From contig CM049312.1 in assembly GCA_026874595.1 (NCBI GenBank), positions 28,669,456 to 28,733,455 of the forward strand: DNA of 64,000 nucleotides, read 5' to 3'. Within the stretch, counting starts at the first letter, position 1. Each line of letters opens with the position of its first letter. The notes below the pieces were generated by a model. That model had not been told where the DNA came from and made no database searches. It was given only the letters and a program-made list of their open reading frames with translations. The DNA is from Sipunculus nudus (Eukaryota > Annelida > Sipuncula > Golfingiida > Sipunculidae). Position numbers and translations under genes: made by a program. Shown piece by piece: positions 1 to 64,000 of the stretch.

Positions 1-664
1 TTTAAGTTTACACTTTTATTTAGGGTAGGATATAGGGTTGGTTTGTTTCGAAGTTTTTTTAGCAAACCTGTGAGCTTATGCGATGGTGCGGCGTCATCCG
101 TCGTGTGTCGTCTGTACGTTAACCATAGCTATCTCAAAAATGGCAGGAGCTAGCATCACCAAATTTTTTGCAAATTTTCAGTCATCCAAAAAACTATATC
201 AGATTTTGTTTATTTTTTTTCTTACTGCATTTTCATAGATTTTATAGGGAAAAAGCTAAAAAAACTTTAAAAATCTTCTTCTCTGAAACTGTCCAGTCAA
301 ATTGTCAAATATTTCACAGAAATGATCCCTGGAACAATCTTTCTCAAGTTTGTTCGAATGGTTCCAGTTTGGAGATTTTTGGCTGAGTTACAGGAGGTTG
401 AACTTTGTGAACTGTGCAAAAGAGCATATTAAAATTTAAATCTCAGAAACGGCTGGAGCTATCATCACCAAATTTTATGCCAATGTTGGTCACATGAGTC
501 ATATCTGAAATTGAGGTATTGGTGGCGCCACCTGCATCGGCCTTTTTTGTACGGGGTCATCAGTGCCCATATCACACTGACAGCTACAAATAACTTCTTC
601 TCTGAAACGAAATGGCCAAATTGTTTAATATCGCACAGAAATGATCCTTGGGTAGTGCTTTCTG

Positions 665-1437
665 AAGTTTGTTCAAATGGTCTCAGTTCAGTGACTTTTG
701 GCTAAGTTTAGGAAGCTGAATCTAGTCATATGCCATAACAGCCCATTTTAGCTAAGTGGCTACAAAAATCTTCTTCTCAAAAACCACTGGGCCAAATTCT
801 TAAATCTCACACATTAATTATCCTTAGATGTTGATAATTCAAGTTTGTTCAAATGGTCTCAGTTCAGTGACTTTTGGCTGAGTTATGGGGAGCTGAATTT
901 AGTCATATGCCATAACAGCCAATTTTAGCTAAGTGGCTACAAAAATCTTCTTCTCAACAACCACTGGGCCAAATTCTTAAATCTCACACATTAATTATCC
1001 TGAGATGTTGATAATTCAAGTTTGATCAAATGGTCTCAGTTCAGTGACTTTTGGCTGAGTTATGGGGAGCTGAATTTAGTCATATGCCATAACAGCCAAT
1101 TCTAGCTACGTGGCTACAAAAATCTTCTTCTCAACAACCACTGGGCCAAATTCTTAAATCTCACACATTAATTATCCTGAGATGTTGATAATTCAAGTTT
1201 GTTCAAATGGTCTCAGTTCAGTGACTTTTGGCTGAGTTATGGGAAGCTAAATTTAGTCATATGCCATAACAGCCCATGTTAGCTAAGTGGCTACAAAAAT
1301 CTTCTCAAAAACCACTGGGCCAAATTCTTAAATCTCACACATTAATTATCCTTAGATGTTGATAATTCAAGTTTGTTCAAATGGTTTTGATTCAATGATT
1401 TTTGGCCGAGTTATGGGAAGCTGAACTTTGCCATTTT
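665..1437. repeat. 177-bp tandem array inside family B copy 1
   Basis: The marker AGTCATATGCCATAACAGCC starts near 724, 901, 1078 and 1255, an exact spacing of 177 bp, giving about four monomers with few differences. Each monomer also contains TTCAGTGACTTTTGGCTGAG and CTCACACATTAATTATCC. The related element at 47098 has a single monomer, so the array grew within this copy. Confidence 0.85.
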
Positions 1438-2200
1438 GTTGTATTTTCCCATATGAGTTATAAACCTACAAAACGTTTTTCGACTGATGATGATACTGAG
1501 GCCAGTTTGTTTAATATTTTGCAAGAATAATTCCCTGAATCATTCTTATAATAATTGTCTTTTATGGTTAAAAAAAAATTGAATTTGGCTGAATTATAAA
1601 GATTGAATTGAGTCATTTTACCAAATATGTTAGCTTTGTGAAGCAGATACATCTAGCCTAGCACAAGTTTATCAGCATCCATTACATCATGCCTCTAGAC
1701 ATTTAGGTTTCAGGTTATCTATGAAGATATTGACAAGAAAGTTTTTAAAAACTTTTAATAAATGTAGATTTATGATATTACATATCATCTGTACACTAAC
1801 TCATAATTTCTCAGGAATAGCAGTAGCTACCATCCCCAAATGTTATGCAATTATCTGTCACATATCAAATGTTGATGGATTCATCTTATTTTTGCTATCT
1901 GCATTTACTTAGATTTTACAAGGAAAAAGCTGAAAAAAACTTGTAAAAGTCTTCTTCTTGTAAACAGTCCAGCCAAACTGTCCAAATTTTACAGAAAAGA
2001 TCCCAGAGGCAGCCCTCTCAAGTTTGTTCAAATGATTTGTGTTGGATAAATTTTAGCAGAGTTACATAACAGGCCAAGATTGTGTACGTTTCTTGAATAG
2101 GTTGAGAAACTGCCAACTGTTCCAGATTTGGCAACAGATCAAGAGTTCATTCAGTGCAGCCAAATGTAGGTCAACAGTTCAGTCAGTGCAGCCAAGCACA

Positions 2201-2295
2201 AGGCATGTGATCCCCTAATGGGCAGCATGTGATCATCTCATGGGTAGCATGTGATCACCTCATGAGTATCATGTGATCACCTCATGGGTGTCATG
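2201..2295. repeat. Short tandem repeat, about 23-24 bp unit, 4 copies
   Basis: The word GCATGTGATCACCTCATGGG recurs four times with small changes. It lies within the family B element and is followed by dispersed copies of GGTCAAGAGTTCACTCAGTG. Confidence 0.7.
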
Positions 2296-3172
2296 CCCCT
2301 CAGGGCTGCATATGGAGCCAATCTGTGAGCTTATGCAATTGTGTGGCTACTATTTCAGATTTGGCAATAGGCAAAAGGTCAGCCTGGATTTATTTATAGC
2401 TTTGGCAAACTGCCAACTGTTTCAGATTATGCAACAGGTCAAGAGTTCACTCAGTGCAGCCAGGTACAGGTCAAAAATTCACTCAGTCTAGCCAGGTGCA
2501 GGTCAAGAGTTCACTCAGTGCAGTAGCCTGAGCCAGTAATTTGTCACAGTACACTCGGGGCAACAGCCTTTCTCACCTAAGCCTGGTCAGCCCCGTGCAT
2601 CAGACTCAAGGTAAGTTTGATGTATTGGCCTGATATTCTGACCTGTCTATGTGTTTTTATGGCTTTCTCGTTCACAAGACAGGTGTCGCCATCTACAATG
2701 ACTTGCAAAGTGTATTTGCCTGCTTAATTCTACAGAAAAATTTGATATATCAGCCTGAAATTGGGCATATGTGTACATGTCAAATAGCAATGTTGTATAC
2801 AAGACTGGTGGTGCCACCTACAATAATTTTTGTGTTGTGTGCACCCATGCCAGAATTTCAGCAGTGATGTTTGTGTATTGTTTCTTGTTCAAAATGTTTA
2901 TTACTTGCTTTGTTCATATATATGAAAAGTAGTGGTTCAGCACTGAAGCATTATACCTGGTGTATATCCATATGCACAGGTTCGCATAAGGCCTGTAGGC
3001 CTTGTTATACATGTACATGCATACTACATGATACACATCTTGTGTATTGAATCTGTTGATACATGTATGTAATTCTGATAAAAAAACTGTGTAAACTTGA
3101 AAGTACTTTCACTGACAGTGCTTTACAAATAACAAATAATAAATAAACTATTTAAAGTCCAAATAATTAATT

Positions 3173-4085
3173 GTATCCGCAAACACGTTTTGCGGATACT
3201 ATATTTTCAGGCCGCCGCCGCATAGGTGTCCAAAGAACTCCTCCGTAACCGCTTGGTGGAATTTTACGAAACCTGGGATTATGTTCGGGTCACATGTGAA
3301 CTGCTGCGCCCCGATTTTGTTTTGACCTCTGACATTTCCTCTGCGCTCTGCATCCATTCGTGCGTCTGTTTCCACACATAAACCCACATATCTTGGGAAC
3401 CGTTTGACCGATCAGAAAAAAATTTGTGCAAATGAAGCCCTTGGATAGCTTTATAACATACACTAAAAATGGTGGCACCATCTGCAACCATATTTGCACA
3501 GGTCCATCTGTTCATCTGCCTTGGATTAAAATCACTCCTAACAGTTCTATGCAGTGGTTTGACTAATTCACCTGAAATTCAGCATGCGTATACATCCTGG
3601 ATAGCTTTCTTGATTTTATGACAGGTGGCGCCACCTACATTCACGTTTACGCTGAAGACATCCAAGGTCATATCTCGGGAACCGTTTGGGCCAAAATTTT
3701 GCATGTGTATAGATCTCACATAGCTCTTTATCATATGCAAACTGGTGGCGCCATCTGCAGCAATATTTGCACACCGTTTGTCTGTTTGTCTGCCGTGGGA
3801 TAAAATCACTTCTATCTCGGCAGGGGTTTGACATATCTTCCTAAAATTTTGAAGGATAATACATCCTGGACAGCTCTCTTGATTTTATGACAGGTGGCGC
3901 CACCTACATTCTAGTTTACGCTGAAGACATCTAAGCTCATATCTCGGAAACCATTTGACCGATTGGGCCAAAATTTTCCATGTGTATAGATCTCACATAG
4001 CTCTTTATCATACGCAAAACTGGTGGCGCCACCTGCAACCATTCTTGCACAGCGTGGTGGGATTAAATCACTCCTATCTGTAGCT
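3173..4085. repeat. Dispersed repeat starting with a GTATCCGC hairpin, about 270-bp internal units
   Basis: It opens with an inverted repeat, GTATCCGCAAA then TTTTGCGGATAC, followed by a GCCGCCGCC stretch. The same plan is seen at 13322 (GTATCCCC hairpin then GCCGCCGCC). Units containing the palindrome GGTGGCGCCACC and CGCTGAAGACATC occur near 3625 and 3895, about 270 bp apart. The right end was not identified. A related degraded fragment lies at 23660-23930. Confidence 0.55.
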
Positions 4086-4099
4086 GGTTGGAACAGTTG

Positions 4100-5230
4100 T
4101 AAGAAATACCATAAGAATAGCATGTTGTTGAAATGATGACTACATCAATCCCAAAATCTCATATACAAACAGTCCTATCAAAAAATTATATTAATGGTCC
4201 CTGAATGACCATGAGTTGCTTAATTGGTGGACTGTTTACTTCAGTTTTTGACACTGTGTACAGTGATACTTATAAGGCAGTGTAAGTAGTGAGATGTCAT
4301 ACAAAATGACAACTATAAATGTTTCCTGATCAAAGAGTTCCAGTTCAGTTTTAGACATAACATGTGGTGCCACTTTGACATGTTCAAAGTAATAGATAAT
4401 ATATATTCTTATAGTAATTTTAGTAACAATATAGTTAAATATGTAGTGATAGTTTTATAGATAATATTAATAATATTATATATATTGATAATAGATTTGT
4501 ATGATAATTAAAATTCATAGCATTGAATATTTACTGGTTATATAAGACATATAATACTCCTTAATCAGACTGTGAATTATGCTTATTTCCATGATTGCTT
4601 AATATATTACAAACAGTGGTTGTAATGTATTTATAACCGCATGCCTCCAGTTCCTGGTGTATGTGACCTAGCCAAGGTAAACACAAGCATAAAAGCACCG
4701 TGAATTGGCCCTGGAGCATTGTTGAAACTTTCATGAGGCACATTATGCTTGTGAGTATTGTGTGGTATGGCTGATTTTTTCAGTGGAACATTCTGTTTTA
4801 TGCTGGTCATAAACTCACATGGTTTTAAAGCAAAAAGAAGAGTGTTATAACCATGTTTGGAGGTCATCTGGACTTCCCACGCTTCGCACTTGGTGACTTT
4901 GGGGCTGACTATAAACATCTACAAAACTTCAGTCCTGTACTTTAATCATGCTTACCAGTACGTCTTTTCACTGTTTTCATAGGGAAGCGATATAACATAT
5001 CTGCCTGAATACTCGTAATTGTTATGTTAATTCTGTTTCAGTACTTAAGTCAACAGTTCTTGACACATGGTTTAGCTGGTTATATTTTCTTTATACTGAA
5101 TCCACTTGCCAAGTTGAGCAAGTAAGAAGCGACCTTTGTTTAGCTTACCACTATACATCGTCTTTTGTTCAAGGTCAAATCTGCAGATGTTTTGTTTTCC
5201 GAAACACTAAAACTTTTGAGATGGTGCATA
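4100..5230. other. Unassigned AT-rich stretch
   Basis: I see no exon-like coding segment, RNA gene or repeat boundary here. A 95-codon minus-strand frame at 4631-4918 has no recognisable domain and no clear splice sites. Confidence 0.4.
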
Positions 5231-5235
5231 TTTTT

Positions 5236-7665
5236 AGCTCAGCTGACTTTCAGTCATGCTGGGCTATAGCGATGGGTCTTTGTCCGGCGTCCTTCCGTCT
5301 GTACGTCCGGCCGGCCGGCCGTCCATTAGCAGGGCACAAATCGTAACCGTAGGGGCTAGGGCCATGAACCCTATGCAGTCTTAGAGGTTATAAAAAGATC
5401 TCCTTGCAAACCTGAAATAAGGTCACTGCGACCTATATTCTCGAAGTTATAGGGTGTGTTTGCACCCCCCAGAAATAACTCTTTGTGACAAATTTTCATC
5501 CCAAACCTTCCATCTCTCACATACAGCTCACCTACCAACAGGGGAAGAACCATAATTTTTTTAGGTCAAAAGGTCAAAGGTCAAGGTCACAGGAGCCTCT
5601 TCTTTGAAAAGCCTGTGGATGCATTTTAAGCCAACCCTTTCATCCCAATTCTTTGATCTTTCACATATAGCTCACCTACTAAGTTGGAGAAGAATCCTAT
5701 AGATTTTGAGGTCACAAGGTCAAAGGTCAGGGTCACAGGATCCACTTCTTTGAAAAGGTAGTGGACACATTTCAAGCTAGACTTTTCATTCCAAACCTTC
5801 CAGCACTGATATCGCTTCTCTGCCAACAGGGGAAAAGACCTGTTGATTTTGAGGTTAAAGGTCAAGTTCACTGCACCCACTTCTTGCGTGGAGTCATTTT
5901 CAGGCAAACTTTTCAATCTGTACCTTCCATCTGTCATATATGGCTTACCTACCAATAAGGGAAGAAGCCTATTGATGTTGAGGTCAAAAAGTCAAAGGTC
6001 AAGGTCACAATATTTAATTGTTCTAAATGCTTGTGAGCATATTTCAAGTTTAACTGTTCAACCCAAACCTTCAGTCTTTCACATATGCCACATCTATGCA
6101 TCACTCAGTTTGACTCAAACTTCATATTTATGGGTCTTTTTGCTTGAATAAATAACTTATTGATTTTGGGGTCAGCTGGTCAGCAGGTTAAAGGTTGCAG
6201 GTCAAAGTTATTCACCCATTGGTTGCCAAGTAATTACACCAGATTTAAGTGGTCAGTAGTTACCCATCATTTAGAAAGAATCCAGTTGATATATGGGCAA
6301 AAGGCCAAGGTCATAGGTCAGGGATGTTCACAATTACTTATTTTATAGACCATCTCTATTTTTCTTGTATATATAACCATCCCACTCCAGCTGGTACATC
6401 TCCCTGTGTGGCTGTAATTGTGAGTGACACTGGTGACATATGACTCCCTTTTGTATCAGCCTATTAAGTGATAAGGCTCAGTGATAAGTACCTCGTTACT
6501 TCATAACAAAAACACTGTTGTCAGAATGCTTCAGCCAGGCATTAAGACTATGAGAGTATAGTATTAAGGTTTAGCTACTGATTTATAAGATGATGGGAAC
6601 ATTTTGCAGTTTATTTTATGGAATCCTAGCAATAAACTTAGTTTCCTAGATATCTGAATATTTTAATATATATCACCACATATAAAAGCAAGTGTTTGTT
6701 CTCATAATATGTGGATGTGTACCTTGATTTAGGATGGCTTTTTGTTTTATTTCAAGACTCTTAGTCATGCTTTCTGCATTTCTTTTCTTTCAGGTTTGGC
6801 AGTTTACCTACCCTGCTGACCCCATTGAAAAGAAGAGTGATAATAAAAATATTGGACTTACACTTTTTACAATTGCATATCTATAAATCTGATATGAGGG
6901 CCTGGACATGCCTTTTGAATTATTTTGGGCATTTAGTACTGGATAATTTGCCCCAAGTTTGGTCTCTTATTGGAGAATGTGGGATATCAAATGTCATACT
7001 TGTCAGAAATCCATTATGTCTGCCAGTTAGCCACCTTAGAAATTCTTTCTTCAGGGCAGTTTCAGTAATTTTTCTTTAATGTTTGGTCCGATTTAGAGAA
7101 TGTTTGTTGTCTGATTTCAGACTTGTCAGAAGTCCAATATGGCCACCAGGCAACCATCTTTTAATTCCTTTTGATCATATTATCTCAAGAACAGTTAAAG
7201 TGAATGCAGTTGGATGTATATTTATGTAATCTTGTAAAGGATTGGGTCAAATATTTCTGAATAAATATTACCATCATTTATAAAAGTGCAGTACAGTTGG
7301 CTTGTATTGAATAAAAATTCATACAGAAGCACCTGTTTCTCAATAATTCTTGCATGTATTTCCTTGATTTTTGCTATATATTTTGATCTTATATTTGCCC
7401 TTTGTGGTGTTCCTTTTGAGACTGACAGGTTTCAAGCAAGCTGTTGGAATAGTTCCTGATAGCTTAACAATCATGCATTTTCCTCAGACCATCAATTCAC
7501 TGTGTTTTAACCAGACATAGGTGATATATATTTCTGTTGTCATAGAAAATTTTCAACAAATTGGCAAATTGGTTCTTCAGAATTTGACTGGAAGTTGTGA
7601 ATCTCAGTCCATGATGTCACAGGTCATGCTTGGCAGCTGAGCGTCATGACCCATGGGTCACTTGT
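5236..7665 (+). mobile_element. Helentron-like non-autonomous element, family A, copy 1
   Basis: The left end is AGCTCAGCTGAC after TTTTT. The right end has CAGCTGAGC (7634-7642), the complement of GCTCAGCTG at the left end, then a hairpin (TGACC, loop CATG, GGTCA) and CTTGT followed by T. Internally it has a GTCC-rich microsatellite near the left end and recurrent AGGTCAAAGGTCAAGGTCAC blocks. The copy at 58206-60570 is collinear along the whole length. No transposase or helicase coding is present. Confidence 0.6.
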
Positions 7666-7706
7666 TTTTTATTTTTCTCCTCACATTTTTGGATGGAACA
7701 TGTTGG

Positions 7707-7708
<2 letters not shown>

Positions 7709-7741
<33 letters not shown>
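7709..7741. repeat. (AT)n microsatellite
   Basis: Uninterrupted alternating AT just downstream of the family A element. Confidence 0.9.
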
Positions 7742-7742
<1 letters not shown>

Positions 7743-8555
7743 ATTGTTGAGCCTGCAAAAACAAAGCCTTAACATCTAGTCTCGAAATATTTTACTTGTC
7801 AGTTAACAACTGTTAATGTTAATGTTTAGTGTTGCTTAGTTAGCACTGCATTAATAGGTTACTGGTAACACTATAGTGCCTTTCATAGGTGGGTGGGCTG
7901 TAGGTTTCCCAAGTCAACTATCTTATGAAATTTCAAAGTATGAACCAGTCTAAGACCAAGCTGGAAAAGGCTGATTATTGTGACTTCATTAATTTAGGTT
8001 ACTAGTTCATGGCTGTCATTCTGTAGACAGGGTTTCCCTGTAAATAGCTGTGATGCTATATTTGGAAAAACTGGTTATTTCCAGATATGACTGTGTTATC
8101 ATATTATGCATAAGATATGGATACAGAGGCATGGGTTCTCCTACAGAGAGGCCATTGTTGAGAGGAGGTCACCACCAAGGTAACTAACAACCAGATAATG
8201 CCACAGATCATCTTATCTAAAGGGTCAGCAGGTACACTGATGCATGACGCCATTGGCAAAACCTGGTACAAGTTTATCAAGTGCAGTCGTCAGTCTTTAT
8301 ATTCAGACAGCTAGGGGCAAGGTTTTCAATACACAAATACACAAGGAATCTGAGGGATGTATAAAACATTAACAGATGGCAATATTATCGGAGTAAAAGT
8401 GTACACAATGTACCAGAAGGCATCCTCATGTGACCAGTGATACACATAGACTTTTCTCACTTATTGAACTACCACTTTTTTTATTGCTGCTTCTTATAAC
8501 AAAATTCACCATACTTGGCCCAGTAAATTTGAAATATTGGAAACTCTTACATTCT
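7742..8555. other. Unassigned stretch
   Basis: No coding segment, RNA gene or repeat structure was recognised. Confidence 0.4.
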
Positions 8556-8559
8556 TTAA

Positions 8560-9023
8560 AGGGGCCCAATCACCTATCTGACCTTCATGAACTAAAGGTA
8601 ATCCCTTGGAGCTTTCATAAAAATAGGCCAGAAAACGTGGATATGACCGTACACAGCCTGCTTGTTTTGCTTATATCAACATTATTATGATATGAGGGGG
8701 GCCCGCCAAAAAAAATAAAAATCAAATTCAACGAGGGCATCTGACACCATGTCAGATAAGCCAGGGCTTTGCAAATCGGGTATTGCAACAAGTGACCTTT
8801 CTACCTCCGCATATATGCAACCTATTACCTTAAATTACATGTTTTCTTGTTTGTCAACATTGCTGTGTTTACAAACATGTTGTTGATAAACAAGTTCACA
8901 CATCCTTAACGAAGGCCTTATAAGGAATTTCCACAACGAAATTACACTTAGATCATTAATATATACACAAGAGGAAGCCAGAATCACATAAATTCTTTTT
9001 AAAATGTAGATGATTGGGCACCT
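8560..9023. mobile_element. TTAA-flanked MITE, copy 1
   Basis: TTAA lies at both edges (8556-8559 and 9024-9027). The termini are inverted: AGGGGCCCAATCACCTA at the left and TAGATGATTGGGCACCT at the right. An inverted, diverged copy lies at 42196-42564, and a more distant relative with the same edges lies at 21170-21667. A TTAA duplication fits piggyBac-like or Kolobok-like elements. There is no coding capacity, so it is non-autonomous. Confidence 0.7.
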
Positions 9024-9261
9024 TTAAGGAGTTGACAGGGCTAATCACCTTTTTATGACCAAAAATCCAAACTGCTGTACATACTAACCGTCATTAAAAC
9101 ATTTCCTGTTGAAAGCAATATTCTTTGTTGTATGACAGAATGGGTGAAAGGTCCTGAGTACTGAATAGTTTTATGACAGATTTTGCACATCATGTGAATA
9201 AAGAATACTTAAAAAATGAACTTTAAAGGTACCCTACCTTATTTGTATAAAATTCTGCTTT

Positions 9262-10113
9262 GTATATGTCCAGGGGAGAATGAGAATCTGGGAAGATCTG
9301 GAATCCTCACGGGAAAAATCAGAATTCTTATTTTTCCCGGGAAAAATGAGAATTCTGATTTTTCCCGGGAATAATAGGAATTCCCATTCTTCCTGGGAAA
9401 AATGAGAATCATTTCATACTATGATTTGATTCTGATTTTTCCCGGGAAGAATGAGAATTCTGATTTTTCCAGGGAAAAACCAGAATTCTTATTTTTCCCA
9501 GCCAGCTCCAATTTGTTAAATGATATCCTTTTAATAGTTAAGGTAGGTTAAGTTTGCATATTTTACTAAGGTATTATAATCAAATTTTTTGTGTTATTAA
9601 CTGACTATTGCTTAAAGAACAGTAACATTTTTTGTCATGAAAAAAAAAGTAGAAAACCCATTTCTGTTAAAATCAGTTTTATTCACACATGATAGTACTA
9701 AACCCATGTTAGTTGAAAACAACAACACCTGATATTTACATATAAGTTCTCAGCACACATGATTCAATTATAAAGATTTCTAAATGTGAATATTTTTAAT
9801 CTACAATTCAGTGAAAATAAACATCTATGTTAGATTGACTAAGTATTAAAAAAATTAAAAGAGTTAAGTTGGCATCAATAATTCCCATTCTTCCCGGGAA
9901 GAATGAGAATTCTCATTTTCCCAGGTTTGAAATTCAAAACTGAATTCCACTCTCTCCCGGGAGAAAAATGAGAATTCTCAATCTTCCCGGGAAGAATGGG
10001 AATCCCTTCATACCATCTCTGGATTCTCATTTTTCCCGGGAAAATCAGAATTTTAATTTTTCCTGGGAGGATTCTAGATCTTCCCAGATTCTCATTCTTC
10101 CCTCGACATATAC
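9262..10113. mobile_element. Foldback element built of CCCGGG palindromic modules
   Basis: The outer ends are inverted: GTATATGTCCAGGG-type at the left and its complement, ending GACATATAC, at the right, with GAGAATGAGAATCTGGGAAG shared just inside. Each arm (9280-9500 and 9880-10100) is a run of modules combining TTTTTCCCGGGAAAAA with GAGAATTCTGA, each palindromic in itself. The middle (9500-9880) is ordinary AT-rich DNA. The element at 25450-26588 has similar outer ends but different modules. No coding capacity. Confidence 0.65.
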
Positions 10114-10795
10114 ATATGTATCACCATAGGGTAATTCTGAAAATGTTATGTTGTGTTTTAGGTACTGTATTTACGTGTATATAAGACGACCCCATGTATA
10201 AGACGACCCCCAATGTTGAGCCTCAAATTTTGGTTCAGATTTTTTTTCAGCATCTTATGTTGGAGTTGCCAGCTACTGAGGATCACTTTGTCAGCATAAT
10301 GATTGCTTTAACACTGATGATTGAAATGGGATTTTGTAATTTTTTATTCTTAAAATAATCAGTGGTATATTTTTTTATGATGCTACAAGTGAAAACAGGA
10401 AAGTAATATAGAAAGGTATGGAGCAGACCAAAACGGAATTCATTTAACATATCAAAGAATGAGTATTATACAACAATCCAAATTAATATCATAAGAGACA
10501 TCAAAGGGTCAATTTTAGGACCCATATTCGGGTAATAAATTATTATCAAGGAGATTGCACCCACTAAGAATTAACATGTCAAGAGAATGTGCATTACAGG
10601 GCATTGACACCTTCCTCTTAAATAAGTAGTTATATGAAATAACATCTTAATACACATATAGATATACACAAGCCTGATCAAAATATATCATTAATCAATG
10701 TGGAATCTTAGGTCAGTCAACCATGTATGAAGTTTGCTGCCCTGAATGCAATTTTGTCTGTTTAACAGAGTTTTATGTCAACTGTTCTAAAAAGT
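10114..10795. other. Unassigned stretch with a TATAAGACGACCCC duplication
   Basis: TATAAGACGACCCC occurs twice in close succession at about 10180-10211. This resembles words seen near the ends of dispersed DNA transposons, but no partner end was found. Nothing else was recognised. Confidence 0.35.
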
Positions 10796-11158
10796 TCATA
10801 GTTTCTCACTTTTTTCAAATGGTAGAGCCTTGATCATTTCTTTTCTTTCTATGAAGTTTATCAGCCTTTTCTGGTCACGTGCCTTCTGTTTTGAAGACTT
10901 GTGATTCTTTTTGCTGGACTTAGTTGAAATGTTCACTGGCTGGCTTGACTTTCCAAGGCTTGGAATCCTATGCTTGTTTTGAGTAATATCTCCAATGAAT
11001 TTTGTTTTGTAAAAACATCTTGCAAAGTGTCCATATTTCTGGCAATGGTTACATCTTGCAGAAATGGCTTTGCATAAGCCAAACTCGTGGCTCAGTCCAC
11101 ACCTTGTGCATAAAGTTGTAAATTCAGGTTTTCTCCACCATGTGTTCTTGATTCTTGT
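10796..11158 (-). CDS. Zinc-knuckle (CCHC-type) protein fragment, likely from a mobile element
   Basis: A 120-codon open frame ends at a TGA (10796-10798) and has no ATG near its 5' edge, so it is a fragment or an internal exon. Residues 17-29 form C-X2-C-X3-H-X4-C and residues 36-48 form C-X2-C-X4-H-X3-C. The pair, with GHFARC at the end, has the layout of Gag-like or retroelement ORF1 nucleic-acid-binding zinc knuckles, though the last spacing is one residue shorter than the usual H-X4-C. The rest is very basic: a Lys/Ser-rich linker (residues 79-92), then a helix-like segment with RDQKRLINFIERKE (94-107), a pattern I associate with zinc-knuckle proteins of animal retroelements. It probably binds nucleic acid. 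It could instead be an exon of a host CCHC gene. No partner ORF (reverse transcriptase, protease) was seen nearby. Confidence 0.5.
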   Translation of the reverse strand, partial: TRIKNTWWRKPEFTTLCTRCGLSHEFGLCKAISARCNHCQKYGHFARCFYKTKFIGDITQNKHRIPSLGKSSQPVNISTKSSKKNHKSSKQKARDQKRLINFIERKEMIKALPFEKSEKL

Positions 11159-11239
11159 TTACAGGGAAATAGCTCTTGTTGCTGTGTAGAGGTATCGGTT
11201 TTGTTGGTACTAACCTTGAAACAATAAAGATCGCACCAG

Positions 11240-11740
11240 ATTCTCCCCACTTATCACCGGGATGTATATGTGTATTAAGATGTTATTTTATATAACTACC
11301 TAAATCACAATATAACATTTTCTTAATTACCCTATGGTGATAATATGCACACTCACCCAGGTGACATACTAGGATATTTAAAGATGGCAGATCTATCCAT
11401 TCTTTTAATTATCTCAGATCAATTTCAGTTTTATATTGTCCATATCACAAATATCTATAGTACTGAATATTGATACACATGCAGCTCTCCTTACTCCTAT
11501 ATATCAGTATTCTATATAATTATCCTTGTTGCTCATATCTGATATCACTAAATCCCCTTAATTATAAATGATTACAGCATTTTCATAATTCATAACATAA
11601 TATTCCTAATAATCATGTTAAAACACTAAGATTGCCCAGTTTCACATGTAATGACATAATTATCACCATTTTTTACTGATATACTATATTATAATATATG
11701 TGTATATTTTGTATTCCCACCACAACATGCAGGTGTTTAG
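11240..11740. other. Unassigned AT-rich stretch
   Basis: No coding segment or repeat boundary was recognised. Confidence 0.4.
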
Positions 11741-11742
11741 AA

Positions 11743-13310
11743 TGAAAAGCAGAGCCCTAAAAGGATATATAGTGATCTCCGTGTCAGGCCGTCTGTCCAT
11801 CTTTTAGTCCATCTGTCAGTGATGCTTTCTTTCATGTGCAATATCTCAATAAGAACAGGCCTGATCTTTTTCATATTTACACTGAAGATAGATGCATATG
11901 AGGGCTCCAGACCTATAGAATTCCAGACCTGTCTGAATTCCAATTAATTAAATGGCTTTCAGAACACAATTCCAGACCAGAGCATTATCTGGGATTTTCT
12001 TCCATGCACGATATCTCACATAATCAAGCTTAATCTTTCTCAAATTCACTGATGATTGTGCCTATGAGGACTCCGTACCTGTTGCATTCCAGACCTGTCA
12101 GAATTCAAATACATTATATATGGCCACCAGGACACTCAGTAATTTTCTATCGCAGGGGAAATCTCAGTAAGGACAGGCTTGATCTTTCTCATATTCACAG
12201 AGTTGATTGGTGCCTCTGAGGACTCAATCCCTATCAAATTGCAGATCTATCAGAATTCCAATTTGGCCACAAGAGCACAATCAGTGACTTTCTTCTGTGT
12301 ATGATATCTCAATTAGAACATGTTTGACCTTTCTCAAAGGCACACAGATGTTTGGTGCCTATGAGGACTCCATCTCTATCAAATAGCAAATCTGTCAGAA
12401 TTCCAATATGGCCACAAGAGCACAATCAGTGACTTTCATCTGTGTATGATATCTCAACTAGAACATGTTTTACCTTTCTCAAATTCACAGAGATGATTGG
12501 TGCCTATGAGGAGTCCATCACTATTGAATTACAGACCTCTCTGAATTTTAATAAATTATATGGCTTCCAGAACACAATCAGTAATTTTCTATCACGCGGA
12601 AATCTCAACAAGAACAGGCTTGATCTTTCTCATTATTCAAGGGGATGATTGATGCCTATGAGGACTCAATCACTATCAAATTGCAGATCTATCAAAATTC
12701 CATTATTGCCACAAGTGCACAATCAGTGACTTTCTTCTGTGCATGATAACTCAACTCTAGAGAATTTTTTTTTATCGTTCTCAGGTTCACAGAGATGATT
12801 GGTGCCTAGAGGACTCACTTGCTATCGAATTACAGACCTGTCGGAATTCTAATATGGCCACCAGAACACAGTCGGGGATTCTCTTTAATGCACAATATCT
12901 CAGCAAGAACATGCTTTATCTTTCTCATATTCAAAAAGATTATTTGGGGATATGAGGTCTCCAATCAAATATGGTCATCAGAGCACAATCAGTGATTATC
13001 TTTCACACGCCATATCTCAACAAGAACATGCTTGATCCTTCTAAAATTCATAGGGATTAATGGAGCTATCAGTAGAGGGCTCCAGATCTAGACCCATCCA
13101 AGCACAGACCTGTCAGAATTCCAATATGGCTGCCAGAGCACATTCGCTGATTTTCTTTCATGCGTGATATCTCAACAAGAACATGCTTGACTTTTCTCAA
13201 AATCACAGGGATCTTTTGGGGGTATGAGGGCTCCAGACCTAGAGAATTGCAGACCTGTATAAAATCAAATAAGGCTGCCAGAGTACAATTAGTGATTTTC
13301 AAATTTGTAT
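11743..13310. repeat. Tandem array of about 147-bp repeats
   Basis: About ten diverged copies share the order CATGATATCTCAACAAGAAC, then TTGATCTTTCTCA, then GCCTATGAGGACTCCA, then CAGACCTGTCAGAATTCCAA, then GCCACCAGAGCACAATC. Spacing is roughly 145-155 bp. The short open frames in this stretch are the repeat read through and are not genes. It runs directly into the GTATCCCC-bounded element at 13322. Confidence 0.8.
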
Positions 13311-13321
13311 TGCACTCATTA

Positions 13322-16190
13322 TTGTATCCCCAGACAAAGTCGGGGGATACTATGTTGTCATACCGGTCCCGCCGCCGCCGCCACATATAAATCTTGTTGG
13401 CGCGATAACCCAAAAAATATTTCACGGAACTTTACCAAACTTGGTATATGTATAGATATGGGTAAGAGGACGACGCCTATTTAAAATGAGGTCATGACCT
13501 TTACTAGGAGAGTGTCCTTGACCTTGAATAGGTCCTATCTTGTGGAAAATCACACAAATTCTTTAATATCTCAAGAAATCTTGCATGGATTTATCCCAAA
13601 ATCAAGTTGATGGAAGATCATAGATAGGGTTGTCATGTTCCAGAAAATGGTGGCGCCACCTATTATTCTTTACTTGTTTTCATGCCGTTTAATACCCCCA
13701 AAATTGCCACCTTACAGTACTGTGAGCATTATAAGTCAAAAACTAATGGACAGATTTCTTTTATATTATGCATATACATAGGTATGGGTTATGGGATGAT
13801 GTTTATTTAAATTGGGGTCATGACCTTTCCTATGATAGTGGCCTTGACCTTGAATATTGCCATATATGGTGAAAATCACACACCTCTTATGATATCTCCA
13901 GTGTTGATAGCCATATGGATTTCAAACATGACTTATGTATGGCCCACCACTAAAGTAAGAACCCTATAGGTTCTAGGGTCATGAGGTCAAAGGTCAAGGT
14001 CACTGGACTGGCATTTTAAAAGATACTGTGGATGCATTTTAAGCCAAACTTTCATCCCAGGTCTTCCATCTTGAATATATAGCTCACTTGCCAATAGTGG
14101 ATGATCCATATAAATTTTGGGGTCACAAGGTCAAAGGTCAAGGCCACAGGAGCTATCTGTCCAAAAATTAGTTTCTGGATGATAATTCCTGCTTTTATTG
14201 ATGTATTGATTTCAAATTTGACTTATAAAGGTCCCATTGAAAAAGCAAAACTCCAATTGATTTTGGGGTCATGAGGTCAAAGGTCAAGGTCACAGGACAC
14301 ATCTTTAAAAAGATTGTGGATGCATTTTCAGCCAAACGTTTCATCTCAGACCTTTCATCTTGCACATATAAGTCATCTGCCAATAGAGGAAGACCCCTAT
14401 CATTTTTGAGGTCACAAGGTCAAAGGTGAAGGTTACAGGAGCCATCTGTCCAAAAATTAGTTTCTGGATGATAATTCCTGCTTTTATTGATGTATGGATT
14501 TCAAACTTGACTTGTATATGTCCCATTGGAAAAGCAAGACCCAAATTGATTTTGGGGTCATGAGGTCAAAGGTCAAGGTCACAGGACACATCTTTAAAAA
14601 GATGTGGATGCATTTTAAGCCAAACTTTCATCCCAGGTCTTCCATCTTGAATATATAGCTCACTTGCCAATAGTGAATAATCCATATAAATTTTGGGGTC
14701 ACAAGGTCAAAGGTCAAGGCCACAGGAGCTATCTGTCCAAAAAATTAGTTTCTGGGTGATAATTCCTTCTTTTATTGATGTATGAATTTCATACTTGACT
14801 TGTATTTGACCCATTGGAAAAGCAAGACCCGAATTGATTTTGGGGTCATGAGGTCAAAGGTCAAGGTCACAGGAAACCTCTTTAAAAAGGTTGTGGATGC
14901 AATTTCAGCCAAATAATTCATCTCAGATCTTTCATCTTGCACATATAGTTCACCTGCTAAGAGTGGAAGACCCCTATCAATTTTGAGGTCACAAGGTCAA
15001 AGGTGAAGGTCACAGGACCCATCTGTCCAAAAATTAGTTTCTGGATGATAATTCCTGCTTTTATTGATGTATGGATTTCAAACTTGACTTGTATATGTCC
15101 CATTGGAAAAGCAAGACCTGAATTGATTTTGGGGTCATGAGGTCAAAGGTCAGGGTCACAGGACACATTTTTAAAAAGATGTGGATGCATTTTCAGCCAC
15201 ACATTTCATCTCAGATCTTTCATCTTGCACATATAGCTCACCTGCCAAGAGAGGAAGAACCCTATCAATTTTGAGGTCACAGGGTCAAAGGTGAAGGTCA
15301 CAGGAGCCATCTGTCCAAAAATTAGTTTCTGGATGATAATTCCTTTTTTTATTGATGTATGGATTTCAATCTTGACTTGTATTTGACCCATTGGAAAAGC
15401 ATGACCAGAATTGATTTTGGGGTCATGAGGTCGAAGGTCAAGGTCACAGGACACATCTTTATAAAGATTGTTGATGCATTTTCAGCCAAACAATCTATCT
15501 CAGATCTTTCATCTTGCACATATAGTTCACCTGCCAAGAGTGAAAAACCCCTATCAATTTTGAGGTCACAAGTTCAAAGGTGAAGGTCACAGGAGCCATC
15601 TGTCCAAAAATTAGTTTCTGGATGATAATTCCTGCTTTTATTGATGTATGGTTTTCAAACTTGACTTGTATATGTCCCATTGGAAAAGCAAGACCAAAAT
15701 TGATTTTGGGGTCATGAGGTCAAAGGTCAGGATCACAGGACACATCTTTAAAAAGATGTGGATGCATTTTCAGCCAAACATTTCATCTCAGATCTTCCAT
15801 CTTGCACACATAGTTCTCCTGCCAAGAGAGGAAGAAAACTATCAATTTAAGGTCACAAGGTCAAAGGTGAAGGTCACAGGAGCCACCTGTTAAAAAAAAA
15901 AAATTAGTTTCTGGATGATCATTCCTGCTTTATTGATGTATAGATTTCAAACTTGACTTGCATATGTCCCATTGGAAAAGCAAGACCCAAATTGATTTTG
16001 GGGTCATGAGGTCAAAGATCAAGGTCACAGGACACATCTTTAAAAAGATCAAGGTCACAGGACCAACATCTTCAACAAGATTGTGGATTGTTAGATGGAA
16101 GAAACAATAAATATGCCAAGTGTCAGTATATGCTGCTAAAAATGGGGGTCTGTTCTTAAAGGGGGGGGCCTACTATGTCTGGGGATACTC
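13322..16190. mobile_element. Repeat element bounded by inverted GTATCCCCAGACA ends
   Basis: The left end has GTATCCCCAGACA, which also folds on itself with GTCGGGGGATAC. The right end has the inverse, TGTCTGGGGATAC (about 16176-16188). A GCCGCCGCC stretch follows the left hairpin, as in the repeat at 3173. The body is mostly the AGGTCA-rich tandem array listed separately. No coding capacity was found and the superfamily is unknown. Confidence 0.55.
13960..16085. repeat. 289-bp dimeric tandem array rich in AGGTCA direct repeats
   Basis: The marker TTAGTTTCTGGATGATAATT starts near 14168, 14457, 14745, 15034, 15322, 15611 and 15904, a spacing of about 289 bp. Each unit is two related halves of about 145 bp. 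Each half has a run of the form GGTCATGAGGTCAAAGGTCA followed by AGGTCACAGG. AGGTCA-A-AGGTCA is the DR1 layout of nuclear-receptor half-sites, and TCAAGGTCA is the extended monomer half-site. The likeness is seen directly; any regulatory use is inference. Confidence 0.85.
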
Positions 16191-16207
16191 TAGACAAGAA
16201 ATGTCTA

Positions 16208-18345
16208 GTTTCAAACATAATTTCATAAGTGGGCCAATTGCGATATTTCTGTACATTTATGTCCCACCCGTAACACCAGCATTTATTGTAATAGAAATCT
16301 TAATTATTTATCTTTTATGCATGTACATAATCTGGTATACTTATCATAGAAATCTCCCAGCTCCCACTTTCCTCCATGGTTAGATAATGATAAATCAATA
16401 TTACAAAGTTATCATAATCTGTCCCATCCGTAACACACACAGTGTTCCACCTAGCTGGTCAGCCTGGTCCCAGGTTTTACTTGATGGGAACTTTCTTTCA
16501 ACTTGCATGTACCTGAGGCAATGAGACACCTGAAAGGTAGAATAAGTTCAACCCAATAGTCTTACTATTAAATATGTTTAGATAAGAAGTGTTACGGGTG
16601 GGACATATTTGATAGAAATGTGGTTTTAATTAATATTAACATCAAATTTATACACTAATAAGACAATAAAATAAGTCACAAACCTTAAATATGCCATGGA
16701 CTATTGATAATCAAGACACAGTATATTTCTTTTTAGAATTTAAAATGAGTAATTTGTCAAATTTGCCAAAAGAATGTCTATGGAGGACCGTTACGGGTGG
16801 GACAAAGGCTGGTAATGCTATTTACTTTTACAACAGTTATGTTTTAATATTCCTCTTTATTGATCAATTTTATGGTGAGAAAATGCTATAAAATAATCTG
16901 CACAGTCATTCTGATAATTTTGATGAAAAGTTGCAGCAGTTAATTTAAAAAAAATAACCCTGCATGGCTACTCTTTGAAATAATTGCTAAAGATATGCTT
17001 ATTAGTACAGTCCATGAAACACTGTAAAAGTACAGTAAATGTAAAATAAATGTGCTCATGTTTTCCCAACCTTTCAATTTAGCCAGTTTCTTTTTTGGAA
17101 TCCATACCATTATTGTTACCATTATTGACCAGACCTGCCTTTAATGTCACTTTTCACTATATATATGTCTTTATCAACTAATTTACTAAAACATCTGTCA
17201 TTATATGCAGTTTCCCTTTATGATTTGCTTATATTTTAAATGATTTAAATAATATATAATGTTGAAAACATAGTAAATGAAATTAAATCCAGATTGATCC
17301 AGGGAAAGAAAATTTTTGGCATTAAATTTAAATAAATAACAATATGATAAATTGCCTTCCTAAAAATCCTAATTATTAACCAAATAGGCCTAAAAAGTAT
17401 ATAAAAACATATATTAAAAGTAAAGTATTACCTTTAAAATGAGTTGAAGAAGATACCATCAAAGTTAACATGAAAGGAGTTGTTCAATCTTATTTAATCT
17501 GCAGCAGGCTATATTCTTTGCCTTGTTACGGCTGGGAAAATGTTACGGGTGGGACACGTTACGGGTGGGACAAAATGATGTATCTTTGATATGCTGTATA
17601 ATAAATTCAGAGGACAGGCATACAGATTAGGCATGACAAAACAGTTCAGGTTTGTGCTTTTCTGTATAAAGGTTTAAGGTTTATCTTTTCTCTAATTTTA
17701 CACTGCTATTCCACTGTTACGGGTGGGACAGTTATGATTGACGATACCAACCTTTTTGGATGAAACACTTGATTCTGATTTGTTAGAGTAACATGTACCC
17801 CAGACACATATGAAATATTAATCTCACTTCTATTCTGGTCAGTGTAACACAAAATGCAATTCTTGGTTAATAATCATGACAATTGCAGCACTATCTGTTA
17901 TGGGTGGGACAAAAAAATATATTTTATTTTGACGAAGACATCATAATAGGTACCAAAATTCAAGTTTTGGATTTCTGTATCCCAAGTTTTGGATTTCTGT
18001 ATCCAAGTTACCTCTTCATGTAAACTTTCAACCCTACTACACTTTTTAAATTCATTCAGTAGCATGTATGCAGCTGATTATTAAGGTCTGCATGGTCGTA
18101 AAACTTATGGGTTTAAATGTGGACATGTTACGGGTGGGACAAATTGGCCCATAATTTGCTGCAAGTGGATAGAAACATCTTTTCTGTCACACTAAAAAGT
18201 GATGGATGTTAATGTCTGCATCATCTGTGATATTCTTAATTAGTAACTGCCTGACAAACAGCCTTATTTTTTTTTCATTAACCTCAGACACAGTCATGTA
18301 CAGATTTAGCGCGATTGGCCCATGTATATTATTTTTATGTTTCAG
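16208..18345. mobile_element. Element with terminal inverted repeats and recurrent GTTACGGGTGGGAC
   Basis: The left end (16230-16256) and right end (18296-18322) form a 27-bp inverted repeat with about 4-5 mismatches, centred on GGGCCAATT and TGTACA. Weaker matching extends some 20 bp outward. Inside, GTTACGGGTGGGAC or a one-base variant occurs nine times: inverted at 16261 and 16421, direct at 16591, 16790, 17542, 17558, 17716, 17897 and 18127, plus a degenerate copy at 17525. No clear target duplication and no coding region were found. Confidence 0.55.
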
Positions 18346-18346
18346 C

Positions 18347-18400
<54 letters not shown>
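18347..18400. repeat. (TA)n microsatellite
   Basis: Uninterrupted TA run at the right edge of the preceding element. It produces spurious Ile/Tyr open frames on both strands. Confidence 0.95.
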
Positions 18401-18402
<2 letters not shown>

Positions 18403-18795
18403 AATCCCAACGCAGTGTAGTTGTTTATAACATGAGAAGTCTCTGTGCATTTGTGATTGACACTTTCTTTTATGTATGGGTTTGACAAGATGCATCAATA
18501 TTGGAGCCAGTCTTTGGAGAGACATGGTTTGAGCTGGCTGAGCTCAGTGATATGACCATGACGTGAATCACTGCCTATTGTATAATATGTATAATGCATC
18601 AGCATGGAATTTTACTGCGGCTTATACCGCCTCCAGCACAAGGATCACTTGGTTCTGATATAAAAGCCACTTAAGTGGAAACCTTAAAACTCTGTGGCAG
18701 AATTAATGGCTAGTTTTCATAGCCTTTGTGATGTTTGATGTGAGATTGTATGCGACTTAAACCTGAAGGTTTTTTAAATGTGTTCATGGTTTGTT
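18401..18795. other. Unassigned stretch
   Basis: No coding segment or repeat was recognised between the microsatellite and the next Helentron-like element. Confidence 0.4.
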
Positions 18796-18799
18796 TTTT

Positions 18800-19270
18800 A
18801 GCTCAGCTGACTGTAAGTCAACTGAGGTATAGGAATGGCGCTTTGTCCGTCGTTCATCCAGCTGTCCGTTAGCAGGGCACAAATCATAACCGCTGGACCT
18901 AGAAACTTCTACGTGAATATCCAGGGAGGTAAATAATAAATCTCCTGGAAACCTGAAATTAGGTCGCTGCGACCTATATACTCTGAGCTATGGGGCTTGA
19001 AAGTACCCCCCAGAATAATCAAAAATATAATACAAAACCTCCAATATCTTGATAATTAATGCATGGATTGTCATGAATGTTGCCTTGAATATTGACCATG
19101 ACCAGTTTTGTCAGTTCCTGAAAAGTGGTGGCGCCACCTGTATTTTTTATTTTAACGAATATTTTTAAAATTTTTTTTACTGTAAAATGACAACAATCAT
19201 GTCAGTTTCTCAGCTGTAATCACATCAAGTGTCCCAAAACCTGGTGTGTTTATTGATCACAAGTGTCACC

Positions 19271-19302
<32 letters not shown>

Positions 19303-20310
19303 TCATCCGCCCATCCACACAAATTTGTTTCCAGATGATAACTCCAGGTTGTATTGACATATGGATTTCAAACTTGACTTACATATGGCCCACCACTAAA
19401 GCAAGAACCTATATGATTTTGGGGTCATGAGGTCAAAGGTCAAGGTCACAGGACAATCTTTTTTTTTTAAAAGATTATGGCTGCATTTTAAGTCAAATTT
19501 CATCCCAAACTTTCCATTTTGCACATTTAGCTGACTTGCCAGTATGGGGAGAGCATAAATGAATTTGGGGTCACATGGTCAAAGGTCAAAGTCACAGGGG
19601 CCATCTGTTAGTTTCCAGTTTAGTTTGACATATTGGTTTCAATTTTGACTTATATATGACCCACCAATAATGTTAGAACTCTTTTGATTTTGAGGTCATA
19701 AGGCCAATGGTCAAGGTCAGAGGACCAACTTCTTTAAAAAGATTGTAGACATATTTTTAGCCAAACTTTGTCCCAAACATTCTATCTTCCAGATGTTGCT
19801 CACCTGCCAATGCCCAATAGTGGAAGTAACTGATGGATTTTGGGGTCACAAGGTCATTGTCATGGGGGCCATCAATCCACATATTAGTTTCCAGATGATA
19901 ACACCAGTTAAGTTTGAAATATTGGTTTCAAACTTGACTTATATATGGCCCACCACTAAAGTAAGAACTGTGATTCTGGGGTCATGAGATCAAAGGTCTA
20001 GGTCACAGGACCCATTACTATAGAAAGATTATGGATGCATTTTAAGCCAAACTTTTTATCTCAATCCTTCCATCATCAGCATGTGGTGCACCTGCAAATA
20101 GGGGAAATTTCCTTTTGATTTTGGGGTCATAAGGTCAGAGGTTAAGGTCACAGGGCCCATCCATTCACAATTAGTTTATGGATGATAACTCTAGTTTGGG
20201 TAGACAGGTTGGCTTCAAACTGATCATAGGACCAATATTTTGGTAAACCTCATAAACATATATCCTTGTAGACAAATATAGCTGAGCGTCGAGACCCATG
20301 GGTCCCTAGT
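18800..20310 (+). mobile_element. Helentron-like element, family A, copy 2 (CTAG variant)
   Basis: The left end is AGCTCAGCTGACTG after T-rich DNA. The right end has GCTGAGCGTC, hairpin GACC-CATG-GGTC and CCTAGT. A TCTG microsatellite (19272-19302) and several GGTCAAAGGTCAAGGTCAC blocks lie inside. It is shorter than the copies at 5236 and 58206 and shares only their layout and block motifs. Confidence 0.55.
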
Positions 20311-20415
20311 TATATGTGTAACACAGATGGAGATGTGTGCTATGGGTTTGCTTGTACAGTCTTAGCTTTGTAAAGTTTTGAAATGCCGTGCTAGTCTGTT
20401 ACTTACAAAAGTAAT

Positions 20416-20572
20416 GTAAATGGTTGACATCTTTTGAAAAAGACTAGCTGTGTGTGGGTTCTTGTACACAAGCTTTCACCTGTACACCTGAGGAAGGGGG
20501 CTGAGCACCCGAAAGCTTGTGTACAAGAACCCACACACAGCTAGTCTTATTCAAAAGGTGTCAACCATTTAC
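20416..20572. repeat. Long hairpin: 62-bp inverted repeat with 33-nt loop
   Basis: The left arm (20416-20477) and right arm (20511-20572) are reverse complements with two mismatches. The loop (20478-20510) contains CCTGAGGAAG and GAGCACCC. The word ACAGTCTTAGCTTTG occurs just upstream (20356-20370) and overlaps the end of the right arm (20571-20585), so the hairpin is bracketed by a 15-bp direct repeat. Confidence 0.9.
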
Positions 20573-20589
20573 AGTCTTAGCTTTGGTGT

Positions 20590-21165
20590 TATTACCTGTT
20601 TTATTGCTCTCTTTGGGCCCCAGTCAGGAAGTTCCCTCCATAGCTATGTCCTATTCTGCAGACCCGACTCTGACATATATATATACCAATATATCATCCC
20701 TTTCTACACATGCATGCATTTATAATTATACACACAATTTTAGAGACCTTTGTGTATAAGTGTTATATTAAAGTCACATTGTTGTGATAATATTGTCTCA
20801 TCATTATAGCTGTATAGCTTAAATCTCTTCTCTTTTAGGACTAGAGCTTTAAATATAAACTGCCAATTTGCTGGTAATGTTAAATTGGGTTTTACAGAGT
20901 CACAGTGGCCTTATTTCCTTATATTAAGATCATTAGCTGGAAAACAGATGCCCTCATTGATTCACAAGGGGTTAGGGCATGCAATATGATCATATGTAAT
21001 TCTTTCATATTTTTAATCTGAGCTTACCATGATCTGCTCATAATTCTGATATATATCAATTGAATCAAACAGGCAAATACAGCCGCTCTACAGAGAATCA
21101 GTGTCACATTTAAATGCAATTTATGTGACATATATTTGTAGCTCCATGCTCTAAGAAGTGAAATA
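20590..21165. other. Unassigned stretch
   Basis: AT-rich sequence with no recognised coding segment or repeat. Confidence 0.4.
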
Positions 21166-21169
21166 TTAA

Positions 21170-21667
21170 AGGGGCTCACTCACCTATAAAGCATGTTGAA
21201 TTTACATGAAAAAAATAGCTTCTTCCCTTTCAAATAAATTTGTACATGCCAGAATATTGCTTTGAAACCATTTGCTTACTCCTGTAAACAAGTGTTAAAA
21301 CAGTGAATTGGGCACAATCACAGTTGTAAACATAAAACACAGCTCATGCATCGCCCAGCCACAACAGTTGTTAATTAGGAGATGCAATGACAAACTTGGC
21401 CCAGAAAATGTTATTCATGTTCCTGCTGGCTGAAACATCATGTGCTGCAGCTCACAATCGCACCTCCGGTCAGGTGGCCTTGTTATGGTAAACAGACGCA
21501 CATGACTGTGTTTACCAACATGCAGAGCCATAACAAGGTGTTAAACAGCTGTATGCGAGATGCTGAGACCGTGTGCTGCAATTTTTTGCTGGAAAACTAT
21601 TGTATAAAGGAAAACTGAACTGATAGTGTGAAATTATAGGGGTAAAATTGCTCCTGATTATGTCCCT
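21170..21667. mobile_element. TTAA-flanked MITE, diverged relative
   Basis: TTAA at both edges (21166-21169 and 21668-21671), left end AGGGGCTCACTCACCTA, right end GATTATGTCCCT. The edges match those of the MITEs at 8560 and 42196, but the interior is different. Non-coding. Confidence 0.55.
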
Positions 21668-21994
21668 TTAATATATATATCATTAAAAGAGTACTGAACA
21701 TAAATCTGTGTCTGTAGTGCATGGTCATATGGTGGCCCATATAAACTGTTAAATTAGTATCTGGGTATTTGGGTCTCTTAGTTTTGATAATTAAAAAAAA
21801 TCTAATAAAAAATTTAGACCACCAATTATAAATAGCAAAATATTTACAAGAACTTGTGAATGTTAAACTACAGAGGCTTGGTTTTAATAAATCTGCTCTA
21901 TATATGGGATGGTGTCAGACTCTACCCAGAATAGACATCACTTATATTTTCCATTAATTCATATTTTATTTATGTACATGCTTGTGTCTTGCAG

Positions 21995-23151
21995 GTGCAG
22001 TTGCATTGAATGCAGGAAAAGACTGAGAAAACAGGACTAGAATATTGATTTCTCGCAGACTGCCAGACAGAGTCATGTCAGGCTCAGTGTAGGAATGAAC
22101 AGGATGGAAACTGCACATGTGAGCCTGCGCTAGTCAGTAGTGAGTGCTGTCCTTGACATGGATGTTTAAAAATCTTACCAGTTGAAGCGTTGGCGTGTGA
22201 CTGACAGTTGGCCTAAGAGGAAGGTCCCACATGTCGTGGGAAGGCTGCGCTGAAGGATACCATCATAGCATGTTGCTGAATGGTGCCAACCTAAGCCTGA
22301 AAAAAAATCTGAAATTGACTGTGCAGAACCAAAGATAAGGTCTCAAAATTGCTTTGTCTTTTCATCTTCTCTGGTGATAATCTGATTTGATCAGATCGGG
22401 AACTCTGGATATTTCTGGCAAATTGTCAGACAAGATGGTTATAGCTAGCATGTGTCGTGTGTCGATGATTTATATCTGAGTAACAGAGACTTGGCAAGAG
22501 GAAGTGCTTATATATTCACACCAAGTGACTGGTATTGTACACATTTTACAGTGCTTATGCACTTAATGCACTACCTTGTAATGGTTAGATAAAAAAAAAC
22601 GGGCTTGATCAACAGCACAGACATTATCTGGAGCAAGTTGCATTTTTGGTTCTGCATAACAAGCTGCCGGCCACGTCTAGAGCATCACCAGGGTGACACA
22701 GCTGTCAAATTTGTAAACATCAGATAAGACGTACACACGGAACTATAAATACAAGATTTACACGTAGCTTCCTCATTTCAAAAACGAGGAGTTAAACCAG
22801 TGGATCATACGAATGGGATATATATAATATCTGACTGAAACTTGTGTGAAATATCTGACTGAAACTTGTGTGAAATCTCATTGGACTTGAGGTATTACTG
22901 CACAGGATTTTGAAGTCACTGAAGTATTGGGATTTGTTTCATATTGAAACCTTTGTTATATATCTTTTTGATTGTACCAGTATTTGAAATAGGAAATCTC
23001 ATGTGGCTTTAACAAATTAGATATCATTGTTCTGACAAAGCCTCATTTGTACTCTGACAATTTAGATACCGGTATAGTTGTTGGTGGGTTTCTTCACACA
23101 CATTTGAAGGATTTATCTTTTAACAAGAGAGGTATTTGGTGAAGATTCACA
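21995..23151 (+). other. Probable 5' UTR region of PHKG
   Basis: A splice acceptor-like site (CTTGTGTCTTGCAG, ending 21994) precedes about 1.16 kb without obvious repeats, running up to the start codon at 23152. In-frame stops, the nearest a TGA at 23140-23142, show that it is not coding. Whether it is one exon or several cannot be told from sequence. No TATA box or transcription start was identified. A cDNA would settle it. Confidence 0.35.
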
Positions 23152-23252
23152 ATGACCATGTTGGATGACGTGATCCAGGGAGAAGACCTGCCTGATTATA
23201 TGCAGGCAAAAGGGTTCTATGCTCAGTATGAGCCGAAGGAGATCCTAGGGAG
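23152..23252 (+). CDS. PHKG: Phosphorylase b kinase gamma catalytic subunit, coding exon 1
   Basis: Encodes residues 1-33 and the first two bases of Arg34. The kinase phosphorylates and activates glycogen phosphorylase in response to calcium and cAMP signalling, within a cytosolic alpha-beta-gamma-delta complex. The segment ends FYAQYEPKEILGR, matching the N-terminus of PHKG just before the glycine loop. The start ATG has A at -3 and an in-frame TGA 12 bases upstream, and no earlier in-frame ATG is possible. The donor is AG|GTAAGT. Vertebrates have two paralogues (PHKG1, PHKG2); invertebrates generally have one, so no number is assigned. The eight exons described here keep phase throughout (807 bases, 269 codons), which argues for an intact gene. 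Confidence 0.92.
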
Positions 23253-25449
23253 GTAAGTTTTATTACCCTTTTATAAACTTCTCATCATTAAGCTGTTTCC
23301 ATGTGTGTACATGTGAAAAAAAATTGCTACAAGTTTTTCCATGTGAGTGTGTATAATTATATACGTATGCAGTTGCACATTGCATCTAGAAATTCTTCCT
23401 CCCAAAAAATTTAGTGAAGTGATTTCATTTTACTGAGAATCACTGAGTTCATGAAGACATTATTTGTGAAATAATTCACTCCTCTGGCAAGGCTATTCAC
23501 TGGTATTAGGGCCCACCTTCGTTTCAGAGCTGATCCAACTGTGGGATTGATGATTTGTGATACAAATTTTCCATGTAGAATACAGGAAATTTTACTTAGA
23601 AATAAATTTACTTGTATTTCTACCAGAATCCTAAGTAAAATTTCCTGTATTCTATCAAATTAAATTTGATTTTTATATGCCCCCCCCCTTATGACGGATA
23701 TCTCCATCTTGTATTTATGACTGGTCCTGCCATCTGCAGTTGTTTTCTCGTGGTGTCCATCTGTCTGTTTACTTTTGGTAAAAATTACTCGTATCTCAGG
23801 AGTGGCTTGATGTATAAGCCTGAAATTTTGCATGTTTATCTGTCTTGGATAGCTAAGTTGTAGACAAGACAGGTGGCACTACCTATGCCTTTGTGATTTG
23901 GAGGATACACCTTGTCACTTGTTGACTACCTGTATTCTATTCTTAAAATGTTTTTTTTGAATTACATTGAAAAAGGTAATCCTCTTAATATTTTACTCAC
24001 ATAAGGTTGTGAAAATCACAGACTCTTTACTTTCTTTGTGCATTAAGTCAAACATATGTTAAATTAGCCACTTTCTATTTTTAAAATTATATATGAAAAG
24101 GTATTATATAAATATGAGATATTCAAAAAGGAAAGGTTAAATTTAGGCATACTGTATTTTGAATATCTGTGATGTTAAAAGATATTAAAGAATTTTTCAC
24201 TGCCAAATGCATGATTACATGACGTTTGCAAATGTAGCATGCTGTTTAATAACAAATTGTTTACATAGTGAATGTTACATTTAGAACAAAATCTATAACA
24301 GGAGCTAAATTCACTAAAATAGATTCTTGTACTAAAAATATTCCCAATCTCCCAATAAATCTAGCTGTATTCTTATTCTTTATAAACACAGGAGACACTA
24401 TTTACCAGATCTAAGGATTTTAACTAAAACCCAGTTTTCAAACCCATAAAATTTTACCAGATTGTTCTATTAATGGCCTGACACTTACTTTGCACCTAGA
24501 TATTATCTGTTAACAATTTGGCTGAAAATATTATTCTGTTGCAGTAAATAATTTATCTGTTTTATTCAACAGAATTTTTTCAGGCCAGTGTGTTTGTATT
24601 TGTTTTATGTATTTATAATATTAGTATTTATGGGAGATGTTTACATGTGATGCAGTTGAAGCTATATAAAAACAAACGGTCATATTACAATACGTAACTT
24701 ATGCATGGCCACCTAGTGAAGTTTGTAACATGATTCTATAGTAGGGGGAGTGACACCTGTGTTTGGAGGTGGGTCTGTTTTCTGGGCTCTGATTGGCTAA
24801 CAGTAGCCGTACCCCCTAGTGCACTTAAAGGAGATGCATAAACAAGTTGGTAGACCAAGTACACCTTTGACGCACATAGGTCATGACAAGGAGGAACATG
24901 TTTACCAGCACGTGACTGAACAACCCAACTGTCACCCTGAAAAGTCCCCTCACATGCATTGGCTTGCAGCCTCTGTACCATGGGATACTTAAAAGTAATA
25001 ATAAAAGTGTTGACTTGGTTTAGCTGTGTCACAATTGTCCCTAATGACATCACTTATCAAAAGGTCATTGCATAATAAGGGTAACAAATGCAAAGGGTTT
25101 TGCTATGTGAGTATTAGAGAAGGGAATTATTATTAATTATACTGTGTGGTCTTTTGTGCGCAGCAGCATGTTACTCATTGTAACATTATTATAGTCGTAT
25201 AGTGGTTGTGCTAATGGTATAGAAGTGACCAGTGTGAACTGGTCTGCATCACAGATGTGATAAGTACACTGTTACACAGCCTGGCAACATGAAAGACTTC
25301 TAACTACAATGTTAAACAGTGAACACTATAGAGAGAATGTGATTGAGTGTTAAAGAAGCTGAAAACCTAGGAACATTGAAGATTGGAATTAACAGAATGT
25401 TAGAGATTTAGAACTGAAGAATATTAGTACAGGTCCATATACAGTATAT
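23253..25449. other. PHKG intron 1, proximal part
   Basis: Intronic. It holds a perfect 24-bp hairpin (23576-23654) and a decayed fragment of the 3173-type repeat (about 23660-23930, including ATATCTCCATCTTG and GACAAGACAGGTGGCACTACC). The rest is AT-rich with no exon or repeat recognised. A 105-codon minus-strand frame (24736-25053) has no domain I recognise. Confidence 0.5.
23576..23654. repeat. Perfect 24-bp inverted repeat, 31-nt loop
   Basis: The left arm 23576-23599 (TAGAATACAGGAAATTTTAC then TTAG) is exactly complementary to the right arm 23631-23654. It lies in intron 1, about 320 bp past exon 1. Confidence 0.9.
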
Positions 25450-26588
25450 ATATGTCACAGGCGAAATTAGAATCTAGGCGGATTAAAAATCTGCCTAGGC
25501 GAGATTGAAATTCTGATTCCACCTAGGCCAAATTAAAATCCTAGTTATAAATCTGCTTCATTCAATTCTTTGGTTTAATCATGCTGATTGTTTTTATAAT
25601 AATTGCAATTTATTCTCACATTTGGTATGGAGAGGTTAAACTGTGGAGAACTGTATATCTGAACATCTTAATGAATAGGACCATTTTAGGAATTTAAGAT
25701 CTGCCCCGGCCAACAAGACGGAAAGTTTGATTTTTCTTTGTTTTAAGTGTAAGTCTTACAGAAACTATGGATTTTGAAAGATTATAATTTATTAAGAACA
25801 CTTTATCTTAATGAACATAAAAAATAAATGGATTTTTATAATCACTGATGATAAAGAATGCTTAACAGAAATGTTGGAGTCTTTTCTGACAGGTGGGTAA
25901 AATTAAAAAAAAAACACAGGTATATTTTCAGTCTGATTTTTTCAGGTTTCAGTATTTATTTTTTGCCTTGGCAAATAAAATTAAATTTTGGCTTTTTATT
26001 AACTGAAAGGGGCAAGGAAGATACAGGAATTTGAATATTTTATTTATTTATATTGCTTATTATAAATGGTGCATACTGCATATTTTAGATTGTGACTACC
26101 ATGTAGTTATGGAATTGCTAAATGTTAAATATAATAAAAGAGTATCTTTTTATACATGTGTTCTTGTTTGTTTCTCTCAGAATATACATTTCCTAGTCTA
26201 TTTAATTCCCTCATTTATTTATAGGTTAATATCTGTTATTTTTCGCAGCTACACAATGTTCTGAGGCTCAGTGTTCTTATGTCCACTTAAAAGAAATAGG
26301 GGAAAAAATACATCTCAACAATAAGGTTGAGTTATTCTTAAGTAGACTAGTGTATTTCAGGATATTTTAAAATAAACTGTTTCTCTTGGTAACATCTAAA
26401 CTAAAATATTCAGATATTCTCATGTAAACTAGTGTATTTCAGGATATCCAAAAGTGAACTGGTGTACATTGGAATATTCCCATCTCAACAGTGACTATTC
26501 CCATCTCAACCGTTGAGATGGGAATTCCCATCTCAACTAGTTAAGTCCCGAATTCAACTGGATTCCCATCTACACCGTGACATATATA
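25450..26588. mobile_element. Foldback-like element with CCTAGG and CCCATCTCAAC modules
   Basis: The outer ends are inverted, ATATATATGTCAC at the left and GTGACATATATAT at the right, resembling the TATATGTC ends of the element at 9262. Left modules are palindromes around GCCTAGGC (25470-25530). Right modules are CCCATCTCAAC repeats, including a hairpin with GTTGAGATGGG (about 26500-26525). No coding capacity. It lies in PHKG intron 1. Confidence 0.5.
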
Positions 26589-26736
26589 TATTTTTTTATC
26601 AACATTTTGTGTGAAAATGTGCTGTAGAACACAGTGGAATAAAATTAAAATATTTGGTAGACTACCAGTTTTACAGATTTGTACATTAACATATTTCGTG
26701 TTTTTTGGCAGTCTGCTAAAATTAAATTACTATTAA

Positions 26737-28000
26737 ACAAGGGACCCATGAGTCACGGGGCTCAGCTGAAGTTTGAAATTTTTGCAAATGCAAAAAATGC
26801 AAAATATTCTATTGTAATGTATTTCATTTATATAAGCATATGAGAAGCTAAGAGGAAAGGGGCCCTCCTACTTGGTTATAGTTAAGTTCTAAATATATGA
26901 CTGCAAACTAATTCTCTGACTAGACTGTCATGAAGAAAATCAGTAACAGTTTTGAGATACTTTAATGCATATGAAAAATTTACAGATGGACAGGCAAGTG
27001 GACAGAATGGACTAATACCTTTGTTTCACTTTCAAGAGAATAATGCATTTAAGTTTATATATAAGCTTATTTTTTTAAAATATCCACTTTTTCCATTAGT
27101 AGTTTTATAAACTTGTAATAAAAAAATAAATGAAAATATAAGTTAAAATATTAGAATTCTAAGTTGCAATCATTATATATCCAGAGTTTTGCTCATATTG
27201 GGTCATATTATGCATACACATATATTTTATTATTTTTAAATCACAAATGTTTAAACTAAATTTAGAAGAAAATAATTCCTAAACATGGCATTTACAAGAT
27301 TATTCCTTGAATCACTATTAAAAAGTTTTGCACATTGGACTTTTAAGTACATGCTTAATTTTATTCACTGAAATGAAATAAAAGATTCAGTAAATATGAT
27401 AAAATTAAAATATCTTTTCAAATAAAGTATACACACTGTTGGTTGAATGAGGGACAAACAATATCATTGTGCTAATTACTATCTCAGCTATAATTTATTA
27501 CTGGAATTAATAGTCAATTTCACACCTGGTGAAGTTTTTACTCTTCTGAAGTAAGGAATTACTTATCTGATGAACATCCACACTTTCATATCAATACACC
27601 ACTTTGAGGACAAAAAAAAAATGTAGCAAAGCCAAGAATAAAATAAAATACAGAAAATTATAACATTCATCTAGTTAATGCACCATCCGGGTGGGGGGGG
27701 GGGGGGTGCAGGGCAGAGGGGAAGCCTGCTAGTAGTGGCCAAGCTGAGTCGAGGCAAGCTGCCTGGGGTCGGTTACATAATGCAAGTGAAGGCTGTACTA
27801 CCAGGTGGGCTAGATGTAGTCAAAGTTGGGTAAAATTTAAGGTACTGATTTTATGTTTATGCTAATAACTTGAAAAAATTTGCAAAATTCAGATCTAATT
27901 TTGGGTTAACAATTGAATCTTGATTAAATAAAGTTATATTCATGAAAAAAAGTCTCCAGCTTCAGCAGTTCTCATGTTAGGTGAGTAAATATATTTCCTG
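26737..28000 (-). mobile_element. Helentron-like element, family A, 5'-truncated copy
   Basis: On the minus strand it ends CAGCTGAGCCCCGTGAC, then the CATG-loop hairpin and CCTTGT (26737-26770). Its body is the reverse complement of the 31171-40202 element, for example AGGAGGGCCCCTTTCCTCTT and CAGCCTTCACTTGCATTATG. It carries one copy of the 1069-bp unit that is triplicated there. Similarity stops near 28000, so the 5' end is missing. A G run near 27690-27706 interrupts the match. Confidence 0.65.
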
Positions 28001-28085
28001 TTGTTAATCTGTTTGATGCTTCAGTTGAATGGGTATATACTACCATTCAGATGATAAAATTTCCTTTTACGAATCTCTTCCCAGT

Positions 28086-28117
28086 CAGCTGAGAATCATG
28101 ACCCATGGGTCACTTGT
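28086..28117 (+). mobile_element. Orphan 3' end of a family A Helentron-like element
   Basis: CAGCTGAG, hairpin TGACC-CATG-GGTCA and CACTTGT match the 3' terminus of family A, but no matching 5' end is found upstream. Confidence 0.5.
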
Positions 28118-28334
28118 TTAAGGGTGCTTTATGTTGATGAGGAATTAGTAACATTTGCTCTGAAGAATGTTACTAGATAGTTTATGGACAGGGTTTGACA
28201 ATAAGGATGTTTGACAGCCAAGTGTCGATTGACATATTATAACAGAATTGTGTGGCAGTACAAGTTTTAAAATATCCATGCATCCTCCTACCTTTGGGCA
28301 TATCAGCATTGAAAAAACTAGAACAGTATGGTAA

Positions 28335-28535
28335 CTTACTACCATAAAACCTTGCCTAAAGACCAACTTGGTGTAGTGACCACCTAAAAAAAGGACCACT
28401 CTTTCACAGTCCCAACTCTTTTTTTTTTTTTTTTGCTGCTTATATCAGACCTTGCTTATACGACCACCTTGAAAATGCAACCTCTTTATCAAGGTCCCAT
28501 GGGTGGTGGTAATACCTAGGTTTCACTGCATTAAG
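28335..28535. mobile_element. Decayed TA-type MITE fragment
   Basis: Contains GACCACC and ACGACCACC words and ends CCTAGGTTTCACTGCA. This resembles the intact MITE at 53986-54162, but the left end is degraded. Confidence 0.3.
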
Positions 28536-28539
28536 CTAT

Positions 28540-30457
28540 TGATATTTCATTATATCAAGGTAAGATCTAGAATATACATGTACACATTGTACAGGTGCAA
28601 CCCAATCATATGAATCAAATTAGATATGATATTTGTTGACAGGTGTGATGAACAGATTTTACCAGCAGCATTTGTATAGCTAAGACTGTTTTTACTCAGC
28701 ACTGGAGTCTGTGGGGGCTGGCAGATGACTTGGTGCTGTAAAAAATGCAAAGTCATCACTCTGTTATGGCTAAAAATACAAGAGGCTAATCTGATCATCC
28801 AAGCAAAGGTCACAATTACATAAGACTGAGCTTTTTCACGGTCCATTTGCTTTGGTCGGGTATAAAAAAGATTATAATTTATATTTGTTTACGTACACAC
28901 AGCCTTGATGTAGAAACTGGTAGAGAACACGGAAATATGTTGTTGTGATTTGGTCTTTACGTCATAGTTGCACACAAACACATGATTTGGTATGTGTCTC
29001 TGACGTAACAATTAACTGTTTAAGTGCTATGTTAAAACCACCCTGTAGAAAATATACTTTAAAAATTGTAATAGAATATGTGTATTACATTAGGATAATG
29101 CCATTAACAAAACTGGGGAATTTTGTATGAACTCTACCTGGGTCATATATTTGGGGCAGCAACGTGAATCTGATGTGTAGTGGCATGAAAAGTGACTGTC
29201 AGGAAATGAGCCATAATAGGGGCATTTATGGGGAGTCTTTTGCATTCTGAAATATACCATATTTTCTTTCACATATTTATATAAAAGGCAAAAATTTATT
29301 TTTTAAACTAGTTCACAGTGTTTCCAGTGGAACAGTTATAAAATATATGATTATCATGATTATCCTTACTAGCCAATCACATACCTCTTGGCACGTCATA
29401 CGTTTTCCATAGGCACATCAGCATTAGCCAGAAGGTGTCGCTACCCTGGTGGCTACATGCACTACTTTTGGTAGCAAATTTTATTTATTACAGTAAACTA
29501 AATACTGCACATTGTGAAAGGATACCTCCTATTAAATATTCATTTAGGTCCCACTGGATGTCTTCTAGCTTGGCACACATACACTTCAGATATATCAAAC
29601 AGGGGTCATGAATAGTTATACAGGTATAACACCATGAGATGTCGGTCACAGTTCACCAACAGCATGGTTGCATCACATGTTAGATCTTGGTAGAACAAAG
29701 GTGGCCCTAATACCATAATAATAACTCTCACCCTCTGCCAGGATAAACACCTGCGCACTCTCTGGAAATAAATCATTTGAACAAAAACGTATTATGGTGA
29801 ATACAAATTACCTCCAAAAAAGAATAAATTGTTTCTTCAAATAGTGTTACCCTAACTTTCCTACAAATATCATCCATATGTGTTCATAGACTGTTAACTT
29901 AAGTTACCAACAGACAAACTAACCAACCAACCAATTACAATAAAAACATGATACCTCCTTTTTGAGGTATATTTATTTATTACAATTCTCACGTTATTTC
30001 CCTCACGTTCCCCTGTCTGGGTTTCACTTATACTCACTTCAGTTGCTTACATACGCCAGCTAGTCACTGAAACATTGCCAGGTAATAAAAAATTTCCAAT
30101 CTATCTTTCACTGTAGCAATGTTTTATGTTATTTTCCATAAAGGCCAAAATAACAAATATGAAGTAGATATAGCTTTGTAAATACCTTAATTAATTTATA
30201 GTTTTGGGTAGAGCTGTACCTATATTTGTTTGTATTCATCAGCACAACAATTTAGCATGCAAACTTTATAGCCATCTGTATTGAAGAATCCTATCAATAC
30301 ATACCAGGATATTAGTAATAAGTGTATCCAGCCCTAGCAGACAGCATATTTAAAAAAAATGACTCTAGAACTTAGTAGAAGACTTGTTTTGCTGATTTGA
30401 TGTTACCCCAACGCTGATGATCTCATGACATGTACCGGTGTGGTCTTTGTTTTACAG
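28540..30457. other. PHKG intron 1, distal part
   Basis: Intronic, with no recognised repeat or coding segment up to the acceptor GTCTTTGTTTTACAG at 30457. Confidence 0.5.
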
Positions 30458-30633
30458 GGGAGTCAGTAGTGTCGTACGACGATGCATAGAAAAGGACACG
30501 GGGCGGGAGTATGCGGTGAAGATCATCGACCTGACGGGAGACAAAGACAATGAGCTTCAGACGGAAGAGCTCCGTGTGGCTACTCACAAAGAGATGAACA
30601 TCCTCAGATTATGTGCTGAGCAGCCACATATCA
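30458..30633 (+). CDS. PHKG: PHKG coding exon 2 (glycine loop to helix C)
   Basis: Encodes the last base of Arg34 through the first base of Ile93. The ATP-binding glycine loop GRGVSSVV (33-40) is the PHKG-specific form. The catalytic lysine is K55 in EYAVKII, and the helix C glutamate is E79 in THKEMNIL. The acceptor is TTTTACAG and the donor A|GTGAGT. The preceding intron is 7.2 kb. The VSSVVRRC stretch is close to diagnostic for PHKG among the calcium/calmodulin-dependent kinases. Confidence 0.95.
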
Positions 30634-31165
30634 GTGAGTACATTACTGAGTACCTTGTTTATTTGCTGTATGCGTCATATATTAATTGAAGTTTTAGGTT
30701 ACTATTGTTAACTGATGTAAATAAATAGGTACTTTAATATAAAGTGCCGGCTGTTGGGGAAGAGTGCAGATATTTAGGTTATTATCATTAATTGACCTGT
30801 GCTGGGGTAATCGACTTTGCCAGTTTGAATGGGAGGTAAAAAAGACACGCACACATATGGTTTCCCTGACTGGTATGCAAGACCCTACCAGAGAGGACTG
30901 ACAATTTAGAGTGACAAGGAATGTGATAGCAGATGCCACTGGGTTACTACAGTTGGATCAAAATTCATTTAACATGGGCTCAGTGAGTTCTTGCATGTGC
31001 CAATATCTTTTTTTTTTTTTTTTAAATTTTTTTTTTTTGGTGGAGGTAACCGCCTCCATTTTTTAATGCTGACTTATCTTATTCTTAACCTAAGTATGTA
31101 CATCTGCAGAGTTTCCATTTCGGTTTGGGACTACTTGACAGGGCGGTAGCACTCACTTCCTATCA
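30634..31165. other. PHKG intron 2, start
   Basis: Intronic. It includes two T-rich runs (31009-31040) with GGTGGAGGTAACCGCCTCCA nearby, a small inverted repeat. Nothing else was recognised. Confidence 0.4.
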
Positions 31166-32071
31166 TTTTTAGCTCAGCTGACTATAAGTCATCTGAGCTA
31201 TAGTCATGGTCCATTGTCCTTCGTCCGTCCGTCCGTCCGTCGTGCCGTCCGTCCGTCCGTCCGTCCGTCCGTCCGTCTGGATGTCTGTCCGTGAGACTGG
31301 CACGTTTCAACACCGTTGGACCTACGAATCTGAATTTCAGCATACAGTTAGATGTCCCCATAATCTCCTACCATGCCAAAAATTGGGTCAATAGGACTTC
31401 GTTCCTTTGAGATATTAAGGAAAAAGTTTAAAACCTCAATTTTTTATTAGAAATCTATTTTCACACTTCAGGACTGCCTAATATCAAAACCACTCATCTG
31501 GTTTTCTTCATATTTACCATGAATATTCCTCTTTATAGTTCCTATGTACATGCCAGATATTAAGTCAGTATTATATAATTTAAAAAAGTTATGGGCCCAA
31601 ACATAATGGACTTTGTAAAAAAATCAGGAAGATATTTGGTCACCTAAGACCAAAAGTGTTAAAGGTAGGGACTTTTTTCCAGTAATGCAACTTTAATTAA
31701 TCAAAATTTAATTGTATACAAAAAATTAGATCAAAATTTGTTAAATTTTTTTAAATATTGGCAAAAATATAAAATTGATACCTTAAATTTTGCCCAACTT
31801 AGGCCATGGCACGTTTTTTTCCTGTAAGTACTGTGGATTTAATTTTTCACACCATGTATACATAAGGATTTAATCTGTTAAAATCTGAAATTTGAAAATA
31901 AAAGCTGCAAAATTAGGCTAGTTATTGAATTTTTTTGGAGGCTCTTGTTGTATTCCCTTACATTGTCAAGCAATCCACTTTGATGACTGTAGGTCATTCA
32001 GTGCACATCTCTATGCTCCCCAGGCTGTTGACATAATTTTAGATGTCCCCAAAATCTCCTACCATACCGAA

Positions 32072-35000
32072 AATTGGGTCATTAGGACTTTGTTCCTTCG
32101 AGATATTAAGGAAAAAAACTCTGTTTTCCATAAAAAAAAGCCATTGTTACACTTCAAGGCTGCCTAATATCAAAACCACTGATCTGTTTTTGATCGTATT
32201 TAGTATTCACATTCTTTTATACATTTTCTATGAACATACCAAAATTTAGGTCAGTATTGGGTATTATTTTGAAGTTATGGGCCAAAACATAATGAAGTTT
32301 TAAAAAAAATCAGGAAATATATTTACTCACCTAACATGAGCATTGCTGAACCTAGAGACTTTTTTTCAGGAATATAACTATTTAATCAAGATTCAATTGT
32401 TTACCCAAAATTAGATCTGAATTTTGCAAATTTTTCAAGATATTAGCATAAATAAAAAATCAATACCTTAAATTTTGTCCAACTTTGGCACTGTTGATTT
32501 AATTTTCCCAGCATATATGCATAAGGATTTAATCTTTCAAAATCTGAACTTTCAAAAGAAATTGATTGGAATGAATGGCTTTTATTCATGTTTTCATACA
32601 CCATGTCAAGTGTTGTTTACATCTAGCCCACCTAGTAGTACAGCCTTCACTTGCATTATGTAACCCACCCCAGGCAGCTTGCCTTGGCCCAGCTTGGCCA
32701 CTACTAGCAGGCTTCCCCTCTGCCCTGCACTCATCCCCCCTCCCCCAGCTGGTGCATAAACTAGATGAATGTTATAATTTTTCTGTATTTTATTTTATTC
32801 TTGGACATGCAACATTTTAGATTTTGTATTGAACCACCAGGGTTACAATGATTAAAGTGTACATTTAATTGTGTCCACAAAGTGGTGTATTGCTGTGAAA
32901 GTGTGGATGTTCATGAGATAAGTAATTCCTTACTTCAGAAGAGTAAAACCTTCACCAGGTGTAAAATTGACTATTAATTCCAGTACTTAATTAAAACTGG
33001 GATAGTAATTAGCACAATGATATTGTTTGTCCCTCATTCAACCAACAGTGTGTATCCTTTATTTGAAAAGATGTTTTATTTTATCAAATTTACTTTTTAT
33101 TTTATTTTGGTGAATAAAATTAAGCATGTCCTGAAAAGTCCATTGGGTCATTAGGACTTTGTTCCTTCGAGATATTAAGGAAAAAAACTCCGTTTTCCAT
33201 AAAAAAAAGCCATTGTTACACTTCAAGGCTGCCTAATATCAAAACCACTGATCTGTTTTTGATCGTATTTAGTATTCACATTCTTTTATACATTTTCTAT
33301 GAACATACCAATATTTAGGTCAGTATTGGGTATTATTTTGAAGTTATGGGCCAAAACATAATGAAGTTTTTAAAAAAATCAGGAAATATATTTACTCACC
33401 TAACATGAGCATTGCTGAACCTAGAGACTTTTTTTCAGGAATATAACTATTTAATCAAGATTCAATTGTTTACCCAAAATTAGATCTGAATTTTGCAAAT
33501 TTTTCAAGATATTAGCATAAATAAAAAATCAATACCTTAAATTTTGTCCAACTTTGGCACTGTTGATTTAATTTTCCCAGCATATATGCATAAGGATTTA
33601 ATCTTTCAAAATCTGAACTTTCAAAAGAAATTGATTGGAATGAATGGCTTTTATTCATGTTTTCATACACCATGTCAAGTGTTGTTTACATCTAGCCCAC
33701 CTAGTAGTACAGCCTTCACTTGCATTATGTAACCCACCCCAGGCAGCTTGCCTTGGCCCAGCTTGGCCACTACTAGCAGGCTTCCCCTCTGCCCTGCACT
33801 CATCCCCCCTCCCCCAGCTGGTGCATAAACTAGATGAATGTTATAATTTTTCTGTATTTTATTTTATTCTTGGACATGCAACATTTTAGATTTTGTATTG
33901 AACCACCAGGGTTACAATGATTAAAGTGTACATTTAATTGTGTCCACAAAGTGGTGTATTGCTGTGAAAGTGTGGATGTTCATGAGATAAGTAATTCCTT
34001 ACTTCAGAAGAGTAAAACCTTCACCAGGTGTAAAATTGACTATTAATTCCAGTACTTAATTAAAACTGGGATAGTAATTAGCACAATGATATTGTTTGTC
34101 CCTCATTCAACCAACAGTGTGTATCCTTTATTTGAAAAGATGTTTTATTTTATCAAATTTACTTTTTATTTTATTTTGGTGAATAAAATTAAGCATGTCC
34201 TGAAAAGTCCATTGGGTCATTAGGACTTTGTTCCTTCGAGATATTAAGGAAAAAAACTCCGTTTTCCATAAAAAAAAGCCATTGTTACACTTCAAGGCTG
34301 CCTAATATCAAAACCACTGATCTGTTTTTGATCGTATTTAGTATTCACATTCTTTTATACATTTTCTATGAACATACCAATATTTAGGTCAGTATTGGGT
34401 ATTATTTTGAAGTTATGGGCCAAAACATAATGAAGTTTTAAAAAAAATCAGGAAATATATTTACTCACCTAACATGAGCATTGCTGAACCTAGAGACTTT
34501 TTTTTCAGGAATATAACTATTTAATCAAGATTCAATTGTTTACCCAAAATTAGATCTGAATTTTGCAAATTTTTCAAGATATTAGCATAAATAAAAAATC
34601 AATACCTTAAATTTTGTCCAACTTTGGCACTGTTGATTTAATTTTCCCAGCATATATGCATAAGGATTTAATCTTTCAAAATCTGAACTTTCAAAAGAAA
34701 TTGATTGGAATGAATGGCTTTTATTCATGTTTTCATACACCATGTCAAGTGTTGTTTACATCTAGCCCACCTAGTAGTACAGCCTTCACTTGCATTATGT
34801 AACCCACCCCAGGCAGCTTGCCTTGGCCCAGCTTGGCCACTACTAGCAGGCTTCCCCTCTGCCCTGCACTCATCCCCCCTCCCCCAGCTGGTGCATAAAC
34901 TAGATGAATGTTATAATTTTTCTGTATTTTATTTTATTCTTGGACATGCAACATTTTAGATTTTGTATTGAACCACCAGGGTTACAATGATTAAAGTGTA

Positions 35001-35280
35001 CATTTAATTGTGTCCACAAAGTGGTGTATTGCTGTGAAAGTGTGGATGTTCATGAGATAAGTAATTCCTTACTTCAGAAGAGTAAAACCTTCACCAGGTG
35101 TAAAATTGACTATTAATTCCAGTACTTAATTAAAACTGGGATAGTAATTAGCGCAATGATATTGTTTGTCCCTCATTCAACCAACAGTGTGTATCCTTTA
35201 TTTGAAAAGATGTTTTATTTTATCAAATTTACTTTTTATTTTATTTTGGTGAATAAAATTAAGCATGTCCTGAAAAGTCC
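32072..35280. repeat. Near-identical 1069-bp tandem triplication
   Basis: Three copies occupy about 32072-33140, 33141-34210 and 34211-35280. Each starts ATTGGGTCATTAGGACTTTG and ends GCATGTCCTGAAAAGTCC. Only scattered single-base differences are visible. An older diverged start of the same unit lies at 31375-31480. Only one unit is present in the related copy at 26737-28000. The repeated short open frames are not genes. Confidence 0.95.
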
Positions 35281-36316
35281 AATGTGCAAAACTTTTTAAT
35301 AGTGATTCAAGGAATATTCTTGTAGATGCCAATATTGTGGCATTATTTTCTTTTAAAATCAGTTAAACATTTATGATTAAAAAATAATAAAATATATGTG
35401 TATGCATAATATGACCCAATGTTTTTTACTCTGTATATATAATGATTGCAACTTTTGCAACAATTCTAATATTTTAACTTATATTTTCTGGTTTTTTAAA
35501 ATAGGCTTATATATAAACTTAAATGCATTATTCTCTTGAAAGTGAAATAAAGGTATTAGTCCATTCTGTCCACTTGCCTGTCCATCTGTGAATTTTCGTA
35601 TGCAACACAGTATCTCAAAACTTTTACTGTTTTTCTTCATGACAGTCTTGTCAGAGTATTAGTTTGCAATCATATATTTAGAACTTTACTATAACCAAGT
35701 AGGAGGGCCCCTTTCCTCTTAGCTTTTCATATTCTTATATAAATGAAAAACATTACAATAGAATATTTCTACATCCACCTTCATGCTGCCCTCACTTTTC
35801 CCTTCTCCGAACCCCATCCCAAAGTCAGCCTCAGTAAGCAAGAACAAGATGAATCAGATATATTCATACTTTAATATTTTGTATAACTATTCGTCCATAG
35901 GTACCTATGTACATGCCAGAAATTATGTCAATATTGTGTAATATGTAGACATAGTGGGCATCACAATAATGTACCTTTTCAAGACTAAAGAGATATTGTG
36001 TCATACAGTCACATAGTCATAAATCACTTCATCTGCATAGTTAATCATAACATCATATCTGTCAAATTGAACACTTGCAGACTACCATACACTTTAGACC
36101 CTGCAACAAATAGCCTTATCATCATTCTACTACTGCTTATTACTGCTGTCATTGCATTCATATTTGCTCAAATATATCACAATTTTCAACCCCTCCTAAA
36201 TAAATAAAAAATAAACCACTTTATTTGACTCTATTAATCCATCAGTCAGGTAATTTCATTTATCATTTACTCACATATTACATTACATTCCTTTATAATA
36301 GCCCAACATATACATG

Positions 36317-36324
36317 ATATTCAT
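36317..36324. repeat. Target-site duplication, left copy
   Basis: ATATTCAT directly abuts the left terminal inverted repeat and is identical to 40105-40112. Confidence 0.8.
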
Positions 36325-37413
36325 GGTAATCGTGCAATATAACGGACCCATATTTCATGGTCTCACAAAAAAGTGTGACCACATTTCAATGAAAAAACTG
36401 TTTCATGTAAAAGTTGAAGATCCGGCGCATCTAATGATACAATATTTTTGTATGTTTGATATAAATATATTTTGCTACAAACTGTCGAAAAAGGGTAGTT
36501 TGCTGAAAATACCAAAAATGACGTCGTGTCAAAGACGTTCTCAGCCGACGTCATGAATCCACAGTACTGTACATGCATACCATGTTAAACAAAAGGATGA
36601 TGTCTAACAAAAATTACAGTCAATATATCTTTTTATGCATAGATAGAGAGACAATTTTACCTCTAAATATCCATATTTCCCAAGATTTAATAAAAGTTGA
36701 CGACGTCGTGCCGCCAAATACGTAAACATGCAACTGTCGTCTGTGAATGTATTCGACTGATCACGTTAACTCTTGCTTTATTCAGCTTTGTCTCTATGTA
36801 CGTTTTATATGTCAAATAAATATAAATTGTGTAATAAACAGTCATTTTTGTGGACAGTGTATAAAGACTACTTTTTAGACATGTCATTTATCTTATTTAT
36901 TTTTTTTGTCCTGTTAGACTACTTTATGTAAGGACAATCAGATGGGAACTTCCCCTCCCCATGAGTAACAGACTGGTAGCCCTTAAAATCGAGACGAAAG
37001 CGGGAGAAACACGGGACCATGTTGGGCGTATCATCCATATGTGACCACATTTTATAATATTATGTATATAATACAAACTTATATGGCTGGTCAAATAAAA
37101 TGTGGTCACACCTTATTTTTGTTAATATTTATTGGTAATAAATGTGGTCACGCCATATGTGACCATATTTTACAATATTATATATATAATACAAACATAT
37201 ATGGCTGTTCAAATAAAATGTGGTCACACCTTTATTTTTGTCAACATTTATTGTAAAAAATGTGGTCACACCATATGTGACCACATTCTAAAATATTATA
37301 TATTTATTACAAACTTATATGGCTTGTCAAATAAAATGTGGTCACACCTTATTTTTGTTAATATTTATTGAAAAAAATGTGGTCACACCATGTGACCACA
37401 TTTTATAATATAT

Positions 37414-37506
<93 letters not shown>

Positions 37507-37605
37507 CAAACTTATATGGCTGGTCAAATAAAATATGGTCAAACCTTATTTTTGTTAATATTAATTGGTAATAAATGTGGTCACACTATGTGACCACATT
37601 TTATA

Positions 37606-37673
<68 letters not shown>

Positions 37674-37778
37674 CAAACTTATATGACTGGTCAAATAAAA
37701 TATGGTCAAACCTTATTTTTGTTAATATTAATTGGTTATAAATGTGGTCACACCATGTGACCACATTTTATAATATAT

Positions 37779-37845
<67 letters not shown>

Positions 37846-38298
37846 CAAACTTATATGACTGGTCAAATAAAATATGGTCACACCTTATTTTTGTTAATAT
37901 TTATTGGTAATAAATGTGGTCACGCCATATGTGACCATATTTTATTATATTATATATATAATACAAACATCTATGGCTGTTCAAATCAAATGTGGTCACA
38001 CCTTATTTTTGTCAATATTTATTGTAAAAAATGTGGTCACACCATATGTGACCACATTCTAAAATATTATATATTTATTACAAACTTATATGGCTTGTCA
38101 AATAAAATGTGGTCACACCTTATTTTTGTTAATATTTATTGTAAAAAATGTGGTCACACCTTGTGACCATATTTTTTAATATATATATATATATAATACA
38201 AACTTATATGGCTAGTCAAATAAAATATGGTCACACCTTATTTTTGTTAATATTTATTGGTAATAAATGTGGTCACACCATGTGACCACATTTTATAA

Positions 38299-38329
<31 letters not shown>

Positions 38330-38908
38330 ATACAAACTTATATGGCTGGTCAAAGTGTTAAAATATGGTCACACCTTATTTTTGTTAATATTTATTGGTA
38401 ATAAATGTGGTCACGCCAAATGTGACCATATTTTATAATATTATATATATAATACAAACATATATGGCAGTTCAAATAAAATGTGGTCACACCTTATTTT
38501 TGTCAATATTTATTTTAAAAATGTGGTCACATCATATGTGACCACATTCTAAAAATTACATATATAATACAAACTTATATGGCTTGTTAAATAAAATGTG
38601 GTCATACCTTATTTTTGAAAATAATTATTGGTAAAAAATGTGGTCACACCTTATGTGACCACATTTTATAATATTCTATATATAATACAAACTTATATGG
38701 CTGGTCAAATAAAATGTTGTCACACCTTATTTTTGTCAATATTTATTGTGAAAAATGCGGTCACACCATATGTGACAACATTTTATAATATTCTATATAT
38801 AATACAAACTTATATGGCTGGTCAAATAAAATGTGGTCACACCTTATTTTTGTCAATATTTATTGTGAAAAATGTGTTCACACTATGTGACCACATTTTA
38901 TAATATAT

Positions 38909-38961
<53 letters not shown>

Positions 38962-40104
38962 CAAACTTATATGGCTTGTCAAATAAAATGTGGTCACACC
39001 TTATTTTTGTTAATATTTATTGTTAAAAAATGTGGTCACACTGATGTGACCACATTTTATAATATTCTATTTATGATACAAACTTATATGGCTGGTCAAA
39101 TAAAATGTGGTCACACCTTAGTTTGTCAATATTTATTTTTAAAATGTGGTCACACCATATGTGACCACATTTTATAATATTCTATATATAATACAAACTT
39201 ATATGGCTGGTCAAATAAAATGTGGTCACAACTTATTTTTTTATTGGTAAAAAATATGGTCACACTTATGTGACCACATTTTATAATATTCTATTTATAA
39301 TACAAACTAATATGGCTGGTCAAATAAAATGTGGTCACAACTTATTTTTTTATTGGTAAAAAATATGGTCTCTTGGTTTGAAAAAAATTCAGGTTTAAAT
39401 TTAGAAAAAAATAAGGGATATGATGATGTAAGAATATATTTAAATGTGGTCACAACACCTTTTTTTACTATTTCTAACTACTATATGTGGTCACACAATT
39501 TATACAAAAGAGATCACACCTTAATAATGTCATTCATTATAACTAATAAATGTTGTCACACTTAATAATTATTTTATTAAAATTAAGGATATTATTATGT
39601 TAGTATAACAAAAAATGTTGTAACATTATGCGGACGAACGTGTTTCTCACGTGTCTCTCTTGATTTTAAGTGCATGACTTGTCACGTGACACTGGACATT
39701 TGTTTACGTTCTGGCGGCAGGGCGTCGTCACCTTGAACGTACATCAAGTGAAATGTGGATAAAAAGAGGTAAAAAAGTATAAACATATATGGGTTATATT
39801 ATATATTGACTGTAAATTTTATAAGACATCATCTAAATGTATAACATGGTATATATGTATATTACTATGGATTCATGACGTCGGCTCAGAACGTCTATGA
39901 CACGACGTCATTTTGGGTATTTTCGGCAAACTACCCTTTTTCGACAGTTTGTAGCAAAATAAATATATAAATAACATACAAAAATATGATATCATTAGAT
40001 GCGCCGGATCGTCAACTTTATCATGCAAAAAAAATTTTAGTGAAATGTGGTCACACTTATTTGTGAGAGAGAGTAACATGGGTCCGTTATATTGCACGAT
40101 TACC
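36325..40104. mobile_element. 3.78-kb element with 406-bp terminal inverted repeats and internal satellite
   Basis: Terminal inverted repeats lie at 36325-36730 and 39698-40104. They begin GGTAATCGTGCAATATAACG and match closely, with small gaps, to a conserved GCCGCCA...CGTAAACA segment. The 8-bp direct duplication ATATTCAT sits immediately outside both ends (36317-36324 and 40105-40112). Long terminal repeats, GG termini and an 8-bp duplication fit Mutator-like or foldback elements; hAT-type and other 8-bp classes are not excluded. There is no transposase, so it is non-autonomous. Multiple GACGTC or GACGT sites lie in each repeat. It is nested in the family A element. Confidence 0.8.
37038..39360. 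repeat. 18-copy satellite with a TGTGGTCACA palindrome in each unit
   Basis: ACAAACTTATATGGCTGGTC or a close variant occurs 18 times. Unit length is about 115-130 bp, except where an internal (TA)n run is long (37421-37503, 37610-37670, 37784-37842). Each unit carries AAATGTGGTCACACC and, after a few bases, ATGTGACCACATTT, which together form a hairpin, then TTATTTTTGTTAATATTTATTG. It lies wholly between the two terminal inverted repeats. Confidence 0.95.
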
Positions 40105-40112
40105 ATATTCAT
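40105..40112. repeat. Target-site duplication, right copy
   Basis: ATATTCAT directly abuts the right terminal inverted repeat and is identical to 36317-36324. Confidence 0.8.
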
Positions 40113-40203
40113 AAGCTTTATTGACTCGATATAGTATCACAGTGGAGAAACATTTATAGTCCAATCACGATCAGCTGAGGGCCGTGACCCATGGGTCCCT
40201 TGT

Positions 40204-40490
40204 TTTGTTTTTTGTATCCTGGTGTCACCCAGGCCCGGTGTTTACCACACCTGCGGGTCCTGGGTGTGTAACCATTCTCATTGCTGGGTCATAACACCGA
40301 GGAACCCCCCAAAGACGCACTCATATGTGAGTGATACAGGGCTGTGGGGCACAGCCTTCCCATTAAGCCTGCAGAGCGGTCACCCTGGGTGAGGGCCAAC
40401 CGTGAAAAACCTCACCGCCTCGGCTGAGATTCGAACCCACAATCTCCTGGCTTTGAGTCCTGCGCTCTGCCCCTGAGCCACAGAAGCCGG
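40204..40490 (-). mobile_element. tRNA-derived SINE
   Basis: On the minus strand the head starts near 40490. It has an A-box-like TGGCTCAGGGGCAGAGC (40464-40480) and a B-box GGTTCGAATCTC (40426-40437), in the spacing of a tRNA polymerase III promoter. About 220 bp of unrelated body follow, and the tail ATACAAAAAACAAAAC abuts the 3' end of the family A element. The tRNA-like part does not fold as an intact tRNA (the anticodon stem is broken), so it is not called as a tRNA gene. Confidence 0.75.
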
Positions 40491-40494
40491 TTAT

Positions 40495-42190
40495 GTGCCG
40501 ATATCTTTTACGGACTTTTCATAGTATCGAGCTTTTAGCAATTCCAAACAAAGGAAATGTCAGTTTCAAAGTGACGAGTGAAGTCGTGTATAAAAACCTG
40601 ACTGTCTTTGGACCCACAGAGATTATAAAATGTTAAAAAGTGAGATTAAGATATTGAAAGAAGACTCAAGGAAAAACCAAGCACTTACCGTTGCACTTTG
40701 GTGTTTAAAAAGCACAGGCAAGGGGTAGAGCTTTGGAATAAAAATTGATGAATTAAATTCACAATTGAGGGCTTCTCAGTATGTAGGAGTCACTTGGATT
40801 CAGTATTCTTGATATTGCTTATTGTGCTTAATCAGATTATATGATTGGTATCATGGACAGGCAGGAAGTGGTCTGATTTTATCATTGAATTTTAGAGAAC
40901 ATACAATTCTATGGAACTACCAGAAGCAGTTCTCACAAAACACATTGGACCAGAAGTAGTTCTAGCATTCATATTGTAAAATAGTGCTGGTTTAACTCAG
41001 AAAGAGTAGCATCATCAGATTTGACATTGATACCTTGCTATTTCATAAATTCTTAACAAGAAAATTGAACCAATCAGGTGGCACATGTGAGGCCCATATA
41101 TGTGGCAGGGAAAACTATTTTAAGATCAGCCTTGTGATAAGAGACATTTTGAGAATCTGACCAATCAAATAAAGGCTTGTAAACATGGTGGGGTTCTGGT
41201 GCATGTGTTTGTGTTGATAAGGCGTATGAATTCGAACCGTCCTGATTTCTTCTTTAGTATTTTAACAATGGATTTGATTGGCTGTTATGCTGTCGGCCCC
41301 ATCACATGTGCGCCTGTTCAATATTCATGATATACGGAGCAAGGAGGCCAACTGAAGCAAGGTCTCTTCTCAACTGAGCTCAAAACGAGGCTTCCATGAA
41401 GATGCTAAGTACTGCATAGTTTCAAGTCCTTTATGATATTTTGTGGTACTTAATTAAATTGTTGTTCCTTGGTAGAATTTATTAATGCAGTTTGTGTGTG
41501 TTGGTGCTCGACAAAATTCTGCTCCCTAGTGGTTGTTCATCTGCTAGAAACTTTCAAGATGAAAAAAAGGAGTCCATCTAATGGAAGATTCTCCTTCATC
41601 GAATATCAATAGCGGCCACATGCCTGTAAATTTTACGGGGTTTCTGTTGCTATGGTTACAGATGGGAGGTTAACGTAAATAGGGGAATGTCTAGACTTTA
41701 TTGATGTTTGATTCTCTGTCAAATGAAGATCTAACATGGTTTTCCTACTTTGGTTGTGTAATGATTCACACACATGGAGGGCACTTTGTGACAGTCAAAG
41801 TTAGTGCAAACAGGAATTTATTGTTGTTTTTTGTGAGATAAAATACTTGGGCTCAAATGATGGAGTTATAGTGTTGCCTGCCAAGTGACTATATATTATT
41901 TAACCTTTACTGCAGGTTAGATCTGTGCATTGGGCCTGAAACATCAAATTTCCTTAGATGTTGTTCAGGACTAATTCAAAATTACATCACTGTATTCTAA
42001 AATTGGTCGTAAAGTGCTGATGCATGATGGACAGCTTTTGCAGATAATTTTGAAGTTTATATATGCCTTAGGAATTGAAGGTAAGATTAATAAAAGAGTG
42101 CCTTTGGACAAGCTTGTCATTGGAGCTTTCACTAGATTAGAAGTTGGAATTTAATCTTTATATATACTGAAGCTACATCCTGAGAAGAGG
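40495..42190. other. PHKG intron 2, middle part
   Basis: Intronic. No repeat boundary or coding segment was recognised. Confidence 0.4.
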
Positions 42191-42195
42191 TTTAA

Positions 42196-42564
42196 AGGTG
42201 CCCATTCACCTACCTTTTGAAAAAGAATTTATGTGATTTCTGGCTTCCTCTGTGTATATATTAAAGATATAAGGGTAATTCTGGTTATGTCAAGTTATTA
42301 CAAGGCCTCTGTGAAAGATGTATGAACTTGTTTATCAATATCATGTTTGTAAACACAGCAATGTTGATAAATGGGGAAAACTTGTAACCGAAGGTGGAAG
42401 TTTGCATATATGTGGAGGTATAAAGGTCACTTGTTATAACATGTTGATATTAATAATTAACAAAAGCAGCCTGTGTGTGGTGATATCAGTGTTTTCTGGC
42501 CTTTTTTATGAAAGCTCCAAGGAATTATTTGTTTTATAGAGGTCAGATAGGTAATTAGGTCACT
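42196..42564. mobile_element. TTAA-flanked MITE, copy 2 (inverted relative to copy 1)
   Basis: TTAA at both edges (42192-42195 and 42565-42568). The left end is AGGTGCCCATTCACCTA. The interior is the reverse complement of 8560-9023, for example GTTTGTAAACACAGCAATGT and AGGTCACTTGTT, with an internal deletion relative to that copy. Confidence 0.7.
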
Positions 42565-42568
42565 TTAA

Positions 42569-45500
42569 AACCAAAGTTTCCTGATAAACAATGGAACCAG
42601 GTTCTTGAAAATGAATATTTTAATATAAACAGGTATTCCTTTAAATCCTTTCACCCAAAGTGTTAGAGAAAAATAATGCATGTAACAGGACAAGTATTAC
42701 TTGCGAGTTAATGCTCTGATTTATATAATCTCCCATCCTGTTTTCATTTATTTTAATTTTTATGTATCTTTTTCTCAAGATAAGGTATCAAAGAGAAGAA
42801 TAAACAAACTGTAGGTAAAGCAGCAACATGAGACTATGCAAATGTTGTATATAAAGCTACAACATGAGGTAAAATTAAAATTTAAGCTGCAAGTGTAAAG
42901 CCATGGTGTTCAGAAATTTCTGAAATTTTAATGTTTGAATTTTTTTTTTTTTGCCAGGAAGTTAGACCTAATAGTTAGTATAATCTATTCAAGCTTGACG
43001 TCTAGGTCCGGCTAAATGGATTTGCGGTATGGGGTACACACGCTGCCAGGTTTTCATACCTGTGGATTATGCACACCTGGCCATCCCCATCACAGGTTTC
43101 TTACAGCTTTCAGAATCATTAACCTGCCATCTGCATCTGGGCTTGTGAAACCTTGAGGGTTAAAACAGCCCTGACTAGTCCCAATGAAAAATTGCTACAT
43201 ATGCCAGCCATTATATGACTGTGCCTATTCATTCCTCATAAATATTCATGTGCTTTGAATATCTGAATTTAAATCATGTGTGCTGAATGTTCACTGAAAT
43301 TGGTGAGATGTTGAAATGAGCTCATGCATCAAGTTTTAATGTTTTTCATAATTTTTCATAATCATGATTACTGGTATTTATAACTATGAATATTAATCTA
43401 AGGTTATTGTTCATCTTGTATTGTTATTTCATATGTTTGAATTACATTAATAAACTAAAGGTCAATAAAATGTATGCAGAGAAATCAGAAACCAGAAATC
43501 ACATAAATTAGGTGAATAGCTGGCTTTAAATGTAAATGCAATTTGTCACATTGGATTCTCTTTAATAATTATGTCTGTTGGTTTGCACAATATGTTCTCA
43601 TAGGTACTAATTTAACTGATTCTGTGTTTTATTTAGAAACACCCCATCCTGACAGTGGAGCATTGATTTTGTTCTAAATAAAGCCCAGGATACAAATCAA
43701 TGAAGATGTAGGACCAGCAGAGTGGAGCTCTTGCTTGAGCCTCCTTTTACTTTTTTTATCAGCTGGTTCATTATCAGAAAAAAAATCTCTGAAAATTTGC
43801 TACATTACTGTGTCAGCATCTGTAGTCATTCAAAAATGAGCACTGAATGATGCTGTCATTTGGAGCATGAAAATTGTGCTGGTTTGAGGTCTATAAGATT
43901 ATTGGACATGATTTAATGTTGTTGATTTGTTTACTCCCTCAGAATTTACAAGATTCACCTTAGCTAAAGCGTTAACAAATAAAAAGCTAGTTATTTTGGG
44001 AAATCCTTGAATTCCATGTTAAGAAGTGGGTGATAGTGTATCATTCACAAGAGTTTCTTTTATCCTAAATAAATTTTCACATTCTATGTTTGGAGGCTTT
44101 AAATAGCAAATCTGAAGGATCACTTGTTAAGTCTCTCATTTAGTAAAGCAATTCTGAAAGGATTTGATGAGTTCAGTTTTGTACCAAAATTTGATCCAAA
44201 TTGTTTTCCTGGAATTCCTGAAGTTCTTTTGGAGTGCAAAACTTTAGATAAGAATTTTTAAACCTTTTTTTTTATGTTTTATCCTTGTAATCTATTTTTC
44301 TGTCCTGTCCTGGCCAGGAAGTCCTATATGGCTGACTTTCCTCAATGATTAGAGTAATAGATATATGTGAAAGAGTCAATTGCACCTGATATTTATTTTG
44401 AACTTTGACTTTCAAGTTTGTGATTGGACAGGATACTTCAGACCACAGGCCACTTTCTAGAGACTTAAAACAGGAACTTTCTTGTCCTCCAACTGTCCTG
44501 TGCCCTCCTCCCACAGAAACACATATGCACACACATACACATTTCTATACTGTATGTGTAACCAGAAAATTAAAGTATATTTTAATTAGAACTGAAAATT
44601 TAACCAAAGATAAAATGAAAACAAATAGATATCAACAAATATATCTTAAACATTTTACCTTAATCAAAAGTGTAATAAAAAAGAGCTAGGTAAACATTTT
44701 TAGGTATTAAAAAAGGATTCTGACCCACTGTAACATAACAGGCCACTAAAAGTTCTAAAACACCTAATATTAGGAATTGTCAGAGGTCATGAGTTCTAAG
44801 TAGAAATGTTCCTTAAAGTTATTTTTTCTGCCAGATGCTACATGCTGCTGAGCCAGCTGTGCTTCTACAGTAAACGGGTTCAAGGCTGCTTGCTGATGGT
44901 GCAGCTAACCTTTTTGTTTTTTTATTATCCTCTAACGTTAAAACAGGCATCATACATGTGTATTTGCCGTTAGCATACAGAAATATCCATTTCCTATCTC
45001 CTTACCCATTCTGGACTGAAATTGGCTAATGCATATCACTTTCCTCTAGATGATGATCGATCTAAGAATTGGTTTATATCAATTTAAACACAAAAATCCT
45101 GAATTTATAAGCTGTTATATCACAGAGACTTGTAACAGATGGAAAATTTGCATAAAACCAGTGAATATTTTTGTCATCCATGCATTCAGATAAAAGTGTG
45201 GCATGACATGAATAAAAATGTTATACATGACATGCAAAGGGCAAACATTTTCTGTGAGCATCAGCTATGTGTTAATACAAATGTGCATGAATCCCTTACA
45301 AATGCTGTGATGCCTAATTCTTTCATACATGTACCAGGATGGGCTATTCCCTAATTTCATAGGAGATATCAAGTACTAGTTTGAAAACCATTTAGTTGCT
45401 TGGACATATAGCTGAGCGTCATGAAGGAGAACATGAAATTTTGTAAAATTAAAAATATTCATTGACCATCAAATATAGGGAATTCTTTCTAAATTTTGGA

Positions 45501-46004
45501 AAAGCTTTGTTTATATATTTAAAAAAAACTAATGGTTGAAATTTTGAAACGACTTTAATAATTAGGCCCGTGAATTGTAAGGAGTCTTGCAATTACGGAT
45601 TAATGCCATCATTGATTGTTTACTTTTGATTTTTTTTTTGTCATTTCAAATTATTACTGAAGTAGTTAATTTCAGACTTTAGTAAGTTTTAGCCAAGGAA
45701 TGATGCAAAAATTCATGTTTATTACAGCCATTTTTGATTCTGTGTGAGAGGAGGGTCTACCGACTAAGTAGCCTCAACATTGCGGCAATCTTCATCTCAT
45801 TTGAAAGACCTCAGAACACTTTAAGGTGGTACATGCAAAAACAATAACTGAAAAGAATCGATGCAGAGGTTAAAAATCAATTGCTATGTAATCAAGAGTT
45901 TCAATTCACTGAATTAATTATGTCATGCATCGTTACATCCCTGACTGTAATGTTATTAAGATGTGATTGAAATGAGATATTGATGTTCATTTTATTCTTT
46001 TCAG
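42569..46004. other. PHKG intron 2, distal part
   Basis: Intronic, AT-rich. A short GTTTGAATTTTTTTTTTTTG tract lies near 42935 and a partial family A 3'-end word (AGCTGAGCGTCATGA) at 45411-45425. No coding segment was recognised. Confidence 0.45.
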
Positions 46005-46059
46005 TCGAACTTCATGACACATTTGAGTCGCAGACATTCATTTTCTTGGTCTTTGAGCT
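46005..46059 (+). CDS. PHKG: PHKG coding exon 3
   Basis: A 55-base exon encoding the last two bases of Ile93 to the first two of Leu111. ELHDTFESQTFIFLVFEL is subdomain IV-V and includes the hinge (VFEL). The acceptor is TTATTCTTTTCAG and the donor CT|GTAAGT. It follows a 15.4-kb intron, the largest seen. The exon is short, but phase is preserved with its neighbours and the sequence matches PHKG closely. Confidence 0.92.
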
Positions 46060-47097
46060 GTAAGTAACACTTTTTATAGTTTTATATATGTATATAACTT
46101 TGAGAGATCATCAAGTGATCTTATTCTTTGGGTTAATAATAACTCAGAACTTTGTTAACATGGCCCAGTTTTAAATACATTGAACTAAAGTTCTTTGTAA
46201 TGAAATACAAATGAGGAGGGTGGTCAATATAATTCTTCTGTGATTTTTGGTGAGGGTGTGGTCATCCTCAGACCGTTCCTCCGACTTCTTTTTTGAAGAT
46301 ATGGATCTAAAACTCTCCCTGTAGATGAATTCCCACCTTGAGGCTGTCCTCGGGGTACATTTCTTTTTTATTTCAATGGCCTTATCAAACAAGGGCCCAA
46401 AATTAACACCTGACCCCAGGAAATGGTAGGTAGTATTCTCAGGGGTCCGGTAAATGTATCGGGCACCGGCCCCTTTTTGGGCATTTTTTTTGACAATTCA
46501 TGTAACTCTAATGAAAAAACAAGCAACCTTTTTGCTGCCAGAGGTCTGTTGACAGTTGTAACGTTACACATGTAACCAAGAACATGCCTCAGGTTAGATC
46601 ACTTGCTCTGTAAATAGAATATTTCCATATATGGAAATAACACTGGGTACCTGTAATGACGAAAAGTCATTTGCATACACTGTCATAAACTGGTAGCAGA
46701 CTCACGCTCCTCTTGGCCAATCGTTTTGTTTTTCCACCTGAGAGAAGTAGATTAACAACTAGGAACAAACAACCATGCAGTGTGCTGGAATTCTGTGGGA
46801 TCCAGCAATTTTTTTTTTTAAACTTCTTAATTCGGCTGCTGTTTTGTGAACTGACTAAATTACGAATATCACATATTGCATGTAAGAAATAAAGGTATAC
46901 TAATAGTAATAGTCAAGAAATTTCAAGAGGTCTTCAATCTGATGGGGAAACTTTTTACTGATGAATGCAGACAATTTGCCCTTGTAAACCATTCATCAGA
47001 GGACCTGTTAGTATAAAAACTATCTTCATACTAACAATGATCTGTTTGTTATGCTGCCAAGATACTTTGCTTCACCGAGCCGCTTTTACACATTATT
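46060..47097. other. PHKG intron 3, start
   Basis: Intronic. Two minus-strand frames (46171-46392 and 46368-46571) have no domain I recognise and no splice context that would support them. Nothing else was recognised. Confidence 0.4.
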
Positions 47098-48891
47098 AGC
47101 AAACCTGTGAGCTTATGCAATGATGTGGCGTCGTCCGGCGTCCGTGGTCCATCGTCTGTACGTTAACCCATACTATCTTGAAAACGGCATGAGTTAGCAT
47201 TACAAAATTTTATGCAAAAAATTAGTCATCTAAAAAAACTCTATCAGATTTTGCTTATTTTTTGGCTAACTGCATTTTCTTAGATTTTATAGGGAAAAAG
47301 CTTAAAAACCTTTACAAATCTTCTTCTCTGAAACTGTTCAGCCAAATTGTTCATTATTTTACAGAAATGATCCCTCGAACAATCTCAACAAGTTTGTTCG
47401 AATGGTTTAAGTTCGGTAATTTTTGGCCGAGTTACAAGAAGTTAAACTTAGTCATCTGTCAAAAAAAGCATACTTAAATTACAATCTCAGAAACGGCTGG
47501 AGCTATCATCACCAAATTATATGTGAATGTTTGTCACATGAGTCATATCTGAAATTGAGGTATTGGTGGCGCCACCTGCATCAGCCTTTTTTGTATAGGG
47601 GTCATCAGTGCCTGTATCATACTGAGGGCTACAAAAACTTCTCTTCTGAAACCATATGGCCAAATTGCTTAATATTGCACAGAAATGATCCTAGGCTAGT
47701 GCTTCCGGAAATTTGTTCAAATGGTGTCTTTTCAGTGACTTTTGGCTGAGTTATGGGAAGCTGTGTGTTTAGTCATATGCCATGACAGCCCAGTTTACCT
47801 CAGTGGCTACAAAGATCCTCTCCTCAAAAACCACCGGTCAGAATTCTTAAATCTCACACATTAATTATCCTTAGATGTTGATAATTCAAGTTTGTTCAAA
47901 GGGTTTTGGTTCAGTGATTTTTGGCCGAGTTATGGGAAGCTTAACTTAGCCATTTTTCTGTATTTTCCTATATGAGTTAAAAACCTGCAGATGGCTACTA
48001 TTTCAGATTTGGCAACAGGCCAAAGGTCAGTATGGATCTATTTATAGCTTTGGCAGACTTCCAACTGTATCAGATTAGGTAACCGGTCAAGAGTTCACAC
48101 AGTGCAGCCAGGTATAGGTCAGGAGTTCACTCAGTGCAGTAGCTGCATTCTATTTATAGCATTGGCAGACTGCTCACAGTGTCAAATTATGCACTAGGTC
48201 AAGAGTTCACTCAGTGCAGCCAGGTACAGGTCAAAAGTTCATTCAGTCTAGCCAGGTGCAGGTTATGAGTTCACTCAGTGCAGTAGCCTGAGCTAGCAAT
48301 TTGTCGCAGTTCACTTGGGGCAACTGCCTTTCTCACCTAAGCCTGGTCAGCCCAATGCATCAGACTCAAGGTAAGTTTGATGTAATGGCCTGATATTTTG
48401 GCCTGTCTATGTGTCTTTGATGGCTTTCTTGTTCACAAGACAGGTGTTGCCACCTACAATGACTTTTGCACAATGTATGTGCCTCCTTATTTCTACAGAG
48501 GAATTTGATATAATCAGCCTGAAATTGGGCATAGTTATACATATCGAATAGCTTTGTCATATACAAGACTGGTGGTGCCACCAACAATAATTTTTGCACA
48601 ATGTGTGTCCCTGCTTATTTCTCAGGAGGGGTTTGATATATCAGTCTGAAATTGGGCATATGTATATATCTCTGATAGCTTTGTTGTATACAAGACTGGT
48701 GGTGCCAACTGCAATCATTTTTGTGTTGTGTGCACCCATGCCAGAATTTCAGCAGTGATGTTTGTGTAATTGTTTCTTATTCAAATGTACTTGCATTGTT
48801 CATACACATGAAAAGTAATGGGCCAGTATTGAAGCATTATACCTAATGTATTTCCCAATGCACAGGTTCGCATTAGGCCTGTAGGCCTTGT
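47098..48891 (+). mobile_element. Helentron-like non-autonomous element, family B, copy 2
   Basis: Same ends as 61-3005: AGCAAACCTGTGAGC at the left; CACAGGTT, hairpin with TGTA loop and CCTTGT at the right. The bodies are collinear, but this copy has a single 177-bp unit (about 47760-47940) and lacks the CATGTGATCACC array, which accounts for most of the length difference. Confidence 0.6.
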
Positions 48892-49350
48892 GTATTCTCA
48901 TATACCATTCAGATAAGTGGGTCATATTATGGTTTGGGCACGGTCTGTATATATATTGGCCTATCAGTTAGCTGTTGTTGTATCATTGTGATAACTTACC
49001 CAGCTTGAAACTCTACATAAACATATACAAATAAATATTTCTCCTGAGTTAAATTCTCAGCAAAATCCATGTTTGTTTAATGAGATCAGCGGTAACCAGA
49101 CTTCTTTGTGGTGTTTACTGTGATAGTGCTTTTGATGCAATCACTCTCAGTGTTCCCCTAAAAGAATCTCACCTGACAGGGCTCGAAGAATTTTGTAAAA
49201 TCTACTGGTCCCTAGGAGAGGACACTCTCAAAAACTGGTGGTCCTCATGTATAAATTGGTTGCCCCCCGTAAAGTTTTTAATTGTCCACATTTATCAGTT
49301 CATTAAGTCTTTTCTTGGTTTTATGTAAGTTGTCACACAAAATGAAAAGT

Positions 49351-49352
<2 letters not shown>

Positions 49353-49394
<42 letters not shown>
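49353..49394. repeat. (AT)n microsatellite
   Basis: Alternating AT run in intron 3. Confidence 0.9.
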
Positions 49395-49396
<2 letters not shown>

Positions 49397-49585
49397 TGGT
49401 ATTTTATTATGGCTGTTTTAGGTTTGAGATATACAAGAATAAATTTCAAATAATTTGAAGACCAACAATATTGGGCTTTGCTTGTTGTTTCTTTTTTTAT
49501 TATCTTTGGTCAGTGTAGTAATGTTATGAGCACATTTATTAATATAATAAATTAAGGTTAAAACAGACATAATTTATTACACAGA

Positions 49586-49876
49586 CTAGTTGTAAGGAAA
49601 GCTGTGTTTTAATAATTTTGACTTTATTATTTCGGCGGGAACACCCGTGCCAGTGGCACCTTCAGTTTCACTGACGCCGTTAGTGACAGAGTCCGACACA
49701 CCGGGGCACGGCGAAGTTTTGCTACAATTTGCTGGCTTAGTTAAAAACCTAAATAGGTCTGTCTGATTCTGACCTGACCTCTTTAAATTTGAATGGTCCA
49801 TTGTTTGCGGAATATATGCCTGAGGTCCACAACAAGATGCTGACAAGACGATTATAATCGCAAGCCACATGATCAT
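49586..49876 (-). CDS. Putative secreted protein, probable first coding exon
   Basis: A 96-codon frame on the strand opposite PHKG, inside its intron 3. Residues 1-20 form a signal peptide (hydrophobic LAIIIVL core, then small residues before a cleavage near Ala20). The rest is hydrophilic, with a dibasic KR (32-33), N-glycosylation sequons at Asn37 (NQT) and Asn50 (NCS), a Cys51-X5-Cys57-Pro pair and an amphipathic EIIKSKLLKH at 82-91. A cysteine pair followed by such a helix is reminiscent of the start of TGF-beta/activin-type prodomains; this is a weak guess. The frame is richer in G+C and CpG than the flanking DNA. A TATA-like box lies upstream on this strand. No strong splice donor is visible, so it may end at its TAG or splice earlier. 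No downstream exon was found. Confidence 0.45.
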   Translation of the reverse strand: MIMWLAIIIVLSASCCGPQAYIPQTMDHSNLKRSGQNQTDLFRFLTKPANCSKTSPCPGVSDSVTNGVSETEGATGTGVPAEIIKSKLLKHSFPYN

Positions 49877-50150
49877 GGAGGCAAAGGAATTGTGTTAAAA
49901 TTACAGAAAGACAAGAGAATTCTCAGAGTATTGCGATCTGTAATTTGTGGACAGTGTGTTTTTAAATTAGTTTGAACTTTGAAATTGAAATCCTTATTTT
50001 ACATTTAAACAATGTAAAACTGTGAAAAGAGAATGATATTTTGAATATAAATAACCTTTTTAAGATTTATATTTTGTATCCTTTAAATAAAAATGTAGCT
50101 CCATAAATTAACACAGACCCTTCGCTATTTAAAAGTGCTCAGAATTAATA

Positions 50151-50160
50151 CTATATATAA
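50151..50160 (-). promoter_or_regulatory. TATA-like box upstream of the antisense secreted-protein ORF
   Basis: TTATATATAG on the minus strand, about 275 bp upstream of the ATG at 49876. This would place a start near 50120-50130 and give a 5' UTR of about 250 bases. The G+C-richer block at 50390-50530 lies upstream of it. Confidence 0.35.
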
Positions 50161-50389
50161 CCGACAGAGAGCGCCAAAGACAACCACAGCTAATTTGGCT
50201 GTCCTCGGGTATCATTAGAAATCGACAGAGGACGTCCAGTATAAGACGAAAGAGCCGACGAGAGAACCTGGCTGACATCAATTTAAGTCTTACATCGTCC
50301 AAGAACCCTTAAAAATTTACAGCTATGTTCTGTTTTACAGCCAATAGCGGTTTCATATCAGTACTTAACATTGTCAGTAAATGAGACTG

Positions 50390-50530
50390 GTGGACACTGA
50401 TAGTTCTCTTCACGAACATGCAGCATTCCATGACTCTCGCCCGCGCAGACAGTGCCATGAGCGAATACCGTCACCCCCGGATTTTTAGCCCGGCTTGGAC
50501 GTCAGATGGCCTGATTCTTCGAGCCCTCCC
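50390..50530. other. Local CpG-containing, G+C-richer block
   Basis: Several CpG dinucleotides occur close together (CTCGCCCGCGCAGACAG, CCCCCGGA, CCCGGCTTGGACGTC), unlike the surrounding DNA. A 49-codon + strand ATG frame (50418-50567) covers it but has no recognisable domain. It may be a promoter-proximal region of the antisense ORF or an old repeat fragment. Confidence 0.3.
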
Positions 50531-50870
50531 AGAGTTAGACTCTTGGCAAAATCTGTGCATATTATAATTCATGAGAACAGAGGTCACAAGAATTGAGATA
50601 GGCATATGTTTAACTCTTGTGTTGCTCTTATTAATGATGGTTTTCTTGCATTCAGAAAACATAACAGACCACAAGCTATTTTCTCACTTTCTATATAATG
50701 CCAGTTTTCAACAGGTAGGCATATAACTAAGTCATTTGTCAAAGTTTAAGAAAACTCACTCTGTCCATTTATTAAGAAAATTAATACAAAAAATTCCAGT
50801 GAAAATTGTCTGTTTATATTTTAATTTGTCAACTGATGGTGATCTATTGTACCATGGGTTAATTGTCTTC

Positions 50871-50904
50871 ATCAGCTGAGCATCATAACCCACTGGTCAC
50901 TTGT
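50871..50904 (+). mobile_element. Decayed 3' end of a family A Helentron-like element
   Basis: CAGCTGAGCATCATAACCCA then TGGTCACTTGT resembles the family A terminus with substitutions in the hairpin. No 5' end was found. Confidence 0.35.
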
Positions 50905-52980
50905 AGCATCGAATGGCCATCACAAGTATGGTACAGATATGATGTCCATTTCATATTTTATGCAAAACTAATTATGAGTAAAAACAAGCACATTTAAAAT
51001 ATAAGCTTATATGTCATGACCTGTTCTTAGTATTGGTGTTTTGCAAGAGTTTTATTTGCTTAATCCTTTCACCTTGTCATAAATATAACCCGAAATTATA
51101 AAAAAAAATTGCACAGGAAAGGTTTTCAATGGAATCATAAATTTTCAAATGAAATTTAATTTTGTTTGCTATTATGATTGATGTAAATGCATCCTACTGT
51201 CAAATTTATTCTGTTTTAGCTGAGTGTTCTTTTTATTCAGTACAATGAATGTCTGATGACATGCTGTGGAAAAAAAAAAGAAAAGAGATTGATTGTTAAT
51301 GTCTGGCATATTGAAACTAGAGAGCATCTGTATGGCTGCTTAGGAGTTAGGTTTGATGCAGGCCATTTGACAAAATATTTTCCTCAAGTCCCATTTGTCT
51401 GGTAGTACCAAATTCCTCCACTAAATGTTTTAACCAGTGGTAGTCACTTGCTGGCCATGGGAAACAGATGTACAAACCAACAATAAATATTCCTTTTATT
51501 ATTTGTACATCTTGATCAGGATCAACTTCAAAGTACAGTGCATACCTTTAGCATCTCACCTCCCATTTTCCTTAAAAATTTGTTTTGTGTGCATCCATAA
51601 CAAACTAGTTAAACCAAAAAGACAAACCAACATTAAAAATTAATTCTGCATCCTCTTCTTGATCCAAATAAACTCCTAAGTTCAGTTAAATACTTCTTCT
51701 TTAAGGACACATCTCATTCATGTTGAATTCTGTAAATACATTTTTAAATGATCAGTGCATAGACACACACTGTCACAAAGACAGACAAAATGATGGCCAA
51801 AGATGGGGGTGGGAAATGCTTTGATAGTGATGCAGCACAGAAGTTGTTTGCCCAGCTCAAATTATCCTGTACTCTGGTCTGACCTAATAATAAATATTGA
51901 TTTGTTTAGTGCAGTGGAGTATCAGAGCAGCCATAGGTTTGTTTTGGTGTACAGAATCAGGTCACAGCTAGACCAAACATGAGATTCACCCAGTTTCCAA
52001 GGTGGCCTTGGGGGTCACGGGTACATGACCTTATTATTTCTGGAGCTGTGTTATTTGTGGATAAATGGGTGAAGTGTATGCTCACATGTTGTGTAGCTCA
52101 GATAACATGGCTGCCTGTGTACAGTAAAATACATAATCTCCTTTGATGATATATCATTAATAACTCAAATTTATAATCAGTGACTGACTGACTTACATAA
52201 TATTTGATTCTTCATGGCATGGTCAAGGTCAACTCCTGTTAGGTGGCCTTGTATGCGTATACTATGTGAGACATATGCCCTGAGTTGAGCTCACATTGCT
52301 ACCCATGTGAGATACTCTCCCTTATATAATTATATGCCCAGGTCACTGTCATTTGGTCCATGGTGATCTTGACCTTAAAGGTGCCATGCAAAGGCTTATG
52401 GTGAGCTGCAATGGACAGCAGAGCAGTAGATAGTATTATGTAAGTAAATTATAGTTATTTCAAGATTTAACCAATAAGGTTTAAAATGTTCATATGAGCC
52501 TTTGTACTCTGTGATGCTTGTGGCATCAATCTGGCTTTATATGACTATCCAGGCATATATAGGCTCTTGAACCTCTATTTGTGGAGTAGCAATTTTCATT
52601 TTTTTTACATATTTTATGAATATCAATAGAAATCAATACAGCAGTAGAGTGAAGATTGTTTAAAAATTAATCAGTAAATTATTTATTAACTGTTATTCCA
52701 AGTATGAAATGTCAGTTGATTATTAATAATAATGATAGGCAGTAATAAATATTATTATAACAAATTATTAATATTTATTATAATTCTATAAATTGTAAAA
52801 TCCACTACCTGGATGCTCATACACACTTGACAGTGATAAAAATGTATATTTTTCTCTCTGAAAAAAAAGATGTTATGCCCATATTTCCTTTGATATAACA
52901 AATTTCATAGTCTCATACAATATATGGAATGGAGAAACCTTAAATAAGACCAGTTTTATTTTAAAATGTGATAGTAATTA
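50905..52980. other. PHKG intron 3, middle part
   Basis: Intronic, no recognised repeat or coding segment. Confidence 0.4.
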
Positions 52981-52984
52981 ACAT

Positions 52985-53165
52985 TAAATAATAATAATAA
53001 TAATAATATTGATAAAAAAATAAGAAAATAATAGTATAAATGATTATATAGGATAATAATGATGATCATAATAAAAAAAATGTTAATAATGAAGATAACA
53101 GTAGTAGCGGTAGTAGTAGTAGTAGTAGTAGTAGTAGTAATAATAGTAGAAGTAGAAGTAATTAA
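52985..53165. repeat. Trinucleotide microsatellites (AAT)n and (GTA)n
   Basis: A run of AAT near 52988-53010 and a run of GTA near 53098-53140, with degenerate AT-rich sequence between. The minus-strand Thr-rich frame here is an artefact of the repeat. Confidence 0.9.
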
Positions 53166-53985
53166 AATAATCATAATTATAATATATTGAAATATTTTAC
53201 TCTTAACACTGAAAGGTATACATGACAGTAACTTTTTATTAATTCCTTACTGGTGCAATCTTTGTTATAACACTATATGCAGGGCTTACAAAACATCGAG
53301 GAATGTAAATGGATTGTTCCATCCTGATCCAGATGGTTGCACAATCTGTACATCTGTCAATCTGAATGAACTCCCACAGGTGCTAAAATCTGGTGAAGAA
53401 TTTGGTACTATTAAGAAAAGCATTGAGACGGGAAAAAAAGACATTGACACATGATTTAGATAAATTTGGGAGATGATTTAAGAAGCAAAGCTGGTATTTT
53501 GCAGAGGTAGTTAACAGATTTCATTACTATGATAATTATTATATCCCTGGCAGGAGGTTAGAGGATTGTTTTACACTTGATATTTCTGTAAAACATTGGA
53601 CACAAAAAAATTCTAAACAGATTTTGTTGAAATTTTATAGTGGGGCAGGACACACAAGGAACAATCCACAAGTATTCTGAATCACCCTAATATGGTCTTC
53701 CATTCAAAGTCTTTTTTCCACTGTGACATTGTGTTGACACCTATAGCCATTGTTAAATTGGTAACCAGTGAATGCAGTTGTTGAACCCACGACAAACATT
53801 TCTTGTGTTGCTGTTTAGTTTGATTTGGATCCTGGTGGAGGTTGCACTCTCAGAAAACTTTCTTTTCATATGTTAATTAGCAATATTAAGTAGGATAAAT
53901 GATCAGGTTGGTAATAAGTGATGTATCAAGTCTACACCATCTGTGTCCAATACAAATCTGAGTTCAGGCCACTTTAGTCAGAGTA

Positions 53986-54162
53986 CAGTGGAACCCTGCC
54001 TTGCGACCACCCCGCAATTGCGACCACCCCCACAAATACGACCACTTTTCTTGGTCCCAAATATATGATCCAGGTAATTAAGAGTCTCACAAATACGACC
54101 ACCCCCAAATTACGACCACTTTGGTCAGTCCCCTAGGTGGTCGTAATTGTGGGGTTCCACTG
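53986..54162. mobile_element. 177-bp TA-flanked MITE (Tc1/mariner or pogo type)
   Basis: Termini CAGTGGAACCC and GGGGTTCCACTG are inverted and are flanked by TA on each side (53984-53985 and 54163-54164). The inside is repeated ACGACCAC words in both orientations. TA duplications are the mark of the Tc1/mariner-pogo group. Non-coding. Confidence 0.75.
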
Positions 54163-54555
54163 TACTTGTCCAAGTTCTTGAGATTTGAGTTCAAGTCCAC
54201 CTTCCTTGAGTCAAAGTCATTTGAACCCAAGTCCAAATCGGAGCCCAATACAAATATTCCTACTTGAATGTTTGATAAGTTTAGCGCCTGATGCAGAGCA
54301 AAAATTTGTATGTATATAGTCTTTATTTGTTGTAATATTCTTTCAGTAGTTCACCCATGTGCACTGTCATTATGTTGTATGTGACATAGAGTTTTCTTTA
54401 CAGTTTACTACTGGACTCATAATGGACTTGGCCTGTTTTATCAAGTTCAAGCACAAATCTGAGGATATGGCCCTGGAGTCCTTAAAATGTGGACTTGAGT
54501 CCTGACTGGACTTGAGTCTTATATCACTGTTGGTAATGTTGTTTTTGTATTACAG

Positions 54556-54694
54556 ATGTAAGAAAGGAGAACTGTTTGACTACCTTACTGAAGTGGTGGC
54601 ACTGTCAGAGAAGAGGACGAGACAGATAATGAGACAGCTACTGGAGGCTGTTGAATTTATCCATTCTAAAAACGTAGTACACCGTGATCTCAAA
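54556..54694 (+). CDS. PHKG: PHKG coding exon 4 (helices D-E to HRDLK)
   Basis: Encodes the last base of Leu111 to Lys157. [11 protein letters not shown] (113-123) is characteristic of PHKG, and the exon ends VVHRDLK with the catalytic base Asp155 and Lys157 of the catalytic loop. The acceptor is TATTACAG and the donor AAA|GTAAGC. The catalytic loop HRDLKPEN is split by the intron exactly after Lys157. Confidence 0.95.
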
Positions 54695-55430
54695 GTAAGC
54701 ATGTTTCAAATTTGTCAGGGCTTAATTTTCCTCATGGCTGTGTAAATGCATCGTATATCTTAAAAATCTACCTGTACCATCTGGACAAATCAGCCCATAT
54801 TTATCCAGTCTTTCCTGTACTGTCACCTAATTCCTTATTTATACTTGAGATTCATGAATATACAGCAGTTTTGAACAATAGTCTGGTAGTTAATTTCCCA
54901 GAAGAAACTTTCATGAACAAATAACATTTTTGTATACTTGTAAGAAATGTTACTATATCTTTGTAAATGTATCTTTAGGCATTCAGTAATACAGTGAGAT
55001 GTTACATAATATTGAGGTGTTTAAAATATTTAAATACAAACATATAAGGGATTTGCCCCCCTGATCTACGCTCCTTCTGCAGGGTTTATATGCTACAGTT
55101 ATGCCAGATCTCCATTTTAACCGCTGCTTTGTATAGCAAGATTTTCTGGGTTTCACCACCAGGGCTGGTGCAGAGCAATTCATTGTAATCAGACCAATTA
55201 CAGCATGGTATAGCATTCTGCATACAGCTCCAAATTTTAAACATGCGACAACTACTCTGGTTGGCCTGATTATAATGGTTCTTGCACAAGGCCAAGAATC
55301 AGTGGTTAAAACTAAGATCTCTGAGGACTTGGAGTGTATAAACTCTGAGTGAAGGGCGTACCTCCCTGTGTGCAGTTTAAGAATTTGATAATGTTCTATC
55401 ATGTGATCACTTACCTCTGTATCCTTACAG

Positions 55431-55521
55431 CCAGAGAATATCCTGCTAGATGACCAAATGAATGTCAAGTTATCAGATTTTGGGTTTGCTACAGTTATCA
55501 GCAATGAGGAAGAATTATCAG
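55431..55521 (+). CDS. PHKG: PHKG coding exon 5 (PEN to DFG and activation loop)
   Basis: Encodes Pro158 to the first base of Asp188. PENILLDD completes the catalytic loop. SDFGFA (172-177) gives the magnesium-binding Asp173. NEEELS leads into the activation loop. The acceptor is ATCCTTACAG and the donor G|GTAGGT. The intron before it is 736 bp. A long minus-strand open frame overlaps this exon but is an antisense shadow. Confidence 0.95.
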
Positions 55522-55637
55522 GTAGGTTATCATAGTCTGGGATTTATCAAGGTACAGTGGTGTGGATAAAGGTCACTATAGTTATGGTCCCTGTGCTATT
55601 AATATAAATTATAATAAAGAATTTCATGAAAGTGTCA

Positions 55638-55639
<2 letters not shown>

Positions 55640-55727
<88 letters not shown>

Positions 55728-55728
55728 C
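55640..55728. repeat. (TA)n microsatellite in intron 5
   Basis: About 90 bp of almost pure TA, 120 bp after exon 5. Confidence 0.95.
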
Positions 55729-56134
55729 CCTCATGCATATATAATGTGTCACATATTCTGTTTTCCACAAACTGAAGAAAAATACAGAAGCCCAATTATA
55801 ATATATCCGTCATTAATTAAAGGGTTGCCATTGTTCTCATTTGGAATTCAAAGATGCAGTCACCTACATAAACACATTTGTGTTACAGGTTTTAAGCATC
55901 TTCTCTAAGTCACAGATAATAAATGATAAAATTTTCAGATACAATCTTGCATACGGGTCTCATGTAACAAGAAAATATTTGGAATAATGTTATCCCATTG
56001 GTACCATATGCTTTAAAGTCTACTATCAATAACAGAACAGGTGATGTGTAAGAATGATGTGACACTGAATGCCTGTGTGTACATGGCTACATGCCCTTTG
56101 GATACTGTTGGTCATTATAGTTTTATATTTGTAG

Positions 56135-56225
56135 ATCTGTGTGGAACACCAGGGTATTTAGCACCAGAAGTACTTAAAGCATCTATGTATGAAGCAGCTG
56201 TAGGATATGGCAGACCTGTAGACAT
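56135..56225 (+). CDS. PHKG: PHKG coding exon 6 (activation loop to APE and VDM)
   Basis: Encodes the last two bases of Asp188 to the first two of Met218. DLCGTPGYLAPE contains the P+1 loop and the APE motif (197-199). Asp188 stands where PKA has its activating phospho-threonine and rabbit PHKG1 has Glu182, so the acidic residue that makes PHKG independent of activation-loop phosphorylation is kept, as Asp instead of Glu. GYGRPVDM (211-218) starts helix F. The acceptor is TTTATATTTGTAG and the donor AT|GTTAGT. Confidence 0.95.
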
Positions 56226-57215
56226 GTTAGTATATACAGCAATGACATGGTGATGGAATGGCTGAGCTGTCAGTTTTTCATATCTTATATTTGACCAAGT
56301 ACCTAGATGTTATTTATGGAATCTTTTCATATATGACAGGTCCTATGTTATGTGGTTTATCTGATTGAAAAGTCCTTATATAGACATAGGTGAATTCTTA
56401 AATGTATATTGTAATAATATTAATAACTTTTATGTCACATTCAAATCAATACATGTCCAGAATTGTTGCATCTTTATAACTCAGTATTTTCTATATCTGA
56501 GATAATAGTGCTTGTTCTCTGTAATTCAAGTTCTGAACGTTTATGGTCATGTATTTGATTCAACATAAAAAGTATACTTCATAAGTGTTTGTAAACATAT
56601 AAATTCAAAAATATGACAAATCTGTTCACATGTTAGAAGGACAAATATGGACTGCGTTTACATCATCTTCTCTAAAACTTTTCTCAGGTTTCACCTGCGC
56701 AAAAAATTCCGGAAAAGGTCATGTAATTTGAAATCGTAAAAAACAAGTCATGATAAAAACACTCATGAAATTTTACTCTTATATAAATTTACATGTTTAA
56801 AAGATGGCCAAGAACAGACGTGCAATAGTCCTTGCAAACAATTAACTTTTCAGTTTAAGAATAACAGTCCCCAGAGTTTTAATTAAATCTGCACGTTGTT
56901 TTGGCATCAGGTTGTTGTTTGTTAAATATGTTTCTGCATGTCAGAGAGGGCTGTTCAGTAGTAATTAGTCATGTGACATTCCCTCTTAATTAGTGGATAT
57001 TTTTATGGGAGTTCAGTTTGAACTTGCTTAATACTCCTGTTGGTGACAAAGAATCTGAGGATTAATTAGTATAATTAACTTGATGCCTGCTCTTACCCAG
57101 GCCATATTCCTCAAGTGATTAACAGTGTTAATCACTGGGTGTTCATGACCCAAAGAATTGTTGGTAGCTGTATACATGTATATAAATATATTTAATTGTT
57201 ATGTTTTCATTACAG

Positions 57216-57245
57216 GTGGGCTTGTGGAGTTATTATGTACACATT
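57216..57245 (+). CDS. PHKG: PHKG coding exon 7, 30-base microexon
   Basis: Only 30 bases, encoding the last base of Met218, WACGVIMYT (219-227) and two bases of Leu228: the helix F core of subdomain IX. The acceptor is TTTTCATTACAG and the donor TT|GTAAGT. Phase fits both neighbours, and the product WACGVIMYTLLVG matches the family. Confidence 0.93.
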
Positions 57246-57619
57246 GTAAGTTACCTTAAATATATTTATCGTAATACTTGTGCACAAATTTCAGTCAACA
57301 TGTTTTATGCAGTTTCTTAAATGTTGATTCAGATCAGTTCACTTAAAAACCTATCCCCTTGAATGTTTTTTTATAAACTATATGAAAGATACAATTAAGA
57401 TGATTAATGATTTGCAAGTATTGTGTTTTCAGTAATAATATATATCTCTAATCTAAAAATATAAACATTGCAGTTTTAAATAGCAAATATCAGTCCAGGG
57501 AGTATTATGGATTAATGTTAAATTTGCAGAACCACATGAAAGTTATAGAGGTGTGGACATTTTAAAAGTCAAAATAAAACTGTGTAATGGAAATTAATTA
57601 AAACTTTTTCATTTGACAG

Positions 57620-57743
57620 GCTAGTGGGTTGCCCCCCATTCTGGCATCGTAAACAGATGTACATGTTACGAGCAATTATGGAGGGTAAATACTCCTTCTT
57701 GAGCCCTGAGTGGAATGATATCAGCGAACCACCGAAAGATCTG
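57620..57743 (+). CDS. PHKG: PHKG coding exon 8 (PPFWHR to subdomain X)
   Basis: Encodes the last base of Leu228 to Leu269. [20 protein letters not shown] and SPEW are highly characteristic of PHKG. The exon ends PPKDL with donor CTG|GTAGGT, just before the segment that forms subdomain XI (a conserved arginine-bearing helix). The next exon should begin with a codon for Ile or Val followed by Ser; none was found before 64000. Family members are about 390-410 residues, so roughly 120-140 C-terminal residues are missing from the window. Confidence 0.95.
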
Positions 57744-58205
57744 GTAGGTATCTCGTTGATATATTGATGCTTAGCACTCTGTTAGTATCATTTGGAGCAG
57801 GGGCAGATATAGGGAAATTGGAGAAGGGGGGTGCACCCTCACCAGAATTCTGGGAAATAGAGTGATGTATGGTTCATACCAAAAGGCGGTTGTGGATTTT
57901 GCTTCTTCGACCTTCTTCTTTGTATATTCCTATATATGTAATCTATTTGTTAAGTCTCTTGTTTACCTGTACCAGTGTCCTTAACCTTAAACCCAACCCC
58001 CCCCCCCCCCCAACTCCCAACCCTCTTTTCAAAAATCCTGTATCTACCCTTGATTTCTTCACGTGATATAGAATGTATCTGAAGGCCATTAAATTCCTGA
58101 TTTGTTGTGTATAAAGTTGATTTTCTTGGGAATGAACTGCATCATGATGCTTAAAGATTTAATCTGAGTTTATAAGGATATGGATATGTGTAACAATACA
58201 TTTTT
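57744..58205. other. PHKG intron 8, start
   Basis: Intronic. It contains a C run (57995-58010) and no recognised element. Confidence 0.4.
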
Positions 58206-60570
58206 AGCTCAGCTGACTTTCAGTCATGCTGGGCTATAGCGATGGGTCTTTGTCCGGCGTCCTTCCGTCTGTCTGTCCGGCCGGCCGGCCGGCCATTAGC
58301 AGGGCACAAATCGTAACCATAGGGGCTAGGGCCATGAACCCTATGCAGTCTAAAAAGATCTCCTTGCAAACCTGAAATAAGGTCACTGCGACCTATATTC
58401 TCGAAGTTATGGGGTGTGTTTGCACCCCCCAGAAATAATTCTTTTAGCCAAAATTTTCATCCCAAACCTTCCATCTTTCACATACAGCTCACCTACCAAC
58501 AGGGGAAGAACCATAATTATTTTGAGGTCACAAGGTCAAAGGTCAAGGTCTCAGAACCAACTTCTTTGAAAAGCCTCAGGATGCATTTTAAGCCAAACCT
58601 TTCATCCCAATTCTTTGATCTTTCACATATAGCTCACCTACTAAGTTGGAGAAGAATCCTATAGATGTTGAGGTCACAAGGTCAAAGGTCAGGGTCACAG
58701 GATCCACTTCTTTGAAAAGGTTGTGGACACATTTCAAGCTAGACCTTTCATTCCAAACCTTTCAGCACTGATATCGCTTCTCTGACAACAGGGTAAAGAC
58801 CTGCGTGGAGCCTTTTTTAGCAAACTTTTCAATCTATACTTTCCATCTGTCATATATGGCTTACCTACCAATAGGAGAAGAAGCCTATTGATGTTGAGTT
58901 CCAAAGGTCAAGGTCACAATATTGTTGTAAATGCTTGTGAACATATTTCAAGTGAAACTGTTCAACCCAAACCTTCAGTCTTTCACATATGCCACATCTA
59001 TGCATCACTGAATTTGATTCAAACTTCATATTTATGGGTCTTTTTGCATGAAGAAATAACTAATTGATTTTGAGGTCAGCTTGTTAGGAGGTTAAAGGTT
59101 GCAGGTCTAAGTTATTCACTCATTGGTTGCCAAGTAATTACACCCGGCCAGATGTAAGTGGTTAGTAGATACCCATCATTTAGAAAGAATCCAGTTGATA
59201 TGTTGGCAAAAGGCCAAGGTCATAGGTCAGGGATGTTCACAATAACTTATTTTGTAGACCATCTCTATTTTTCTTGTTTTCTTGTATATATAACCATATG
59301 GCACTCACAACTGGTACATCTTACTATGTGCCCATAATTGTCAGTGTCACTTGTGATATATGACTCCCTTTTGTATCAGCTCATGGAGTGATAAGGATAT
59401 ATCATTAGTGCATAACAAAAACACTGTTGCCGGAATGCTTTGGCCAGGCATTAAGACTATTAGAGTTAAGTGTTTAGTTTAGCTACTGATTTATAAAATG
59501 ATGGGAACATTTTGCAGTTTATATCATGGAATCATAGCAATAAACTTAGTTTTCTAGATATCTGAATATTATTATACAAATCATCAGATATACCAGCAAG
59601 TGTTTGTTCTGATATGTGGGTCTGTACCTGGATTTAGGATGGCTTTATTTGATTACAAGACTCTTAGTGATGCTTTCTGCATTTCTTTTCTTTTAGGTTT
59701 TGCAGTTTACCTACCCTGCTGACCCCATTGAATAGCAAGCTGATAATTAAAACAAATTGGACTTGCACTTTTTACATTTGCATGTTCATAAATCTGATAT
59801 GAGAGCTCTCCAACCTGATCATGCCTTTTGAATTGTTTTGGACATTCATAACTGTTACATTCTTTGAAGCAATTGCTACAAGTTTAGTGTCTTATTGGAG
59901 GATGTGTGACTTGTCAGAAAACCATTATGTCTGCCAGGTAGCCATTTTAGAAATCCTTTTGCCAGGACAGTTTCTGTGATTTTTTTATGATGTTTGGTCC
60001 CTTTTAGAGGATGTTTGTTGTTCAATTTCCGACCTGTCAGAAATCCAATATGGCCACAGGACGCCATCTTTAAATTCCTTTAGAACATATTATCTCAAGA
60101 ACTATTATAGTGAATGCAGTGGGATGTATATTAATGTAATCTTGCATTGGGTCAAAGATTTCTTAATAAATATGACCATCATTTATGAAAGCTCAGTACA
60201 GTTGGCTTGTATTGAATAAAAATTAATATGGAAGCACCCGTTTCACAATAATTCTTGCATGGATTTCCTTGATCTTTTGCTATATTTTGATCTTATATGT
60301 GGCCTGTGTGGTATTCCTTTTGAGACTGACAGGTATTAAGCAAGCTGTGGGATTAGTTCCTGATAGCTCAACAACCATACATTTTGCCTCAGACCATCAT
60401 TCACTATGTGTTAACCAGACATATATGATAAGAATTTATGGCAATGTAGAAAGTTTAAACAAAATTGGCATATAGGTTCTGCAACTATTTTACTAGAAGT
60501 TGTGAATTACAGCCCATGATGTCGCAGGTCATGCTTGGCAGCTGAGCGTCATGACCCATGGGTCACTTGT
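58206..60570 (+). mobile_element. Helentron-like non-autonomous element, family A, copy 3
   Basis: Collinear with 5236-7665 from AGCTCAGCTGACTTTCAG to the terminal hairpin and CACTTGT. It includes the same GGCCGGCCGG stretch near the left end and the same late segment (CTACCCTGCTGACCCCATTG). The two copies differ by scattered substitutions and small deletions. Non-coding. Confidence 0.65.
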
Positions 60571-61600
60571 TGCCAAATATCATACCTTTTCCTGTTGATT
60601 TATCTGATGTTTATTTGACATACACAACAATGTTGAGATGTACAGCTATTATATATAATGCCCCAGCAGTCACATTCGGTGTCACAGCAAAAACACTGGT
60701 AACATGATTTTGTATGCTTGCTAGTATCCATACCTATTGACAAGGTTTGTAGGTATAGTTCCACTACCCCTGTTCACCTGATTATTTGCAATTATCTCCA
60801 TGTAAAACAAACTTGCCAAACAGAACTTGCACCAGTGGCAGAAAGAGGAAAATGTGTCTTTTGGTTACCTCACCTGCTTTATACATATGTTCAGAGTATG
60901 CGAAATCCGTCGGTCCTGCGGACCTGACCGGCTAGATATATGAGGGTTCGATAGGATCTCTTATTCAGCCGGACCAATTGTCCGCCTAAGAAAAATTTTT
61001 GGCTTTTCACTGCCGGGTCCACTGGCCTTTTTCAAACAATATCGTTTGATTCAGAGACCTATTTTCTTAGATTATGATAAAGCATGTGTAAAAAAATCTC
61101 TGCGTAAACACTCCCACGTGCGTTTTTGTGTTGCTCGTTGCATTTGATCAGCAAGGGTGTACAGAATAAAAATATAAGTATCTTGATACACTAGTGCAGT
61201 TATGATTTCTCTATAAAAGACGAATTCGCCGAGAATCACACTAATTGTTGTTAGCATCGACAATTATTAGTGTGGCAATCGAAGGTGGCATTTTGAAACA
61301 GAGGCGTTAAGACCAGACAATTCGGTTTCCAAACCATTCACAAGATTTCCACAATTTCGCCACGCGGGCAAAACACTGCAAAACCAGAATTTTTCCTGCT
61401 GGTTTGATGAAATAAGAGATAATAAATTCGCACATTGCATTAAAAATTAGGCAAGTAGCGGTTAAACATCAACAAGAGGAAATCCTTTTCATTTGCTCAT
61501 ATATAATATGAATGTTCATCACCTTTCGGCAAAAACAGAGTTCTTTTCGTTTTCCATATTTGTCAACCAGCGGTGTCAGTTTCTATTTTTAACATCAAGA
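60571..61600. other. Unassigned stretch
   Basis: No exon matching the missing PHKG C-terminus was seen. There is a CGGTCCTGCGGACCTGACCG inverted repeat near 60910-60930. Nothing else was recognised. Confidence 0.35.
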
Positions 61601-61639
61601 CAGACCTTCGTGACTGACTGATGATTTGTCACGCCTACG

Positions 61640-61750
61640 TTCCTGTGATTGGCTAGGTGACAACTCCCAGTAGCCAGAGAGCCAATCAGATATTCATAGT
61701 AAGAATCTGCTCATGTGACTTCATTCATAAAATTTTTGGCGGGAATGAGT
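61640..61750. promoter_or_regulatory. CCAAT/E2F-type promoter-like cluster
   Basis: Two CCAAT boxes (ATTGGCT in 61647-61654 on the minus strand, AGCCAATCAG at 61680-61689 on the + strand) and an E2F-like TTTTTGGCGGGAA (61733-61745) fall within 100 bp. This combination is typical of cell-cycle gene promoters. The direction and the gene served are unknown. A short open segment at 62346-62449 lies downstream on the + strand. Confidence 0.35.
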
Positions 61751-62345
61751 GTGCGGATATCGCTCACGCTGTTCGGAAAAAGCTCACGGTGTCCATGAAA
61801 CTAATTTTTCAACTAAGACCATAAGGCCCTGAGTAAAATTGGGCAAATAAAGTATAATTTAATATTGATCCTGGCACTGACGAAGTCTAGGACGTGATCA
61901 TAATCATAAGGTTAAATGTCTGATAAGATAAGAATTACGTGATTTCATGTTAATTAAGTGCCATAGCTCTTGGAGCAGATCCTGTCTGTTACCACTCGCT
62001 TGAGGTCGTTTCTATTCAGAATTGATTCTGAGTATGATTCTGCGCTAAGTGCAAGTCTGGCCCGGGTATAAGAGCGAAATTTTGACTTGCGCAGTCAAAT
62101 AAAATCAGATAGGTCTGTAATCGTGACACATATAAATTATAATAAGCTAATATTTTCATCGCTGATTGTTATATATATGTCAATGTTCATTGATATTATT
62201 GAGAAAGGTAACAAATATTAGTAACAATAAAATTTATTTTTGGAAAAGTCAGTTCACGTCACTATCAACCGCCACATATAAAATATAAACATGTTTACAA
62301 ATTTGAGAGGATATTCAGTATGGTTATATATTATAGGTGTAATTA

Positions 62346-62449
62346 ACAGGTAAAATAATGCAGTTTAAGTTCCAAGCCAGGAGTAGGCTAAATAGTGCAC
62401 GGAAGTCTTGCATACAACAAAATATCTCCGAATATGTTAAAAGAGGTTT
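62346..62449 (+). CDS. Candidate short coding exon, unassigned
   Basis: From an acceptor-like TAATTAACAG to a weak donor GAG|GTTTGT there is an open frame with an ATG at 62359. It encodes a basic segment that includes FKFQARSRLNSARKS. It could be the first coding exon of a gene driven by the CCAAT/E2F block. The F-x-A-R-x-x-L-x-x-A pattern also recalls the basic regulatory region that follows the kinase domain of PHKG, but the exon needed before it is missing. Chance is quite possible. Confidence 0.2.
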
Positions 62450-63180
62450 GTTTTATTTATATTCATAAATTCACAATAAAACTATTGACACTTATTGTTA
62501 CATATGCTTTCTTTTTGATACCGGTCACTGAATTAATATACTTCACAGCAGGTCCTACAAAGATCTGACAGGACCGGCAATAAGTCTTCTGCAGCAGGAC
62601 CCACTGTCCTGCTGAGGACTGGAAGATTTTGCAAACTCTGTATGTTTATTCACTTTACAGCCTTGTTGATATGTCTCGTGCATGCGAGTATATATATCTA
62701 TGGTTAAAGGGGTCCCTAACAAGTAACTATTTATACTTCTTGGATATGGATACATGAGGTAACATTGAAGCGCATGCATACGGAGAATACAAGTCTCACT
62801 GTAAACAGAGGTCAACAACTCTTGATTATTTGTCCCATAAATATGGGTGTCTCTTTTGTGCATAACATCAATTATGATGGCATCCCTGTTCTCAGCCATG
62901 CCCATTTCATAGATTGGTGGTAAGATGTCACTACAGAATAGACCAGTTTCCTATTAAATGGTTTTAAATTGTTTACATCAAAATTACATAAGGTAAGCTA
63001 TCACTTTAATTAACTTCAGTTAATTACACATTTTCCTCTTTCTGCCCTTGGGGCAAAAATTTATGGCATTCTGTGAAAAAAATTCATGAAAAAAACAGGA
63101 CAAGGGTGGTGGAACAGACTATAATAACTTTTCCAAGTTATGTTCATTACTAAAATTATTTGTCCTTTATTTTGATTTTT
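62450..63180. other. Unassigned stretch
   Basis: A 116-codon minus-strand frame (62555-62905) shows no domain, signal peptide or splice context I recognise. Confidence 0.35.
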
Positions 63181-64000
63181 GGCTCAGCTGACTTTCAGTC
63201 ATGCTGGGCTAAAGTGATGGGTCTTTGTCCGTCGTCCTTCCGTCTGTCCGTCCGTCCGTCCGGCCGTCCGATAGCAGGGCACAAATCGTAACCATAGGGG
63301 CTAGGACCATGAACCCTATGCAGTCTTAGAGGTTCTAAAAAGGTCTCCTTGCTTACTGAAATTAGGTCACTGCGACCTATATTCTCGAAGTTATTCGGTG
63401 TGTTTGCACCCCCCAGAAATAATTCTTTTTGCCAAAATTTTCATCCGAAACCTTCCATCTTTCACATACAGCTCACCTACCAACAGGGGAAGAACCATAA
63501 TTATTTTGAGGTCACAAGGTCAAAGGTCAAGGTCACAGAACCAACTTCTTTGAAAAGCCTGTGGATGCATTTTAAGCCCAACCTTTCATCCCAATTCTTT
63601 GATCTTTCACATATAGCTCACCTACTAAGTGGGAGAAGAATCCTATAGATGTTGAGGTCACAAGGTCAAAGGTCAGGGTGACAGGATCCACTTCTTTGAA
63701 AAGGTTGTGGACACATTTCAAGCTAGACCTTTCATTCCAAACCTTTCAGCACTGATATCGCTTCTCTGCCAACAGGGGAAAAGACCTGTTGATTTTTAGG
63801 TCAAAGGTCAAGTTCACAGCACCCTCTTCTTGCATGGAGTCATTTTCAGGCAAACTTTTCAATCTATACTTTCCATCTGTCATATTTGGCTTACCTACCA
63901 GTAGGGGAAGAAGCCTATTGATGTTGAGTTAAAAAGGTCAAAGGTCAAGGTCACAATATTGTACTAAATGCTTGTGAACATACATTTTTTTAAAAGGTTG
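63181..64000 (+). mobile_element. Helentron-like element, family A, copy 4, cut by window end
   Basis: Starts GGCTCAGCTGACTTTCAGTC after TTTTT and is collinear with the first 820 bp of the copies at 5236 and 58206, including the CCGTCCGTCC run and AGGTCAAAGGTCAAGGTCAC blocks. The 3' end is outside the window. Confidence 0.65.

Follow-up and report, generated by a model that had tools for sequence, protein, structure and literature searches.

A satellite-bearing, probably non-autonomous DNA transposon family with long inverted arms and 8-bp target duplications

The element described here is very probably a non-autonomous cut-and-paste DNA transposon that carries a satellite as an integral part and is mobilised in trans, the array having already been present in the master element. 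It occupies positions 36325-40104 of the window (the whole stretch of 64,000 nucleotides that was analysed, situated on contig C7), spans 3,780 bp between two exact copies of ATATTCAT, and belongs to a family of about a hundred copies or more. The satellite varies in length from copy to copy and travels with the element.

The organisation of the window copy is given in Table 1. Both copies of ATATTCAT directly abut GGTAATCG...CGATTACC, and the element ends read GGTAATCGTGCA...TGCACGATTACC. The identical flanking duplication reported in a preliminary description of this DNA was confirmed, with coordinates correct to the base. The long inverted repeats claimed there were also present, at a length of about 404 bp rather than 406 bp, since the larger figure had counted the 8-bp duplication, and the two arms align at 82% identity. 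The 18-copy satellite filling was recovered with a loose anchor motif (18 units, with spacings of 109-197 bp), a stricter anchor giving 16 units, and the longer units were found to contain AT microsatellites. Alignment of the left inner region with the inner right arm gave a score of 44, which was also the best score of 200 shuffles, and homology of the left and right inner regions is only suggestive. As had been described, the window element contains no transposase open reading frame, its longest stop-to-stop frame being 130 aa. Elsewhere in the window (26802-35768) there is a separate repeat of about 1.07 kb, which is repeated several times in tandem at about 32.3-35.8 kb and occurs once in inverted orientation at 26.8-28.0 kb.

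Table 1. Features of the satellite-bearing element, in window positions.
Feature	Position	Strand	Basis or remark
Left target-site duplication ATATTCAT	36317..36324	.	Identical to right copy; abuts element end exactly
Left terminal inverted repeat, tip GGTAATCGTGCAATATAACGGACCC	36325..36728	+	Arm alignment
Subterminal motif TGTGACCACA, position 50-59 from left tip	36374..36383	-	Motif search
Left inner region, 306 bp, beyond clear inverted repeat	36729..37034	+	
Satellite array of 18 anchored units (about 117 bp each), AT microsatellites interspersed	37035..39380	+	
AT microsatellite inside array	37404..37504	.	
Further AT microsatellites in array	37609-37670, 37769-37842, 38294-38329, 38899-38958		
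Right inner region	39381..39700	-	In other copies, 39620-39700 is conserved together with right arm
Right terminal inverted repeat, 82% identical to left	39701..40104	-	Arm alignment
Subterminal motif TGTGGTCACA, position 50-59 from right tip	40046..40055	+	Motif search
Right target-site duplication ATATTCAT	40105..40112	.	Identical to left copy

Separate parts of the element were used to search the genome (1.43 Gb in 153 contigs). The left and right arms each gave 40 scored matches at 97-100% identity, out of 391 and 397 candidates respectively, and the left inner region gave 172 candidates, of which 40 were scored. With at most one mismatch allowed, the 21-bp tip matched 217 times genome-wide (106 forward, 111 reverse) while the reversed control pattern matched 0 times, showing that the ends of the window copy recur as fixed inverted tips on many contigs. 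Among the 100 exact tips listed, all 31 pairs of neighbouring tips less than 20 kb apart faced inwards and none was arranged otherwise. A set of 156 tips, made up of these 100 together with matches from the arm searches and from a variant tip, gave 53 facing pairs, whose median length was 3.7 kb. One of the 53 (12.4 kb, on C4) does not represent a single element, and insertions may be present in other long pairs.

Both ends could be read in 23 copies, namely the window copy, L009-L026 (18 copies), L028, L029, L035 and L036; L027, with its right end out of range, was not counted. An exact target duplication was found in 22 of these 23 copies, and in all 22 it was exactly 8 bp long. The exception, L029 (C14:39849950-39859920), lacks a matching 8-bp duplication though both of its tips are present. 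GG...CC was found at both ends in 21 of the 23 copies, with a one-base difference in L020 (left) and in L023 (right). L026 carries a variant-type right tip with its own exact 8-bp duplication, and a DNA search with this variant tip returned L026 itself together with places 89-91% alike, several of which are known right ends. Target preference was weak, with T at position 3 in 13 of the 22 duplications. The joined flanks of 20 insertions were compared with the retrieved genomic sequence for traces of empty sites, and one insertion, L012, which lies in a tandem repeat, was informative and provided one clean empty site. When joined with a single AAAATCAT, the L012 flanks align through the junction with neighbouring tandem copies: one, at 85%, has AAAATCAT itself, and another, at 89%, is one base off there. 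A stretch of the window also matches the joined flanks, at 78%. As the neighbouring tandem copies run through the junction, the L012 insertion was precise. The fixed tips, the recurring duplications and this empty site support the earlier proposal of an intact DNA transposon with long terminal inverted repeats, which withstood the refuting tests set out with it.

Divergence from the consensus averages 1.1% (maximum 2.0%) among the 20 left arms and is 0.4-2.5% for the right arms in 18 of 19 copies (L026 excluded from the alignment), the right arm of L013 having been mostly lost through an internal deletion. Aligned over their full length, the left arm differs from the right by about 18%. The left-arm divergence of about 1% from consensus indicates that the spread was recent. 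The family thus expanded recently out of a single lineage whose two arms were distinct, and no process is making the left and right arms alike.

The satellite was present in all 20 elements measured, a set from which L027, L029, L035 and L036 were excluded, and comprised 6-35 units, or 6-37 with a looser anchor. In a two-monomer search, 39 of the 40 satellite loci scored out of 246 candidates, the window's included, had a known tip no more than 7.5 kb away; the single locus among these 40 with none nearby is C12:25804705. Monomers were compared using those 192 of the 262 units from the 20 copies whose length, once AT runs had been shortened, was 90-135 bp. Divergence was 0.089 within copies and 0.092 between copies, and between-copy divergence at given places in the array was 0.059 for first units and 0.070 for last units. 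For 39 of the 192 monomers the nearest neighbour came from the same copy, the expected value being 0.059. This equality of divergence within and between copies, with the first and last monomers most alike across copies, indicates that the array predates the spread and has been inherited, while the excess of same-copy nearest neighbours over chance points to some ongoing local duplication. Thus, of the earlier suggestion that the element carries or generates satellite DNA, it is mainly the carrying that holds: mean monomer divergence gives no sign of generation at each site, beyond some local duplication.

A 10-bp motif, TGTGGTCACA/TGTGACCACA, is common to the arms and the monomers. The window element contains 39 exact copies of it, against a mean of 0.005 and a maximum of 1 in 200 first-order simulated sequences, and 56 copies with at most one mismatch, the corresponding numbers for the rest of the window (60 kb) being 0 and 18. 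Between 23 and 98 exact copies were found per element in the 20 copies. Counted from the tip, the exact motif stands at position 50 in 18 of the 20 left arms and in 17 of the 20 right ones, and also in L026 once its end is corrected; in L010 it stands at position 52. In the window copy, the motif block is identical between the two diverged arms, bar one base beside the motif. The monomer consensus holds the motif three times, one of them inverted, and matches right-arm positions 40-62 with 22 of 24 bases identical. Within the monomer the motif varies less than the rest (0.029 versus 0.069), and the most conserved stretch is not the motif but the unrelated ACAAACTTAT, which varies 0.017. By analogy with Galileo and Tetris, the motif could be envisaged as a transposase-binding site, and the monomer may have arisen by duplication of the piece of arm around the motif site. 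The satellite may then act as a store of extra putative transposase-binding sites. The fuller proposal that the satellite is the amplified putative transposase-binding site of a Merlin-driven element, with an inherited array and a recent spread due to the extra sites, seems to us rather doubtful; if true, the satellite would have been selected at the level of the transposon.

Other accounts of the same structure were considered against that of a transposon with an inherited array. A satellite array lying between the parts of an inverted segmental duplication, rather than a transposon, is barely conceivable, being suggested by nothing but the local anatomy and refuted by the recurrent exact duplications, the fixed tips on many contigs and the empty site. 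We also consider it very unlikely that a new satellite is built by the element every time it inserts, the arrays being local products of its structure. Such a process would be in keeping with the variable unit number and with the surplus of nearest-neighbour monomers in the same copy; however, the mean divergence is equal within and between copies and the first and last monomers are the most alike across copies, as expected of an inherited array, and every measured element carries one. A third possibility is that an ordinary genomic satellite was captured by the ancestor of the family and that its likeness to the arm is coincidental. While 39 of the 40 scored satellite loci adjoin a tip, and the three motif copies in the monomer, one inverted, match a single site placed symmetrically in both arms, the stretch common to arm and monomer is short, at 24 bp, and one scored locus has no known tip nearby; on balance, such a capture is unlikely.

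The arms of MULEs are usually long and imperfect, and Mutator duplications are of 8-10 bp, mostly 9 bp. The label 'Mutator-like', which had been suggested for the element, is not established, since Merlin agrees at least as well with the GG tips and with duplications of strictly 8 bp, and no transposase could be tied to the ends. Merlin elements are described in the cited part of one report as having GG tips, duplications of 8-9 bp and arms of 24-462 bp, some with internal tandem repeats (PMC8101967), and the element displays terminal GG, an 8-bp duplication and arms of about 404 bp. On tips, duplications and arm length, Merlin fits somewhat better than Mutator, and we would give Merlin roughly an even chance of having supplied the transposase, Mutator a clearly lower one and other superfamilies a lower one still. 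A Mutator (MULE) transposase as the mobilising enzyme, which would place the element in that superfamily as a MITE or Tetris-like foldback, is less likely. MULE domains are plentiful in the genome (131 matches), the arms of one MULE locus (L037), about 250 bp long, match at 86%, and Tetris, with duplications of 8-10 bp, was assigned to Mutator by its authors in the passages cited (PMC4079207). According to the cited portion of a mollusc survey, Merlin is rare and MULEs are commoner in bivalves (PMC10294476), which counts against Merlin only if the host is a bivalve. Against a MULE enzyme, all 22 duplications of the family are exactly 8 bp, compared with a weak 9-bp call at the MULE locus L038, and none of the 131 MULE matches lies within 12 kb of the 156 listed tips.

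Comparison of the 131 MULE matches with the 156 listed tips likewise placed no MULE transposase inside the element pairs. Merlin (IS1595-type) domains gave 150 scored matches in the genome, of which the 110 off the small contigs were compared with the tips, the 40 left out all being on small contigs C101-C138. No Merlin transposase was found inside the element pairs among these 110 matches and 156 tips, the nearest being a fragment 7.9 kb outside. The four Merlin loci that were read (L030-L033) have GG tips and exact 8-bp repeats, both of which the scan demanded (GG...CC and an 8-bp repeat), and the ends of L030, L032 and L033 fall within 4 bases of inverted repeats detected independently of the scan condition. 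In all four, the tips continue CGACT or CAAACT and differ from the tip of the element. The MULE loci read (L034, L037, L038 and L039) showed no match to the element ends; two of these four gave no ends, and at L038 ends could be called only weakly, with 11 of 16 tip bases matching and a duplication of 9 bp. An 8-bp match at L037 was rejected as a duplication and given no weight, its 8-mer being a palindrome inside the inverted arms that repeats by construction.

No frame longer than 187 aa was present in the 20 elements measured, and several larger candidates for an autonomous partner were rejected among the long copies that were read; two other long facing pairs span 9.1 kb (C5:63656917-63666013) and 7.2 kb (C9:1641146-1648351). 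L022 (6.6 kb) owes its length to two other nested repeats, the long frames of L029 (9.8 kb) belong to a nested Ty3/gypsy-type element, L035 (7.9 kb) contains an insertion with a Merlin-like tip, and the 12.4-kb 'pair' on C4 has another left end within, as revealed by L036. L027 has non-satellite stretches with no frame longer than 120 aa, and a family of MULEs with a 607-aa frame was set aside as a partner when the copy read (L034) failed to match the element ends. Because no transposase-bearing relative was found, mobilisation in trans and the superfamily are only inferred. Of the nested sequences, the one at element positions 985-3197 of L022 is an independent element that has long inverted ends (TGTCAGAGACGAGATTGAAATC...) and is rich in GCCTAGGCGAG-type repeats, and the Ty3/gypsy-type element in L029 has 1.1-kb direct repeats that are 99.7% identical.

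In the mechanism that we favour for this satellite-bearing transposon, a DDE transposase made elsewhere would bind the arms, perhaps through the TGTGGTCACA site that lies 50 bp in from either tip, and the element would be excised with whatever array was present and then inserted at 8-bp staggered cuts. A master element already bearing the array would have spread recently in this way, and the arrays would afterwards have been lengthened or shortened via slippage or unequal exchange.

Helitrons and Helentrons are not known to have target-site duplications or long terminal inverted repeats, whereas 8-bp duplications and 400-bp arms are present here. A foldback element has long arms made partly of tandem repeats round a middle domain; here the arms are single-copy and the tandem repeats sit between them rather than inside them, and the term 'foldback', also used in the preliminary description, fits in outline only. 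Galileo of Drosophila differs from our element in belonging to the P superfamily, with a THAP transposase, and its duplications are 7 bp. The account of Galileo in the cited pages describes internal tandem repeats with extra transposase-binding sites for which binding is reported, while the sites here are putative (PMC4079207). Tetris of Drosophila virilis, in the same pages, is like our element in being non-autonomous, with long arms, a variable unit number and no autonomous partner found, and its tandem repeat has 37 bp in common with the outer arm, much as the monomer and arm share a stretch here (PMC4079207). In contrast, as far as that account goes, Tetris has repeats inside its arms rather than between them, duplications of 8-10 bp rather than 8 bp in all 22 cases, and three structurally complete copies where our family has about a hundred or more. 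The Tetris repeats are also found in longer satellite arrays, whereas a free array was confirmed nowhere among the 40 loci scored here, one of which was unread (PMC4079207).

Imperfect arms and internal tandem repeats, as seen here, are on record for Merlin in the portion of the report cited, though the tips of the four Merlins from this genome differ (PMC8101967). The pearl, CvA and DTC84 elements of bivalves resemble ours in being non-autonomous with a satellite-like repeat core, which in the cited descriptions adjoins a palindrome or microsatellite-like segment (PMC5139131, PMC9659126, PMC11136912); DTC84 is described there as pearl-related. One of these papers, in the relevant part, cites CvA, CvE and CvG as examples of Helitrons/Helentrons (PMC11136912), whereas our element has cut-and-paste tips and 8-bp duplications. 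Internal tandem repeats are likewise described, in the cited part of PMC9659126, for the Xenopus MITEs Xmix/Xstir and for miDNA4, the last a Tc1-mariner element, and a Lucina MITE paper, in the part cited, describes a short element with no detected duplication (PMC4732748). A search of the literature by title, with Repbase and Dfam outside it, returned no title describing the family of our element. We class it as a new family of an already known kind, satellite-bearing transposons being known in bivalves, Drosophila and Xenopus and tandem repeats being on record within Merlin elements.

The family shows clearly a satellite that a cut-and-paste transposon has carried to many contigs of chromosome size. 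Its young copies with their exact ends, together with an empty site, allow the order of events to be read, the array having come first and the spread later, and the motif common to arms and monomers provides a testable claim on why transposons build satellites.

Some further observations concern other transposase loci of the genome. The Merlin locus L031 (C15:1993800-1998800) has two nested pairs of Merlin-like ends, each with its own 8-bp repeat. Many of the 40 out of 150 IS1595-type matches that lie on small contigs C101-C138 are near-identical with intact frames, like bacterial contigs, and C101-C138 perhaps derive from a symbiont or contaminant. At L034 (C7:29981200-29987200), a MULE transposase with a FLYWCH domain is encoded in a 607-aa open frame, which recurs in 43 of the 131 MULE matches with near-identical scores across chromosomes. 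In the 6 kb examined, the L034 transposase sits between a C-type-lectin frame and an unassigned 330-aa frame and no inverted ends were found, and L034 is possibly a larger, recently spread element.
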